48,093 bases of DNA, from contig JABEVK010000053.1 of NCBI GenBank assembly GCA_013044245.1, positions 1 to 48,093 on the forward strand, written 5' to 3'. Below are positions 1 to 48,093 of the stretch, in pieces (the stretch's first letter is position 1; the number at the start of each line of letters is the position of its first letter). This DNA is from Spirochaetales bacterium. Its GTDB lineage: Bacteria > Spirochaetota > Spirochaetia > JABEVK01. A program made the position numbers and the translations under genes. A model generated the notes under the pieces. That model had not been told where the DNA came from. It saw only the letters and a program-made list of their open reading frames with translations, and did no database searches.

Positions 1-87
1 CCACCAGCGTAAAAGCCGGATTTTTGCCCTTGAGTTGTCAGAGTCTCACGAAGGGCCCGAAAGATAATCGTTTGAAGGATTTTTTAC

Positions 88-116
88 TTGACAAAGTATA
101 AACTTGTTTCATTCTA
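88..116 (+). promoter_or_regulatory. Possible promoter of the lipoprotein gene
   Basis: A perfect -35 hexamer TTGACA lies at 88-93. The -10 is poor: ATTCTA at the ideal 17-base spacing (111-116), or TCTAGA at 113-118. It would give a leader of about 30 bases containing the strong SD at 141-148. Bases 1-87 show no gene that I can support. Confidence 0.35.
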
Positions 117-152
117 GAAGATAAATATCTTAAAAAAACCAGGGAGGGTTTT

Positions 153-1301
153 ATGGCCAAGCTTCCGGCTACCATTTTTATGGTAGCAATTTTTGCTTTT
201 ACTTTGACCGCTTGTACGATTACCTTAACAAACACAGTTACATCGAGCTCTATATCGGGCACTGTTGTCGACGCTGATTCCTACACGGCTGCCGGTCTAG
301 CGTATGTTAACGTTACGTTAACGTCGATTACTGACCCCACCTATACAGCAACGGCGACCACCGATTCCTCAGGCAATTATACCTTTATTGGCCTTGACTC
401 GAGTAAATCGCCCTATACCCTAAGCTCGTCACTCAGTGGTTACTTTATTCCTACCGTTCGGGTCAATCAAAATGGGTACAATATTGTGATGGATGATATC
501 CCCGCGGTTCAACTTAGTACATCAAACATTGGGGGGCTGTCGTTTTTGACGGTCTACAATAATCAAGCGGCACATATTGATAGCTACCTTTCGTTCCCTG
601 ATTCTGATCAATCATCGACAGAACCAAGCTTTACCACCCCCTATGCCGACCCTCTGAGCGATTTACGGGCCGAGGTCTACTACGCCTCACCAGTATTTCT
701 TTCTGGTACGAATTCTTCCTCTGCCACGGCTTTTTTAAACACAACAGTCAACTCCAATAATACCTCGGGCGCCAGTAGTTTGACTCTACGGTCTATTCCT
801 TTTACTTACGGGAGCTACCCAGGGAATACCACAAACTACCCGTTGACGATGAGCAGTCCTGACGTCAACGGATTGTCTTCCGCGTTTAAGAGTTCATTTG
901 GTAGCGATGCGGTTTACTTTCGCTACATGGGAGCAGCCGAGTTGTACCTTAACGCGACTTTGGGAACTTTAACCTCGTCCCCCGGGGCGACAACGAACCC
1001 CAATTTAACCGTTTATTGCGTTCAAACGACCGGTACAAGCTCTAATCCTAGCGCGACTCTGCTAGGGTCTTTCACTCTGCCATCATCCTATTCACTTAAG
1101 AGTGTGAGCCTGATTCGGGTAAATATGTTCCTGTATTATGACTCAACGCAAGGCACAACAGGCGCCGCTTTGCAACTGGTCCCTGATGAAAAGGTTATCT
1201 CGCAAGGCCCCGCGAGTGGGGTTGGCTCCCTGCCCTTCAAAGCCTTGGCGGGGTCTAGTTCCCCTATCTTGGGCGTGATTCTTCCTACCAGGAGGTCCTA
1301 A
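153..1301 (+). CDS. Lipoprotein with carboxypeptidase-regulatory-like domain
   Basis: The protein has 382 residues. A hydrophobic signal peptide ends in the lipobox LTAC (Cys21), so it should be lipidated and anchored to a membrane facing the periplasm or the outside. Residues ~33-115 read as a CarboxypepD_reg/Big-like beta-sandwich (SGTVVDA...GLAYVNVTLTS...TTDSSGNYTFIGL), a fold common in surface and transport-associated proteins. The rest is rich in Ser, Thr, Asn, Tyr and Gly and shows no catalytic motif. The start is ATG 153 behind a strong SD, AGGGAGGG (141-148). The PEGA-domain gene follows 2 bases after the stop, and its SD lies inside this coding region, so the two are co-transcribed. 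A role in the cell envelope is an inference; the exact function is unknown. Confidence 0.75.
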   Translation: MAKLPATIFMVAIFAFTLTACTITLTNTVTSSSISGTVVDADSYTAAGLAYVNVTLTSITDPTYTATATTDSSGNYTFIGLDSSKSPYTLSSSLSGYFIPTVRVNQNGYNIVMDDIPAVQLSTSNIGGLSFLTVYNNQAAHIDSYLSFPDSDQSSTEPSFTTPYADPLSDLRAEVYYASPVFLSGTNSSSATAFLNTTVNSNNTSGASSLTLRSIPFTYGSYPGNTTNYPLTMSSPDVNGLSSAFKSSFGSDAVYFRYMGAAELYLNATLGTLTSSPGATTNPNLTVYCVQTTGTSSNPSATLLGSFTLPSSYSLKSVSLIRVNMFLYYDSTQGTTGAALQLVPDEKVISQGPASGVGSLPFKALAGSSSPILGVILPTRRS

Positions 1302-1303
1302 AA

Positions 1304-2077
1304 GTGAAAAACGTATTAAAAGGATTGTTTGCCGGATTTTTATGTTTGTTGGGCAGTTCGTTGTTCGCCCAAGTCGGAATTATCATCCCTGGTCAACGGG
1401 CAACCTCAAACGGACCCTTTGTTGTGCGGTTTACTAGCGACATCGCAGGCGCTCCTGTTTTTATCAATGGTCAATACACCAACACCATGAACTTTACAAC
1501 GCGGCTGCCAGGGGGTAGATACGATATTCGTGTAACAGCCCCCGGGCACCCCGACTGGCATCAGCAAGTCATAATTCAGAATGACACGACGATCAATGCG
1601 GATTTTGGCAACACTTCAAGCCAACCTCCTGTGCCTCCAGCGAATTATACCGTTAGACTATCAGCCAACATCGAGGGTGTTCACATTTTTGTCGATGGAC
1701 GTCCTGTCGGGCGTGAGATGCAGCTTCCTCCTGGTCGGTACCGATTCCGCGTGGAGAGACCAGGCTATCGGCCGTGGGAACGCAGTATGGATATTGATGG
1801 TGACAGGGACTTACAAGCTAGTCTTGAGCCCGACCCGGCGGTTCTCATGCTAGAAATGGAACTTAATGGGCGCGTTGAATGGCGTATTGATGGGCGAGTT
1901 CATTGGACAGAACGGCACAATCCGCAGATAGAGATTGCTCCCGGTCCCCATGAGGTAGTAGTAACAACCGGGGCGTTTCGCACGCGACTACACGTCGATT
2001 TAGCCCCAGGGCGAGTCTACGTCCTCAAACCGGGACTTACCCTTGAAGAGTCTCGGCGTGATCACAGAGACAACTGA
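1304..2077 (+). CDS. Secreted PEGA-domain protein
   Basis: The protein has 257 residues. It begins with a Sec signal peptide (probable cut after SSLFA, residue ~22). Two PEGA-type repeats follow: residues ~40-100 (GAPVFINGQYTN...LPGGRYDIRVTAPGH) and ~118-175 (GVHIFVDGRPVG...LPPGRYRFRVERPGY). A third, weaker copy lies at ~180-245 (VEWRIDGR...IAPGPHEVVV). PEGA domains are surface/S-layer-like beta modules, named for a conserved Pro-Glu-Gly-Ala motif, and no enzyme activity is expected. The start is GTG 1304, set by SD AGGAGG at 1290-1295, which lies in the end of the upstream lipoprotein gene. It is convergent with the oxidoreductase gene, with only 12 bases between stops. Confidence 0.8.
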   Translation: MKNVLKGLFAGFLCLLGSSLFAQVGIIIPGQRATSNGPFVVRFTSDIAGAPVFINGQYTNTMNFTTRLPGGRYDIRVTAPGHPDWHQQVIIQNDTTINADFGNTSSQPPVPPANYTVRLSANIEGVHIFVDGRPVGREMQLPPGRYRFRVERPGYRPWERSMDIDGDRDLQASLEPDPAVLMLEMELNGRVEWRIDGRVHWTERHNPQIEIAPGPHEVVVTTGAFRTRLHVDLAPGRVYVLKPGLTLEESRRDHRDN

Positions 2078-2089
2078 CGATCTTGTAAT

Positions 2090-3121
2090 CTAGAGGCGAC
2101 TAAGCCTCGCCAAGGAACTGCCAGCCCGTTTTAAAATGGTATCAAGGGTTTCGAGGGCGGCTACACCGTCTCTCAGGCTTGAAACGGGTTGGTAACTTGG
2201 TTCCTTGAAGGCTCGAACAGCATCTTTGGCCATCCCCAAAAAATATTCGGTAGGGTACAAATCTGACGTATTTACCTGAACCGGTAGTAGCGATCGCATT
2301 TTTTCATACAAGGGGCTTTCTCCACCCACCCATTCTTCGTACAAACCGTTACCAATACGGATACGACCCCGTTCAAACGACAAATCCAGTTCAAACACCA
2401 GATGGTCCCTATCGGTGGCAATTTCGATCGCCGTTGCTACCGTGCCCATCCTCATTCGCACCCACAAGCTACCCCCAGACTGACGAACCTCGCCATCGGC
2501 TTGAATTTCTGTTCCCTCCTCGCCAGTGAGGTAGCGTAAAATGTCCACCAGGTGAGTTCCGTCCCACAACAAAACTTCACCCGGGGTCCGCCCCCGACCC
2601 ATAAACAACTTGGCGTTCACCGAGCATAGACGACCGAAAGCTTGGTTGACAATGATGCCCTTGACGCGCTGATAGTCACGGGCATAGCGCCTTTCATGGT
2701 TCACCACCACCTTGGTAGAGCTTTTTTCTAAAGCCCTTTCCAATTGACGAGCTGTCGAAAGGGTGTCGGTTAAAGGCTTTTCACAAATAACAACGGGAAT
2801 GCGGTGCCGGAAAGCCAAATTAAGTAGCTCGGCATGGGTGTCGGGATAGGTTGCTATTACTAAAATGTCTGGGGACTGCTCGGCGAGGAGTTGTTCCGCC
2901 TCAGTATAAAGAGCCTCTACCCCCCAGCGTTGCGAAAATGTTTGTGAACGTTCTGGGTCGATATCACAGCCGGCAATCAAACTCACGCCTGCTTGAGTTA
3001 GGGCACCGGCATGAGAGGCTGGTTTTTCACGTTTTGCATCAAACTCTAAAAGGCTCGCAATTCTCCCAAGGCCTATCAAAGCCGCCGTTACAGGAGAACT
3101 TGGATTTATAACTTTAGACAT
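2090..3121 (-). CDS. Gfo/Idh/MocA family oxidoreductase
   Basis: The protein has 343 residues. The N-terminal half is a Rossmann fold: nucleotide loop GLGRIAS, then a CDIDPERS acidic strand end, then the family signature CEKPLT (EKP, the Lys being the usual catalytic or cofactor-contacting residue). The C-terminal half fits the GFO_IDH_MocA alpha/beta domain, with a DGTHLVDILRYL segment providing the usual substrate-side Asp and His. Such enzymes are NAD(P)-dependent sugar, inositol or amino-sugar dehydrogenases; the substrate cannot be read from sequence. I chose ATG 3121 because AAGGAAGGA lies just before it; a longer TTG start (3142) lacks an SD. It is divergent from the phosphatase gene, with 49 bases between starts. 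Confidence 0.85.
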   Translation of the reverse strand: MSKVINPSSPVTAALIGLGRIASLLEFDAKREKPASHAGALTQAGVSLIAGCDIDPERSQTFSQRWGVEALYTEAEQLLAEQSPDILVIATYPDTHAELLNLAFRHRIPVVICEKPLTDTLSTARQLERALEKSSTKVVVNHERRYARDYQRVKGIIVNQAFGRLCSVNAKLFMGRGRTPGEVLLWDGTHLVDILRYLTGEEGTEIQADGEVRQSGGSLWVRMRMGTVATAIEIATDRDHLVFELDLSFERGRIRIGNGLYEEWVGGESPLYEKMRSLLPVQVNTSDLYPTEYFLGMAKDAVRAFKEPSYQPVSSLRDGVAALETLDTILKRAGSSLARLSRL

Positions 3122-3135
3122 TTTCCTTCCTTGCC

Positions 3136-3163
3136 TTGACACTGAAGCTTTCTAAGCTAACAC
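3136..3163 (+). promoter_or_regulatory. Promoter of the phosphatase-kinase cluster, short leader
   Basis: TTGACA (3136-3141), a 16-base spacer and TAACAC (3158-3163, 3 of 6). The ATG is at 3171, only 7 bases after the -10, and no SD precedes it. Transcription would begin at or next to the start codon. Confidence 0.45.
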
Positions 3164-3170
3164 TGACAGT

Positions 3171-4097
3171 ATGGCATCTCATAACGCTGAGGTCTCGTCG
3201 TTAGAGGGCGTTGCTCTGGTCGAAGAGGCTACCAAGATCATTGAAAATTCACCGATAAGGCCCCGTGACTCTCACGGCCGCCCAGGCGGTTTGGTGGAGT
3301 TTCCAGCAAGCCTTCGTCCCATCATCATCGGCGACCTTCATACCAACCTCGACAATTTGAAAAAAATTCTGCACCACGAAACAAACTATGAAGAGGTAAC
3401 CGCCAACAAAGCCGCGTATATTGTCGTTGGTGACGCCGTTCACGACGACCAGACCGGTCGGATGAAAGATATGACCAGCTCTTTAGTGATGCTGGAAGAA
3501 ATCTTTCGCTTGATCATTGCTTTCCCCGAAAACTTTTTGTACCTCCGGGGTAACCATGACACTTTTGATGCCCGACTGGTTAAATCGGGTATCGCCCAAG
3601 GGAAAGAATTTCGCTTAAAATTGCTTGAAGCCCGGTCAGCCGAGTATGTCGAAGCTGTCGAAAAGTTTTTCGACGCTCTGCCTTATTTCATCATTGGTGA
3701 TGGCTTTGTTATTACCCATGCCGGACCCCCTCGAGGCGGATGCACGAAACAACAATTGATCGATGTCCTAGACCGCCCCGATTTGATGCAACAACTAACC
3801 TGGAACCGAATCAATGAGTTTCATGGAACCCCGAGTTCCCGCGAATATGGCGAACGCGATATACGGGCTATGCTAGAATGCCTCTCGTTGCCCGAGTTTA
3901 CTCATTTTATTGTGGGTCATAACCTCATCAACGACGGGAACAAAACCGGTTGCTGGATGAATGTCATTGGTGTCAAGAATCATCATATTTTGTATTCAGG
4001 GACAGCAAGCCAGGCCCCTTACCTAACGTTCCAAAATGGTGAACTGGTGCTAAAAACTGCCCAGGTCAAAACTCCTGAGGTGTATTACTATGGATGA
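3171..4097 (+). CDS. PPP-family-like metallophosphatase
   Basis: The protein has 308 residues. Calcineurin-like metallophosphoesterase motifs occur in the usual order: GDLH (54-57), GDAVHDD (87-93, in place of GDxxDRG), RGNHD (126-130), ITHAG (His183) and VGH (248-250). These ligands bind a two-metal centre that hydrolyses phosphomonoesters. The LRGNHD form and overall length resemble the PPP Ser/Thr phosphatase branch and bacterial relatives such as ApaH/PrpE more than nucleases, but substrate is not determined. There is no signal peptide, so it is cytoplasmic. The stop overlaps the start of the next gene by 8 bases, and that gene codes for a kinase-like protein, which suggests an opposed phosphatase-kinase pair (inference). 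It lacks an SD; see the promoter at 3136-3163. Confidence 0.85.
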   Translation: MASHNAEVSSLEGVALVEEATKIIENSPIRPRDSHGRPGGLVEFPASLRPIIIGDLHTNLDNLKKILHHETNYEEVTANKAAYIVVGDAVHDDQTGRMKDMTSSLVMLEEIFRLIIAFPENFLYLRGNHDTFDARLVKSGIAQGKEFRLKLLEARSAEYVEAVEKFFDALPYFIIGDGFVITHAGPPRGGCTKQQLIDVLDRPDLMQQLTWNRINEFHGTPSSREYGERDIRAMLECLSLPEFTHFIVGHNLINDGNKTGCWMNVIGVKNHHILYSGTASQAPYLTFQNGELVLKTAQVKTPEVYYYG

Positions 4098-5004
4098 TCG
4101 CGAACAATTGGCTAATGAGCTCCACGATCCTGATCTTGTCGACTATTTTTACTTGAACCTGACAACACCCTCGGTTTTGAGCCAACTAAAACAGCTTGAA
4201 TTAAAGCTTACTCCTAAGAGTGATGAGGCGCCCTTTAACGCCATCGTCAAAGGCTACCAAGCGGCGACCGATCAGCAAGGGCACCCTTGGATTGTCAAAC
4301 CCGTTACCTGTGATGAAGAGGTCCTTTACCACAGGGTCTGCATGCTGGTTTACCTGTTAGATCATCAAACTGGCACCTTATCAGCCCCCCTCGTCCTTAC
4401 CAAAATCGCGGGTAAGCCTTTTCGCGCCACCAAAGTGATTAGGAAAGGCATACAAATAAGCTCGTATAACTACCTCAAAAAACCCTTCATTGATTATATT
4501 CGCCAAGACTTGGTTAACCGTTGGATCTACTTTGATGAAGACCGAAACCCCAACAACTATTTGGTGATCCAAAACTCCCTGCGAAAGGATTTTTTGGTAG
4601 CCATCGACTTCGACAAAGCCGATTTAACCACAACAAAATTAAAGATCACCGGTGATCCCGACAAGTTTGGATGGTTTCGTACCGAGAAAACGCGCTTTTT
4701 GACCCTTCTGCGACCGGAACATTTTCAAAATCAGCCTTTAGAACTCTTTGACGCACGGCTAGAAGCTTTTAACAAGCTTTCGGTTGATCAGCTTAAGGAA
4801 TGGGCTTGGTCGTTGCTCGAAGGCTGGGCACCACCAGAGCTAGCCGAAACGTTGGCCCATAACCTCCGCGAACGCATACAGTATGTCAACGAATACTTTC
4901 GGACTTGGTTCAAACCAGCCTCCGAAACACCTTCAACAACCCACGATGATGATTATTCTGCCTTTGGGAAGAGTTTTTTGCAAATGTATGGAGATAAGCG
5001 CTAA
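4090..5004 (+). CDS. PIK/HipA-like protein kinase homologue
   Basis: The protein has 304 residues. I see a compact kinase-like fold. WIVKP supplies a candidate ATP-binding Lys70 on a beta strand. DEEVLYHR (75-82) could be the following acidic helix. A catalytic loop DRNPNN (Asp151, Asn156) follows WIYFDE, and AIDFD (Asp173) sits at the DFG position. The order D-R-x-x-x-N then I-D-F is that of PI3/PI4-kinase-like and HipA-like kinases rather than classic Ser/Thr kinases. All three key residues are present, so it may be active; the C-terminal ~110 residues are helical. It starts inside the phosphatase gene (8-base overlap), which implies translational coupling. The target is unknown; the paralogues or the pseudokinase downstream are natural candidates (inference). 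Confidence 0.6.
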   Translation: MDDREQLANELHDPDLVDYFYLNLTTPSVLSQLKQLELKLTPKSDEAPFNAIVKGYQAATDQQGHPWIVKPVTCDEEVLYHRVCMLVYLLDHQTGTLSAPLVLTKIAGKPFRATKVIRKGIQISSYNYLKKPFIDYIRQDLVNRWIYFDEDRNPNNYLVIQNSLRKDFLVAIDFDKADLTTTKLKITGDPDKFGWFRTEKTRFLTLLRPEHFQNQPLELFDARLEAFNKLSVDQLKEWAWSLLEGWAPPELAETLAHNLRERIQYVNEYFRTWFKPASETPSTTHDDDYSAFGKSFLQMYGDKR

Positions 5005-5090
5005 GTCGACGCAGATTAGTCTGTAAAACAAACCTCAATATTGAACGGCCGGCCTCCGATAATCGCTATGAAAAGAAGTCAAGGTTGAAT

Positions 5091-5795
5091 ATGAGTTTTC
5101 AAGAAGACCGGCGAATCATTATGGATGGCGTATATTACATACGCGAGGCTCTGTTTGCCTGCACCGACCCGATTCAGGTTGAAAGTGCAGTAAGTTTTGC
5201 CCGTTTCTTGAATTGGTCGGGAATTAACCGAGAGACCTACCCGTTGTTTCTCCGTCTAATACAAACCAACAACCCCTGGGTCGTTGATGCCCTTATTGCC
5301 AACCGCGAGCCTCGGCTGTTGTTTTCGACAATAAAACCCAATACCGAGTTGATCGATGCCGCATTTGCCAATTTATTTTCGTTTCATCCCGACGAACTGT
5401 ACGAAAAAGCGTTGATGGCCTTGCTGGGCATTATTGAAAATGCCTATTTTGACGCCGATGACGGTTACAAGTGGCATGCCATCGAAATCATGGACATCAA
5501 TGCCTTGGGAAAGTTCTTAATCAAAGACTCACCGCAGGACCACCCTCTCAATAAGTTGGTACTGCATATTTTAGACCGTTTGACGCATCTGGGCGAAGCT
5601 TTAAAAGACCATCAAAAGAACCTCTTAGCCAAACACGCCTTTAATGTTCGTTATGCGTATTTTGATTCAACCAAAGCCCTCAACGATGCCATTCCCAAGC
5701 CAATTTTGACGAGAAAATTTGGTATTGAGCCTGTTCAACCTACCACAGAGTTCGCCGAGCTAACCAAAGCTCGACAAAAAGAACAACAAGACTAG
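5091..5795 (+). CDS. Tandem paralogue 1, unknown family
   Basis: The protein has 234 residues from ATG 5091 (AAGG at 5081-5084); a TTG at 5085 is possible. It is the most diverged of four consecutive relatives. The shared pattern is still clear: FARFLNWSGIN, TYPLFLRL, NPWVVDAL, IKPN in place of IQPN, LGIIENAY, DGYKWHA, INALGKFL, ILDRL, NVRYAYFDSTK and IP near the end. It looks like an all-helical soluble protein without signal peptide, membrane segment or recognisable catalytic motif. I do not recognise the family. It lies 86 bases after the kinase gene and 118 bases before paralogue 2, which has its own promoter. Confidence 0.8.
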   Translation: MSFQEDRRIIMDGVYYIREALFACTDPIQVESAVSFARFLNWSGINRETYPLFLRLIQTNNPWVVDALIANREPRLLFSTIKPNTELIDAAFANLFSFHPDELYEKALMALLGIIENAYFDADDGYKWHAIEIMDINALGKFLIKDSPQDHPLNKLVLHILDRLTHLGEALKDHQKNLLAKHAFNVRYAYFDSTKALNDAIPKPILTRKFGIEPVQPTTEFAELTKARQKEQQD

Positions 5796-5855
5796 CTAAC
5801 AACAAAACCACTACACCAAAACTCAATACGTTTTAAAGATTTTGATGATTTTTTT

Positions 5856-5884
5856 TTGACATTTGGCATACCACATCCTAAACT
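5856..5884 (+). promoter_or_regulatory. Strong internal promoter before paralogue 2
   Basis: TTGACA (5856-5861), exactly 17 bases, then TAAACT (5879-5884, 4 of 6). A run of seven T at 5851-5857 overlaps the front of the -35. Predicted start of transcription is near 5891, giving a ~23-base leader with SD AAGGAGG (5902-5908). This is one of the best sigma70-type promoters in the window. Confidence 0.7.
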
Positions 5885-5913
5885 ATTAATAAATCCGCTT
5901 GAAGGAGGATACG

Positions 5914-6612
5914 ATGGACAAACAAAGTGAGAAGCTCATTGACAAGACTTGGTCCAAAGAGACCATCATGCAAGTTGAGCTCGGCATCGTTCAAAACATG
6001 TTCGGGAGCAGAACCGAAGAAGCAGTCGAAGGGTCGATCAGCTTCGCAAGGTTCCTTAGCCTTTCTGGTTTGAACAACGACACTTACCCGCTGTTCTTGA
6101 AACTGCTGGAAGTGGAAAACCACTGGGTCATTGATACTATGGTCGGTAAGAAGGATCCATTCCTTCTTCTCAGTCCTATACAGCCCAACAACTACTTGAT
6201 TTTCAACGCCTTCAAACTGCTGACCAAATGGCATCCCGGTGGTATCTACCCTGTCACGTTGTCCATTGTTCTCGGCATTCTTCAGGCGGCTTATGCATCC
6301 CCCAAAGATGGCTACAAGATCTACGAAGTTTCGATTAATGATGTCAACAACCTCGGTAAACATTTGAACAAAGAAACCGGCCAAGAGGAGCCTAACAACC
6401 GCACTATCCTTGATATTGTTGACCGTTTAGGAGCCCTTGCTGGTACGTCTACAGACCCTGAAAAGGAACAGATGGCTCGTCAGGCCAACAACATCCGAAC
6501 CTACTTCTTTGACAAACGTAAGAAGATGGAAGACATCATTCCCCAGGTTCTGTTGGTCAAGTCGGACTATATCGCCAAGGAAACCGCCCCGCGCATGGTT
6601 TTCGTAAACTAA
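5914..6612 (+). CDS. Tandem paralogue 2, unknown family
   Basis: The protein has 232 residues from ATG 5914, five bases after a consensus SD AAGGAGG. It carries the fullest set of family signatures: SFARFLSLSGLN (43-54), TYPLFLKLL, WVIDT (71-75), KDP (80-82), IQPN (89-92), YPVTLSIVLGILQAAY, DGYKIY (132-137), NDVNNLGKHL (142-151), ILDIVDRL, NNIRTYFFD (192-200) and IIPQVLL (208-214). It is predicted all-helical and cytosolic, with no catalytic motif. The strong promoter and SD suggest high expression, so a structural or scaffold role is possible (inference). Function is unknown. Confidence 0.85.
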   Translation: MDKQSEKLIDKTWSKETIMQVELGIVQNMFGSRTEEAVEGSISFARFLSLSGLNNDTYPLFLKLLEVENHWVIDTMVGKKDPFLLLSPIQPNNYLIFNAFKLLTKWHPGGIYPVTLSIVLGILQAAYASPKDGYKIYEVSINDVNNLGKHLNKETGQEEPNNRTILDIVDRLGALAGTSTDPEKEQMARQANNIRTYFFDKRKKMEDIIPQVLLVKSDYIAKETAPRMVFVN

Positions 6613-6633
6613 TTCAGCGAAAAGAGGGTCATC

Positions 6634-7350
6634 ATGGAAGAACTTTTTGAAAAGAAAGAAGAGTGGAGCGAACAAGATGTCATGGGCATTGAATATGGAA
6701 TGCTCAAAGGCATCATGGGGACACGGACGATCGAAGCCGTTGAGTCTGCCATAACTTATGCCAGTTACCTGAACTTTACGGGAATCAACAATGGGAACTA
6801 CCCCGTGTTCCTGAAAGTCTTAACGGTGCGCAATCATCATGTGATTGACGCCCTTTTGGGAACCCGTGACCCGTTTTTATTCATGAGCTCTATTCAGCCC
6901 AACTATTTTATCGTTGCTACTTGCTTTAGTATTTTGGCGAAATACCGCAAGGGCGAAGTCTACTCCAAGACCTTGGGAATTATCCTCGGTGTGTTCCAAG
7001 CCACCTACAACTCCCCCCTGGACGGTTACAAAATTTATCCGCCGTCGGTAGCTGACCTCAACAGTCTTGGTAAACATCTCAATGAGGACAAGGGTCAGGA
7101 TGACCTCTTGAACCGCAGTATCCTCGATATTCTTGACAAACTGAGCTCGCTGGAAGGTCAGAACCAGAACGAAGATATGGAAGACCTCGCTGTTCACGCC
7201 CATAACATCCGCAATAACTTCTTTGACTCGACCAAACGTTTGGTTGATATCATTCCTGAAGTTCTCTTGCGGCTGGAACCGAATATGGACGAAGATGTTC
7301 AACCTCGCAATCGTGTTGCTTTGGCTGAAGCCGAGGGAACTCAAGCCTGA
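6634..7350 (+). CDS. Tandem paralogue 3, unknown family
   Basis: The protein has 238 residues. ATG 6634 follows AGAGGG, 21 bases after paralogue 2. It shares the family signatures: YASYLNFTGIN, NYPVFLKVL, HHVIDALLGTRDPFLF, IQPN, YSKTLGIILGVFQATY, DGYKIYPPS, LNSLGKHL, NRSILDILDKL, HNIRNNFFDSTK and DIIPEVLL. The C-terminus is acidic and unlike the others. It is followed by a strong rho-independent terminator (7372-7398), so transcripts from the 5856 promoter would largely stop here and yield a two-gene message. Function is unknown; no signal peptide or membrane segment. Confidence 0.85.
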   Translation: MEELFEKKEEWSEQDVMGIEYGMLKGIMGTRTIEAVESAITYASYLNFTGINNGNYPVFLKVLTVRNHHVIDALLGTRDPFLFMSSIQPNYFIVATCFSILAKYRKGEVYSKTLGIILGVFQATYNSPLDGYKIYPPSVADLNSLGKHLNEDKGQDDLLNRSILDILDKLSSLEGQNQNEDMEDLAVHAHNIRNNFFDSTKRLVDIIPEVLLRLEPNMDEDVQPRNRVALAEAEGTQA

Positions 7351-7371
7351 GGTAGATCACAGGGGAGTGAT

Positions 7372-7398
7372 GACGCCGCTTAGGCGGCGTCTCTTTTT
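7372..7398 (+). terminator. Rho-independent terminator between paralogues 3 and 4
   Basis: A perfect 8-bp GC-rich stem GACGCCGC (7372-7379) / GCGGCGTC (7384-7391) with loop TTAG is followed by TCTTTTT. It lies inside a run of same-strand, related genes, so it would work as an attenuator that lowers expression of paralogue 4 and the pseudokinase gene. Confidence 0.85.
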
Positions 7399-7419
7399 GC
7401 CGAACAGGAGGCGTGAACC

Positions 7420-8121
7420 ATGGCAGAGCAACAGGCTCCCGTTTGGGATCCTCGCGAAATCGACGAGCTTCAGCTTGTGTACATGAAAGATCTGATCCGC
7501 TGTAAAGACGGCTTCAGTGTTTTTACATCCCTGGCGTATGCTCATTATCTTGTCAACAATCCGGGACTAACGTCTGACAATTATCCGGTATTCTTTCAGC
7601 TGATTGAAGCGGCCAACCGCTGGGTCATCGATACTCTCACTGGGGGCAAAGATCCTGCCCGTTTTCTAGGCAATATTCAACCCAACGGATGGATGCTCAA
7701 AGAATCCTTTCGATTCTTAACCGTTTGGAAAAGCGGCGGCGTCTACCCGATAGCACTTCTGATGATCCTGGGGCTTTTGTACCAGTCCTATTCCAATCCT
7801 GAAGAAGGATATAGGATGTACACTCTGAATGTTAACGACGTGAACAATTTGGGAAAGCATTTGGATAAGTCCAAAGATCAAATGGATCCGCAGAATAGAA
7901 TTATCCTGACTATCCTTGATCGCATTGCTAGCCTGATTGAACCACAACGACCTGCCCCCACCGAGGCCGTTCGCGATGTAGCCCTTCAAGCTAACAATAT
8001 CCGAGGCAAGTTCTTGGATATGACCAAACAACTGGCGGAAGCGATACCCGATGTACTTTTGGTAAAAGAGGATTTTACGGCAACGGAGATTCCTCCAAAA
8101 GTTCCTCCGTTGAATATCTAA
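7420..8121 (+). CDS. Tandem paralogue 4, unknown family
   Basis: The protein has 233 residues. ATG 7420 has SD AGGAGG at 7406-7411. Signatures shared with its siblings: YAHYLVNNPGL, NYPVFFQLI, RWVIDTLTGGKDP, IQPN, YPIALLMILGLLYQSY, EGYRMY in place of DGYKIY, VNDVNNLGKHL, NRIILTILDRI, NNIRGKFLDMTK and AIPDVLL. It differs at the N-terminus, where the acidic helix seen in paralogues 2 and 3 is replaced. It lies downstream of the terminator at 7372-7398 and 25 bases before the pseudokinase gene, which makes a second transcriptional pair likely. Function is unknown. Confidence 0.85.
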   Translation: MAEQQAPVWDPREIDELQLVYMKDLIRCKDGFSVFTSLAYAHYLVNNPGLTSDNYPVFFQLIEAANRWVIDTLTGGKDPARFLGNIQPNGWMLKESFRFLTVWKSGGVYPIALLMILGLLYQSYSNPEEGYRMYTLNVNDVNNLGKHLDKSKDQMDPQNRIILTILDRIASLIEPQRPAPTEAVRDVALQANNIRGKFLDMTKQLAEAIPDVLLVKEDFTATEIPPKVPPLNI

Positions 8122-8146
8122 TCCGGCAAGCATTGGAGCTTTCTTC

Positions 8147-9883
8147 GTGGAGACAAGCCCTGAACTGAAAAAGCAGGATGTTATAAATAACTGCTACATC
8201 CTTCAAAAGCGGGTTATGGAGGATATCTTTGCCGAGTATTGGGAGGCGACTGCCATCTTCTCGGCACAGACTTTCCTCCTTCGTTTTTTGAAAATGGAGG
8301 CTTTTTCTCCTGATCTTATCAATAGTTTTTATTCGCAGACTATTCAGGCAGTATCTTTACGCCATTCGGCACTTCTACCGACCCTCGAGGTTGATCGCCA
8401 CCAAGGACGTGTTTATGTGGCTAGCGACGGCTCTGGATATGTTTCTTTACCCCATCTTCTTCAAGAGGGTCTAAAGCTCTCTTTATTGCACGTTGCTACT
8501 ATTGGGCTTCTGCTTATTCAAGCCCTGGAGCTCTGGTCAGAAAAAGTGGGGCCATATAGCCGTCTCGACCCCTCCGCTTTGCACGGAAGAAAGAATGGTA
8601 CAAGACTGAAAGAACTTCGCCTTTTGAGCCCAGGTTATGGAACGCTGATAAGCTCAACGCAAGCTAGCGAAACCCCTATAATTCCTGAATCAGTTCGCCA
8701 ATGGGGGGCTATCATTGTTTACCTCCTTACCTTCGAGACTCAGCCCAACGAGCTCAACCTAGTGTGGATGACTACCACACTGCGGCAACGGAGGGTTCCA
8801 GAGGCATTGATAGCCATCTTGTTGAAGACACAACGTCACTCACCTCAACTACGGTACCAAACGTGGGATGAACTCCGTTCTGATTGGGAACCTATTGCTA
8901 AAGAACTTCAATGGTATACAACCTCTGAAGGAAGCCTAGCTGACCCTTTGTTGGTAGGTGCGGGCCTAAAGACCACGTTTATTCCCGAAAAAATGGTTGA
9001 AGGGATTTCTGCTGACGATGCCCAGCGGCTCTATCCGCAGCTTCTCGACAAGAGCGAAGAGACGCTACAGAATCTAAGCCCTTTTATTCATGATAATTTG
9101 ACCTTTTCCACCGGTGATCTTTTAGATTTTGCCCTGCGTCAGGATCTATTTCATCCTGGAAACGAAACTTTAGCCTTATGGCAAAAACCTAAATCTGCAA
9201 ATAAAACCACAACCGACGCTTTACCCCGTTCTAGGCCCTCGCCTCAGGCCTTACACGCCCAGACCGTACAATCTGACGAACCGCAAATGGCTGCCTATGA
9301 AGCGGGGTCACCAACCGCACCTTCAAACGCCGACAAAATCCCCTGGTATTCTGAAAGCGGTTCAGTATCGTTAGTTTTACAACGCCTTACCAATGATTGG
9401 CGAAAAGCCGCCGTGCAAACAGGCTCGTTGAGGTTTGTCGAAGAGCCGCATCATTCCAGTCCCATCGGCCCGTTTTTGCTTAGCCTTAAAACTAAGGCCC
9501 TCTATCTTGAACTTCCTGACCAGGTCGTTCAGGGAACCTTAGAGCACTTTCAAGCATTTTTAGATACAGGCTGGGAACGTCAAGCTTCCGATCGGTCCCC
9601 ATCGTATGTTCGCCGTCTACGACAAAGGTGGAAAGCTCACCGAAAAAGTGAAATTCATGAAGCCAGTCTTGTTAACCAGTTGACGGCCTTGGGAACAAAA
9701 GCAACCCCTCTGGTTGTGGTACTGCACCATGCACAAAAACTCTCTCGGGTTGTCCATGACGTACTTTTAGCCATGAGGAGACGGGAACAAGGCTCGGCGT
9801 TCTGCATTTTTGCTTTTTTTGAGCCCGAAGAAACCCCGGAATGGCACGCCTTGCATCAACTTCCTTTGAAATTGCCCCAATAA
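8147..9883 (+). CDS. Degenerate Ser/Thr kinase with STAND-ATPase-like tail
   Basis: The protein has 578 residues, starting at GTG 8147 (GGAG at 8135-8138). Residues ~12-250 follow a Ser/Thr-kinase domain from end to end: an N-lobe like INNCYILQKR, a hinge YVSLPHLLQEG, a catalytic-loop equivalent YSRLDPSALH (137-146), a C-lobe PESVRQWGAIIVYLLTF, and a final helix RYQTWDELRSDW (236-247). Catalytic residues are gone: the HRD Asp aligns with Arg139, the loop Lys with Asp141, the metal-binding Asn with Ala144, and the DFG Asp with Ser161. The usual VAIK Lys also seems replaced. Residues ~519-575 (TPLVVVLHHAQKLS, then FAFFEPEETPEWHAL) resemble the Walker B and sensor part of the STAND ATPase that follows the kinase in large signalling proteins; the Walker B acids are His527-His528 here. 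I read it as a pseudokinase scaffold (inference). Confidence 0.7.
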   Translation: METSPELKKQDVINNCYILQKRVMEDIFAEYWEATAIFSAQTFLLRFLKMEAFSPDLINSFYSQTIQAVSLRHSALLPTLEVDRHQGRVYVASDGSGYVSLPHLLQEGLKLSLLHVATIGLLLIQALELWSEKVGPYSRLDPSALHGRKNGTRLKELRLLSPGYGTLISSTQASETPIIPESVRQWGAIIVYLLTFETQPNELNLVWMTTTLRQRRVPEALIAILLKTQRHSPQLRYQTWDELRSDWEPIAKELQWYTTSEGSLADPLLVGAGLKTTFIPEKMVEGISADDAQRLYPQLLDKSEETLQNLSPFIHDNLTFSTGDLLDFALRQDLFHPGNETLALWQKPKSANKTTTDALPRSRPSPQALHAQTVQSDEPQMAAYEAGSPTAPSNADKIPWYSESGSVSLVLQRLTNDWRKAAVQTGSLRFVEEPHHSSPIGPFLLSLKTKALYLELPDQVVQGTLEHFQAFLDTGWERQASDRSPSYVRRLRQRWKAHRKSEIHEASLVNQLTALGTKATPLVVVLHHAQKLSRVVHDVLLAMRRREQGSAFCIFAFFEPEETPEWHALHQLPLKLPQ

Positions 9884-9900
9884 TTAAGTTTTTTTAACAA

Positions 9901-9924
9901 AATTTGACCAATAAATTTGACCAA
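9901..9924. repeat. Two direct copies of AATTTGACCAA
   Basis: AATTTGACCAA occurs at 9901-9911 and 9914-9924, a 13-base period, just after the pseudokinase stop. It could be a binding site for a regulator or chance in AT-rich sequence. Confidence 0.4.
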
Positions 9925-9931
9925 AGAGTAT

Positions 9932-9975
9932 AAAAAAACGGTATGCCTCTGGACGTCGTAAGACAGGCATACCGT
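9932..9975 (-). terminator. Terminator of the lepB-PBP-DUF115 run
   Basis: A perfect 11-bp inverted repeat ACGGTATGCCT (9938-9948) / AGGCATACCGT (9965-9975) has a 16-base loop. Read on the minus strand, the stem is followed by TTTTTTT (complement of 9932-9938). On the plus strand there is no T-tract. Bases 9976-10049 hold a possible weak stem TTGGCG (9979-9984) / CGCCAA (10015-10020) and no gene. Confidence 0.75.
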
Positions 9976-10049
9976 TGCGTTGGCGATTCATCTCGCTCCC
10001 TTTCTATATCGGCGCCGCCAAGGTAATCTTAAAGAAAAAAACAAAAAAA

Positions 10050-11810
10050 TTAAAAGATTTCATTCTTATTAAGGAAGATCGTTTTCTCGATCTCCTGTGC
10101 AACATCCACAAGCGATGAAAGGATACCTATCGTCTCGTTGAGGCGAGCCAGCGAGCGAGGCCCGGGAAAAGTTTCCCACGTTCTTACAGCCGCTTTCGTC
10201 AGAAAGGACCAAGTAGCATCACCCCAGGCCTTCCTAAGTACTGCGACAGCGTTTTCCCAGGCCTGGCAAAACTCGTGGGTAATCGCATAAGTGCCCTTCG
10301 GCGGCCAACGCTCCAGCAATAAGGTGATGGCTGAGCGTACATCGGGAACGAAAAAGCTCATTTGATGCCAGGTATCGTTCTGCCAAGGGGCAAAGTTTCT
10401 TGTGAGCTTCGTGTCTGTAAGAGCCGTAGCGCCGTCATATTCTCGGGGAGTCTCATCGACCGGCCGTTTAAGACCCTTGATCAACGAACCAGTGGTGCTC
10501 AGGTTCCACACTGGTACCTCGGGGTGGTTGGCAACTTCGTTTTCGAGCCAAGCACGGTAAAGGTCCATGCGGATATCCGACCGCACCAGACCAGAGATTC
10601 CCTCTCGCCAAGTTAACATCGTATCATTGAGCATTCGAAACCCCAAGGTTTCGGCAGGTTTTAGCCGAAAAGCTTGACGTAAAAATCCTTCTTCAAATTG
10701 GCTACCTTGGGCGTGAGTCCCCCTCGAATACCCCAGGTCTAAACCGGCAAACCAAACTTCAGCTGCCTCGAGGTACAGTGCCAAAGACCAAGCCATCGTC
10801 GCGACCGACCCCCCACTGGGCAGAGGATCACTCACGAAACCCGCCTTTTGTTCCCAGCCTCGTAAAAAGGGAACCTGACAAGCAGCCACATAAGTTTGCC
10901 GGGGCCAACGAAAAACCCTCGGTGAGGCCGATAAGTCTGTGATGATCCGCGTAGAGGAAGCTACACCGTCATCCAAATGCCGGGAATTCCAGTATTGTCC
11001 ATCGCCTACGGTGACAAAGTCAGCCACCAAACCATGGCGGAGCAGAACGGAATACGCCGTGTCTACGGCGATCAAAAGGTACCTGGATCGGTATTGGCGC
11101 AAGAACGGTACTGAGTCTGTTAAGGAAGGACCTGCAGCAGCTATCACGATAGCCCGTCCTTTCCCCTGACTTTTAAGTACCTTAAGGGGATTCCACCCCG
11201 AAGTAAGGCGATTTCGAGCGTGATTCCGAAGCCAAAGTGAAGCAAAACGTGTCAGGGTATCTTCATTAACACGAGCTTGTGCCTGGGTTGTACGACGACA
11301 GTCTTCCCACTTAGCGACCCAGTCAGGAAAAACCTCACCAACACAGCGAAGTTGATGAAGCCCTACCTTACGAAACGTGAACTGAACCCAAAGGTCGTGC
11401 TGACAAGGCTCCCCCCCTATGGATAACAGCAAATGAGGATGCTCAAACACTTCTGAAACATCCGAGGCACTTAAACTGAGTAAAAATACCCTAGGGTCAG
11501 GTTCGACAATCAAAAGCGGTAAATCGGGAGCCTTACGAACTAAAGAAACCGCCGCGTACCCTAACCCCCAACCGACTAAGACAAAAGCATCCCAGTCAGG
11601 TTGAATTTCTGGCAAAGCACGTTCGGCGTCACGTCGGGGCTGATAGGCACTGTAGGCCAATCGATCGCCATAAATTAAGGTAGGTTCCACAGAACGAGAA
11701 GGCGACAACTGAGGTTCCGCCACCGACGGAGGGGGCAGAGCTGTCAAATCGGCATATAAAGAAGGAAACCGTCTTTGTAGCACCGCCAAGTTGGCCGAGA
11801 AAAAGCTCAT
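10050..11810 (-). CDS. DUF115 / Maf-type (MptE-like) protein
   Basis: The protein has 586 residues. The diagnostic block is GRAIVIAAAGPSLTD followed ~35 residues later by AVDTAYSVLLRHGLVADFVTVGD, the MAF_flag10/DUF115 signature of the 6-hydroxymethylpterin-pyrophosphokinase-like fold. In motile bacteria such proteins (Maf) transfer nonulosonic acids to flagellin; in other lineages they act on other glycans. A second conserved part follows at YLEAAEVWFAGLDLGYS. No signal peptide is seen. The start ATG is 1 base after the PBP stop (TGAAATG), so it is translationally coupled to the cell-wall gene; no flagellin gene is in the window. Glycosyl transfer is family knowledge; the acceptor is unknown. 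Confidence 0.75.
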   Translation of the reverse strand: MSFFSANLAVLQRRFPSLYADLTALPPPSVAEPQLSPSRSVEPTLIYGDRLAYSAYQPRRDAERALPEIQPDWDAFVLVGWGLGYAAVSLVRKAPDLPLLIVEPDPRVFLLSLSASDVSEVFEHPHLLLSIGGEPCQHDLWVQFTFRKVGLHQLRCVGEVFPDWVAKWEDCRRTTQAQARVNEDTLTRFASLWLRNHARNRLTSGWNPLKVLKSQGKGRAIVIAAAGPSLTDSVPFLRQYRSRYLLIAVDTAYSVLLRHGLVADFVTVGDGQYWNSRHLDDGVASSTRIITDLSASPRVFRWPRQTYVAACQVPFLRGWEQKAGFVSDPLPSGGSVATMAWSLALYLEAAEVWFAGLDLGYSRGTHAQGSQFEEGFLRQAFRLKPAETLGFRMLNDTMLTWREGISGLVRSDIRMDLYRAWLENEVANHPEVPVWNLSTTGSLIKGLKRPVDETPREYDGATALTDTKLTRNFAPWQNDTWHQMSFFVPDVRSAITLLLERWPPKGTYAITHEFCQAWENAVAVLRKAWGDATWSFLTKAAVRTWETFPGPRSLARLNETIGILSSLVDVAQEIEKTIFLNKNEIF

Positions 11811-11811
11811 T

Positions 11812-13695
11812 TCATTTCAGTTCCAATACAACTTTTGTTCCCGGCTTTAGTGGAGTTCCCGGTGTCGGTTCTTGGTGAACAACCCAGCCATCGCCGTGAA
11901 TTTCTACTTGTAACCCTGGTTGATCAAGCAACGGCAGAAGTGTCCGCTTGGCTAAACCCTTTACGTCAGGCATGGTTTGCCCGACCGTTAAAACAGGTGG
12001 CTCCGACAACCGGATTGTTGGCGATTGTTGGACGACCGGCTCACCGTCTTTAGGAATTCCTTCCAAACGAATTAAACGTTCCGCCATTTGTTTGGCCAAA
12101 GGAGAGGCAATCACCCCACCCAGGTACCCTTTCGGACCCAGAGGATCATTAATGGTAACATAGATCACATACCGAGGGTGGTCCGCCGGCAAAAACAACA
12201 TCGTGGAACAGGTATAATTGGTCTCGGAGTATGTTCCGGTTTTGGGATCATACTCTTGAGCTGTTCCGGTTTTTCCGGCCAGCTCTATTCCATCAATTCG
12301 AGCCCGGTGGGCGGTCCCGTACTCTACCGTCGATTTTGTCATTTGGAGCATTTCGTGAGCAATCTCAGGTTTGACCACCTGACGCAAAGGCTCACGACGG
12401 GCTTGGTAGAGAACTTCTCCCGAGGGAGAAACCACCTTTTTGACAATATGCGGTTTTAGCAGAAGCCCATTATCCGCCAATCCTGCCGCGGCAGTGATCA
12501 TTTGCACCGTACTGACACCGATTTCTTGCCCCATGGAAATGGAGGCTTTGGACCGCGCCGACCACTCAGAACGGGGTCGTAATAATCCCGGTGTTTCTCC
12601 TGGTAACGTGAGTCCTGTAGGAGAACCAAAGCCCCAGGCGTGAACGTACTTTTCAAAAGGCTCTTTGCGGATAAGATCAGAAGCCTGTGCCGTTCCCACG
12701 TTACTGGAATACGTTAAAATTCCTTGTGCGTCCAAAATTCCATAATTTCCTAAGTCGGTAATACGGATCACGGCACCGTCAGGCAAGCGTCGTTCATAAA
12801 CACCATCACAAACAAACTTCATTTGCGGGGTTAATACGCCGGAGTCCAGAAAAGCAGAAATTGAAAAGAGTTTGAAGACGGAACCTGGTTCATACGCCCG
12901 AGCAATCAGGGGATCCGCGCGCTGGATTGGTGTATAATCAGCAAAATGGTTAGGATCAAAACTGGGGCTACTAGCCATAACCTTGAAATCGCCGTTTTCA
13001 GGATCAATCACAAGAATGTTTACCCGTTTAGCCTTGTTGGCGATTCGGGAAGCGTCGGCTAGTTTTTGCGCTTCATATTGAAGAACCGTGTCCAACGTCA
13101 GCCACACGGCATTCCCATGAACTATCCCGCGATCGGTATCAGTAACATGCGGTGACAAAAGATCGTTGTAACTATATTCGATCCCCGCTAAACCAATATT
13201 ATCTAAGCCGACATAACCAATTACTTGGGCCGCAATGTCTTTTTGTGGATAAATTCGGCCAAATTCGGGGTCCAACTCGACACCTTGGAGGTCTCCGTTG
13301 GCCTTAGCGGCTTTAATAGCCTGCGCTTCTGCCACGGAAACTGGCCTTTTAACATATTGAAAATTGGGACCATTGGTGAACTTTTGGAGCAATTCTTCAG
13401 GGTTTAACGAGAGAATACTGGCTAAGAGCTGTGCCGTTTTCGCTTTATCTTTCATGTCAGGCAACCACACGGTTGCGGCTTGCTGTTTGGTACTGACGGC
13501 GAGAATTCGGCCTTGGTCGTCAAGGATGGGACCTCGTTCCACGAGAGCCTGGTGATAGGTGGCTCGGTTTTGCTGAGGATGAAAGAGCATTAACCCTGCA
13601 TATTTGCCGAGCAAGATGACCCCCACGAGTATGGTAAAACCCCAAAAGAGTTTCCACCGCCAAACCGCCCCTGGTAGATCAGGTTTATCTGCCAT
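11812..13695 (-). CDS. Class B penicillin-binding protein, FtsI-like, with PASTA domain
   Basis: The protein has 627 residues from ATG 13695 (AGGAG 11 bases upstream; a GTG at 13707 is less likely). It is a peptidoglycan DD-transpeptidase of the septal type. One membrane helix lies near the N-terminus (residues ~11-35). The dimerisation domain begins VERGPILDDQGRILA. The transpeptidase domain has SVFK (Ser272, Lys275), the SxN motif YSSNVG and AGKTGTAQ. A single C-terminal PASTA module (MPDVKGL... to PLKPGTKVVLELK) ends the protein; PASTA is usual in Gram-positive PBPs and some spirochaete and other PBP2/FtsI proteins. It lies between lepB and the DUF115 gene in one operon. The choice between FtsI and another class B PBP rests on general pattern, so no gene symbol is given. 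Confidence 0.88.
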   Translation of the reverse strand: MADKPDLPGAVWRWKLFWGFTILVGVILLGKYAGLMLFHPQQNRATYHQALVERGPILDDQGRILAVSTKQQAATVWLPDMKDKAKTAQLLASILSLNPEELLQKFTNGPNFQYVKRPVSVAEAQAIKAAKANGDLQGVELDPEFGRIYPQKDIAAQVIGYVGLDNIGLAGIEYSYNDLLSPHVTDTDRGIVHGNAVWLTLDTVLQYEAQKLADASRIANKAKRVNILVIDPENGDFKVMASSPSFDPNHFADYTPIQRADPLIARAYEPGSVFKLFSISAFLDSGVLTPQMKFVCDGVYERRLPDGAVIRITDLGNYGILDAQGILTYSSNVGTAQASDLIRKEPFEKYVHAWGFGSPTGLTLPGETPGLLRPRSEWSARSKASISMGQEIGVSTVQMITAAAGLADNGLLLKPHIVKKVVSPSGEVLYQARREPLRQVVKPEIAHEMLQMTKSTVEYGTAHRARIDGIELAGKTGTAQEYDPKTGTYSETNYTCSTMLFLPADHPRYVIYVTINDPLGPKGYLGGVIASPLAKQMAERLIRLEGIPKDGEPVVQQSPTIRLSEPPVLTVGQTMPDVKGLAKRTLLPLLDQPGLQVEIHGDGWVVHQEPTPGTPLKPGTKVVLELK

Positions 13696-13727
13696 GTTGC
13701 CGCCCACTCCTCACTTGATCATATTCC

Positions 13728-14225
13728 TCAATTCCATAACTTTCCTACGACAGACGTTTCTTTGGCAAAGCCCCAGTCGCGTGAATCATAGGACTGAGCA
13801 GGGTTGTCTCCCAAAACGAAAATGGTGTGGGCCGGGACATGCGGAACTGCTTCTAACCAATAAGCCTGCCAGGCAGACAAAGGAACTCGTCGTTGACCGA
13901 TAAAAAGTTGTTGATCTTTAACCCTCAAGGGCATTCCCCCTACCCCGGCGACACGCTTAATAATCATCTGGCCATCAGAAGGGTTTCTTAAAATAACAAT
14001 ATCTCCTACCATTGGGGCTTTCCAGAACCAGGAATATCCCCCTATAATAGGAAACTGTAACCCATAAGCCCAACGATTAATCAAAATGATTTGACCGTTA
14101 TGGTAGTTGGGTTGCATCGAGGGCCCCCGCACCTGGGACACGCCCACGACCGTCCCGGAGATGAAAACGAGCAAGACGGCGCCGACCAAAAAGGCCGGCC
14201 ATAGTCGGGTTCCCAAAGTCTTCAT
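13728..14225 (-). CDS. lepB: Signal peptidase I
   Basis: The protein has 165 residues, short for the family but complete. One N-terminal membrane anchor (residues ~9-29) precedes the catalytic Ser36 in RGPSMQPN. Lys90 in MIIKRVAG is the general base. The last conserved box GDNPAQSYDSRDWG is intact, so it should remove Sec signal peptides from secreted proteins such as the several predicted here. No SD precedes ATG 14225; the -10 hexamer TAAGAT lies 11 bases upstream. The PBP gene follows after 32 bases in the same direction. It is divergent from the LysM-M23 peptidase gene. Confidence 0.9.
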   Translation of the reverse strand: MKTLGTRLWPAFLVGAVLLVFISGTVVGVSQVRGPSMQPNYHNGQIILINRWAYGLQFPIIGGYSWFWKAPMVGDIVILRNPSDGQMIIKRVAGVGGMPLRVKDQQLFIGQRRVPLSAWQAYWLEAVPHVPAHTIFVLGDNPAQSYDSRDWGFAKETSVVGKLWN

Positions 14226-14236
14226 GGCGGAACTCT

Positions 14237-14265
14237 ATCTTAATGATCCCTCCGTCTATTGTCGA
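14237..14265 (-). promoter_or_regulatory. lepB promoter, short leader
   Basis: On the minus strand: TCGACA (14265-14260, 5 of 6), 17 bases, TAAGAT (14242-14237, 4 of 6). The start codon is 11 bases after the -10, giving a leader of about 5 bases and no SD. Confidence 0.55.
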
Positions 14266-14286
14266 TACATGAGGGGGAGCATTATC

Positions 14287-15423
14287 GTGAAGGATGACAT
14301 GCGGGGACAAGACTATCTCAAAAATCAATCCAGTACGAACGAGACTGATGAAATTTTAGAAAAGACCGGCACGAGCTTTGAGGCACACGCCGACGTCGGG
14401 GTTCTCACTCCTAAGGCTCCGCGTCTTAGGTTGGGCAAAACTATTGCGTTGTGGGAAGGTACTTTACATAGCAGCATATCGCGATCGCCACTTTTAGTTC
14501 TCCCGTATTTGTTTGCCCTCCCTCTTTTTCTGCTACTCATTGGAGCACTTTCACCGGTGTTAACACCGGGACTGAACTTTTCTTTTCATGCGGCAGGGAT
14601 TCCCTTACCCCACGATGGTAAAGTAACTCACTACCTGTTTGTGGCCGGACAGTCTCCTAGAACAGAAGAAGATACCGTCGATGCCGCACCTCGTATTCTC
14701 CCGGTAAAAACCCAGACCTATACGGTGCAGTCTGGTGATATGCTGTCAGTCCTAGCAAACAGGTTTAATATTGATGTCAGCACCCTGATTAGTTTCAACG
14801 ATATTGCTGATGTTCGCCATATTGGCGTAGGTAGCAAGTTGCTCATACCTAATGAGGATGGTCTATTGTACACCGTTCATAAAGGTGACAGTCTTACCTC
14901 CATTGCTCGCGCCAATAATCTTTCGTACGATGATATTCTTTTGGCTAACGGTCTTAAGTCTCCCGTTGTCACCCCCGGCCAAAAACTGTTTCTTCCTGGT
15001 GTCACGCTTTCTGCATGGGATTACAAACAAGCTCTTGGGGAACTCTTCATCTACCCCGCTAGGGGTGTTATCACTAGCCCCTTTGGTTGGCGCCACGACC
15101 CCTTTAACGGCGATCTGACTTTTCACAACGGCGTTGATATTGCTAACTATGCGGGCACTCCCGTGCACGCCTCCATGGCAGGCCGTGTTGTCGATATGGG
15201 CTTTAACTCCGCTTATGGTAACTATATTCTTCTGAGTCACGAGGGCGGATATCAAACTCTGTACGGCCACTTGCGAGCATTTGAAGTCTCTCAAGGCGAA
15301 TGGGTAGGTCAAGGCCAGGTGATCGGCTTGATGGGAAGTACAGGTTACAGTACGGGCCCCCACGTCCATTTCTCAATTTTTAAGTGGAATCACGCCGTCA
15401 ACCCTATGAATTACTTGTTCTAG
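14287..15423 (+). CDS. LysM-LysM-M23 peptidoglycan peptidase
   Basis: The protein has 378 residues from GTG 14287, which is 7 bases after SD GAGGGGGAG; ATG 14299 is an alternative. A ~60-residue cytoplasmic part is followed by one membrane helix (LLVLPYLFALPLFLLLIGAL). Two LysM modules come next (TYTVQSGDMLSVLANRFN...; LYTVHKGDSLTSIARANN...), which bind glycan strands. The C-terminal M23 domain has the metal site complete: HNGVD, then HVHF, with YGHL also present. It should be a zinc endopeptidase, or amidase activator, acting on peptidoglycan in the periplasm. It is the most complete cell-wall hydrolase in the window and divergent from lepB. Confidence 0.9.
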   Translation: MKDDMRGQDYLKNQSSTNETDEILEKTGTSFEAHADVGVLTPKAPRLRLGKTIALWEGTLHSSISRSPLLVLPYLFALPLFLLLIGALSPVLTPGLNFSFHAAGIPLPHDGKVTHYLFVAGQSPRTEEDTVDAAPRILPVKTQTYTVQSGDMLSVLANRFNIDVSTLISFNDIADVRHIGVGSKLLIPNEDGLLYTVHKGDSLTSIARANNLSYDDILLANGLKSPVVTPGQKLFLPGVTLSAWDYKQALGELFIYPARGVITSPFGWRHDPFNGDLTFHNGVDIANYAGTPVHASMAGRVVDMGFNSAYGNYILLSHEGGYQTLYGHLRAFEVSQGEWVGQGQVIGLMGSTGYSTGPHVHFSIFKWNHAVNPMNYLF

Positions 15424-15441
15424 TTGAAATCCCTGTTCTTG

Positions 15442-15470
15442 AGCCCCACCGTCACGATGGGGCTTATTGA
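15442..15470 (+). terminator. Weak terminator after the M23 gene
   Basis: A stem AGCCCCA (15442-15448) / TGGGGCT (15458-15464) with a 9-base loop is followed by TATTG, not a real T-run. Termination may be partial, letting transcription reach the small gene at 15524. Confidence 0.45.
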
Positions 15471-15523
15471 AAAATCCTGCGTGTGTTGAAAATGTGCCGA
15501 TAAAAATGTTAAAGGAAGAGCAA

Positions 15524-15655
15524 ATGCGAAAGTTCGTCGTTGGTTTAGCGTTGATGTTAGCCGTCTTCACTTTTCTGGGTGCCCTTAGCTACACAGACAA
15601 ACCAGACGCTAGTCCTAGTGCCAAGACGGTTTCAGTGTTAATGCCCCAAGGATAG
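15524..15655 (+). CDS. Small membrane peptide, 43 residues
   Basis: ATG 15524 sits just after AAAGGAAGAG, a good SD. The peptide is MRKFVVGLALMLAVF then FLGALSY, one hydrophobic helix with a positive N-terminus, followed by a ~20-residue polar tail rich in Ser, Lys and Asp. It is either a single-pass membrane peptide or a short secreted peptide with cut near LGALSY. An in-frame extension upstream to 15467 lacks an SD. It lies between the M23 gene (100 bases upstream) and the convergent M28 gene. Unrecognised; an SD plus a well-formed hydrophobic segment is the evidence that it is real. Confidence 0.55.
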   Translation: MRKFVVGLALMLAVFTFLGALSYTDKPDASPSAKTVSVLMPQG

Positions 15656-15667
15656 ATCGCCGCACAC

Positions 15668-16507
15668 TCAGCCGCGGAACAAAAACGGAATTGAACTTGC
15701 TAACTCGAGGAATTGTGCCATTAAGGGGCGGCTTTGAGGCCATAAGTTTTCCGGGACATCCTGCAAACTATGCATGGTTTGCCATGCGGCAGGCAGGGGC
15801 AAGCGCGAGGCTAGGTCTTGAGCAACCCGCTTCATATTCTGTTTTCGGTACACCAAAGCCTGCTTTTTAGGCAACAAGCTTATTTGCACGGCCGGTATTC
15901 CTGACCACAAAAACCCTAAATCATCAGAAAAAGGCGTGTCGATTTCTACAAAGTCTCCAGCTCCCGCGGCAGATAATAGGCGTCTTACCCACAAGCGCAA
16001 GGCTTTAGTGTTTTCATCGACAGCCTCGGCTTTTTGCCTCACACTTTCGCTCAGATGGCCTAACACAAACGTATCACCAATCCCTGTCATATCTAAGACG
16101 ATCACAAACGGTTGCCGACCAGCTGACTTCCAAAGTTGTCCTAAAAGACAAGCCCCCTGCTGTTGAAGTGAACGTTTGCCAAAGATTTCTTCTCCGTCAG
16201 TAAACACCACTCTACGGGGTTGGCGACCTTGTTGCACAAGCATCGGCTGCCGTGCCAGGTAGTCCAACAAATGGCGAACACTAGCACTGTTATCATTGGC
16301 GCCAGGAGTTCCCGGGTGACGATCATAGTGGGCTACCAGAATCAGTTCACCGTTTTCAGGAAGTCCTCGTTGGGTTTGCCAATGCGTCCACGGAGGCGTC
16401 GATATCTCGTGGATTTCACCCCAAAAGCCTAGGGCATCACCGAGCATCTCCTTGCGATTCGCTGAAAGGGAGCAAAACTTTTGGAACCACAGATCATCCA
16501 CCGACAT
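15668..16507 (-). CDS. M28-family zinc peptidase
   Basis: About 279 residues if it starts at ATG 16507; a GTG at 16582 would add 25. The M28 metal ligands appear in order: AHYDRH (His, Asp), GANDN (bridging Asp), DGEE (catalytic Glu and next Glu), VLDMTGIGD and WQTMHSLQD (final His). So it looks like an active aminopeptidase or related exopeptidase, or a glutaminyl cyclase-like member. No signal peptide is evident with either start. I prefer 16507 because the longer form would abut the divergent DD-carboxypeptidase start, leaving no room for promoters. The product is probably cytoplasmic; substrate unknown. Confidence 0.8.
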   Translation of the reverse strand: MSVDDLWFQKFCSLSANRKEMLGDALGFWGEIHEISTPPWTHWQTQRGLPENGELILVAHYDRHPGTPGANDNSASVRHLLDYLARQPMLVQQGRQPRRVVFTDGEEIFGKRSLQQQGACLLGQLWKSAGRQPFVIVLDMTGIGDTFVLGHLSESVRQKAEAVDENTKALRLWVRRLLSAAGAGDFVEIDTPFSDDLGFLWSGIPAVQISLLPKKQALVYRKQNMKRVAQDLASRLPLPAAWQTMHSLQDVPENLWPQSRPLMAQFLELASSIPFLFRG

Positions 16508-16543
16508 AGAAAATCTTTCTAACACAGGTAAGCCAGCTCTGTC

Positions 16544-16571
16544 TTGACCGTCGTCGACACTCAGGGATAAT
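16544..16571 (+). promoter_or_regulatory. DD-carboxypeptidase promoter, short leader
   Basis: TTGACC (16544-16549, 5 of 6), 16 bases, GATAAT (16566-16571, 5 of 6). The ATG at 16583 is 11 bases later and has no SD, giving a leader of about 5 bases. Confidence 0.65.
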
Positions 16572-16582
16572 GTAACATTCAC

Positions 16583-17827
16583 ATGCGTTCGTTCATAATT
16601 TTCACCCTTTTGGGTCTCACCGTTTCTTTAACTGCCCAAGCGTTGGATTCCCGCTTATCAGACCTGGTTCCCATGGCGTCGCGAGCCGTGTTGATGGATG
16701 TCACTTCAGGGAGGATCCTTTACCAAAAAAATGCCGAGGAGCCTTTACCCCCCGCATCATTGACTAAGCTCATGACCATGCATTTGATTTTTGAAGATAT
16801 TGCCAGTGGAAAGCTCAGCATGAACGAAGTGGTCCATGTGACTTCCGCCACTGATGCACGGGCCATGCCCCCTGGGTCTTCCTTGATGTTTCTACAAGCA
16901 GGTCAACTGGTGACTATCCGAGAGCTGTTAATCGGCCTCGATGTCGATTCAGGCAACGACGCCGGTCTAACACTTGCCGTTTTTGATGCAGGTAGCCAAA
17001 AAGCTTTTGTCAAAAGGATGAATGCCGAAGCGGCCAGGCTTGGCCTTACCCACACTGTGTACTATGATTCTTATGGTTACGACTCACGCAACCGGACAAC
17101 CGCCGGTGATCTTGCTAAATTTTGTCGATACTTCTTGAAGGTTCACCCCAATGTTTTGGCCATTACTTCGCAAAAAGAATTGGCCTACCCTTTGGCAGAC
17201 AACTATCCCGCTGGGTACCGAGGGATTATCCCCACCATCTGGCAAAAAAATCGCAACGAGCTGTTGTGGACCTATCCTGGCGCCGACGGCTTAAAAACTG
17301 GTTATATCGATGAGTCTGGCTACAACTTGGTGGGCACTGCCGAACGCAACGGTCAGCGCTTACTGGCAATCGTCTTGGGTGTACAAGCCCGAACAACGGC
17401 GCAAGGAAGCCGTTTGCGAACAAAAGCCGGTGAGATCTTATTGAACTATGGCTTTCAACGCTACCCTTTAGTTCAATTACCAGTTCCACTTTTACCCTCT
17501 GTCAAAGCCTGGTATGTTCAAGGACACAAAGTCATTGTTCAACCCCAAAAGATCAAGCTGTATCCTCTTTCTGCCGAAGAGCGAGCTGAAATTACGGTTC
17601 AGCCAGAATTACCTAGTTCAGTAATTGGCCCCTTTCCCGCCCATACCAAAGTGGGCACTCTGGTGTGGAGCCTGCCGGGCAAAGTTGTTACCTCGGTGAA
17701 TCTAGTTTCGGTGTCTTCAGGACACCCTGGTTCGTGGTGGCAAGATTTTTGGGACGCCATTCAGCTGTTCTTTCGTGGTCTTTTTGGTCACCAGCCACCG
17801 CTAAACCTTACTTCTGCCAATAAGTAA
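16583..17827 (+). CDS. D-alanyl-D-alanine carboxypeptidase (PBP5/DacA family)
   Basis: The protein has 414 residues, typical for PBP5/6 proteins. It begins with a Sec signal peptide ending around LTAQALDS. The serine-peptidase S11 motifs are intact: SLTK (in PPASLTKLMT), SGN (in DVDSGNDAG) and KTG (in DGLKTGYI). It removes the terminal D-Ala from pentapeptide stems in the periplasm and so limits cross-linking. A beta-rich C-terminal domain (~300-375) follows; the end (WWQDFWDAIQLFFRGLFG) is an amphipathic helix likely to tie it to the membrane. Its last 20 bases overlap the convergent GNAT gene. It uses a near-leaderless start. Confidence 0.9.
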   Translation: MRSFIIFTLLGLTVSLTAQALDSRLSDLVPMASRAVLMDVTSGRILYQKNAEEPLPPASLTKLMTMHLIFEDIASGKLSMNEVVHVTSATDARAMPPGSSLMFLQAGQLVTIRELLIGLDVDSGNDAGLTLAVFDAGSQKAFVKRMNAEAARLGLTHTVYYDSYGYDSRNRTTAGDLAKFCRYFLKVHPNVLAITSQKELAYPLADNYPAGYRGIIPTIWQKNRNELLWTYPGADGLKTGYIDESGYNLVGTAERNGQRLLAIVLGVQARTTAQGSRLRTKAGEILLNYGFQRYPLVQLPVPLLPSVKAWYVQGHKVIVQPQKIKLYPLSAEERAEITVQPELPSSVIGPFPAHTKVGTLVWSLPGKVVTSVNLVSVSSGHPGSWWQDFWDAIQLFFRGLFGHQPPLNLTSANK

Positions 17828-18620
17828 TCTCGAAGGGACCCTCTACGCTAAAGCCCAAAGACTGATAGAGCTTTTGGGCGCGATGGTTGTTTACTTTAAC
17901 AAAAAGACACGCTCCCCGGCCTGTGCGAGCCAGTTCCGCCAATAAAAATTGCAATACTCGGCGTTGAAGGCCCTCACCTCGTCGGTCAGGGCGTGTAAAA
18001 ACTCCTCCCAGTTGCCCCCAATCAGGTATCAAGGCATTTGTCCCAGCTTTGGCTAAGGGAATCCCGTCTTCTTCTAGCACCACATTCCAATGCGTCTGTA
18101 GCTGTTTTTGAAAGAGCCAATAGCTTGAACTGGCGCAAAAATCGGCTGGATCAAACAAAACCTCTTCTTTTTCGTACGCCTCTTGCAAAGGAAAAATCTC
18201 TTCAGCATCCTGAGGGAAAGCCCACCTCACAATTTGGCCCTCACGGAGAGTGTCTTGTTCGATCGGCTGACATGCACGGGTCATCCATAAGTATTCTACC
18301 CTTCTGGTTAAAAGGGCTGGCCACCAAGGTTCCCAATAACGAGTCCATGACGTTAAACCCATGACGGTAAAATTGCCACAGGACTTTGCCACCAAAGTCT
18401 CAACCTCAGCGCCTTCTTCAGCAGTGAGACTCCGAGTAGACCAAGGCAACCACAAGGACTGTTGACGCAAGGCCAGGATAGCGCCTTTTGTGGTGGTTCT
18501 CCATAACTTTGTCGACGCCGTTAACGCAGCCCGCAGCGCCGTAACAGGCGCCCCAGAAGTTGCTAAGTGTTGATCCCACTGAGGAAAGTCTGATCGCTGT
18601 ACTTGTTTCCAGTTTCTCAT
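17808..18620 (-). CDS. GNAT-family N-acetyltransferase
   Basis: The protein has 270 residues from ATG 18620, six bases after SD GGAGG. The stop of the GH3 gene overlaps by one base (TGATG), so it is translationally coupled. The GNAT core lies in the C-terminal third: a beta strand QLGGVFTRPD, then the acetyl-CoA loop RRGEGLQRRVL, then AQKLYQSLGF, the usual last motif. The N-terminal ~150 residues are a less conserved domain seen in many bacterial GNATs. Pairing with a NagZ-like hexosaminidase hints at amino-sugar or peptidoglycan-fragment work, but the acceptor is not known. Confidence 0.8.
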   Translation of the reverse strand: MRNWKQVQRSDFPQWDQHLATSGAPVTALRAALTASTKLWRTTTKGAILALRQQSLWLPWSTRSLTAEEGAEVETLVAKSCGNFTVMGLTSWTRYWEPWWPALLTRRVEYLWMTRACQPIEQDTLREGQIVRWAFPQDAEEIFPLQEAYEKEEVLFDPADFCASSSYWLFQKQLQTHWNVVLEEDGIPLAKAGTNALIPDWGQLGGVFTRPDRRGEGLQRRVLQFLLAELARTGRGACLFVKVNNHRAQKLYQSLGFSVEGPFEITYWQK

Positions 18621-20317
18621 CAAGGACCTCCGTCAGGCAGACCTGAAAAATGTAAAGGCAATTTTGCCGTGGGGTGCAACTGCCCATCCAAAACGGCAAC
18701 TGCAGCGTCAAAGGCATCCCAATCGGTCCCAAAAGCGGCGATGGCAGTTTTCACCCAAGGATATTTTCGCAAAGGCGCGGGAGAAAGCACGCTCACTACG
18801 GTCACTTTGTCTTTCCAAGGTTCAAGCACTTTCAAATATTCATAAGCGCCAGGAGTTGCCAACAAAAGCAGAATTCGCGAGGCCAAAGGGGCTTTCTGAA
18901 TAACCTCTTCACGGAACGCATCGTTATAGCCAAAGAAATGATAGTTATATTCAAGTTTAACGGCATCGGGAAAATGCTGTTTGACAGCATCATAAAACTC
19001 CCCATAGGGTGTGATGACTAAAAGGCCTTTTCCCGCTTCACGGGACCAAGGAAGGCCATCCTTCTTCAACAGGACAACGCTTCGTACCGCCTGACTAAAA
19101 AAGAATTGGTTGGCTTGTGTGTCAGGCAAGGCTAGGTGCGTTGGGTTGGGATAAAGCGGAGGTGCCAAGGGGCTTTTTAAAAACTTCAACTTCAGCAATA
19201 AATCGCGAGAAACTGCTTGTTGAACGATTTCTTTAAACGAAGGTTCAGCACGCATTTTGGCAACAACCGCCCAAAAGTCAGCAACTTCTAATTTGTCGGG
19301 CTGAGACAACAAAAGAAGGTCATTTCCTGCCGTTAAGGCTCGGATCGCCGGTTCTGTTTCACTCCAGTCGGCGGGTTTTGCTCCCACCATAAATAAGTCA
19401 TCGGTAATCACTACTCCCTGAAAGCCTAGCTTCTTTCGTAAAAGATCACGATTCAACCTAGGGTTTAGCGAAGCTGGTAACAGGTTCCCCGAAATTTGAG
19501 GAAAAGCCAAGTGGCCTGTCATAATTGCCGGCAATCCCTCCCGGATGAGCATCTTATACGGAATCATCTCGCGGTTCTTTAAGGTTTGCCAGGTATCCTG
19601 GATGATAGGTAGCCCGCCATGGCTGTCCTGCGACGTATTACCATGCCCAGGAAAATGCTTAGCCGTGGGGATAACTCCCGCATCCATTTCGCCTCGAACA
19701 AAAGCTGTTGCCAACCAACCTGCTTCATAGGGGTCGGCAGAAAAAGATCGAGGACCGATCACGTGAGCATCAGGGTTAATGTAGAGGTCGACACTGGGAG
19801 CAAAATTCATATTGACGCCCATAACGGCCAATTCATGAGCGAGATACTTTCCCGTATGGTAGGCGTCATAGGCCAGCCCTTCAGCCCCCAGAGAAAGGCT
19901 CCCAGAAGTCGCGCTGGTATTCCCTTTGATATGCCGTACCCAGCCCCCCTCTTGGTCGGTAGCGACAAAAAGCGGTATATGAAACGGCGAAACGGAAGCG
20001 GCCTTCTGGGTTAGGTCAACGGCTTGAGCGACCACCTGCGTATTCGGGGCATTCCAGCCAAAAATTTTTACCCCACCGAGTCCATAGGTTTCAATGCGGG
20101 AGAGGTACTCCGGTGAAGGGGTAATTCCCGCGTAGCCTAAAAGAAAAACTTGGGCTGCCAGTTGTTCGTCCGTCATCGAGTGAACTAACTGTTGGGCAAG
20201 CACCTTCGGAGGCGTGTTATCCCAAAAGCTAAGCGCCGGTAAAGCTTGCCCCCCCCAAAAAATCTGCAGAAAAACGCACACAACGGGGGCGCTTAAAGAT
20301 TGACTTATCCGTTTCAT
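18620..20317 (-). CDS. Secreted glycoside hydrolase family 3, NagZ-like
   Basis: The protein has 565 residues. An N-terminal hydrophobic stretch (residues ~8-29) suggests export. The GH3 hexosaminidase active-site loop is complete: KHFPGHG (220-226) with DSHGGLP (231-237), the NagZ-type Asp-His dyad; the nucleophile Asp follows in VITDDLFM. So the expected reaction is removal of beta-GlcNAc, as in muropeptide recycling or periplasmic glycan breakdown. The C-terminal ~200 residues form a second, Rossmann-like GH3_C domain. Classic NagZ is cytoplasmic and ~340 residues long, so this is the longer exported type. It is 60 bases from the divergent transglutaminase-like gene. Confidence 0.88.
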   Translation of the reverse strand: MKRISQSLSAPVVCVFLQIFWGGQALPALSFWDNTPPKVLAQQLVHSMTDEQLAAQVFLLGYAGITPSPEYLSRIETYGLGGVKIFGWNAPNTQVVAQAVDLTQKAASVSPFHIPLFVATDQEGGWVRHIKGNTSATSGSLSLGAEGLAYDAYHTGKYLAHELAVMGVNMNFAPSVDLYINPDAHVIGPRSFSADPYEAGWLATAFVRGEMDAGVIPTAKHFPGHGNTSQDSHGGLPIIQDTWQTLKNREMIPYKMLIREGLPAIMTGHLAFPQISGNLLPASLNPRLNRDLLRKKLGFQGVVITDDLFMVGAKPADWSETEPAIRALTAGNDLLLLSQPDKLEVADFWAVVAKMRAEPSFKEIVQQAVSRDLLLKLKFLKSPLAPPLYPNPTHLALPDTQANQFFFSQAVRSVVLLKKDGLPWSREAGKGLLVITPYGEFYDAVKQHFPDAVKLEYNYHFFGYNDAFREEVIQKAPLASRILLLLATPGAYEYLKVLEPWKDKVTVVSVLSPAPLRKYPWVKTAIAAFGTDWDAFDAAVAVLDGQLHPTAKLPLHFSGLPDGGP

Positions 20318-20377
20318 CTTCCTTTGTATTACCAGAAGATGGATGAATTTTCCAAGCTCTTCTTGTATTTTTAAACG

Positions 20378-21754
20378 ATGAATCGTTTTCTTTGGTCGCT
20401 TTTGATAACCTTTCTCGTCCTCACCTCGGCAGTGTGGTCACAACCCAGTGTAGTGCCCCTACCGCGAGGTCCTCTTACGCCCCTGCAAATTACTACCTGG
20501 GCACTCACCGTCTCGGGTGAAGACCCTCAAGAGATTCCTCAAAGCGAAGTGGTATTGGACACTTGGTACCGCACTCTTGAGGCCAAACTTTCTGGTTTAT
20601 CAGGAGCCGCTTTAGGTGATGCTCTTTTGAAAACTCTGCATCAAGAGTTTCTTCACCGCTACAGCACAGAACAAACGCGGCTTGATGTCTTGTTAAAAAC
20701 GGGCGACTACAACTGTGTTTCATCCGCTTTGGTATACCTGATTTTAGGCCGTCGTCTGGGACTGACAGTCGAAGCGGTCGAGGTACCCTCGCACGCCTTT
20801 TGCCGTGTTGAGGTAGGGTCCTGGGTCGATGTCGAAACAACGACAGCTCAAGGGTGGGATCCGGGTACCAAAAAAGCCTTCCATGATGAGTTTGGCCATG
20901 TGACCGGCTATTCCTATGTTCCCCCTGGCGATTATACCCAGCGGCGCAATTTAGATGCTCGAGGTTTACTGGGTTTAGTTCTGCAAAACCGCTGTTCTTT
21001 GTTACAAAAGCAAGGTCAGTTTCAACAGGCCATCCCTTTAGCGCTTGATCGTTGGGAATTCGACCGTTCCGAGGCTTCTCGTACCATGCTTGAAACCGTT
21101 TACAAAGATGCTGTTGCCGTCCTCAATAATCAAAAAAACTTTCAGCAAGGGTTAGTTCTGGTCAAAACTTTATTTTCATTGACGGGCCTCACGCCCACAG
21201 TTCAAAACTTAGCTTATGCCCTGGTAGCAAACCAGGTCCAACTTTGGTCCGCCCAACAAGAATATCAAACAGCCCAACAGCTCATCCAAGCCTGGGCGCA
21301 ACAAAAGATTCTGCGGCAGACCGAAGCGTCGAGTCTATTAAAAACTCTGACAGAAAACGAACTGGTGAAGGTGTTACCACAACTAACTCCCGAACAAGCG
21401 CAGGCCAAACTCGACCAAGCCGCGAATCAGGGCTACGTGACCGACAACCAAAAAAACCAATTTCTCGCCTGGATTTACAGCTCAGCAACCGAAAAAATCT
21501 TAAAGGAAAAAGGGTATCCCGCTGGAGTCGCCTACCTGAAACAATTACCCCCAGAGGTGCAACAGCTACCCGAATTACAAGAGCTTTACCACCAGCTGAC
21601 GCAGGCCTGGGCGGCTACCATCCATAATCAGTTTGCTCATTTGTGGAACGCTGGTCAGCACGAACAAGCGAAAAAGGTTTTACAAGAGGGACTAAACGAC
21701 TTGCCCACCAGTCAATTGCTACAACACGATCAAAGGCAATTGCCTGAAGAATAG
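20378..21754 (+). CDS. Exported transglutaminase-like protein with helical repeats
   Basis: The protein has 458 residues. A Sec signal peptide (MNRFLWSLLITFLVLTSAVWSQ) is followed by a transglutaminase/SirB1-like papain fold: Cys in GDYNCVSSALVY, His in VPSHAFCRVEV and Asp in WVDVETTT. The order Cys-His-Asp fits a cysteine peptidase or transglutaminase-type catalytic triad. From ~200 to the end the protein is helical with TPR-like repeats (QGQFQQAIPLALDRWEF, QQGLVLVKTLF, AGQHEQAKKVLQEG). The periplasmic substrate is unknown. No SD precedes the ATG. The 60-base region to the divergent GH3 gene should hold both promoters, but I see no convincing pair. Confidence 0.75.
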   Translation: MNRFLWSLLITFLVLTSAVWSQPSVVPLPRGPLTPLQITTWALTVSGEDPQEIPQSEVVLDTWYRTLEAKLSGLSGAALGDALLKTLHQEFLHRYSTEQTRLDVLLKTGDYNCVSSALVYLILGRRLGLTVEAVEVPSHAFCRVEVGSWVDVETTTAQGWDPGTKKAFHDEFGHVTGYSYVPPGDYTQRRNLDARGLLGLVLQNRCSLLQKQGQFQQAIPLALDRWEFDRSEASRTMLETVYKDAVAVLNNQKNFQQGLVLVKTLFSLTGLTPTVQNLAYALVANQVQLWSAQQEYQTAQQLIQAWAQQKILRQTEASSLLKTLTENELVKVLPQLTPEQAQAKLDQAANQGYVTDNQKNQFLAWIYSSATEKILKEKGYPAGVAYLKQLPPEVQQLPELQELYHQLTQAWAATIHNQFAHLWNAGQHEQAKKVLQEGLNDLPTSQLLQHDQRQLPEE

Positions 21755-21810
21755 CACCCCTGATAAGTCGACCTTGTGAACTCGTTTTCGGTTTCTTTTT
21801 CGGTTTCTTT

Positions 21811-22608
21811 CTAAGCTTCTTTGTAGGCTACACCCGAAATAACGCGTCTTCCATGCGCATAGGTGAGTTCCGAAAGCGTTGCCACCCGGTAACCTGAAAC
21901 CTCAAAGTCGCTTTCATTACGAATTTTTTCTCGAAAAGCATCGTCGTGTTCGAGTGTCTCGATCAGATCAGCATTTTGACACAGAACCAGAACGTGATCA
22001 CCATAGCACACGCAATCAAACGGCGTAAATTTCGCCAACACAGCAGGAGCTCCCGCTGTGGCGGCTCGGACAGCAGCAGTCTCAATCGAGGCTTGCTTGG
22101 CTTCTAGCTTGATCATGCGGGCTTTTGCATCAGGTACCGCTTCGCCAATGGCCTGGCTCACCCAGTCGAGAAGATGCTCTCGAAGTTCTGTGAGGCTTTC
22201 GAGTTGTTGAAAATTTTCAAGGACATCAGAACCCGAAAGTACCTTGGCAAGGCCAGAAATTTCTTTTAAATACAAGTTTCGCTGGGCATCGGGTACGTAA
22301 TACATCACCAAAAGGTGAACCGGTTTACCATCAATAGCGTTGTAATCAATGCCCTTCGGAGACCAGCCCACGGCACAAAGCAGTTCACCATCAGCGGTGG
22401 TGCGGCAATGGGGAACGGCAACCCCCTTGCCGATTCCGGTGTTGAAAGTCGCTTCACGATCCATGACAGCTTTCACAAGATCTGTTCCCGAACCTATATC
22501 GGGTATAGCCTCAATAAGGAGCGCCAGGTATTCCAAAGCTTTATCTTTGCTTACCTCGGGCAACTCGACCAAACGGCCTTCTTGCAGTGCGTCTAGCAAA
22601 CTTCTCAT
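21811..22608 (-). CDS. PTS EIIA (fructose/nitrogen-type)-like protein
   Basis: The protein has 265 residues. Residues ~1-150 read as a PTS_EIIA_2 domain with the phospho-acceptor His67 in GVAVPHCRT, the same context as PtsN/FruA EIIA. The later ~115 residues are not recognised. The start ATG overlaps the stop of the MgtA-type gene (ATGA), so the two are translated together. In this setting the EIIA is more likely a regulator of cation transport, as PtsN is for K+ systems, than a sugar-uptake part; no EIIB or EIIC gene is nearby. That role is an inference. Confidence 0.75.
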   Translation of the reverse strand: MRSLLDALQEGRLVELPEVSKDKALEYLALLIEAIPDIGSGTDLVKAVMDREATFNTGIGKGVAVPHCRTTADGELLCAVGWSPKGIDYNAIDGKPVHLLVMYYVPDAQRNLYLKEISGLAKVLSGSDVLENFQQLESLTELREHLLDWVSQAIGEAVPDAKARMIKLEAKQASIETAAVRAATAGAPAVLAKFTPFDCVCYGDHVLVLCQNADLIETLEHDDAFREKIRNESDFEVSGYRVATLSELTYAHGRRVISGVAYKEA

Positions 22609-25346
22609 GCGCCGATCCCTCCATAGCGTTTATGAAACCACATTTTGACATTGTGAGTCAGAACACCGTACAGAACCAAGAAGGCGGCGATGAAGGCCCA
22701 AAAAATTGGTGGCAAGGGGACTAATCCAAGGTCCAACGCAATAGGGGTGTAAGGAAGAATGCCCCCTACTGCCATCACTAAAACAGTAGTCATTGTCATA
22801 GAAAAGCTAGCTCGACTTTGAAGGAATGGAATCTTATTGGTGCGAATAATATGGACAATCAAAGTCTGTGTAAGCAACGATTCGACAAACCAGCCCGTGT
22901 TAAACAGGTGGGCCGCATACGTCGTATTCGGGTCACTAGCAACAGTGTGTACTTGAAAGTAAGGAATCAAGTCAGTCGGTACAGCCAAGTTAAACAGCGA
23001 TGAGGTTTTGAAGAAAAGCCACATGAGAGCGAAGGTTGCATAGTCAAAGATCGAGCTGATAGGTCCAATAAACATCATAAATCGACGAATAAACTGGATA
23101 TCCCAAGATTGGGGTTTATTGGCAAACTCGGGGTCGACGTTGTCGAGGGGAATTGCGGTTTGACTCAGGTCGTACAGTAAGTTATTGAGCAGGATCTGAA
23201 CTGGTTGCATCGGCAAGAAGGGAAACAAATAGCTAGCCCCTACTACCGAGAACATATTGCCGAAGTTAGAGCTAGCCCCCATCTTGATATATTTGATGAT
23301 GTTGTTGAACGTCTTTCGACCTTCGATAATGCCATCTTCTAAGACCAATAGGTTTTTTTCTAAAAGAATAATATCGGCGGACTCTTTGGCAACATCGACA
23401 GCAGTATCTACCGATATACCAACATCGGCAGCTTTCATCGCCGCGGCATCGTTGATCCCATCGCCCATAAATCCGACGACATGCCCCGCTGAACGTAAAG
23501 TTTTAATGATGTCTTCTTTTTGATCGGGCGTCAGGTGAGCAAAAACATCATATTCGAGCACTGTCTTGGCAAAATCTTCCGGCTTCATTTGGGACAATTC
23601 CTTACCGGTAATCACCCTCTGAACATCAAAACCGACATCGCGGCAGACTTTAGCAGTAACCAATTCATTGTCACCGGTAAGAACTTTGACCCGAACCCCA
23701 TACTCGCGCAACGAAGCAATGGCTTTTTCGGCAGAATCTTTCGGGGGATCAAGGAACGCTAAATACCCTAAAAGAACCAAACCCGATTCATCTTGCACAG
23801 AAAAATTGGTTTTTTCCTTGCTATACTCACGATAGGCGATCGCTAGCACCCGATACCCTTCTGAGGACAGGCGCATATACTCTTCAATAATGTCATTTTT
23901 GATGATCTCAATCATGGGAAAGATATCATCGTCAATTTGATACTTGTCGCAGGCCGCAAAAATAGCCTCTACCGACCCTTTACAGATCAAAACGTGGTTA
24001 TCTTCATAATCCAACACAACGCTCATCCGTTTGCGTTGAAAATCAAACGGGATCTCATCAATTTTTTTGCAGGTTTTTTCAACATCCAAATCTTCATGAC
24101 TGAGAATCGAAAGATCAAGGAGGTTCCGCAAACCCGTTTGGTAATAGCTATTCATGTAGGCATAGCGAAGAACATCATCAGAAAAACGATTGGTAACATC
24201 GACGTGTTTTTCCAAAATGACTTTATCTTGCGTAATGGTTCCGGTCTTGTCCGTGCATAGGATGTCAATGGCACCCAAGTTCTGAATGGATTTGAGTTTT
24301 TTTACGATGACTTTTTTGTGCGACATAAAGAGTGCACCCTTAGAAAGGCACACCGTGACAATCATCGGTAACATCTCGGGTGTCAGACCCACCGCGATCG
24401 AAAGACCGAACATCAGGGCATCAAGCCAATTATGCTTGGTTATGCCAACAATCAGAAAGGTCACCCCGACCATGACGATCATAAAGCGAATCATCAGCCA
24501 AACAAACTTTGAAACCCCTTTATCGAAGTCTGTAGCGGCATTAGGCGCGGCCAAATTGGCTGAAATTCCGCCCAAGAATGTAGTCATTCCCGTATTGACC
24601 ACCACACCCTTGCCAGAACCAGAAATGACAGTACTCCCTTGGAAACAGGCGTTTTGCAGATCAAAAACCTCAGTTTTTGTAGGGTCAGGAGCCGGGTATT
24701 TTTCTACAGGCATTGACTCGCCGGTTAAAGCGGATTGACTAACAAAAAAATCTTTTGCCGCTAAAACCCTTAGGTCCGCAGGAATAATGGAGCCAGCGGC
24801 CAGGACAACAATGTCACCGGGAACAATTTCGGACATCCGAATCTCGACTTCTTTGCCGTCCCTGAGCACTATCGTGGTAGCTTGGACAAGCATTTTGAGT
24901 TTTTCGGCGGCGGCGGTAGAACGTTTTTCTTGAAAGTACGCAAGAAAAACACTGATGAGTATCATGCCACCCACGGTTGAAGGCGTTATCAAGTCATTGG
25001 ACGAGCCCAGATAGGCCAACAGACTAAGCAAAAGGTTACCACTGCCCGATAGCTTGGTGGTGTCTAGAGACATAAAAAACGAGACAATCAAAATGACTAA
25101 AAGTTGAATAACAAGCGGGTTGGCAAAACGCTCGAGGACTTCTTCCCCAATACTCTTTTTCTTTTCTGCGGCTAAAACGTTAGGACCATAAATATGCTCC
25201 CGGGCTTCGGCTGAGGACTGTTCCAGGCCCTCTCGTGAAGTCTCCATCCGGCTAAGGACATCGTCCTCGGTCAGAAGGCAGGCTTCCCTCAGGCGTTTTT
25301 CATGCGCCGTAGCTAGGCTAGGCTTTACGAGGTTCCGACGGTCCAT
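22605..25346 (-). CDS. P-type Mg2+ ATPase (MgtA/MgtB type, P3B)
   Basis: The protein has 913 residues, standard length. P-type landmarks are all present: TGES (208-211, actuator), GLTPEMLP (320-327, M4 ion pathway, the MgtA-type form), DKTGT (Asp366 phosphorylation site) and GDGIND (hinge). The membrane part FGNMFSVVGA...LPMQPVQILLNNLLYDLSQ is typical of P3B Mg2+ importers, not Ca2+ or K+ pumps. The N-terminal ~75 residues are a basic/acidic cytosolic segment. A good SD, AAGGAGG, precedes ATG 25346. The gene is followed in overlap by the EIIA-like gene and divergent from a DUF4337 gene. Confidence 0.92.
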   Translation of the reverse strand: MDRRNLVKPSLATAHEKRLREACLLTEDDVLSRMETSREGLEQSSAEAREHIYGPNVLAAEKKKSIGEEVLERFANPLVIQLLVILIVSFFMSLDTTKLSGSGNLLLSLLAYLGSSNDLITPSTVGGMILISVFLAYFQEKRSTAAAEKLKMLVQATTIVLRDGKEVEIRMSEIVPGDIVVLAAGSIIPADLRVLAAKDFFVSQSALTGESMPVEKYPAPDPTKTEVFDLQNACFQGSTVISGSGKGVVVNTGMTTFLGGISANLAAPNAATDFDKGVSKFVWLMIRFMIVMVGVTFLIVGITKHNWLDALMFGLSIAVGLTPEMLPMIVTVCLSKGALFMSHKKVIVKKLKSIQNLGAIDILCTDKTGTITQDKVILEKHVDVTNRFSDDVLRYAYMNSYYQTGLRNLLDLSILSHEDLDVEKTCKKIDEIPFDFQRKRMSVVLDYEDNHVLICKGSVEAIFAACDKYQIDDDIFPMIEIIKNDIIEEYMRLSSEGYRVLAIAYREYSKEKTNFSVQDESGLVLLGYLAFLDPPKDSAEKAIASLREYGVRVKVLTGDNELVTAKVCRDVGFDVQRVITGKELSQMKPEDFAKTVLEYDVFAHLTPDQKEDIIKTLRSAGHVVGFMGDGINDAAAMKAADVGISVDTAVDVAKESADIILLEKNLLVLEDGIIEGRKTFNNIIKYIKMGASSNFGNMFSVVGASYLFPFLPMQPVQILLNNLLYDLSQTAIPLDNVDPEFANKPQSWDIQFIRRFMMFIGPISSIFDYATFALMWLFFKTSSLFNLAVPTDLIPYFQVHTVASDPNTTYAAHLFNTGWFVESLLTQTLIVHIIRTNKIPFLQSRASFSMTMTTVLVMAVGGILPYTPIALDLGLVPLPPIFWAFIAAFLVLYGVLTHNVKMWFHKRYGGIGA

Positions 25347-25381
25347 CGGGGGCCTCCTTCTGGAATTTGGGAATTAAACTC

Positions 25382-25410
25382 ATTGTAAAGAAAAGGCCCC
25401 CGGTTGCCTA
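25382..25410 (-). promoter_or_regulatory. Promoter of the Mg2+ ATPase gene
   Basis: On the minus strand: TAGGCA (25410-25405, 4 of 6), 17 bases, TACAAT (25387-25382, 5 of 6). The leader to ATG 25346 would be about 30 bases and contains the SD. No long structured leader like that of enteric mgtA fits into this space. Confidence 0.45.
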
Positions 25411-25455
25411 GTAGAGAAATTGTTCTTTTGATTAGCTTTTCGTGAGCTTCGCCTC

Positions 25456-25485
25456 TTGTCCAAAAAAGCACCATCTTAGTACAAT
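25456..25485 (+). promoter_or_regulatory. Promoter of the DUF4337 gene
   Basis: TTGTCC (25456-25461, 4 of 6), 18 bases, TACAAT (25480-25485, 5 of 6). A leader of about 20 bases to ATG 25512 would contain SD GGGAG. Confidence 0.45.
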
Positions 25486-25511
25486 GACGTCCACCAATGG
25501 GAGACGATGCA

Positions 25512-26060
25512 ATGGAAGATCCTACGGAAGAAGTACAAAAGCACCTTCATGAACATGCCCATGAAAGCCGTGACCCTGGGATGCTCAAAATCGCCCTTAG
25601 TTCTGCGATTATCGCTGTTCTTGCGGCGATTGCTTCACTCATGTCCGAGCATCAGATCAATGAGGCCATGATTTCACAATTGAAGGCTTCTGACCAATGG
25701 GCTTATTACCAAGCTAAGGGCCTCAAGCATAACCTTTTAGACACGCAAAAAGAACTTTTGACCCAGTTGGGGCATCCCACCGCTGACGAAACAGCGCGCT
25801 GGACGACTGACCTCAAAAAGTATAAGGAAGAACAAAAAGAAATCTCGCAGGAAGCAACTCAGGAACAAAAAGCATCCCACCGTTCTTTTGAAGCTCACTA
25901 CCGGCTCTCTTTCGCCGTTACCTTTCTGCAGGTTGCCATCGGTCTGTCGGCGGTCTCTGCTCTGACACGGCGGCGTTGGTTATGGATAACCAGCTTAGTT
26001 ACGGCGGGGGTTGGGATTATTTTAATGGGTTGGGGCTTGGGTCTAGCTATGTTAACTTAG
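25512..26060 (+). CDS. DUF4337-like membrane protein
   Basis: The protein has 182 residues from ATG 25512 (GGGAGA at 25499-25504; ATG 25497 would add 5 residues). An acidic, His-rich front (KHLHEHAHESRD) precedes a membrane helix (ALSSAIIAVLAAIASLM). A helical segment follows with the family hallmark SDQWAYYQAKGLKHNL. Two more hydrophobic segments close the protein (LSFAVTFLQVAIGLSAVSAL and LVTAGVGIILMGWGLGLAML). DUF4337 proteins have no known function. The His-rich face and the divergent Mg2+ ATPase suggest a metal-related link, which is only an inference. Confidence 0.75.
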   Translation: MEDPTEEVQKHLHEHAHESRDPGMLKIALSSAIIAVLAAIASLMSEHQINEAMISQLKASDQWAYYQAKGLKHNLLDTQKELLTQLGHPTADETARWTTDLKKYKEEQKEISQEATQEQKASHRSFEAHYRLSFAVTFLQVAIGLSAVSALTRRRWLWITSLVTAGVGIILMGWGLGLAMLT

Positions 26061-26079
26061 ACCCTTTGCCCTTTCTTAC

Positions 26080-26436
26080 CTAACGATTTTGTCGATCTTT
26101 GCGCGATTGGCAATCAATGCAAAACAACGCATACGGTATGGCCTGAAGCCTGGAAACCGGTATTGGCTTCTGACATTCCATACAAACTCCGTAGCGATCG
26201 TTTTGAATTCGGGCCAAGGCGTTATCAATCATCTGAAGCTTCTTGGATTCAACGGCATTCAAAGCCTCCAAGTTCTTCTTATCAATATCGTCTGACGCCA
26301 TGTCCACCAAATCTTTGGGGTCAATATCTTCAACAATGGCACGAAAACCTTCGCTTTCCACGACCAAATGGTGAAGAATCTCTTCCTTCTGGCGCTGAAG
26401 CTCTTCTTGCATTTTTTTCAGAAATTCTTTGTCCAA
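26080..26436 (-). CDS. dksA: DksA/TraR-type zinc-finger regulator
   Basis: The protein has 118 residues if it begins at TTG 26436, which has GGAGAG 6-10 bases upstream and gives the usual MDKEFLKKMQ start. The N-terminal half is a coiled coil (residues ~1-70). The C-terminal zinc finger is complete: CMEC then CIDC, with KPIPVSRLQAIPYALF between. Such proteins bind the secondary channel of RNA polymerase and act with (p)ppGpp; the window also codes for the Rel enzyme. It is divergent from infA, an arrangement also known in Treponema. The acidic tip pair of canonical DksA (DxxDxA) is present in spirit as DMASDD. Confidence 0.82.
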   Translation of the reverse strand: MDKEFLKKMQEELQRQKEEILHHLVVESEGFRAIVEDIDPKDLVDMASDDIDKKNLEALNAVESKKLQMIDNALARIQNDRYGVCMECQKPIPVSRLQAIPYALFCIDCQSRKDRQNR

Positions 26437-26493
26437 GTTTCTCTCCAAGACGGGGATAAAAAACCTAGGTAATCTGATCAAATTCGTTGAAAA

Positions 26494-26533
26494 AGTCAAC
26501 TGGTTGACACAACCTTACCGTTCTCTCTATAGT
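26494..26533 (+). promoter_or_regulatory. infA promoter and back-to-back dksA -35
   Basis: infA: TTGACA (26504-26509), 18 bases, TATAGT (26528-26533, 5 of 6); ATG 26544 is 10 bases later with no SD. On the other strand TTGACT (26499-26494) is a candidate -35 for dksA, whose -10 is weak. The two -35 boxes form the inverted repeat GTCAAC-TG-GTTGAC (26495-26508). Confidence 0.65.
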
Positions 26534-26543
26534 AAAACAACTT

Positions 26544-26765
26544 ATGGCTGAAAAAGAAGAAACGATAGAAGTAGAAGGTGTCGTTAAGGAATCCCTTCCT
26601 AACACGATGTTTCGTGTTGAAATCAAAAATGGTCACATCATTCTTGCGCATTTGTCCGGAAAAATGAGAAAAAACTACATTCGTATTGTTCCTGGCGACC
26701 ACGTTAAAGTTGAATTATCCCCTTATGACCTGTCCCGGGGACGTATTATTTTTCGCGAACGCTAA
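26544..26765 (+). CDS. infA: Translation initiation factor IF-1
   Basis: The protein has 73 residues, full length. The sequence follows IF-1 along its whole OB fold: [38 protein letters not shown] and [20 protein letters not shown]. It binds the ribosomal A site of the 30S subunit during initiation. The start is certain from the family. It lacks an SD and is predicted to be translated from a nearly leaderless mRNA, notable for an initiation factor. It is divergent from dksA and convergent with the Smr gene. Confidence 0.97.
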
Positions 26766-26806
26766 CAGATCTCGTCACGTTACCTGTTATTCCCAAACTT
26801 TTTGCC

Positions 26807-27223
26807 TCAAACCTTGTCAATGGATTGTAGTTTGAGTTTGATCCAGGTTGCGCCAGTTCCCCCTAAACGACGTTCTGCGTCTCCATACTCCTGTACCCAA
26901 GGAAAATGGGCAAGCTCATCGCGTACCAGGTGAGGAATCACGCTTTCTTGGGGTGAATGCAGGCCTTTGCCATGAATGATCAATAGCCTTGTCAAATGCT
27001 CGTCGACGGCGTCTTTAAGAAATTCGCGCAGGCGTTCCTGAGCTTCGCTTCGTTTTAGCCCGTGTAAATCTAACTCTTCCTGCGCTTCAAAACCTTTTAC
27101 TGTCCCTTTGCGATATTGTGGGACAGAGATCTTTTTTTCGCCTTCGGCCTCACTCTCAACTTTGAGCGGCTTAGAAAGAGGTTGATGACGCTCCCAACTA
27201 TCGAGGATCTTCCCAAAATCCAT
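26807..27223 (-). CDS. Smr-domain protein
   Basis: The protein has 138 residues. The Smr (MutS2 C-terminal-like) domain fills the second half: ELDLHGLKRSEAQERLREFL, then LLIIHGKGLHSP (the GKG loop) and VQEYGDAERRLGGTGATWIKL. DLHG and HGKG are the conserved core of the nuclease fold. The ~50-residue N-terminal tail is charged, as in other small Smr proteins. Stand-alone Smr proteins may cleave RNA or DNA; which one here is unknown. GAGGAGAG precedes ATG 27223. It is the last gene of the bat run, 63 bases after the batD stop. Confidence 0.88.
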   Translation of the reverse strand: MDFGKILDSWERHQPLSKPLKVESEAEGEKKISVPQYRKGTVKGFEAQEELDLHGLKRSEAQERLREFLKDAVDEHLTRLLIIHGKGLHSPQESVIPHLVRDELAHFPWVQEYGDAERRLGGTGATWIKLKLQSIDKV

Positions 27224-27286
27224 GTTGAATCTCTCCTCAGGTCACGAAATTGGCGCTCACAGGATGGGCGCTCCTCTCGTCGCCAT

Positions 27287-29215
27287 TTATTCTTGAATAG
27301 GTAAAAGATAATTGACCTTAAGCCACCCCTGAAGACCGTAGCCCGTGGTGACAAGGGCATAGGGTCCTGATAGGCCCTGATAGCGGACAATAGTCCCTTG
27401 AGGTACTGTTAGCCAGTTTTCTGCCAAATCACTAGGGACTCGCCTCAGCGGCGCATCCCCAGTCCCCACGACGGCATCCCCAGGAGATCTTTGGGCCAAA
27501 GATACTACCGCTGTTACTCCAGACGCTGCAAAAATAAGAAACGCGACCGTCATGGGGACAATCCAGCTGACTTTACCCGAACGGCGATGCCAGGCCCACA
27601 AGAGGAATGCGAGATTCCAACCTAAAAGAGTTACCAGCAGAAAAAGATCGGTAGGAGGCCCTTGCCACACCTGAAACTGATCGATCAACTGGGCTTCTTT
27701 TTCTACCTCGCGAAGAGCGGTAAGCGCTTGAGGGCCTTGATAGCCCATAGCGAGGGCCCGACAAAAAGACCTGACAGCCAGAGCGGTTTGTTTTTGTTGT
27801 TTTTGTTCTAACCCTTGGTTGTACCAATAGCCTGGCTGATTTATGGGCGCGTGAACGTCAGAAACCGCAGCACTCATCATGAAAAAACCTAACGGAATAA
27901 GAACCAGCAGTCCTTTCCCCCGGCTTTTGCGTCCCCGAAAGGTCAGAAGAAAAACCACTGGACCGGGTAAAAAAGCCAACCAAAACCAAAACTTTGTCGC
28001 GAGATTCCACGGCTTAACCCTGGCCCATTCCGTCTTGGGAAGCGGAGTCAGCACGGTTACTGGTTTTATCGTAACTTTCCCCGAACTGCTAAGGTTAACT
28101 GTTTCTGTTTTAGCTTCCCACGTCCACACTTTGTCCAAACTGGGTTGATAAGAGACAAATGGCGGTACTTGAACCGTATAATTCCCACTGTGATCGGCGA
28201 CGAATTGCCACGTCACCGTTAAATCTCCTTGATAGCCGCCCGTTGTAGGACGGTAGCCGGAGGTTTCTTGCTTGCTGAGCAAACGGAGTCCCTGAGCATT
28301 AACATCAGGAAGGACAAGGTAGGGAAAATTGCCTCTACCACGAACTACTTGAGTGACATTAACTTGACCAGGGTTTTGAACCGAACGCTCGATTTTCGCT
28401 TCATACGAAAAATCACCAATAGCCCGGGTCGTTACCGTGGGAGGAATCGCTTGAATCGTCAAGTTCAGCGGAGAGGTCGTTCGAGCCAACCCATTGACGT
28501 TAACGGTGACGGCAGGAAGGGTGACACTTCCGGTCTGTGTAGGGATCATCATCCATCCCGACCACGGCAAAGTCAGAATGCGATCATCACCAATTGCTGT
28601 TACCTCAATATCTCCAATATTGCTAGCTTTTTCCCAAAGGGTATTCGCTGGAGCCGAAACATCGAGTTCTGCGGGCTGAATCAGCGTTTCTAAGTTCTTT
28701 ACTTGAAGAATGACGGGAATCCCTTCTCCCAAATAATACGGCCCCGCAGGAACAGACCAACCGACTTGAAGAGGAAACCGATTTTGAGCTTCGTCACGAG
28801 CCAAAAGGTAAAGAGTTTTGGGTGTAACCAAGAGTGACTGCTGGCCATAAATCACGGTGAAAGGACCAAGTGTCACGATTCCTGTTTTCACAACCCGAAA
28901 ACTCAAGGTTAATTTAGTTCCTTTGGTCACCTGCCCTGCACTATTTTCCCAGGATGTTTCTCTAACAAAAGGTCCGCTGGTTAATTCTAACTCAGGAGGG
29001 TACGGCATAGGAGCTAGCTTGAGCTGCAGGGGGTCGGGCGTATCCGCCAAAATATTGACATTAAACTGCTGTCCAACCACAAACCGGTCGTTATCCAGAC
29101 TGAGCTTTGCCTCCAGTGCCGACAGTGGCAACGGGTTAAGTGCTGTCACCAGCCCGAAAAGGCCTACCAGTCTGAAGCAGAGGGCGAGCTTTTTTGCGTG
29201 TTGTTGCTTTTCCAT
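27287..29215 (-). CDS. BatD-BatE fusion protein
   Basis: The protein has 642 residues. After a signal peptide (~1-34), residues ~35-400 are BatD-like: repeated beta domains starting AKLSLDNDRFVVGQQFNVNI, with FRVVKTGIVTLGPFTV. A membrane helix pair follows (FWFWLAFLPGPVVFLLTF; LLVLIPLGFFMMSAAV). A TPR-like unit (YWYNQGLEQKQQKQTALAVRSFCRAL), two more membrane helices and a C-terminal SH3-like domain (~590-642, PQGTIVRYQGL...GLQGWLKVNYL) match BatE. BatD and BatE are separate in Bacteroides; here they are one chain. Its start lies inside batC (52-base overlap) with SD GGAAGGA. The protein would sit in the inner membrane with VWA partners BatA and BatB. Confidence 0.8.
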   Translation of the reverse strand: MEKQQHAKKLALCFRLVGLFGLVTALNPLPLSALEAKLSLDNDRFVVGQQFNVNILADTPDPLQLKLAPMPYPPELELTSGPFVRETSWENSAGQVTKGTKLTLSFRVVKTGIVTLGPFTVIYGQQSLLVTPKTLYLLARDEAQNRFPLQVGWSVPAGPYYLGEGIPVILQVKNLETLIQPAELDVSAPANTLWEKASNIGDIEVTAIGDDRILTLPWSGWMMIPTQTGSVTLPAVTVNVNGLARTTSPLNLTIQAIPPTVTTRAIGDFSYEAKIERSVQNPGQVNVTQVVRGRGNFPYLVLPDVNAQGLRLLSKQETSGYRPTTGGYQGDLTVTWQFVADHSGNYTVQVPPFVSYQPSLDKVWTWEAKTETVNLSSSGKVTIKPVTVLTPLPKTEWARVKPWNLATKFWFWLAFLPGPVVFLLTFRGRKSRGKGLLVLIPLGFFMMSAAVSDVHAPINQPGYWYNQGLEQKQQKQTALAVRSFCRALAMGYQGPQALTALREVEKEAQLIDQFQVWQGPPTDLFLLVTLLGWNLAFLLWAWHRRSGKVSWIVPMTVAFLIFAASGVTAVVSLAQRSPGDAVVGTGDAPLRRVPSDLAENWLTVPQGTIVRYQGLSGPYALVTTGYGLQGWLKVNYLLPIQE

Positions 29216-29745
29216 CGGTTTCCTTCCAAGCGCTGGACATAATCAAGCAGCGCCTTGGTCTGTGTCGTCGGGTTAGTTGGCGCGGCGGAAATCACTGGCG
29301 CCGGCGCATTGGCAAAGGATTGAATTTTCAGAAGGCACAGTTCCAAATTATGTTTTGCCTCAAAACTGGCAGGTTTGAGCAATAAAGCCTGTTGAAAACT
29401 GTGATAAGCTTCTTTGTACAAACCCTTTTGGTACAACAGGTCTCCTTTATTAAACGCCAGCCGAAAGAGCAGTTCCTCAGGTGCTTTTTTGTCAACATTG
29501 TTCCAAACGGCCAAAGCTGAATTAGCCTCACCTAACGCATTGTAAACGTTACCTAAGTTGTAATTAACCCAGGGACCAAAACGGTCTTTTTGTGTAACTT
29601 GCAGGTACCTCAAGCTGGCTAACGGGTAGTTTCCCCGCTGAAACTCATAGTTCCCCGAAAGGATAGCAAGCCCATCAGCGGCATCGGAACAACCTGTTAA
29701 GGTAGCACCAAGGGCTAAGCCCGCAAGAATTCGAAGGATTTTCAC
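29164..29745 (-). CDS. batC: BatC-like TPR lipoprotein
   Basis: The protein has 193 residues from GTG 29745 (GGAGGA 8 bases upstream). The lipobox LTGC (Cys ~18) makes it a lipoprotein. TPR repeats follow: NYPLASLRYLQVTQKDRF, PWVNYNLGNVYNALGEANSAL, LFRLAFNKGDLLYQKGLYKEAYHSFQQALLLKP and SFEAKHNLELCL. This is the BatC arrangement between VWA proteins and BatD in bat operons, where the TPRs are thought to carry protein-protein contacts. The start overlaps the batB stop (GTGA). A longer in-frame reading upstream would lose the lipoprotein signal. Confidence 0.85.
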   Translation of the reverse strand: MKILRILAGLALGATLTGCSDAADGLAILSGNYEFQRGNYPLASLRYLQVTQKDRFGPWVNYNLGNVYNALGEANSALAVWNNVDKKAPEELLFRLAFNKGDLLYQKGLYKEAYHSFQQALLLKPASFEAKHNLELCLLKIQSFANAPAPVISAAPTNPTTQTKALLDYVQRLEGNRWKSNNTQKSSPSASDW

Positions 29746-30728
29746 AGAATTTTCCTCCAGGGCAAGGCCCAAAGGAGTACAGCGCCTGTTAGACTCAACA
29801 ACGCCGCTATTAAAAACAGCCGGTACTGCGGAGCTGGCTCCCACTGGACACCACCTCGTACAGCGGGGTTTTCTAGGCTCGTCAAACGGCTTTGCAAGTC
29901 GTCGAGACGGTCACGGTCAGCGCCATAATAATACGTTCCGCCGGTTTCAGAGGCAATTTCACGCAACAAGTCTGGGTTCAACTTGGTAATCACCGTAAAT
30001 CCAAAATCATCCTCTAAAACACCCTTTCCTTGACGAATAGTTGAGCCCTTACGGGTTCCCAGGCCAAAGGCAAAGACTTCAACCCCACGGGAAGCCAAGG
30101 TTCGGGCAGCAGAAACAGCATCCCCATCGCGGGCTTCGCCATCAGTGAACAAAATCACCGCTTTGTGATGATCGTCAGGGGACTGCAACGAACGGTAGCC
30201 CTCTAACAACCCGGCGGCAAGGTTACTACCAACCCCGGGAGCCACGGTAGGCCCCAAATCATTGAGCCAATTTTCTAAATCATTCGTATCCATCGTCAGG
30301 GGAGTTAAAATGCGAGCTCGACCTTTGAACGCCACCAACGAGAAGCGAGTTTGGGGGAAAGTCCTCAAAATAAACCGTGCCGCTTCTATACCCGCCGCCA
30401 AACGATCAGGTTTGACATCGGTCGCAGTCATACTCCAGGAAACGTCAAAAACCAAGGCAACGTCCAAACCATTTTCATGTTCGGGTACGGAGTGCTCGCC
30501 CCAGGAGGGGCCAGACCAAGCAAAAATCAATGCTGCTAGCGTAACTATCAGCAAAAGGCCTGCAAAAAAACTTTTAACAAAGTAGATACCCGCCAACCTG
30601 TGTTGCCGCCATTCGCCTCCCAAGCGCAACAGCTCTTTTCGTCCGCGCCGATACGAAATACCCAAGATAGCCAACACTACGGGAAGAATACTGAGAGTCC
30701 ACAAGACCTCGGGTCGAGCGAAAATCAC
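29742..30728 (-). CDS. batB: BatB-like von Willebrand factor A membrane protein
   Basis: The protein has 328 residues from GTG 30728 (GTGA overlap with batA). Two N-terminal membrane helices (LWTLSILPVVLAILGI and FFAGLLLIVTLAALIFAW) precede a VWA domain with MIDAS motif DVSWS (Asp95, Ser97, Ser99), Thr in LTPLTMDTND and Asp in ILFTDGEA. A last helix ends the chain (LFLIAALLSLTGAVLLWAL). VWA domains of Bat proteins are expected on the periplasmic side and bind partners through a metal ion. Role by family: BatA-E take part in aerotolerance or general envelope stress, and in Leptospira their loss had no clear oxidative phenotype. Confidence 0.87.
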   Translation of the reverse strand: MIFARPEVLWTLSILPVVLAILGISYRRGRKELLRLGGEWRQHRLAGIYFVKSFFAGLLLIVTLAALIFAWSGPSWGEHSVPEHENGLDVALVFDVSWSMTATDVKPDRLAAGIEAARFILRTFPQTRFSLVAFKGRARILTPLTMDTNDLENWLNDLGPTVAPGVGSNLAAGLLEGYRSLQSPDDHHKAVILFTDGEARDGDAVSAARTLASRGVEVFAFGLGTRKGSTIRQGKGVLEDDFGFTVITKLNPDLLREIASETGGTYYYGADRDRLDDLQSRLTSLENPAVRGGVQWEPAPQYRLFLIAALLSLTGAVLLWALPWRKIL

Positions 30729-31729
30729 ATGATCTCCTTCAGAACGAGCTTGCGAACAAAAAACGAAAACAGGAGCATGGCTAAGGCACCCAAAACAAAA
30801 TAGGCGTATAGCTGATCATTCACCACTTGAATTTGAATTTTGCGCGAAGACGTTTCACGTGAGTCAATGGATTGAAAGATGGAATCTAAACTCCCTGGTG
30901 AAGAGGCTGAAAAGTATTGTCCCCAAGGAGGAATGGCCAAACTGCGGAGAAAATTTTCATGAAAGCCCCCTTCAAGAGTTCCACTGTAGGTTAAACCGGT
31001 CCGGGGATCTCGAACCTCTAAGGGGACGGTGTCAGGAGTTCCTATGCCGACCAGATACAGCCGTATTCCCAACGAATGGGCCAATTCGGCAGCCGTGCCT
31101 GGTTGAATTTCACCAGCATTGTTATCGCCGTCCGTAAGCACCACAATCATCTTGTTTTTTCCTGGTGCCTTTTCTAGGTGCAGAGCCGCAACGGCAATGC
31201 CCATGCCTAAAGCGGTTCCGTCGCCCAACCCCATGACCTGAGCCCGGTCAAGTCCTTCGTGGAGAAAGGTCTGGTAATCGGTGGTCAGAGGCACACTCAA
31301 CAAAGCTTCGGAGCCAAAAAGCACAAGGCCAATTTCATCGTTTTGACGCCCATGGACAAAGCGAGTAATGACGGCTTTGGCCGCGTCAAAACGGCTTTGA
31401 GGGGGAAAATCACGAGCGGCCATACTTGGCGATTCATCCAGTACAATCATGATGTCGGAACCGTCATTTAAGTACAGTTTTTTCTGATGGGTGATGATGG
31501 GACCAGCCAGTGCCAAAACCACAGCGCCCCAGGCCAACCAAAAGGTCAAATGAGACAGAGCATTAAAAAAGGCGAGAACAGGCTGAAACGAAGTTAGCTT
31601 AGCCCCTTTCCAAAGTCCCAAAGGTAAGGAAATCCTCCCCCCTCTCGCTCGCCATAAATGCCGCAAGCCCACAAGAAGCGGCAAAAGAAGTAACAGGACT
31701 AAATATCCGGGAGCTTCAAAGGTCCACAT
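30725..31729 (-). CDS. batA: BatA-like von Willebrand factor A membrane protein
   Basis: The protein has 334 residues from ATG 31729, with GGGAGGGG before it; the start lies 14 bases inside the preceding gene. Membrane helices are at ~8-24 (YLVLLLLLPLLVGL) and ~62-78; a VWA domain follows with MIDAS DESPS (Asp98, Ser100, Ser102), SVPLTTD and VVLTDGDNN, so metal binding is intact. A final helix (YFVLGALAMLLFSFFV) closes it. It pairs with BatB in the same operon. Membrane-helix pair, VWA, helix is the standard BatA layout. Confidence 0.87.
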   Translation of the reverse strand: MWTFEAPGYLVLLLLLPLLVGLRHLWRARGGRISLPLGLWKGAKLTSFQPVLAFFNALSHLTFWLAWGAVVLALAGPIITHQKKLYLNDGSDIMIVLDESPSMAARDFPPQSRFDAAKAVITRFVHGRQNDEIGLVLFGSEALLSVPLTTDYQTFLHEGLDRAQVMGLGDGTALGMGIAVAALHLEKAPGKNKMIVVLTDGDNNAGEIQPGTAAELAHSLGIRLYLVGIGTPDTVPLEVRDPRTGLTYSGTLEGGFHENFLRSLAIPPWGQYFSASSPGSLDSIFQSIDSRETSSRKIQIQVVNDQLYAYFVLGALAMLLFSFFVRKLVLKEIM

Positions 31730-32624
31730 TCCACCCCTCCCCCGATTCCAGTAAGGCCGCTTGGGCTCTAACCGCGGCAATGTCCTCCCAGCGTTCCGCT
31801 AAGGCGGGCTGACGACCGTCAAAGCGCACAACATCAGCCCTGTGAACCAATCGGATCCATTCAGCAGACCATGCTGACGGAAGTAACCCCAGCATCTCGG
31901 ACAAATCCAGTGGCGTTGCTGCCATCATGGGCTTTTTTAACCGGTCCGTCAGATAGCGGCGGACTAATAACGAAAATTCTGTATAAAATTCTGGTCCGGG
32001 TAGCTGTCCTGCTTTTAAACCCAGCTTTTTTAAACTTTTTTCTAAGCGATGCAAAGGTTTTTTTCGTGAAGTACGCATTTTAAGCCCTCCCCAAAGGGAG
32101 CTGATCGGGCGAAAAAGCTTCCACACAACAAAGGGTAAAACCAAAACAAGAAACAGACCCAGCTCTAGGTATAAATCGGTTTGAGGAAGAGCCAAAGGAG
32201 GCTGAGGAGGTGCTAAATCTCCGGGGTTCTGGGGGTTCAGCACACTTGCCGTATGAATTCGTATTCCTGACAGCACAACATCCCCCAAAGGAAGTGGAGG
32301 CAAAGTCTTGCTCCCCGGAGCAAACGGAATGAACTTAACCGTAACGCGAACTAAAGCTCCTTCGGGGCGCACATCCACCCCAAGAATCTTAAGCCACGGT
32401 TGGCTGGGCAGTTCACGGCTGGCAATGATTTGCTCTCCCGTTTTTGGTAAAAGGGATAACCGAAGTTCTACGTGATCGCCTACAGTATACTGAGGAGGAA
32501 CGAACACTTCATCGGCAATCGCATACTTATCAGAGCCTGCAGGCCGCGAAGTCTCCCCAATGGGGCTTTGAGCAAATAGCGGATATCCGAAACAGAGGAG
32601 GATAGTAAAACCTAGCCACTTCAC
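31716..32624 (-). CDS. Bat-operon membrane protein of unknown function
   Basis: The protein has 302 residues from GTG 32624 (GTGA overlap with the DUF58 gene). A signal peptide (MKWLGFTILLCFGYPLFAQ) is followed by a ~110-residue extracytoplasmic beta domain, a membrane helix (LYLELGLFLVLVLPFVVWKLF) and a ~120-residue cytoplasmic helical part (EFYTEFSLLVRRYLTDRLKK...TPLDLSEML). This layout resembles the DUF4381-type proteins that sit between DUF58 and BatA in many MoxR operons. I do not assign a name. The position predicts it belongs to the Bat membrane complex. Confidence 0.7.
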   Translation of the reverse strand: MKWLGFTILLCFGYPLFAQSPIGETSRPAGSDKYAIADEVFVPPQYTVGDHVELRLSLLPKTGEQIIASRELPSQPWLKILGVDVRPEGALVRVTVKFIPFAPGSKTLPPLPLGDVVLSGIRIHTASVLNPQNPGDLAPPQPPLALPQTDLYLELGLFLVLVLPFVVWKLFRPISSLWGGLKMRTSRKKPLHRLEKSLKKLGLKAGQLPGPEFYTEFSLLVRRYLTDRLKKPMMAATPLDLSEMLGLLPSAWSAEWIRLVHRADVVRFDGRQPALAERWEDIAAVRAQAALLESGEGWNVDL

Positions 32625-33496
32625 TTCTTGCGTTCCCGTTTTGTAAAATATTGCAACAGCTTGGCACCTGGGTCATCCTCAGTGCTGACTTCAAGAATAT
32701 GCACCCCTCGAAGTAAACATTCACGCTTCCAATACAAGCGATGGAGTGCCCAAAAGTCATGATAATCCTTGCGAAATTTCAGCGACTGGCCATAGGCCTG
32801 AACACTGCGTCCAGTTTCTGGGTCAACCAGCTCAACCATGCCACCTTCAGGAAACTCCGAATCCACGGCATCAAAGACTCTGATGGCAATCACATCATGA
32901 CGACGAGACAAGAGAGAGAGGTTCTTCCAAAAGCCCGTTGTTTTAAAGTCAGAGAGGATCACGACAATTCCTCGTCTCGTCATCGCTTCTTGGGCGCTTC
33001 GAAGAGCTAAGGCAAGGTCAGAACCCTTTCCTTGCGACCGCAACGCCAAGCAATCATGAACCAACGATAAGGCGTGTGTTTTTCCCTTACGAGGCCTAAC
33101 CCAATGCTCAATTTTGTCTGAAAAGAAGACAGCCCCCACCCGGTCTTCGGAGGCAACGGCAGCAAAAACCAAATTGGCAAAGAGAATATTTACCACTTCT
33201 CGTTTGTTGAGTAGAGAGGCGCCTGAATCGAGGGACGGTGAAACGTCAACCAGAATTTGCAAACTTAACTCGCGTTCTTCACGAAACTTTTTGGTAAACG
33301 GACTACCTAAGCGCGATGACACATTCCAGTCAATGAACCTGGCATCATCATGCGGGTCATACTCCCGGACTTCGTCAAATTCGAGGCCTGGCCCTCGAAA
33401 GACCGAGCGGTAGTTTCCTGAGTACAAGCCTTCAACCAAACGCGTGGCCGATAGGCGCAGTTGACGAACTTTGCTGTAAAAGTCTTGAACTTCCAT
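32621..33496 (-). CDS. DUF58 protein
   Basis: The protein has 291 residues. The DUF58 core is unmistakable: GLYSGNYRSVFRGPGLEFDEVREYDPHDDARFIDWNVSSRLG, then VDVSPSLDSG, which is a VWA-like MIDAS element. No membrane segment is seen. DUF58 proteins accompany MoxR ATPases and VWA proteins in chaperone-like operons. The gene begins 7 bases after the moxR stop (GAGAAGG before the ATG) and its stop overlaps the next start. Function is known only at family level. Confidence 0.9.
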   Translation of the reverse strand: MEVQDFYSKVRQLRLSATRLVEGLYSGNYRSVFRGPGLEFDEVREYDPHDDARFIDWNVSSRLGSPFTKKFREERELSLQILVDVSPSLDSGASLLNKREVVNILFANLVFAAVASEDRVGAVFFSDKIEHWVRPRKGKTHALSLVHDCLALRSQGKGSDLALALRSAQEAMTRRGIVVILSDFKTTGFWKNLSLLSRRHDVIAIRVFDAVDSEFPEGGMVELVDPETGRSVQAYGQSLKFRKDYHDFWALHRLYWKRECLLRGVHILEVSTEDDPGAKLLQYFTKRERKK

Positions 33497-33503
33497 GGCC
33501 TTC

Positions 33504-34505
33504 TCAGGGAATAGCCACAGCGGACAAGAGGATTCTTACCACATCATCAACCTTCATATCTTCCGCTTCTGCTTCGTACGATAAAACCAGCCGATGACGC
33601 AGAACCGCCGGGGCTACCGCTTTGACATCTTCGGGTAAAACAAACCCACGACCTTCAAACAGGGCCTTAACCCGAGCTAAGCGGTACAAGGCGATCGATG
33701 CCCGTGGACTGGCGCCATATTCAATAAACCGTGCAAACGAAAAATTCCGACGATCTTTTTCACGGGTGGCATGAACAATTGCAACGATGTAAGTTTCAAT
33801 CTTTTCATCCAACCTTATCGCCGACAGGGCACGGCGAATGGTCATCAGCCCAGAAGTATCAAGCACTCGCTGTAAAGGTGGCAGGTCGTCACGATCGGCG
33901 GCTACAACTTTGAGAATATGCAGTTCTTCTTCGGGAGTCGGGTAATCGACCACCAACTTGACCATAAAACGGTCCAACTGCGATTCAGGCAGTGAATAGG
34001 TTCCCTCTTGATCGATAGGGTTCTGAGTCGCCAAAACAAAAAAAGGATCAGGAAGCGCAAAGGTATTTTCGCCAATGGTCACCTGATTTTCTGCCATAGC
34101 CTCTAACAGAGCGGACTGTACCTTTGCGGGAGCCCGGTTAATTTCATCGGCTAAAATAAAGTTTGAAAAAACAGGACCCTTGCGGGGAAGAAACTCACCC
34201 GTCTGCTGACGGTAGACCATGGTCCCAATGAGATCGGCCGGCAAAAGGTCAGGAGTGAACTGAATGCGGCGAAAGTCAAGGCCCATGACCTCTGCTAAAG
34301 TTTTGATCGCCAGGGTCTTTGCCAAACCGGGCACACCTTCTAGCAGAACGTGCCCCCCCGCGACTACGCCCATCACTAAACCTTCAATTAAGGCCGTCTG
34401 ACCAACTATCCGTTTGCCTAGCTCTCGTTTTGTTACTTGAAAGAGGTTGACGGCTTCGTTGATCCGGGTTTCGCGGTTGACATCAGACGCTCGGGTAGAA
34501 TCCAT
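33504..34505 (-). CDS. MoxR-family AAA+ ATPase
   Basis: The protein has 333 residues, family-typical length. Walker A is GVPGLAKT (58-64 region), Walker B is FILADEINRAP (117-126), and sensor 1 is ATQNPIDQEGTYSLPE, the MoxR hallmark. The C-terminal lid follows (EYGASPRASIALYRLARVKAL). MoxR ATPases are thought to act as chaperones that load metal or remodel VWA-protein partners; four such partner genes follow directly here. AAGGAAAAG precedes ATG 34505. It is the first gene of the Bat block, 31 bases after argJ. Confidence 0.93.
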   Translation of the reverse strand: MDSTRASDVNRETRINEAVNLFQVTKRELGKRIVGQTALIEGLVMGVVAGGHVLLEGVPGLAKTLAIKTLAEVMGLDFRRIQFTPDLLPADLIGTMVYRQQTGEFLPRKGPVFSNFILADEINRAPAKVQSALLEAMAENQVTIGENTFALPDPFFVLATQNPIDQEGTYSLPESQLDRFMVKLVVDYPTPEEELHILKVVAADRDDLPPLQRVLDTSGLMTIRRALSAIRLDEKIETYIVAIVHATREKDRRNFSFARFIEYGASPRASIALYRLARVKALFEGRGFVLPEDVKAVAPAVLRHRLVLSYEAEAEDMKVDDVVRILLSAVAIP

Positions 34506-34536
34506 ATCTTTTCCTTTTTAACAGCGATAATCAGCG

Positions 34537-35814
34537 TTAACTACGGTAATCAGCGTTTTCACGCACATATTCATAACTCAGGTCACTTCCCCAGACAGTG
34601 GAAGAACCCCGGCCTTTACCCAGAGTTACTTCAAACACCACATTGTTTTCATGGCGGGGATACCCTTCTTTGCGTTCTGGCTGGGAAGCTGCTTGAAAAG
34701 CGGACGAAAGATGCTTTTCTTTTTCAGGGCTCAACAGAAAAACGCCTTGATCAAAAACCGTTTGACCGGCGATGACCAGTACCATTTGTGCACGTTCCAG
34801 GGTCTTTCCGGCGTTGCCCAAGGCGTCACCCACAGCAGAAAGGACTCGTCCCACGTTAGGGTCATTACCAAATACGGCAGTTTTTACCAGAGGAGAATTA
34901 GCAACCGCCTTGGCAACTACCAATGCCTCAGCATCAGTTTCGGCACCATTGACACGAATTTCTAACACATGAGACGTTCCTTCGCCGTTACGAACGATGT
35001 CTTGGGCTAGTTCGCGAAGGACCTCTTCGAGAGCCCGTTCAAACGCCTGCTGGTCGGGGCAAGGAAAGCGCTGGCTCGAAAAAGCCAACACCATATCACT
35101 GGTGGACTGGTCGCCATCCACACTAATATGGTTGAGTGTCTTATCGACGGTACGCGCCAATATATCACGCAACGAAGCCCGCGAGACCTCAAGATCAGTC
35201 ATGACATACACCAGCATCGTTGCCAAGTTAGGCTCGATCATGCCAGCGCCCTTAGCAACGGCAACCACGCGGCCACCAAACAAACTTCGGGATCTTACCT
35301 TTGGGTAGGCATCGGTGGTCATAATGCCTTCTGCCAGACCTAATGCCGATTTTGACTGCAGAGCGTCAGCTAAAGAAGGCAGAACCGCTGTCATTTCTGC
35401 GACTGGCAATGACCACCCAATAATGCCCGTGCTGGCGACAAAAAACTCGTGGGAGGGTGAAGCAAACACGGCGGCTACCGAAGACTGAAGGGCACGAGCA
35501 TCAGCTAAGGCGGTAGGGCCTCCTACATTGGCAATTTTATTGTTGATCAAAACGCCTCGGGACAAGGGGCGCGATAACAGTTCCCTCCCCAAGATCACGG
35601 GCGCACCCGGAAAAGCATTGCGCGTAAACAAACCCGCAAAGGCGGCCGTTGGCTCGTCTAAGACCAAAAGGTTCAGCTTCATCGGCAAAGGTTGAGGAAC
35701 AGGCCGCTCTTTCGGTTCGAAGGTCAACGCTACTGTGGCGGTGGAAAACCCGTCTGGCAAAGCGGCACGCCGTTCCAAATCGGCACGGTAGTCCTGGGCG
35801 CTTGAATATTCCAT
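34537..35814 (-). CDS. argJ: Bifunctional ornithine acetyltransferase / N-acetylglutamate synthase
   Basis: The protein has 425 residues. The autocleavage site KGAGMIEPNLATML is intact, with Thr199 as the nucleophile formed after the A198-T199 cut, so it should become an alpha-beta heterotetramer. The C-terminus ends YVRENADYRS, the usual ArgJ end. N-terminal TRNAFPGAPV also matches. It catalyses acetyl transfer between N-acetylornithine and glutamate in the cyclic arginine pathway. The other arg genes are absent here. No SD is present; the -10 TAGAAC lies 6 bases before the ATG. The N-terminal ~45 residues are longer than usual but show no alternative start with an SD. Confidence 0.93.
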   Translation of the reverse strand: MEYSSAQDYRADLERRAALPDGFSTATVALTFEPKERPVPQPLPMKLNLLVLDEPTAAFAGLFTRNAFPGAPVILGRELLSRPLSRGVLINNKIANVGGPTALADARALQSSVAAVFASPSHEFFVASTGIIGWSLPVAEMTAVLPSLADALQSKSALGLAEGIMTTDAYPKVRSRSLFGGRVVAVAKGAGMIEPNLATMLVYVMTDLEVSRASLRDILARTVDKTLNHISVDGDQSTSDMVLAFSSQRFPCPDQQAFERALEEVLRELAQDIVRNGEGTSHVLEIRVNGAETDAEALVVAKAVANSPLVKTAVFGNDPNVGRVLSAVGDALGNAGKTLERAQMVLVIAGQTVFDQGVFLLSPEKEKHLSSAFQAASQPERKEGYPRHENNVVFEVTLGKGRGSSTVWGSDLSYEYVRENADYRS

Positions 35815-35820
35815 GGTTAC

Positions 35821-35849
35821 GTTCTAAGGGAAATCCTTAAAAAGGTAAA
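35821..35849 (-). promoter_or_regulatory. argJ promoter, leaderless type
   Basis: On the minus strand: TTTACC (35849-35844, 4 of 6), 17 bases, TAGAAC (35826-35821, 4 of 6), then 6 bases to ATG 35814. Weak by consensus, but the spacing equals that of the era promoter. Confidence 0.4.
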
Positions 35850-35861
35850 GAAGTATCTGCC

Positions 35862-36875
35862 TCAACGTGCCAGAGCAAGCTTCAAATACACGGGCAAATG
35901 ATCTGAAATTCCTTTACGGTCGCGAACAGACCAGGCATGGGGTACCCCCTGTGAGGTAAGCTGAGCCGGTGTCGTAAAAGGGCCAGCCTCTGCCTGAGCA
36001 AAAACGCCCGACCTCAGACTAGAAGAGGCAATCAAAACATGATCAAAATGCGCCCACTGGCCTCGCCAAAAGTAGGTACCCGGCTGGCTAGTTTGCCAAA
36101 CCTCACGCCACCCCCAGCCCGCTTTCTGCGCCGAAGCTTCGTCTGTCCAAACACTCAACCACCTCTGAGTTCGGTCGGCGCCGGGGTTTTGAGCAACCCT
36201 CCAGCTTAAAGCCGGGTACTCGTCCTTACCGGTATTAAAATCACCGACGGCCAAAATTAATGGCTGAGGAGAGTGTTGTTGCCAGAATAAAAGCCTTTGA
36301 TTGAGGATTTGGGCGCACTCTTGGCGTTCGGGCTCCGTCTCTTCGGGGTCAGGAAGACGGCTTTTCCAGTGATTGACCAAGATGACCACAGGCCCAGCGG
36401 GTGTTGTTACTTGAGCTTCGAGTAACGGGCGTCCTGGCTGACCTTTCCACGAGGGGGCAAACGCTCCGACGTTCGTCAAAGGGTATCGCGATAGCAAAAC
36501 CGAGCGAATACCTTCACCAGGGGTAAGAGCAGACCAACGATAGCCTAAGCCGGTAAAAAAACGATCACGTAAAACTTGAACGACGTGTTCGTTTTCAACT
36601 TCTTGCAAAGCGACCAGGTCAGCCCCAGGGCTGGGCAAGGTGCGCAACACATCAGCTATTTTTTGACAGCGAGATAAAAAATCTGCTTGCCCCCAACTTT
36701 GACTAGGAACAAACTCGGCGTATTCTCCACCATCGGCGACATCGTCAAAAAGATTTTGGACGTTCCAGGTCAAAACAGTCAGCGAACTTTGCGGCCGTGG
36801 TCCCAGGATGGGGGTACAGGACACCAAAGAGGCCAGAACAAACACGAAACACCCGGTAAATCGAAGCCCTAACAC
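35862..36875 (-). CDS. Lipoprotein of the exo/endonuclease/phosphatase family
   Basis: The protein has 337 residues from GTG 36875 (GGGAGGTG upstream). A lipobox LVSC near residue 20 makes it a lipoprotein. The EEP fold motifs are all present: TWNVQNLFDD, LQEVEN, VNHWKSR, GDFNTGK, HFDHVLI and SDHLPV, which hold the two-metal hydrolase site, so it should be active as an extracytoplasmic nuclease or phosphodiesterase. Proteins of this type often degrade extracellular DNA for phosphate or nucleoside uptake (inference). It lies between purC and argJ. Confidence 0.87.
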   Translation of the reverse strand: MLGLRFTGCFVFVLASLVSCTPILGPRPQSSLTVLTWNVQNLFDDVADGGEYAEFVPSQSWGQADFLSRCQKIADVLRTLPSPGADLVALQEVENEHVVQVLRDRFFTGLGYRWSALTPGEGIRSVLLSRYPLTNVGAFAPSWKGQPGRPLLEAQVTTPAGPVVILVNHWKSRLPDPEETEPERQECAQILNQRLLFWQQHSPQPLILAVGDFNTGKDEYPALSWRVAQNPGADRTQRWLSVWTDEASAQKAGWGWREVWQTSQPGTYFWRGQWAHFDHVLIASSSLRSGVFAQAEAGPFTTPAQLTSQGVPHAWSVRDRKGISDHLPVYLKLALAR

Positions 36876-36910
36876 GCAACACCTCCCGACGGTTCCCCGT
36901 CAGGAACGCG

Positions 36911-37858
36911 TCACAAGGAAGACAGTAAAAGTTGCGTTTCGGCTTCAGCTGTTCGTTGACTAGGTTGCCATTCACGGCCCGTAATAAGGTGGAAAGCCTC
37001 ACGGTAGCGTGAAAGAGTGCCCTCCCAGACTGTCTCAGGAATGGCTGGTACCGGACCGTAGCCTTGATACCCCTGGGAGATCAGCCAGGCTCGAAAATAT
37101 TCTTTGTCCAACTTTTTAGGTTCACGGCCTTCTCGAAAGGCCGCGTCGTAATCTTCCAAGTACCAAAAGCGACTACAATCAGGGGTATGAACTTCATCGA
37201 CGAGGGTCAGTTGACCGTCAACAAGGCCAAATTCGTACTTGGTATCGACGAGGATAAGTCCCCGTTCCGCCAATCGACGACGGCCGCGCTCGTACAATTT
37301 CAGGGCGACTTCGACAACTTTCTTCCACAAGCCTTCTTCCACCAAACCTTGCCGAACGATCTGCTCATGAGAAATGGGTTCGTCATGAGCACCCGCCTCG
37401 GCTTTGGTAGAAGGAGTGACTCGTGGTTCGGGTAATTTTTGATGGGCTTTCCAGCCTGAGGCCTGACCCAGATCTTCCAAGCCTGGTGTTACTACGCCAG
37501 AACGCCAGTCGCGCCAAGCCGAGCCTGTAAGGTAACCACGGACAATTACTTCAACGGGCAAAACCTTCGCCTTGCGGACTTGTACCGAGCGTGGCGAAAG
37601 TTCTTTCAGTACGTGATTTTGAACAATATCAGAAGTCTCGTGAAACCATTGCAACGACATTTGGTTCAAGATTTCTCCCTTTCCGGGAAGAACTCCTAAG
37701 ACCTGGTCAAAAGCTGAAATTCGATCTGTGGTCACCAAAATCATAGCCGAGGGCGAAGTTAAAACATCGCGAACCTTACCACGATACAGCTTCGTTCCTG
37801 CGGGAAGTCGATTTTGCTCGATTCCCGAAAACGCCAGTGAAGAATCAAGAACTGACAT
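36911..37858 (-). CDS. purC: SAICAR synthase
   Basis: The protein has 315 residues, the longer yeast Ade1-like form rather than the ~240-residue enteric form. Landmarks: YRGKVRDVL, DRISAFDQVLGVLPGKG, EVIVRGYLTGSAWRDW, ILVDTKYEFG and VDEVHTPDCSRFW. It joins CAIR and aspartate using ATP in purine synthesis. The start overlaps the clpP stop by one base (TGATG). No other purine gene is in the window. Confidence 0.95.
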   Translation of the reverse strand: MSVLDSSLAFSGIEQNRLPAGTKLYRGKVRDVLTSPSAMILVTTDRISAFDQVLGVLPGKGEILNQMSLQWFHETSDIVQNHVLKELSPRSVQVRKAKVLPVEVIVRGYLTGSAWRDWRSGVVTPGLEDLGQASGWKAHQKLPEPRVTPSTKAEAGAHDEPISHEQIVRQGLVEEGLWKKVVEVALKLYERGRRRLAERGLILVDTKYEFGLVDGQLTLVDEVHTPDCSRFWYLEDYDAAFREGREPKKLDKEYFRAWLISQGYQGYGPVPAIPETVWEGTLSRYREAFHLITGREWQPSQRTAEAETQLLLSSL

Positions 37859-38466
37859 CAGACGCCCAAATCCCCACGATTAACAATAACCCGTGACAAA
37901 AGACCGTACTGAACCGCCTCGTCGGCGTTCATCCAGTAATCTCGGTCAGTGTCTTTTTCTACCCTATTCAGCGGTTGACCAGTTTCGTCGGCAATGAGCT
38001 TGTTGATACGAACTCGCAGTTTTTCGATTTCTTGGGCATGAATTTCAATTTCGGTAGCGACCCCTCGTATTCCTGACAATGGCTGATGGATCAGATAGTG
38101 GGAATTGGGAAGGCCCAGGCGCCTTTCGCGGGGAGCCGCTAAGAGCACTAAAGCTCCGGCCGAAGCCACTAAACCCATCCCGATAATCCACACCGGGGCT
38201 TTGACAAAGCGAATCATATCAAAGATCGCGTAACCAGCGTCGGCGTCACCACCAGGTGAGTCTATCATCACTTTGATAGGAGCGTCGGAATCGGCCTCGA
38301 GAACCAACAATTGCCTGATGACTCGTTCAGCCAAACTCTTGTCAATTTCACCAGACAAGAGGACCGTGCGGGTCTTCATAAACTTTTCCGACAACTCGGG
38401 GGCGGGCGCTTTGGCCTCTTTTTTTTCTTCTTGTTCTTCTTGTTCTTCGTCGTACCTGAAGGGCAT
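37858..38466 (-). CDS. clpP: ClpP-family serine protease
   Basis: The protein has 202 residues. Catalytic residues are in place: Ser102 in VASAGA, His127 in YLIHQPL and an Asp in KDTDRDYWM. IDSPGGDADAGYAIFDMIRF is the usual strand-helix. An acidic and lysine-rich ~25-residue N-terminal tail (MPFRYDEEQEEQEEKKEAK) is unusual; it comes before the normal ClpP start and could alter docking to a Clp ATPase. The serine context ASAGA differs from the common ASMGA, so it may be a ClpP2-like paralogue; no clpX gene is adjacent. AAGGAT precedes the ATG. It is divergent from era. Confidence 0.9.
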   Translation of the reverse strand: MPFRYDEEQEEQEEKKEAKAPAPELSEKFMKTRTVLLSGEIDKSLAERVIRQLLVLEADSDAPIKVMIDSPGGDADAGYAIFDMIRFVKAPVWIIGMGLVASAGALVLLAAPRERRLGLPNSHYLIHQPLSGIRGVATEIEIHAQEIEKLRVRINKLIADETGQPLNRVEKDTDRDYWMNADEAVQYGLLSRVIVNRGDLGV

Positions 38467-38567
38467 GCTCTATCCTTTTCAAGGAAAATTCGCGTTCGGT
38501 AAGCGCGCTCTGATTGAGAATAATGTTTTTTTTCGCCAACGTAAAGGGCAGATTTGGCGGGCTGTCC

Positions 38568-38596
38568 TTGTCAAAGGCCTCAAAATGCGGGATAAC
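38568..38596 (+). promoter_or_regulatory. era promoter, leaderless type
   Basis: TTGTCA (38568-38573, 5 of 6), 17 bases, GATAAC (38591-38596, 4 of 6), then 6 bases to ATG 38603. Predicted transcription start coincides with the start codon. Confidence 0.55.
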
Positions 38597-38602
38597 CCTG
38601 GA

Positions 38603-39499
38603 ATGAAATCGGGTTTTATTGCTATCGTCGGCCGCCCTTCCAGCGGCAAGTCCACCCTTGTCAACGCCTTGTGCGGAGCCAAAGTCAGTATTGTTTCGCC
38701 TGTTCCTCAAACTACACGAAATCAGGTTAGAGGAATCGTTAACGCCCCAGACGGGCAAATCGTGATCTTGGATACTCCAGGCTTTCATTTGTCCGACAAG
38801 AAATTCAACCTCGAGATGATGGGCAACGTCTCGCAGGCTCTCGAAGGTGCGGATGCCGTCCTTTACGTCGCCGATTTAAGTCGTCCGGCGGGCCCCGAGG
38901 AGCTAGCGTTGCAAGAACGACTTCGTCGAGTTTCTCTACCAATTCTTGCCGCGCTCAACAAAGCCGATTTAGCTCCCCAAGAGCTCAGCAGCTTTGAGGC
39001 ACAAATTCGTGAAGCCCTTCCTCAAATCCAAACATGCATGGCGATTAGTGCCCTTACGGGAGCAGGTATCGAAAGTTTGAAAGCCGCTTTGTTCGCGGTT
39101 TTGCCCGAGGGAGAGTCTTTTTATCCTGCGGATTTCTATACTGACCAGGACCCCTCATTTCGGGCATCTGAAATCATCCGTGAAGCCGCCATCCAACGCC
39201 TCGGTGAAGAGGTTCCCCATGCCCTGTATGTAGAAATCGCCGACATGGAGCTCAAAGAAAATGGCGATCGCCTGTGGATTCGGGCTTTTTTAACAGTGGA
39301 ACGGGACAGCCAAATCGGCATCGTGGTCGGTCATGGCGGAGCCAAGATCAAAGAAATTCGCGTTGCTTCACAAAAACAGTTGGGGAAAATCTTTACGCAA
39401 CGGATTGAACTAGATCTGCGCGTCAAGGTCAACGCCAAATGGCGTACCAAGGACACCCTTATTCGCGGGCTTCTTAAGGGGCAAGAGTCTAGTCTTTAA
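38603..39499 (+). CDS. era: GTPase Era
   Basis: The protein has 298 residues, normal Era length. G1 GRPSSGKST, the Era-type VPQTTRNQVRGI, G3 DTPGFH and G4 NKAD are present. The C-terminal KH domain has GHGGAKIKEIRVASQKQLGKI. Era binds 16S rRNA in 30S assembly. ATG 38603 gives the usual start of the family; an upstream in-frame ATG at 38585 (AAAGG before it) would add 6 residues. A much longer in-frame reading is not Era sequence. Its stop overlaps the convergent rel gene by 4 bases. Confidence 0.95.
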   Translation: MKSGFIAIVGRPSSGKSTLVNALCGAKVSIVSPVPQTTRNQVRGIVNAPDGQIVILDTPGFHLSDKKFNLEMMGNVSQALEGADAVLYVADLSRPAGPEELALQERLRRVSLPILAALNKADLAPQELSSFEAQIREALPQIQTCMAISALTGAGIESLKAALFAVLPEGESFYPADFYTDQDPSFRASEIIREAAIQRLGEEVPHALYVEIADMELKENGDRLWIRAFLTVERDSQIGIVVGHGGAKIKEIRVASQKQLGKIFTQRIELDLRVKVNAKWRTKDTLIRGLLKGQESSL

Positions 39500-41523
39500 T
39501 CGATCTTTTGAATCGAGTGAATGCTGGGCAAAGCTCTGAGAGCCTTAAGAATCTTAAGAGAATCATCCCGGCCCTCGAGTTCCATCGTGAACGATCCAAA
39601 AAGGTGCCCCTGATGGTCGTCTTCGAGCCGACCTTCAATCAGGTGGCCCTTGTGCTTGCGAATCGCGCCTTCAATTTCGCTAAACAAATCGCTGGAGTGT
39701 TTGGCTACCACCCGAAATCTTCGGGTAACAAACGGCGAGACAGTTTCCCATTCCACCTCAATTTTACGGTGATCGATGCCGGGAATATGCTCCACGTTAG
39801 GACAATCCTCCCGGTGGATGATGATGCCTCGTCCCCGTGAGACAAAACCCACAATCGGGTCGCCAGCCACCGGCGTACAACACTGAGCAAAGTGGATCAA
39901 AACATTCTTTTGGTCATCGATGCGGACTCCAACCTTGCCGGCCTCTGCTAACCTTTGTGCAGGCGCTGTTTCGGCTTCGAGTTTACGCGGTGCAGGTAAC
40001 CGAGCTGGGGGCATACTTCCCGCGGATTTTCGCGACGTTTTCGCCACGATATTTTTTTCAATGACCAAACCTTCATCATTGTGGGCCAGCCACCAGCGGA
40101 TCTTTGAACGAGCCCGAGAGGTTTTGACATAACGAAGCCAGTTCACATGGGGCCGAGCTTGAGGCTGAGTGAGAATCTCAATGACTTGGGTGTTACGCAA
40201 CTCTTGATGCAAAGGAATAATGGCCCCATCGGCTTTTGCCGCCACGGTATGGTTGCCCACTTCGGTGTGAATAGAATAGGCAAAGTCCAGGGCTGTTGAC
40301 CCTACGGGCAGCTCAATAACCTTGCCTTTGGGCGTAAACACATAAATCGCATCCTTGAGCAGTTCCCCCTTGATTTGATCAAGAAAGTTTTCGCCGCTGG
40401 CCGCTTCATCCTGCCAAGAACGCAGTTTGTTCACAATGGAGATTTCCACGGCATTCCCTTTGCCGTGGTTTTTATAAATCCAATGCGCCGCAATGCCAAA
40501 CTCTGCCGTTTGATGCATTTCATGGGTTCGAATTTGGATTTCGATTAGACGGCCCTCATCACCCATGACTGTGGTATGAAGGCTTTGATACCCGTTATCT
40601 TTGGGCATGGCGATGTAGTCTTTGAATCGGCCGTCGATGGGTTTCCATAGACGGTGTGCCACGCCCAGAAGAGTGTAACACTCGGTTGAGGTTTGACAAA
40701 ACGCCCTGACTCCGAGCATATCAAAGACTTCGCCAAGATCACGGCCTTTCTTCCATTTTGAGTAAATAGAATAAAAATGTTTAGCACGGGCATCGACCGT
40801 AACGGCGACACCTTCTTGCAACGCAGCGGCGCGCAAGGTGTCCTCGATACGGCGAAGGTAGGCTTCGCGTTCCCCTCGTTTAGAATCTACCCAAGATTTG
40901 ATCTGCGAATACGCGCCTCGATCCAGGGTCTTCAAGGCTAAATCTTCTAGCTGATTTTTAAGGCTAGAGATTCCCAAGCGGCCCGCTAAAGGCGCATAAA
41001 TATCAAGACACTCGGTGGCAATCCGGCGCGCCTTCTCGGGGCTAAGATGCTCCAGCGTGGTCATATTGTGAACTTTATCAGCCAGCTTGATCATAATCAC
41101 CCGCAAGTCCTTGGTCATGGCAAAGAACATCTTGCGGATGGTTTCGGCTTCTTGAACCGATTTTGTTTTGGCATGAAGAATGTGAATTTTGGTGACACCA
41201 TCGACCAGAGAGACAACTTCGGCCCCAAAGAGGCGTTCCATATCCTCGGGCGGAGTCCCTGTATCTTCTAAAATGTCATGCAGTAAACCCGCAGTAATGG
41301 TAGCCGCATCCATATTGAGTTCAGCCAAGATGGCGGCAACCTGCAGAGGGTGAATAATGTAGGGCTCACCTGAAGCGCGCTTTTGGTCGCCATGGCGTTC
41401 TTCAGCCCAAACGGCGGCGCGGAGAATGGTGTTCTTTTGCTCGGGACTGAATCGATCAAGGCGATCGGCAAAGGCCCGCTTAAGGGAGTCAAGCTCCGAC
41501 TCCCGAATCAATAGGCCGGTCAT
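39496..41523 (-). CDS. Bifunctional (p)ppGpp synthetase/hydrolase (Rel/SpoT)
   Basis: The protein has 675 residues from ATG 41523 (AAGGAG just upstream, short spacing); a TTG at 41556 would add 11. Domains in order: HD hydrolase (YIIHPLQVA, LLHDILEDT and the later HNM), intact; synthetase (RAKHFYSIYSKW, DMLGVRAFC, YQSLHTTV, EIQIRTHEMH), intact; TGS (IYVFTPKGKVIELPVGSTALDFAY); a zinc-finger-like CC segment (HFAQCCTPVAGDPIVGFVSRGRG); and C-terminal ACT. So both making and breaking (p)ppGpp are expected, usual where one Rel serves the cell. It works with the DksA-type protein at 26080. Confidence 0.93.
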   Translation of the reverse strand: MTGLLIRESELDSLKRAFADRLDRFSPEQKNTILRAAVWAEERHGDQKRASGEPYIIHPLQVAAILAELNMDAATITAGLLHDILEDTGTPPEDMERLFGAEVVSLVDGVTKIHILHAKTKSVQEAETIRKMFFAMTKDLRVIMIKLADKVHNMTTLEHLSPEKARRIATECLDIYAPLAGRLGISSLKNQLEDLALKTLDRGAYSQIKSWVDSKRGEREAYLRRIEDTLRAAALQEGVAVTVDARAKHFYSIYSKWKKGRDLGEVFDMLGVRAFCQTSTECYTLLGVAHRLWKPIDGRFKDYIAMPKDNGYQSLHTTVMGDEGRLIEIQIRTHEMHQTAEFGIAAHWIYKNHGKGNAVEISIVNKLRSWQDEAASGENFLDQIKGELLKDAIYVFTPKGKVIELPVGSTALDFAYSIHTEVGNHTVAAKADGAIIPLHQELRNTQVIEILTQPQARPHVNWLRYVKTSRARSKIRWWLAHNDEGLVIEKNIVAKTSRKSAGSMPPARLPAPRKLEAETAPAQRLAEAGKVGVRIDDQKNVLIHFAQCCTPVAGDPIVGFVSRGRGIIIHREDCPNVEHIPGIDHRKIEVEWETVSPFVTRRFRVVAKHSSDLFSEIEGAIRKHKGHLIEGRLEDDHQGHLFGSFTMELEGRDDSLKILKALRALPSIHSIQKID

Positions 41524-41629
41524 GACTCCTTCTTTATCGGCACCTAACGAAAACAAGTAATCCGGTAATTTATAGAATAACGAATTTACTATGGAAATTC
41601 AATTCCCCTAAAGGTTTATGACACCTTTG

Positions 41630-42322
41630 TCAGTTACCATTTTCCAAGCGATTTAACAAAGCTTGCTCCTCGGTAGTCGGGGGGGCTTCAATCACGACAC
41701 GGCTGGCCGTTTCGGGGTGAACGAATTCTAAGCGGCGGCAGAACAGGCACAGGCGATCAAGAGCAGAACGCTCTTGCACGAAAATATTCAAAGCTGTATC
41801 GCCCCAAACGGTGTCACCCAAGATCGGGTGCGCAAGACCCCGAGCATGCTGACGAATTTGATGTCGGCGTCCGGTATGAGGCAGAACTTCGGCCAAGGTC
41901 ATCCTTAAGGTCAAAAATCCATGCCAAGACCAGGCGGGGGCCCACAGCTCTAAGGGACGAAACTCGGTAAGAGCAGTAAGGTTTGCTTCGCCTTTTCGCT
42001 CTTTTTTAACAAGGCGGTCGGTAGTTTGCGCTTCTTCCAGCCAGCCCCGTAACACCGCGTGATAAATTTTGACGACTAACCGATCGCGCCACTGACGAGC
42101 AAGGTCCGAGGCTGCTTGTGCGTCCCGTGCCAAAACCAAAGCGCCCGAGGTGGGTCGATCTAACCGGTGAACCGGCCAAAGGGGCCCCCACTCAGGGACT
42201 AACAGATCAGTAAGACTGAGTTCTCCGGGAGCAAGCCGCGTGGGGTGCACATGCATGCCAGGAGGTTTTCGAACCGCGAGTATGCGCTCATCGGAGTACA
42301 AAATTTCAACAGGAGAACTAAT
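41630..42322 (-). CDS. RluA-family pseudouridine synthase, TruC-like
   Basis: About 230 residues. HRLDRPTSG carries the catalytic Asp; ILYSDERILAVRKPPGMHVHP, the TruC-type N-terminus, and HTGRRHQIRQHARGLAHPILGDTVWG follow. It converts U to pseudouridine in tRNA or rRNA. There is no clear start: in frame I see only ATT 42322 (overlapping the upstream TAG, with GGAG ~10 bases before) and TTG 42301. The longer reading to 42406 covers the end of the next gene. I used 42322 as the best guess, so the start is uncertain while the gene is not. Confidence 0.85.
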   Translation of the reverse strand: MSSPVEILYSDERILAVRKPPGMHVHPTRLAPGELSLTDLLVPEWGPLWPVHRLDRPTSGALVLARDAQAASDLARQWRDRLVVKIYHAVLRGWLEEAQTTDRLVKKERKGEANLTALTEFRPLELWAPAWSWHGFLTLRMTLAEVLPHTGRRHQIRQHARGLAHPILGDTVWGDTALNIFVQERSALDRLCLFCRRLEFVHPETASRVVIEAPPTTEEQALLNRLENGN

Positions 42323-42692
42323 AACGCTTTTTCTCCACCAGAATCGCCATGAGCTGATTGAGCAACCGGATATCCATCTCGTCGGCATTCGCATTGATGC
42401 CGTCACGAATCATTTCCCATTCGGCATCCGCAAACTCGCTATCGGTAGCCTGGCCAGTAATAAAGTCAATCAAATTCAAAGGGGCTTCGGCCAGAACATA
42501 CAAATCGGTACCAGGCGTAGTTTCGCGCCACTGTTCATGGTAAAAATGAAAAATGTCAAACTTTAAGGCGTCAGGGATACCCCCTAAGTAATGAAACAGC
42601 GTGTCACGGATCGCGGTGATCGCCTCATCTGGGTCCTCGAAGCGCCTAATGGCGTCTTTAGCTTTTTTGAAATATACTTCAGAGGTATTCAT
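42318..42692 (-). CDS. Small acidic hypothetical protein
   Basis: The protein has 124 residues from ATG 42692 (GGGAG 6 bases upstream). It is highly acidic and predicted helical: MNTSEVYFKKAKDAIRRFED, FHYLGGIPDALKFDIFHFYH and LNQLMAILVEKKRY. I recognise no domain. No signal peptide is present. It is followed in tight overlap by the pseudouridine synthase, which suggests co-expression. Divergent from the phosphoesterase gene. Confidence 0.7.
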   Translation of the reverse strand: MNTSEVYFKKAKDAIRRFEDPDEAITAIRDTLFHYLGGIPDALKFDIFHFYHEQWRETTPGTDLYVLAEAPLNLIDFITGQATDSEFADAEWEMIRDGINANADEMDIRLLNQLMAILVEKKRY

Positions 42693-42766
42693 ATCCGACT
42701 CCCGACGGGATTGTAGCGGGATCACGCTAAACCCGCAAGACGGCCCAGCCTAACTATGGAGGTGAC

Positions 42767-44167
42767 ATGCGATTTCATCCGGTATGGCTAGGCGCTATGC
42801 TGTGCCTTTTAGGTCTAGCTTGTTCCTCGTCGCCAGCTCGTAGTGCTGAAGTACCCGATTCTTCAGGGCCAAAAGCCTTCACTCTCACGGTTACCCCCGT
42901 GTGGCCGTATGATAACCTTCCGGTCAGTCCCCTGGCGTTGGCGGTTTTTCAGCAAAAAATCCAACGTATTGTTGTTCTTTTTCAACCAGGGTGGAGCTTT
43001 GACTCTGTGTATGGGGACTATCCTGGAGCCGAGGGGATCTTGTATGCCCCGTTAGTTTCGACTCTTCAAAAATCGAAATCGGGTTCGCTTCTCGAAGGGC
43101 CGCAAGACAAGCCCTTTTCATTGTCAGGGTTATACACGTTAGATAGTCGCTTTGCCAGTCTCAAAACTGGGTTTTACACCAACCAGCTTCAAATTAATGG
43201 TGGCATCAACGACAAGTTTATTGCCTGGAGTCCCCAAGGAACACTAGCAATGGGGTATTGGCCGTCTCGGCTTTTGCCCGAATCCGCCTTAGCCCACCGT
43301 TACACCCTTTTTGATCACTACTTTGTTTCGGCCTTTGGGGGGACCTTTTTAAACTTTCAGTTTTTAGTTGCTGGTCAAGCTCCGGTATTTTTAGCGGCAC
43401 CCTCGAACCTTGTGGCTGTTCCCCCCGATAATCAAAACCTCACTGTCACTGATAAGCCTGTCTCCCCTGACGGCTTGGTAGTGAACAGTCAGGCTTCGGT
43501 GAATCACCCTTGGCCACCAGGAATGACCCTTTTGAGTTCGACCCTTGATCTTGTGCCTGATCAAACAAGCCCCACACTGGGCGATGCTTTAAGCGCCCAA
43601 GGCGTTACATGGGCCTGGTATCAAACCGGTTGGGATACCGCTTTAAAGGGACAACCTCTTCCCGGATATTCCTATACCAGGGAGCCCTTTCAGTACTATT
43701 CGTCTTTTGCTGACCACACGACAGCCAAAGCTTTGCACCTTAAAGATTATCAACAATTTTTATCACAAGCCGCAACAAATACCCTGCCACAGGTATGCTT
43801 TGTCGATCCATTTCCTTTTAAGGCCTCAGCGCTACCTTCGCTACTTTCTATCCAGAAATTTATGGTTAACCTGGTAAACAAAATCCAGGCTATGCCCTCC
43901 GGGGCCTCAACTTTGATCGTGCTCACTAGCGCTGATGCTGGTGGTCACTGGGATCATGCGCCTCCGCCTTCAGGCGATGCCTGGGGTCCTGGGACTCGTG
44001 TACCGCTCTTGATGATTTCGCCTTATGTGAAAAAAGGCTGGGTTGAACACCGTGTGTTTGACGCCTCGTCTTTACTCAAGTTGATCGAACAGCGCTGGAA
44101 TATTCCTCCGCTAAATCGCCGAGATGCCAACGCCAACAACCTGCTGTACGCTTTTGCGGTGAACTAG
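42767..44167 (+). CDS. Phosphoesterase-family (AcpA/PLC-like) lipoprotein with altered active site
   Basis: The protein has 466 residues from ATG 42767, with a perfect GGAGGTGA SD. The signal peptide ends in a lipobox (Cys19, LGLACSSS). The fold follows phosphoesterase PF04185 proteins: a WSFDSVYG segment, HRYTLFDHYFVSAFGGTFLN, LPQVCFVDPF, TLIVLTSADAGGHWDHAPPP and GTRVPLLMISPYV. The N-terminal metal motif, normally EENRSFD, reads QPGWSFD (73-79), so the Glu and Asn ligands are lost, and the DEGG-type motif reads DAGGHWDH. It may have lost or changed phospholipase/acid phosphatase activity (inference). Confidence 0.78.
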   Translation: MRFHPVWLGAMLCLLGLACSSSPARSAEVPDSSGPKAFTLTVTPVWPYDNLPVSPLALAVFQQKIQRIVVLFQPGWSFDSVYGDYPGAEGILYAPLVSTLQKSKSGSLLEGPQDKPFSLSGLYTLDSRFASLKTGFYTNQLQINGGINDKFIAWSPQGTLAMGYWPSRLLPESALAHRYTLFDHYFVSAFGGTFLNFQFLVAGQAPVFLAAPSNLVAVPPDNQNLTVTDKPVSPDGLVVNSQASVNHPWPPGMTLLSSTLDLVPDQTSPTLGDALSAQGVTWAWYQTGWDTALKGQPLPGYSYTREPFQYYSSFADHTTAKALHLKDYQQFLSQAATNTLPQVCFVDPFPFKASALPSLLSIQKFMVNLVNKIQAMPSGASTLIVLTSADAGGHWDHAPPPSGDAWGPGTRVPLLMISPYVKKGWVEHRVFDASSLLKLIEQRWNIPPLNRRDANANNLLYAFAVN

Positions 44168-44280
44168 GGGGTTGCCCCGAGCAAATTCCAAAGGTGTTTA
44201 CTTCGGCTTCAAAAGCTATTATCGCTCAACAAATCTGTATTAGTTTTTGGACAGGATACTAATTGAGTACCCATTAAATT

Positions 44281-44310
44281 AAAAAAAAGCCCCCGAATCG
44301 CTCGGGGGCT
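44281..44310 (-). terminator. Terminator of glnN
   Basis: A 9-bp stem AGCCCCCGA (44288-44296) / TCGGGGGCT (44302-44310) with a 5-base loop, followed on the minus strand by TTTTTTTT (complement of 44281-44288). Bases 44168-44280 hold a small GGGG-TTG-CCCC hairpin and nothing else visible. Confidence 0.9.
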
Positions 44311-44337
44311 GAAGTCACCTTAGAACCTTAGCAAGGA

Positions 44338-46452
44338 TTAAAAGCGAAAGAGCATGTCTTCGTAGGTGGGATACGGATAATAATCAGCAGGTAACACACC
44401 TTCTAGTGCGTCCACAGCAGAGCGTACACCGGCCATGGCGACAAAGACCTTTTCGCGGTACAGTTTTGCCTTCTTGTGAGTATCCCCTTCTTCGCGGGCA
44501 CCGGCCAGCTCTTTTTCAAGAACGGCCAAGGCTCCATAGGATTTTGACAGAAGATCGCCACCAGCCTTAAGCTGGGCTTCGGGTCCACTGACGTCAATCT
44601 TTGCGGCTTTAAGGGTCTCGATACTGGCCACGAGACCGGTCAGCCATTCCAAAGCGGACGGCAGAATGCTCTTCTTGACCATTTCAACCTGAACACCGGC
44701 TTCGATGTTGATGGTCTTGGCATACTTCTCAAGATAGATTTCTACACGGCTGTGCAACTCTTCTTCGGTAAAGACCGCGTGTTTTTTGAACAGCTGGACA
44801 CTGTAATCTTTGCCGTATTCCGGCAGGCAGTCGATCCAAGCCTTGATATTGGGGAGTCCGCGCTTAGCCGCTTCGGCTTCCCACTCGTGGCTATAGCCGT
44901 TGCCGTTAAACACAACGCGCTTGTGAGCCTTGTACTGTTCCGAAACAATCTTCTTGATTTCCGCTTGCTTGTCCGACGCTTTTTCGAGGCGATCAGCGTA
45001 CTGAGAAAGAATCTCGGCGACCGCTGTGTTAAGCACCACGTTGGGTCCGGCGATGGAATCGCCCGAGGGAACCATGCGGAACTCGAACTTGTTACCGGTA
45101 AACGCAAAGGGGCTGGTGCGGTTACGGTCGGTAAGGTCCTTCGGCAGGTCGGGCAACGATGTAGCGCCCAGTTCCAGCTTTTGTCCGTCTTTGGTGGTCA
45201 AGGTCTTGCCTTCGCTGATCGCTGTCAGAATTTCTTCAAGCTGACCCAAGAAAATCGAAATGATGGCCGGAGGAGCCTCGTTGGCACCCAGGCGGTGATC
45301 GTTTCCGGGGTTACCGGCAGCGGTGCGGAGTAAAAGCGCATATTTATCTACAGCTTCAATCACTGCAGTGCAGAACAACAGGAACTGGCTATTCTCTTGG
45401 GGAGTCTTGCCAGGTTCCAAAAGGTTCTGACCGTCGTCACTTCCCATGGACCAGTTGTTGTGCTTACCCGAGCCATTGACACCAGCAAAGGGTTTTTCGT
45501 GCAACAGAGCGGCCAACCCGTGGCGGGATGCCACTTTGCGCATGGTCTCCATGACCAATTGGTTCGAGTCGGTGGCGACGTTGGAAGCCGAGAAGATCAC
45601 GGCCAGTTCGTACTGGTGAGGAGCAACTTCGTTGTGTTGTGTCTTGGCGGTGATACCCAGTTTCCAGAGTTCTTCATTGAACTCGCGCATAAAGGACTGG
45701 ACGTTATCGGGAATAGCCGCAAAGTAATGGTCTTCGAGCTCCTGTCCCTTGGCAGGAAGGGCACCAACAACGGTGCGGCCTGTCAAAAGAAGGTCGGGGC
45801 GCTGGTTAAAGTAGCCTTCGTCAATCAAAAAGTACTCTTGTTCGGGGCCGACTGTGGTAACCACGCGGGTGGCGGTGGTGTTGCCCAGAGCTTTCAGAAC
45901 GCGGACGGCTTGGCGGTTGATGGCGTCCATCGAGCGCAACAGAGGAGTCTTTTTATCGAGAGCTTCACCGTGGTAACCTACAAAGGCGGTAGGAATACAC
46001 AGGGTTACACCCGACGGGTCAGACTTCAAAAAGGCAGGACTGGCTGTGTCCCAAGCAGTATAGCCACGGGCTTCAAAGGTTGCCCGCAGACCGCCCGAAG
46101 GGAACGACGAAGCATCAGGTTCGCCCTGGATGAGTTCTTTTCCCGAAAACTCCATGATGACTTTGTCATCACCAACGGGGCTGATGAACGAGTCATGCTT
46201 TTCGGCGGTAATGCCTGTCAAGGGTTGGAACCAGTGGGTGTAGTGAGTCGCACCTTTCTCTAGAGCCCAATCTTTCATCGCATTGGCCACGACCTCGGCG
46301 ACTTCGTTAGTCAGCTTCTTTTTGCCAGACTGAACCTGCTTCAGCTCTTTGTAGACCGACTTGGGCAGGCGTTCCCGCTGGGTCGTGTCGTTGAAACTGT
46401 TTGAGCCGAACAGAGCAGGAACTCCGCCCACGGCCTCGACGATATCAGACAT
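44338..46452 (-). CDS. glnN: Glutamine synthetase type III
   Basis: The protein has 704 residues, the GSIII size. GSIII-type blocks: [20 protein letters not shown] at the N-terminus, [40 protein letters not shown] and [16 protein letters not shown]. It makes glutamine from glutamate, ammonia and ATP and assembles as a double hexameric ring. AAGGAG precedes ATG 46452 and a promoter lies ~50 bases upstream. No GSI, PII or glutamate synthase gene is in the window, so it may be the main ammonia-assimilation enzyme. Confidence 0.96.
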
Positions 46453-46506
46453 GTCGTTTCTCCTTACAAATACGGATGGTATTTTTAGACTCTCTAATGG
46501 AGTTTG

Positions 46507-46538
46507 CCCATACTAACATGGGATGACCTTTTGGCCAA
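46507..46538 (-). promoter_or_regulatory. glnN promoter with overlapping inverted repeat
   Basis: On the minus strand: TTGGCC (46538-46533, 4 of 6), 17 bases, TAGTAT (46515-46510, 4 of 6). An inverted repeat CCCAT (46507-46511) / ATGGG (46518-46522) wraps around the -10, which is a natural place for a repressor. The leader is about 50 bases. No GlnR/TnrA-type box is seen. Confidence 0.45.
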
Positions 46539-46587
46539 CACAGGAAGCCGGGTCTTTATTTAACTAGCAAAAAGAATGCCAAAACAG

Positions 46588-46611
46588 AAAACCCCTCAAA
46601 AGAGGGGTTTT
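46588..46611. terminator. Terminator downstream of the DUF2156 gene
   Basis: A perfect 10-bp stem AAAACCCCTC (46588-46597) / GAGGGGTTTT (46602-46611) with loop AAAA. Read on the minus strand it ends in TTTT then CTGTTTT, which suits the minus-strand gene at 46644; it can work weakly on the plus strand too. Confidence 0.75.
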
Positions 46612-46643
46612 GAATCACTTACAGGCGCCTCAAAAGCTAAGTC

Positions 46644-47537
46644 CTACATTTCGGTTACCGGCCAGACCTGATATTTCTCGATAAATTCTACCGGTCGGTA
46701 GGTTTCTTTCGCCTGGCGAAGACCGGGATCCCCTAAATCTTGTTCGCGATTCACACAGGCGTAGTTCTGGCACAGTGTCTTCGACCAATCCTGAAAAATC
46801 GTCTGGTAGACGCCTTTAATACTACCATCTGCCTTTTCAAAGTGAATCACAAAGCAGCGTCCTTGACGCATAGCTTCACCCTGTGCATAGGCGATCGGTT
46901 TGCCGTCTAAAAACCAAATTCGCCCCGAAAGTTCCAGCTCGCGACGCAGTTCGATACCCTCTTTTGACGGCAAATAGTCGCTTTGGTCCTCGCGCCCCGT
47001 CTGCCAGGTTTCTAACACTTGCAGAGCCTCTTGGGTATCTTGAGGACTGTCAGTCATATCACGGTAGGTAAAGCCCTCGGGATAGGTCGAAAAAAAAGCA
47101 TTAATGTGATTTCGCTTTTTGTGGAATTTTTTTCCGTCAAGATCTGCCATTTCTTGACAGTCATAGACGTAATCCCAGTTATCCCGGTCCGCGCGGACCT
47201 CCCACTTTTGCCCTGCCAACATGTCGGACAAGGCTTCTTTTTGCACTAAAGAGCAGTTCTTCCAGTAATCGTGATGGGCCATGAGATCTTCTAGAACGGC
47301 TTTGTCTCGGGGCGGACCCCACGGGAGTGCAAAAAATGTTTTTCCGTAACGAGAACCTGAAATCGTATACACGCCCTCTTCGAGGCGACTTAGCCGGTAC
47401 CCATAAGTACGACGAAAAAGATAGATGTTTGAAAAGGTAAACTCCGAAATGCCTGATTCTAAACTCTGAAAATAGGGGTGAAGCTCAGGCCTTTGAGAAA
47501 GATCAATGGGAGCGAACTCCGGGTATGAAGGAACCAT
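46644..47537 (-). CDS. DUF2156 (LPG synthase C-terminal-like) protein
   Basis: About 297 residues from ATG 47537. The DUF2156 domain covers the whole product: FTFSNIYLFRRTYGYRLSR, a lysine/arginine-rich KKFHKKRNHINAFF, then GRIWFLDGKPIAYAQGEAM and HFEKADGSIKGVYQTIFQDW. It is the GNAT-like fold found at the C-terminus of lysylphosphatidylglycerol synthases and as a stand-alone protein; an aminoacyl-transfer role is family inference only. No membrane domain is attached. No SD is present and the -10 lies 6 bases before the ATG. A longer in-frame extension to 47795 overlaps aspS and is not supported. Confidence 0.78.
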   Translation of the reverse strand: MVPSYPEFAPIDLSQRPELHPYFQSLESGISEFTFSNIYLFRRTYGYRLSRLEEGVYTISGSRYGKTFFALPWGPPRDKAVLEDLMAHHDYWKNCSLVQKEALSDMLAGQKWEVRADRDNWDYVYDCQEMADLDGKKFHKKRNHINAFFSTYPEGFTYRDMTDSPQDTQEALQVLETWQTGREDQSDYLPSKEGIELRRELELSGRIWFLDGKPIAYAQGEAMRQGRCFVIHFEKADGSIKGVYQTIFQDWSKTLCQNYACVNREQDLGDPGLRQAKETYRPVEFIEKYQVWPVTEM

Positions 47538-47543
47538 AAAAAT

Positions 47544-47572
47544 AAGGTAAAGAAAAATCGACTTTCCGGCAA
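47544..47572 (-). promoter_or_regulatory. Promoter of the DUF2156 gene, leaderless type
   Basis: On the minus strand: TTGCCG (47572-47567, 4 of 6), 17 bases, TACCTT (47549-47544, 3 of 6), then 6 bases to ATG 47537. The -10 is poor; support comes from the spacing, equal to that of era and argJ. Confidence 0.35.
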
Positions 47573-47627
47573 ACGCTCTGCCACTGCCCTTTGGCGAATC
47601 CTTTCCGCTTTTCTTTTTCCGGGTGTT

Positions 47628-47633
47628 TATGAT
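47628..47633 (+). promoter_or_regulatory. Possible aspS -10 element
   Basis: TATGAT (5 of 6) lies 12 bases before ATG 47646, which has no SD. No good -35 is found at 16-18 bases upstream. Confidence 0.35.
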
Positions 47634-47645
47634 AAGCTCGCGCTT

Positions 47646-48093
47646 ATGAATTTTCCCCAACGCACACACACTTGCGGCGAATTGACCCTCGTTCACGCTG
47701 AAAAGACTGTTACTCTCAATGCCTGGGTTCATCGGGCCCGTAATCAAGGGGGAGTGGTCTTTTTGACCCTGCGGGACCGTTATGGTTTTGTCCAAGCCGT
47801 TGTGGATGAACGCTCCCCGTCAGGGTTGCTTGAGCGGGCGGCCGATTTGAAAAACGAATGGTGCGTAGCACTCACCGGACAAGTTAAGCCTCGTCCCGAA
47901 GCCATGAGGAACACCAAAATGGCCACTGGCGACATCGAGTTAGTAGTTCATGACGTTGTGATACTATCTCAGGCCCCCATTCTGCCGTTTCCCATTGAGG
48001 ACGAAAATAAAGCCAACGAAAACCTCAGGTTAGAATACCGGTACCTCGACCTCCGCAGTCCCGGGATGCGCGACCGGCTGGTTCTTCGAGACC
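47646..48093 (+). CDS. aspS: Aspartyl-tRNA synthetase, 5' part
   Basis: The first 149 codons are present; the gene runs past the end of the window. The bacterial-type AspRS start is clear: RTHTCGEL, then NAWVHRARNQGGVVFLTLRDRYGFVQAVV (anticodon-binding OB fold), VKPRPEAMRN, IEDENKANENLRLEYRYLDLRSPGMRDRL (hinge into the class II core). It charges tRNA-Asp; discrimination between AspRS and a non-discriminating form cannot be made from this part. No SD is seen. It is divergent from the DUF2156 gene. Confidence 0.93.
   Translation, partial: MNFPQRTHTCGELTLVHAEKTVTLNAWVHRARNQGGVVFLTLRDRYGFVQAVVDERSPSGLLERAADLKNEWCVALTGQVKPRPEAMRNTKMATGDIELVVHDVVILSQAPILPFPIEDENKANENLRLEYRYLDLRSPGMRDRLVLRD

What the first reader, a model, noticed from the sequence alone, without database searches (positions are those of the whole stretch)
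3171..9883. Undescribed cluster: phosphatase, PIK-like kinase, four paralogues and a pseudokinase
Seen: an 8-base-overlapping PPP-like phosphatase and a kinase-like protein with intact Lys70, Asp151, Asn156 and Asp173, followed by four tandem relatives of an unrecognised helical family and by a kinase-fold protein without catalytic residues. Known: opposed kinase-phosphatase pairs usually act on a shared target. Inference: the pair sets the phosphorylation state of the paralogues or of the pseudokinase, and the paralogues form a hetero-oligomer organised by it. I know of no described system with this composition, though without a search I cannot rule one out.
Basis: partly seen in the sequence, partly recalled or inferred. 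Interest (0 to 1): 0.82.

Follow-up and report, generated by a model that had tools for sequence, protein, structure and literature searches.

The report
Phospho-regulated helical protein complex, undescribed
A block of seven neighbouring spirochaete genes encodes a set of related helical proteins of an unrecognised family together with a kinase, a phosphatase and a dead kinase, and the same set recurs across distantly related bacteria, so it looks like a real but undescribed protein assembly that cells switch by phosphorylation.

Summary
In detail: all seven ORFs are at the stated coordinates, and phos and kin overlap by 8 bases. The cluster is real. The same seven families lie together in 26 largely non-redundant spirochaete loci, and the kinase occurs in 16 of 393 Spirochaetota genomes, all among the 19 that hold the paralogues.

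The paralogues match nothing in Pfam, NCBIfam, PHROGs, PADLOC or PDB. A tree gives five ancient classes (p1-p5). p2 and p3 form an inseparable core, also found in Acidobacteria, Desulfobacterota and SAR324. AlphaFold places window p2 and p3 as a heterodimer (pTM 0.83). Terminator-like hairpins separate p3 from p4 in 14 of 44 loci (0.7 expected) and never p2 from p3.

The core carries one of two partner sets. With p4 come the kinase and PPP phosphatase (6 of 6 non-spirochaete genomes). Without p4 there are neither (8 of 8), but a FrzS-like pseudo-receiver coiled coil instead. The kinase fold is closest to CtkA/PI4KII/HipA. The last gene is a pseudokinase.

Best reading: an abundant p2-p3 scaffold, membrane-tethered in many hosts, whose p4/p1 subunits are switched by the kinase-phosphatase pair. 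A spatial-organisation role is plausible but unproven.

The parts
3171..4097 (+). PPP-type metallophosphatase (phos)
   Evidence: PF00149 E 4.5e-11; PPP motifs invariant in 18 relatives; profile nearest PP5/BSU1 in PDB, E 2e-7
4090..5004 (+). PIK/HipA/CtkA-like kinase (kin), overlaps phos by 8 bases
   Evidence: AF2 pLDDT 88.6; Foldseek best CtkA 3akj E 7e-4; D151, N156, D173 invariant in 37, K70 in 35 of 37; no Pfam family
5085..5795 (+). paralogue p1 (ATG alternative at 5091)
   Evidence: own clade, Spirochaetota only; ORF
5856..5884 (+). promoter-like site TTGACA-17-TAAACT in front of p2 (best of the region, but the number of such sites does not exceed shuffles)
5914..6612 (+). paralogue p2, core; Shine-Dalgarno-like AAGGAGGA upstream
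   Evidence: about 55-61% identical orthologues in Acidobacteria, Desulfobacterota and SAR324; heterodimer model with p3
6634..7350 (+). paralogue p3, core, directly after p2
7372..7401 (+). terminator-like hairpin GACGCCGC-TTAG-GCGGCGTC + TCTTTTTGCC between p3 and p4
   Evidence: similar hairpins at this place in 14 of 44 loci vs 0.7 expected, 0 of 54 between p2 and p3
7420..8121 (+). paralogue p4, the class that tracks kinase and phosphatase
   Evidence: clade of 45 with SAR324 members, support 0.93; co-occurrence
8147..9883 (+). pseudokinase (psk), N-terminal kinase fold without catalytic residues plus variable C-terminal part
   Evidence: orthologues hit PF00069/PF07714, 6 of 12; alignment

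Best explanation
The locus encodes a multi-subunit assembly. p2 and p3 form an abundant heteromeric scaffold (predicted, not shown). p4 and p1 are less abundant subunits joined to it. The PIK-like kinase phosphorylates, and the PPP phosphatase dephosphorylates, p4 (or p1), which switches assembly state or partner binding. The pseudokinase is a clade-specific adaptor. In many hosts the assembly is tethered to the inner face of the membrane by single-pass proteins (a TM-zinc-ribbon protein, and in other spirochaetes a second TM protein). In hosts without the kinase module the same scaffold is paired with a FrzS-like pseudo-receiver coiled coil, which points to a role in spatial organisation such as a polar or membrane-associated complex. 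Shown: co-occurrence, orthology, conservation. Predicted: p2-p3 heterodimer, kinase fold. Inferred: substrate, abundance, membrane tethering, function.
For: Kinase found only where the paralogues are: 16 of 19 vs 0 of 374 genomes. Of the three exceptions, two are 81-83% complete assemblies and the third (G051) has only fused p2-p3. Non-spirochaetes: 6 genomes with four paralogues have kinase and phosphatase, even when the kinase is unlinked; 8 with p2-p3 alone have neither. p4 is the extra class shared by kinase-bearing spirochaetes and SAR324. p2-p3 placement pTM 0.83 with low confidence mainly in the linker. p2/p3 keep 70-77% identity in most spirochaete families where the kinase keeps about 40-46%. 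Hairpin between p3 and p4. FrzS is the best PDB match of the alternative partner, E 1.3e-15, and that partner lies beside p2-p3 in 6 of 8 loci. The TM-zinc-ribbon protein flanks several clusters and is found genome-wide only in paralogue-bearing genomes, including (weakly, E 4e-5, at a contig end) the window's own.
Against: No substrate is identified and no Ser/Thr specific to p4 is strongly conserved. The genomes are not independent samples: the six four-paralogue genomes may be one or two clades. The heterodimer was modelled as a read-through tandem with a Gly at the p2 stop, and no PAE is available. No fold match gives a function. The TM partners were found in only some genomes. FrzS-like and receiver proteins are much commoner than p2-p3 (background).
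Confidence: 0.5

Rival explanations
1. The pair acts on a target outside the cluster (a general signalling pair), and the paralogues are sensors or scaffolds that control the enzymes rather than substrates.
For: In SAR324 genomes the kinase gene lies away from the paralogues, beside a conserved family whose sequence looks DHH-like and a protein with MtxA domains. PIK-like kinases such as HipA act on unrelated targets (general knowledge).
Against: Kinase occurrence is confined to paralogue-bearing genomes and linkage is kept in nearly all spirochaete loci.
Confidence: 0.25
2. A motility-linked apparatus (flagellar or gliding control).
For: FrzS-like partner in two-paralogue genomes; an MglA-like Ras/Arf GTPase about 8 kb from p2-p3 in L070.
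Against: FliG_C is present equally in spirochaetes with and without the system, and was not found in five genomes that have p2-p3.
Confidence: 0.15
3. A defence or conflict system: patchy, multi-phylum, kinase-based, as some anti-phage kinases are.
For: Patchy distribution (5% of Spirochaetota genomes); weak PD-T4-6 matches of the pseudokinase at E 1e-3.
Against: No other PADLOC match; p2/p3 evolve very slowly; no nuclease, toxin or effector; absent from phages, plasmids and viral contigs.
Confidence: 0.08
4. A HipA-type toxin-antitoxin module with the phosphatase as antidote.
For: Kinase fold close to HipA; overlap of the two genes.
Against: No HipB-like gene; the kinase sits with structural paralogues; in SAR324 the kinase is mostly unlinked from the phosphatase.
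Confidence: 0.05

Closest known systems
CtkA / HipA / PI4KII-like kinases (PIK-like fold)
   Same: Predicted fold and catalytic Lys, Asp, Asn, Asp
   Different: No Pfam or PDB sequence match; no HipB; partnered with a PPP phosphatase and structural paralogues
PPP Ser/Thr phosphatases (PP5, BSU1; phage NinI type)
   Same: Metal-site motifs; profile match E 2e-7, phrog_246 E 4e-11
   Different: Distinct group that travels with the p-family and the PIK-like kinase
FrzS of Myxococcus xanthus
   Same: Receiver without the phospho-acceptor Asp plus long coiled coil in the alternative partner of p2-p3 (PMC1974792)
   Different: Not in the window cluster; no p2-p3 relatives were seen mentioned beside FrzS in the passages read
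Bacterial kinase-phosphatase signalling modules (Hanks kinase + PP2C)
   Same: A kinase and a phosphatase gene side by side, here with a dead kinase as well
   Different: The active kinase is PIK-like, the phosphatase is PPP, and the core is an unrecognised helical family

Membership tests
PPP Ser/Thr phosphatase | GDxH, GDxxH/D, GNH, HxG and GH metal/phosphate motifs | tested here: met
   conserved in 18 relatives; PF00149
PIK/HipA/CtkA kinase | PIK-like kinase fold | tested here: met
   AF2 pLDDT 88.6, Foldseek CtkA E 7e-4, TM 0.45-0.49; moderate similarity only
PIK/HipA/CtkA kinase | catalytic Lys, Asp, Asn and metal Asp | tested here: met
   K70, D151, N156, D173
PIK/HipA/CtkA kinase | sequence match to a curated family (e.g. 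HipA models) | tested here: not met
   no Pfam/NCBIfam family
PIK/HipA/CtkA kinase | protein kinase activity | not testable with these tools
   needs an enzyme assay
HipBA toxin-antitoxin | adjacent HipB-like DNA-binding antitoxin | tested here: not met
   no such gene in the window cluster
Hanks-type pseudokinase (psk) | protein kinase fold with VAIK/HRD/DFG lost | tested here: met
   PF00069 in 6 of 12 orthologues, none in the window copy; residues replaced by eye on the alignment
FrzS (partner in two-paralogue genomes) | pseudo-receiver lacking Asp plus coiled coil | tested here: met
FrzS (partner in two-paralogue genomes) | pole-to-pole localisation | not testable with these tools
   needs imaging
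Anti-phage defence system | match to described defence genes or mobile context | tested here: not met
   PADLOC only marginal; no phage, plasmid or viral copy

The most novel reading that the evidence does not exclude
The p-family is a new bacterial structural scaffold for spatial organisation, built on an obligate p2-p3 heterodimer and steered in different phyla by two alternative regulators: a PIK-like kinase/PPP phosphatase switch acting through p4, or a FrzS-like pseudo-receiver coiled coil.
Probability: 0.3. Interest if true: 0.9.

Novelty: categorically new. Interest (0 to 1): 0.74.

Why it matters
A protein pair as conserved as p2-p3 (p2 is about 55-61% identical between Spirochaetota and Acidobacteria or Desulfobacterota), with no match in the family and structure libraries searched here and kept together across at least four phyla, suggests an unstudied cellular structure. 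Its dedicated kinase-phosphatase switch would be an unusual bacterial case in which a PIK-like kinase acts on a structural assembly rather than as a toxin, and the two alternative regulatory modules make the question testable by genetics and biochemistry.

Tried and rejected
Pfam, NCBIfam, PHROGs and PADLOC scans of the paralogues gave nothing above noise. Viral, plasmid and phage collections hold no relatives. PDB and viral fold searches with the p2-p3 model gave only helical-repeat noise. A first p2+p3 alignment on the L059 fusion put p3 rows on the p2 half and was dropped for natural tandem rows. A flagellar link was tested with FliG_C and does not discriminate. A LysM domain at the C-terminus of the second TM protein looked likely by eye but no Pfam LysM match was found, so it is not claimed. 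A conserved p4-specific phosphosite was looked for and not found. The window's flanking genes are not conserved near other copies. Literature searches found no described system of this make-up, though the library is open-access only.

Full report
Observation. The phosphatase has a Pfam metallophosphatase match, and the PPP motifs are conserved in 18 relatives; the nearest solved relatives are PP5 and BSU1. The kinase matches no curated family, but its AlphaFold model is good and its best structural matches include CtkA, PI4KII-alpha and HipA, with the four named residues conserved. The last protein is a pseudokinase: six of twelve orthologues hit the Pfam kinase models, the window copy does not, and the aligned catalytic positions are replaced. 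The p-family has no match in Pfam, NCBIfam, PHROGs or PADLOC above noise, none in PDB by sequence, and its two-subunit model none by fold.

Is it a real unit? Among 60 relatives the kinase was found in 13 genomes (own genome included), and in all 12 others fetched the phosphatase and several paralogues lie with it. A scan of the GTDB species genomes gave 53 loci, and HMMs show all seven families together in 26 largely non-redundant loci. In 393 Spirochaetota genomes the paralogues occur in 19 and the kinase in 16, all inside the 19 (Fisher 8.5e-26, not corrected for relatedness). Of the three without kinase, two are 81-83% complete and fragmented, and one (G051) has only a fused p2-p3. The window's own flanking genes are not near other copies. 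The arrangement differs between clades: in many it is p1-phos-kin-psk facing p4-p3-p2 on the other strand, so linkage is kept through rearrangement.

Structure of the family. A tree of 212 domains gives five classes: p2 and p3 in all phyla, p4 in Spirochaetota and SAR324, p1 in Spirochaetota only, and p5 in SAR324 and basal spirochaetes (absent from the window). Support for p3 is only 0.78. p2 and p3 keep 70-77% identity between most spirochaete families in which the kinase keeps about 40-46%. In 27 other loci p2 and p3 are adjacent and in one frame or, in L059, fused, which gave a naturally paired alignment; the window tandem, with the p2 stop read as Gly, was modelled with pLDDT 85 and pTM 0.83, the low-confidence stretches being mainly the linker. 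This predicts a heterodimer; it is not proof. Between p3 and p4 there is a terminator-like hairpin in 14 of 44 loci, including the window (7372-7401), against 0.7 expected from shuffles, and none in 54 p2-p3 gaps, which are short, median 21 bases. I infer that p2-p3 are made in excess over p4.

Two partner sets. Outside the spirochaetes the split is clean: six genomes with four paralogues (SAR324 and relatives) have both kinase and phosphatase, and eight with only p2-p3 (Acidobacteria, Desulfobacterota, one Proteobacteria MAG) have neither. In six of those eight the next large gene is a pseudo-receiver with a long coiled coil, in all six lacking the phospho-acceptor Asp, whose best PDB match is the FrzS receiver; FrzS itself lacks that Asp and moves between cell poles (PMC1974792). 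The other two have related large proteins elsewhere. The four-paralogue genomes show only background receiver matches. So the enzymes go with p4 (and p1/p5), not with p2-p3 as such.

Membrane link. Two membrane proteins recur near the cluster: a 540-680 aa protein with one TM helix (TM positions), absent from the window's genome and its close clade, and a small TM protein with a QTINVNVG motif and a C-terminal zinc ribbon. The latter is found in only 3 of 393 genomes at E 1e-4, all with the paralogues, including the window's own genome, where a truncated copy lies at the end of another contig.

Mechanism. My best reading is a p2-p3 scaffold, tethered to the membrane in many hosts, with p4/p1 as switch subunits set by kinase and phosphatase, and the pseudokinase as a clade-specific adaptor. 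Co-occurrence and orthology are shown; the complex is predicted; substrate, abundance, tethering and cellular role are inferred. A flagellar role is not supported, and defence or toxin-antitoxin readings fit poorly.

Novelty. No library searched names the p-family or the combination, and no paper found describes it. The enzymes belong to known folds; the scaffold and the system do not match any described kind. I therefore rate it categorically new, with the caveat that its function is unknown.

Limits. Counts are not corrected for phylogeny, the named genomes are metagenome-assembled, no PAE was available, the literature library is open-access only, and no substrate site could be predicted.

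Noticed in passing
L070:1999-2604 (-) and 811-1989 (-): A Ras/Arf-like (MglA-like) GTPase and a DUF4388-cNMP-binding protein lie about 8 kb from p2-p3 in a Desulfobacterales MAG; a possible polarity link.
   Followed up: partly
L130-L134 around the kinase: In SAR324 and relatives the kinase sits beside a conserved 306-aa family with DHH-like motifs (no Pfam match) and, in five genomes, a related family on its other side whose tested member has MtxA (magnetotaxis protein) domains.
   Followed up: partly
L059:10001-11329: p2 and p3 are fused in one 442-aa ORF (also G051); this genome has lost p1, p4 and the kinase but keeps the large TM protein. Could be real or an assembly collapse.
   Followed up: partly
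window:10050-11810 (-): MptE-like/Maf N-terminal protein, a flagellin-glycosylation type gene, next to the cluster but not conserved there.
   Followed up: no
L029:16810-19678: A second PPP phosphatase of the same subfamily adjoins a Hanks-type kinase gene, suggesting the phosphatase family also pairs with ordinary kinases.
   Followed up: no
L039 (DYPP01000020.1): Record named Treponema denticola has an isolate name suggesting a sulfur-cave MAG, and its cluster groups with uncultured Spirochaetales; the name looks wrong.
   Followed up: no
psk C-terminus, window about 9350-9830: The C-terminal part of the window-clade pseudokinase has a weak AAA_16-like match (E 4.4e-4 in one orthologue; 0.05 in the window copy), absent in the other clade.
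   Followed up: no
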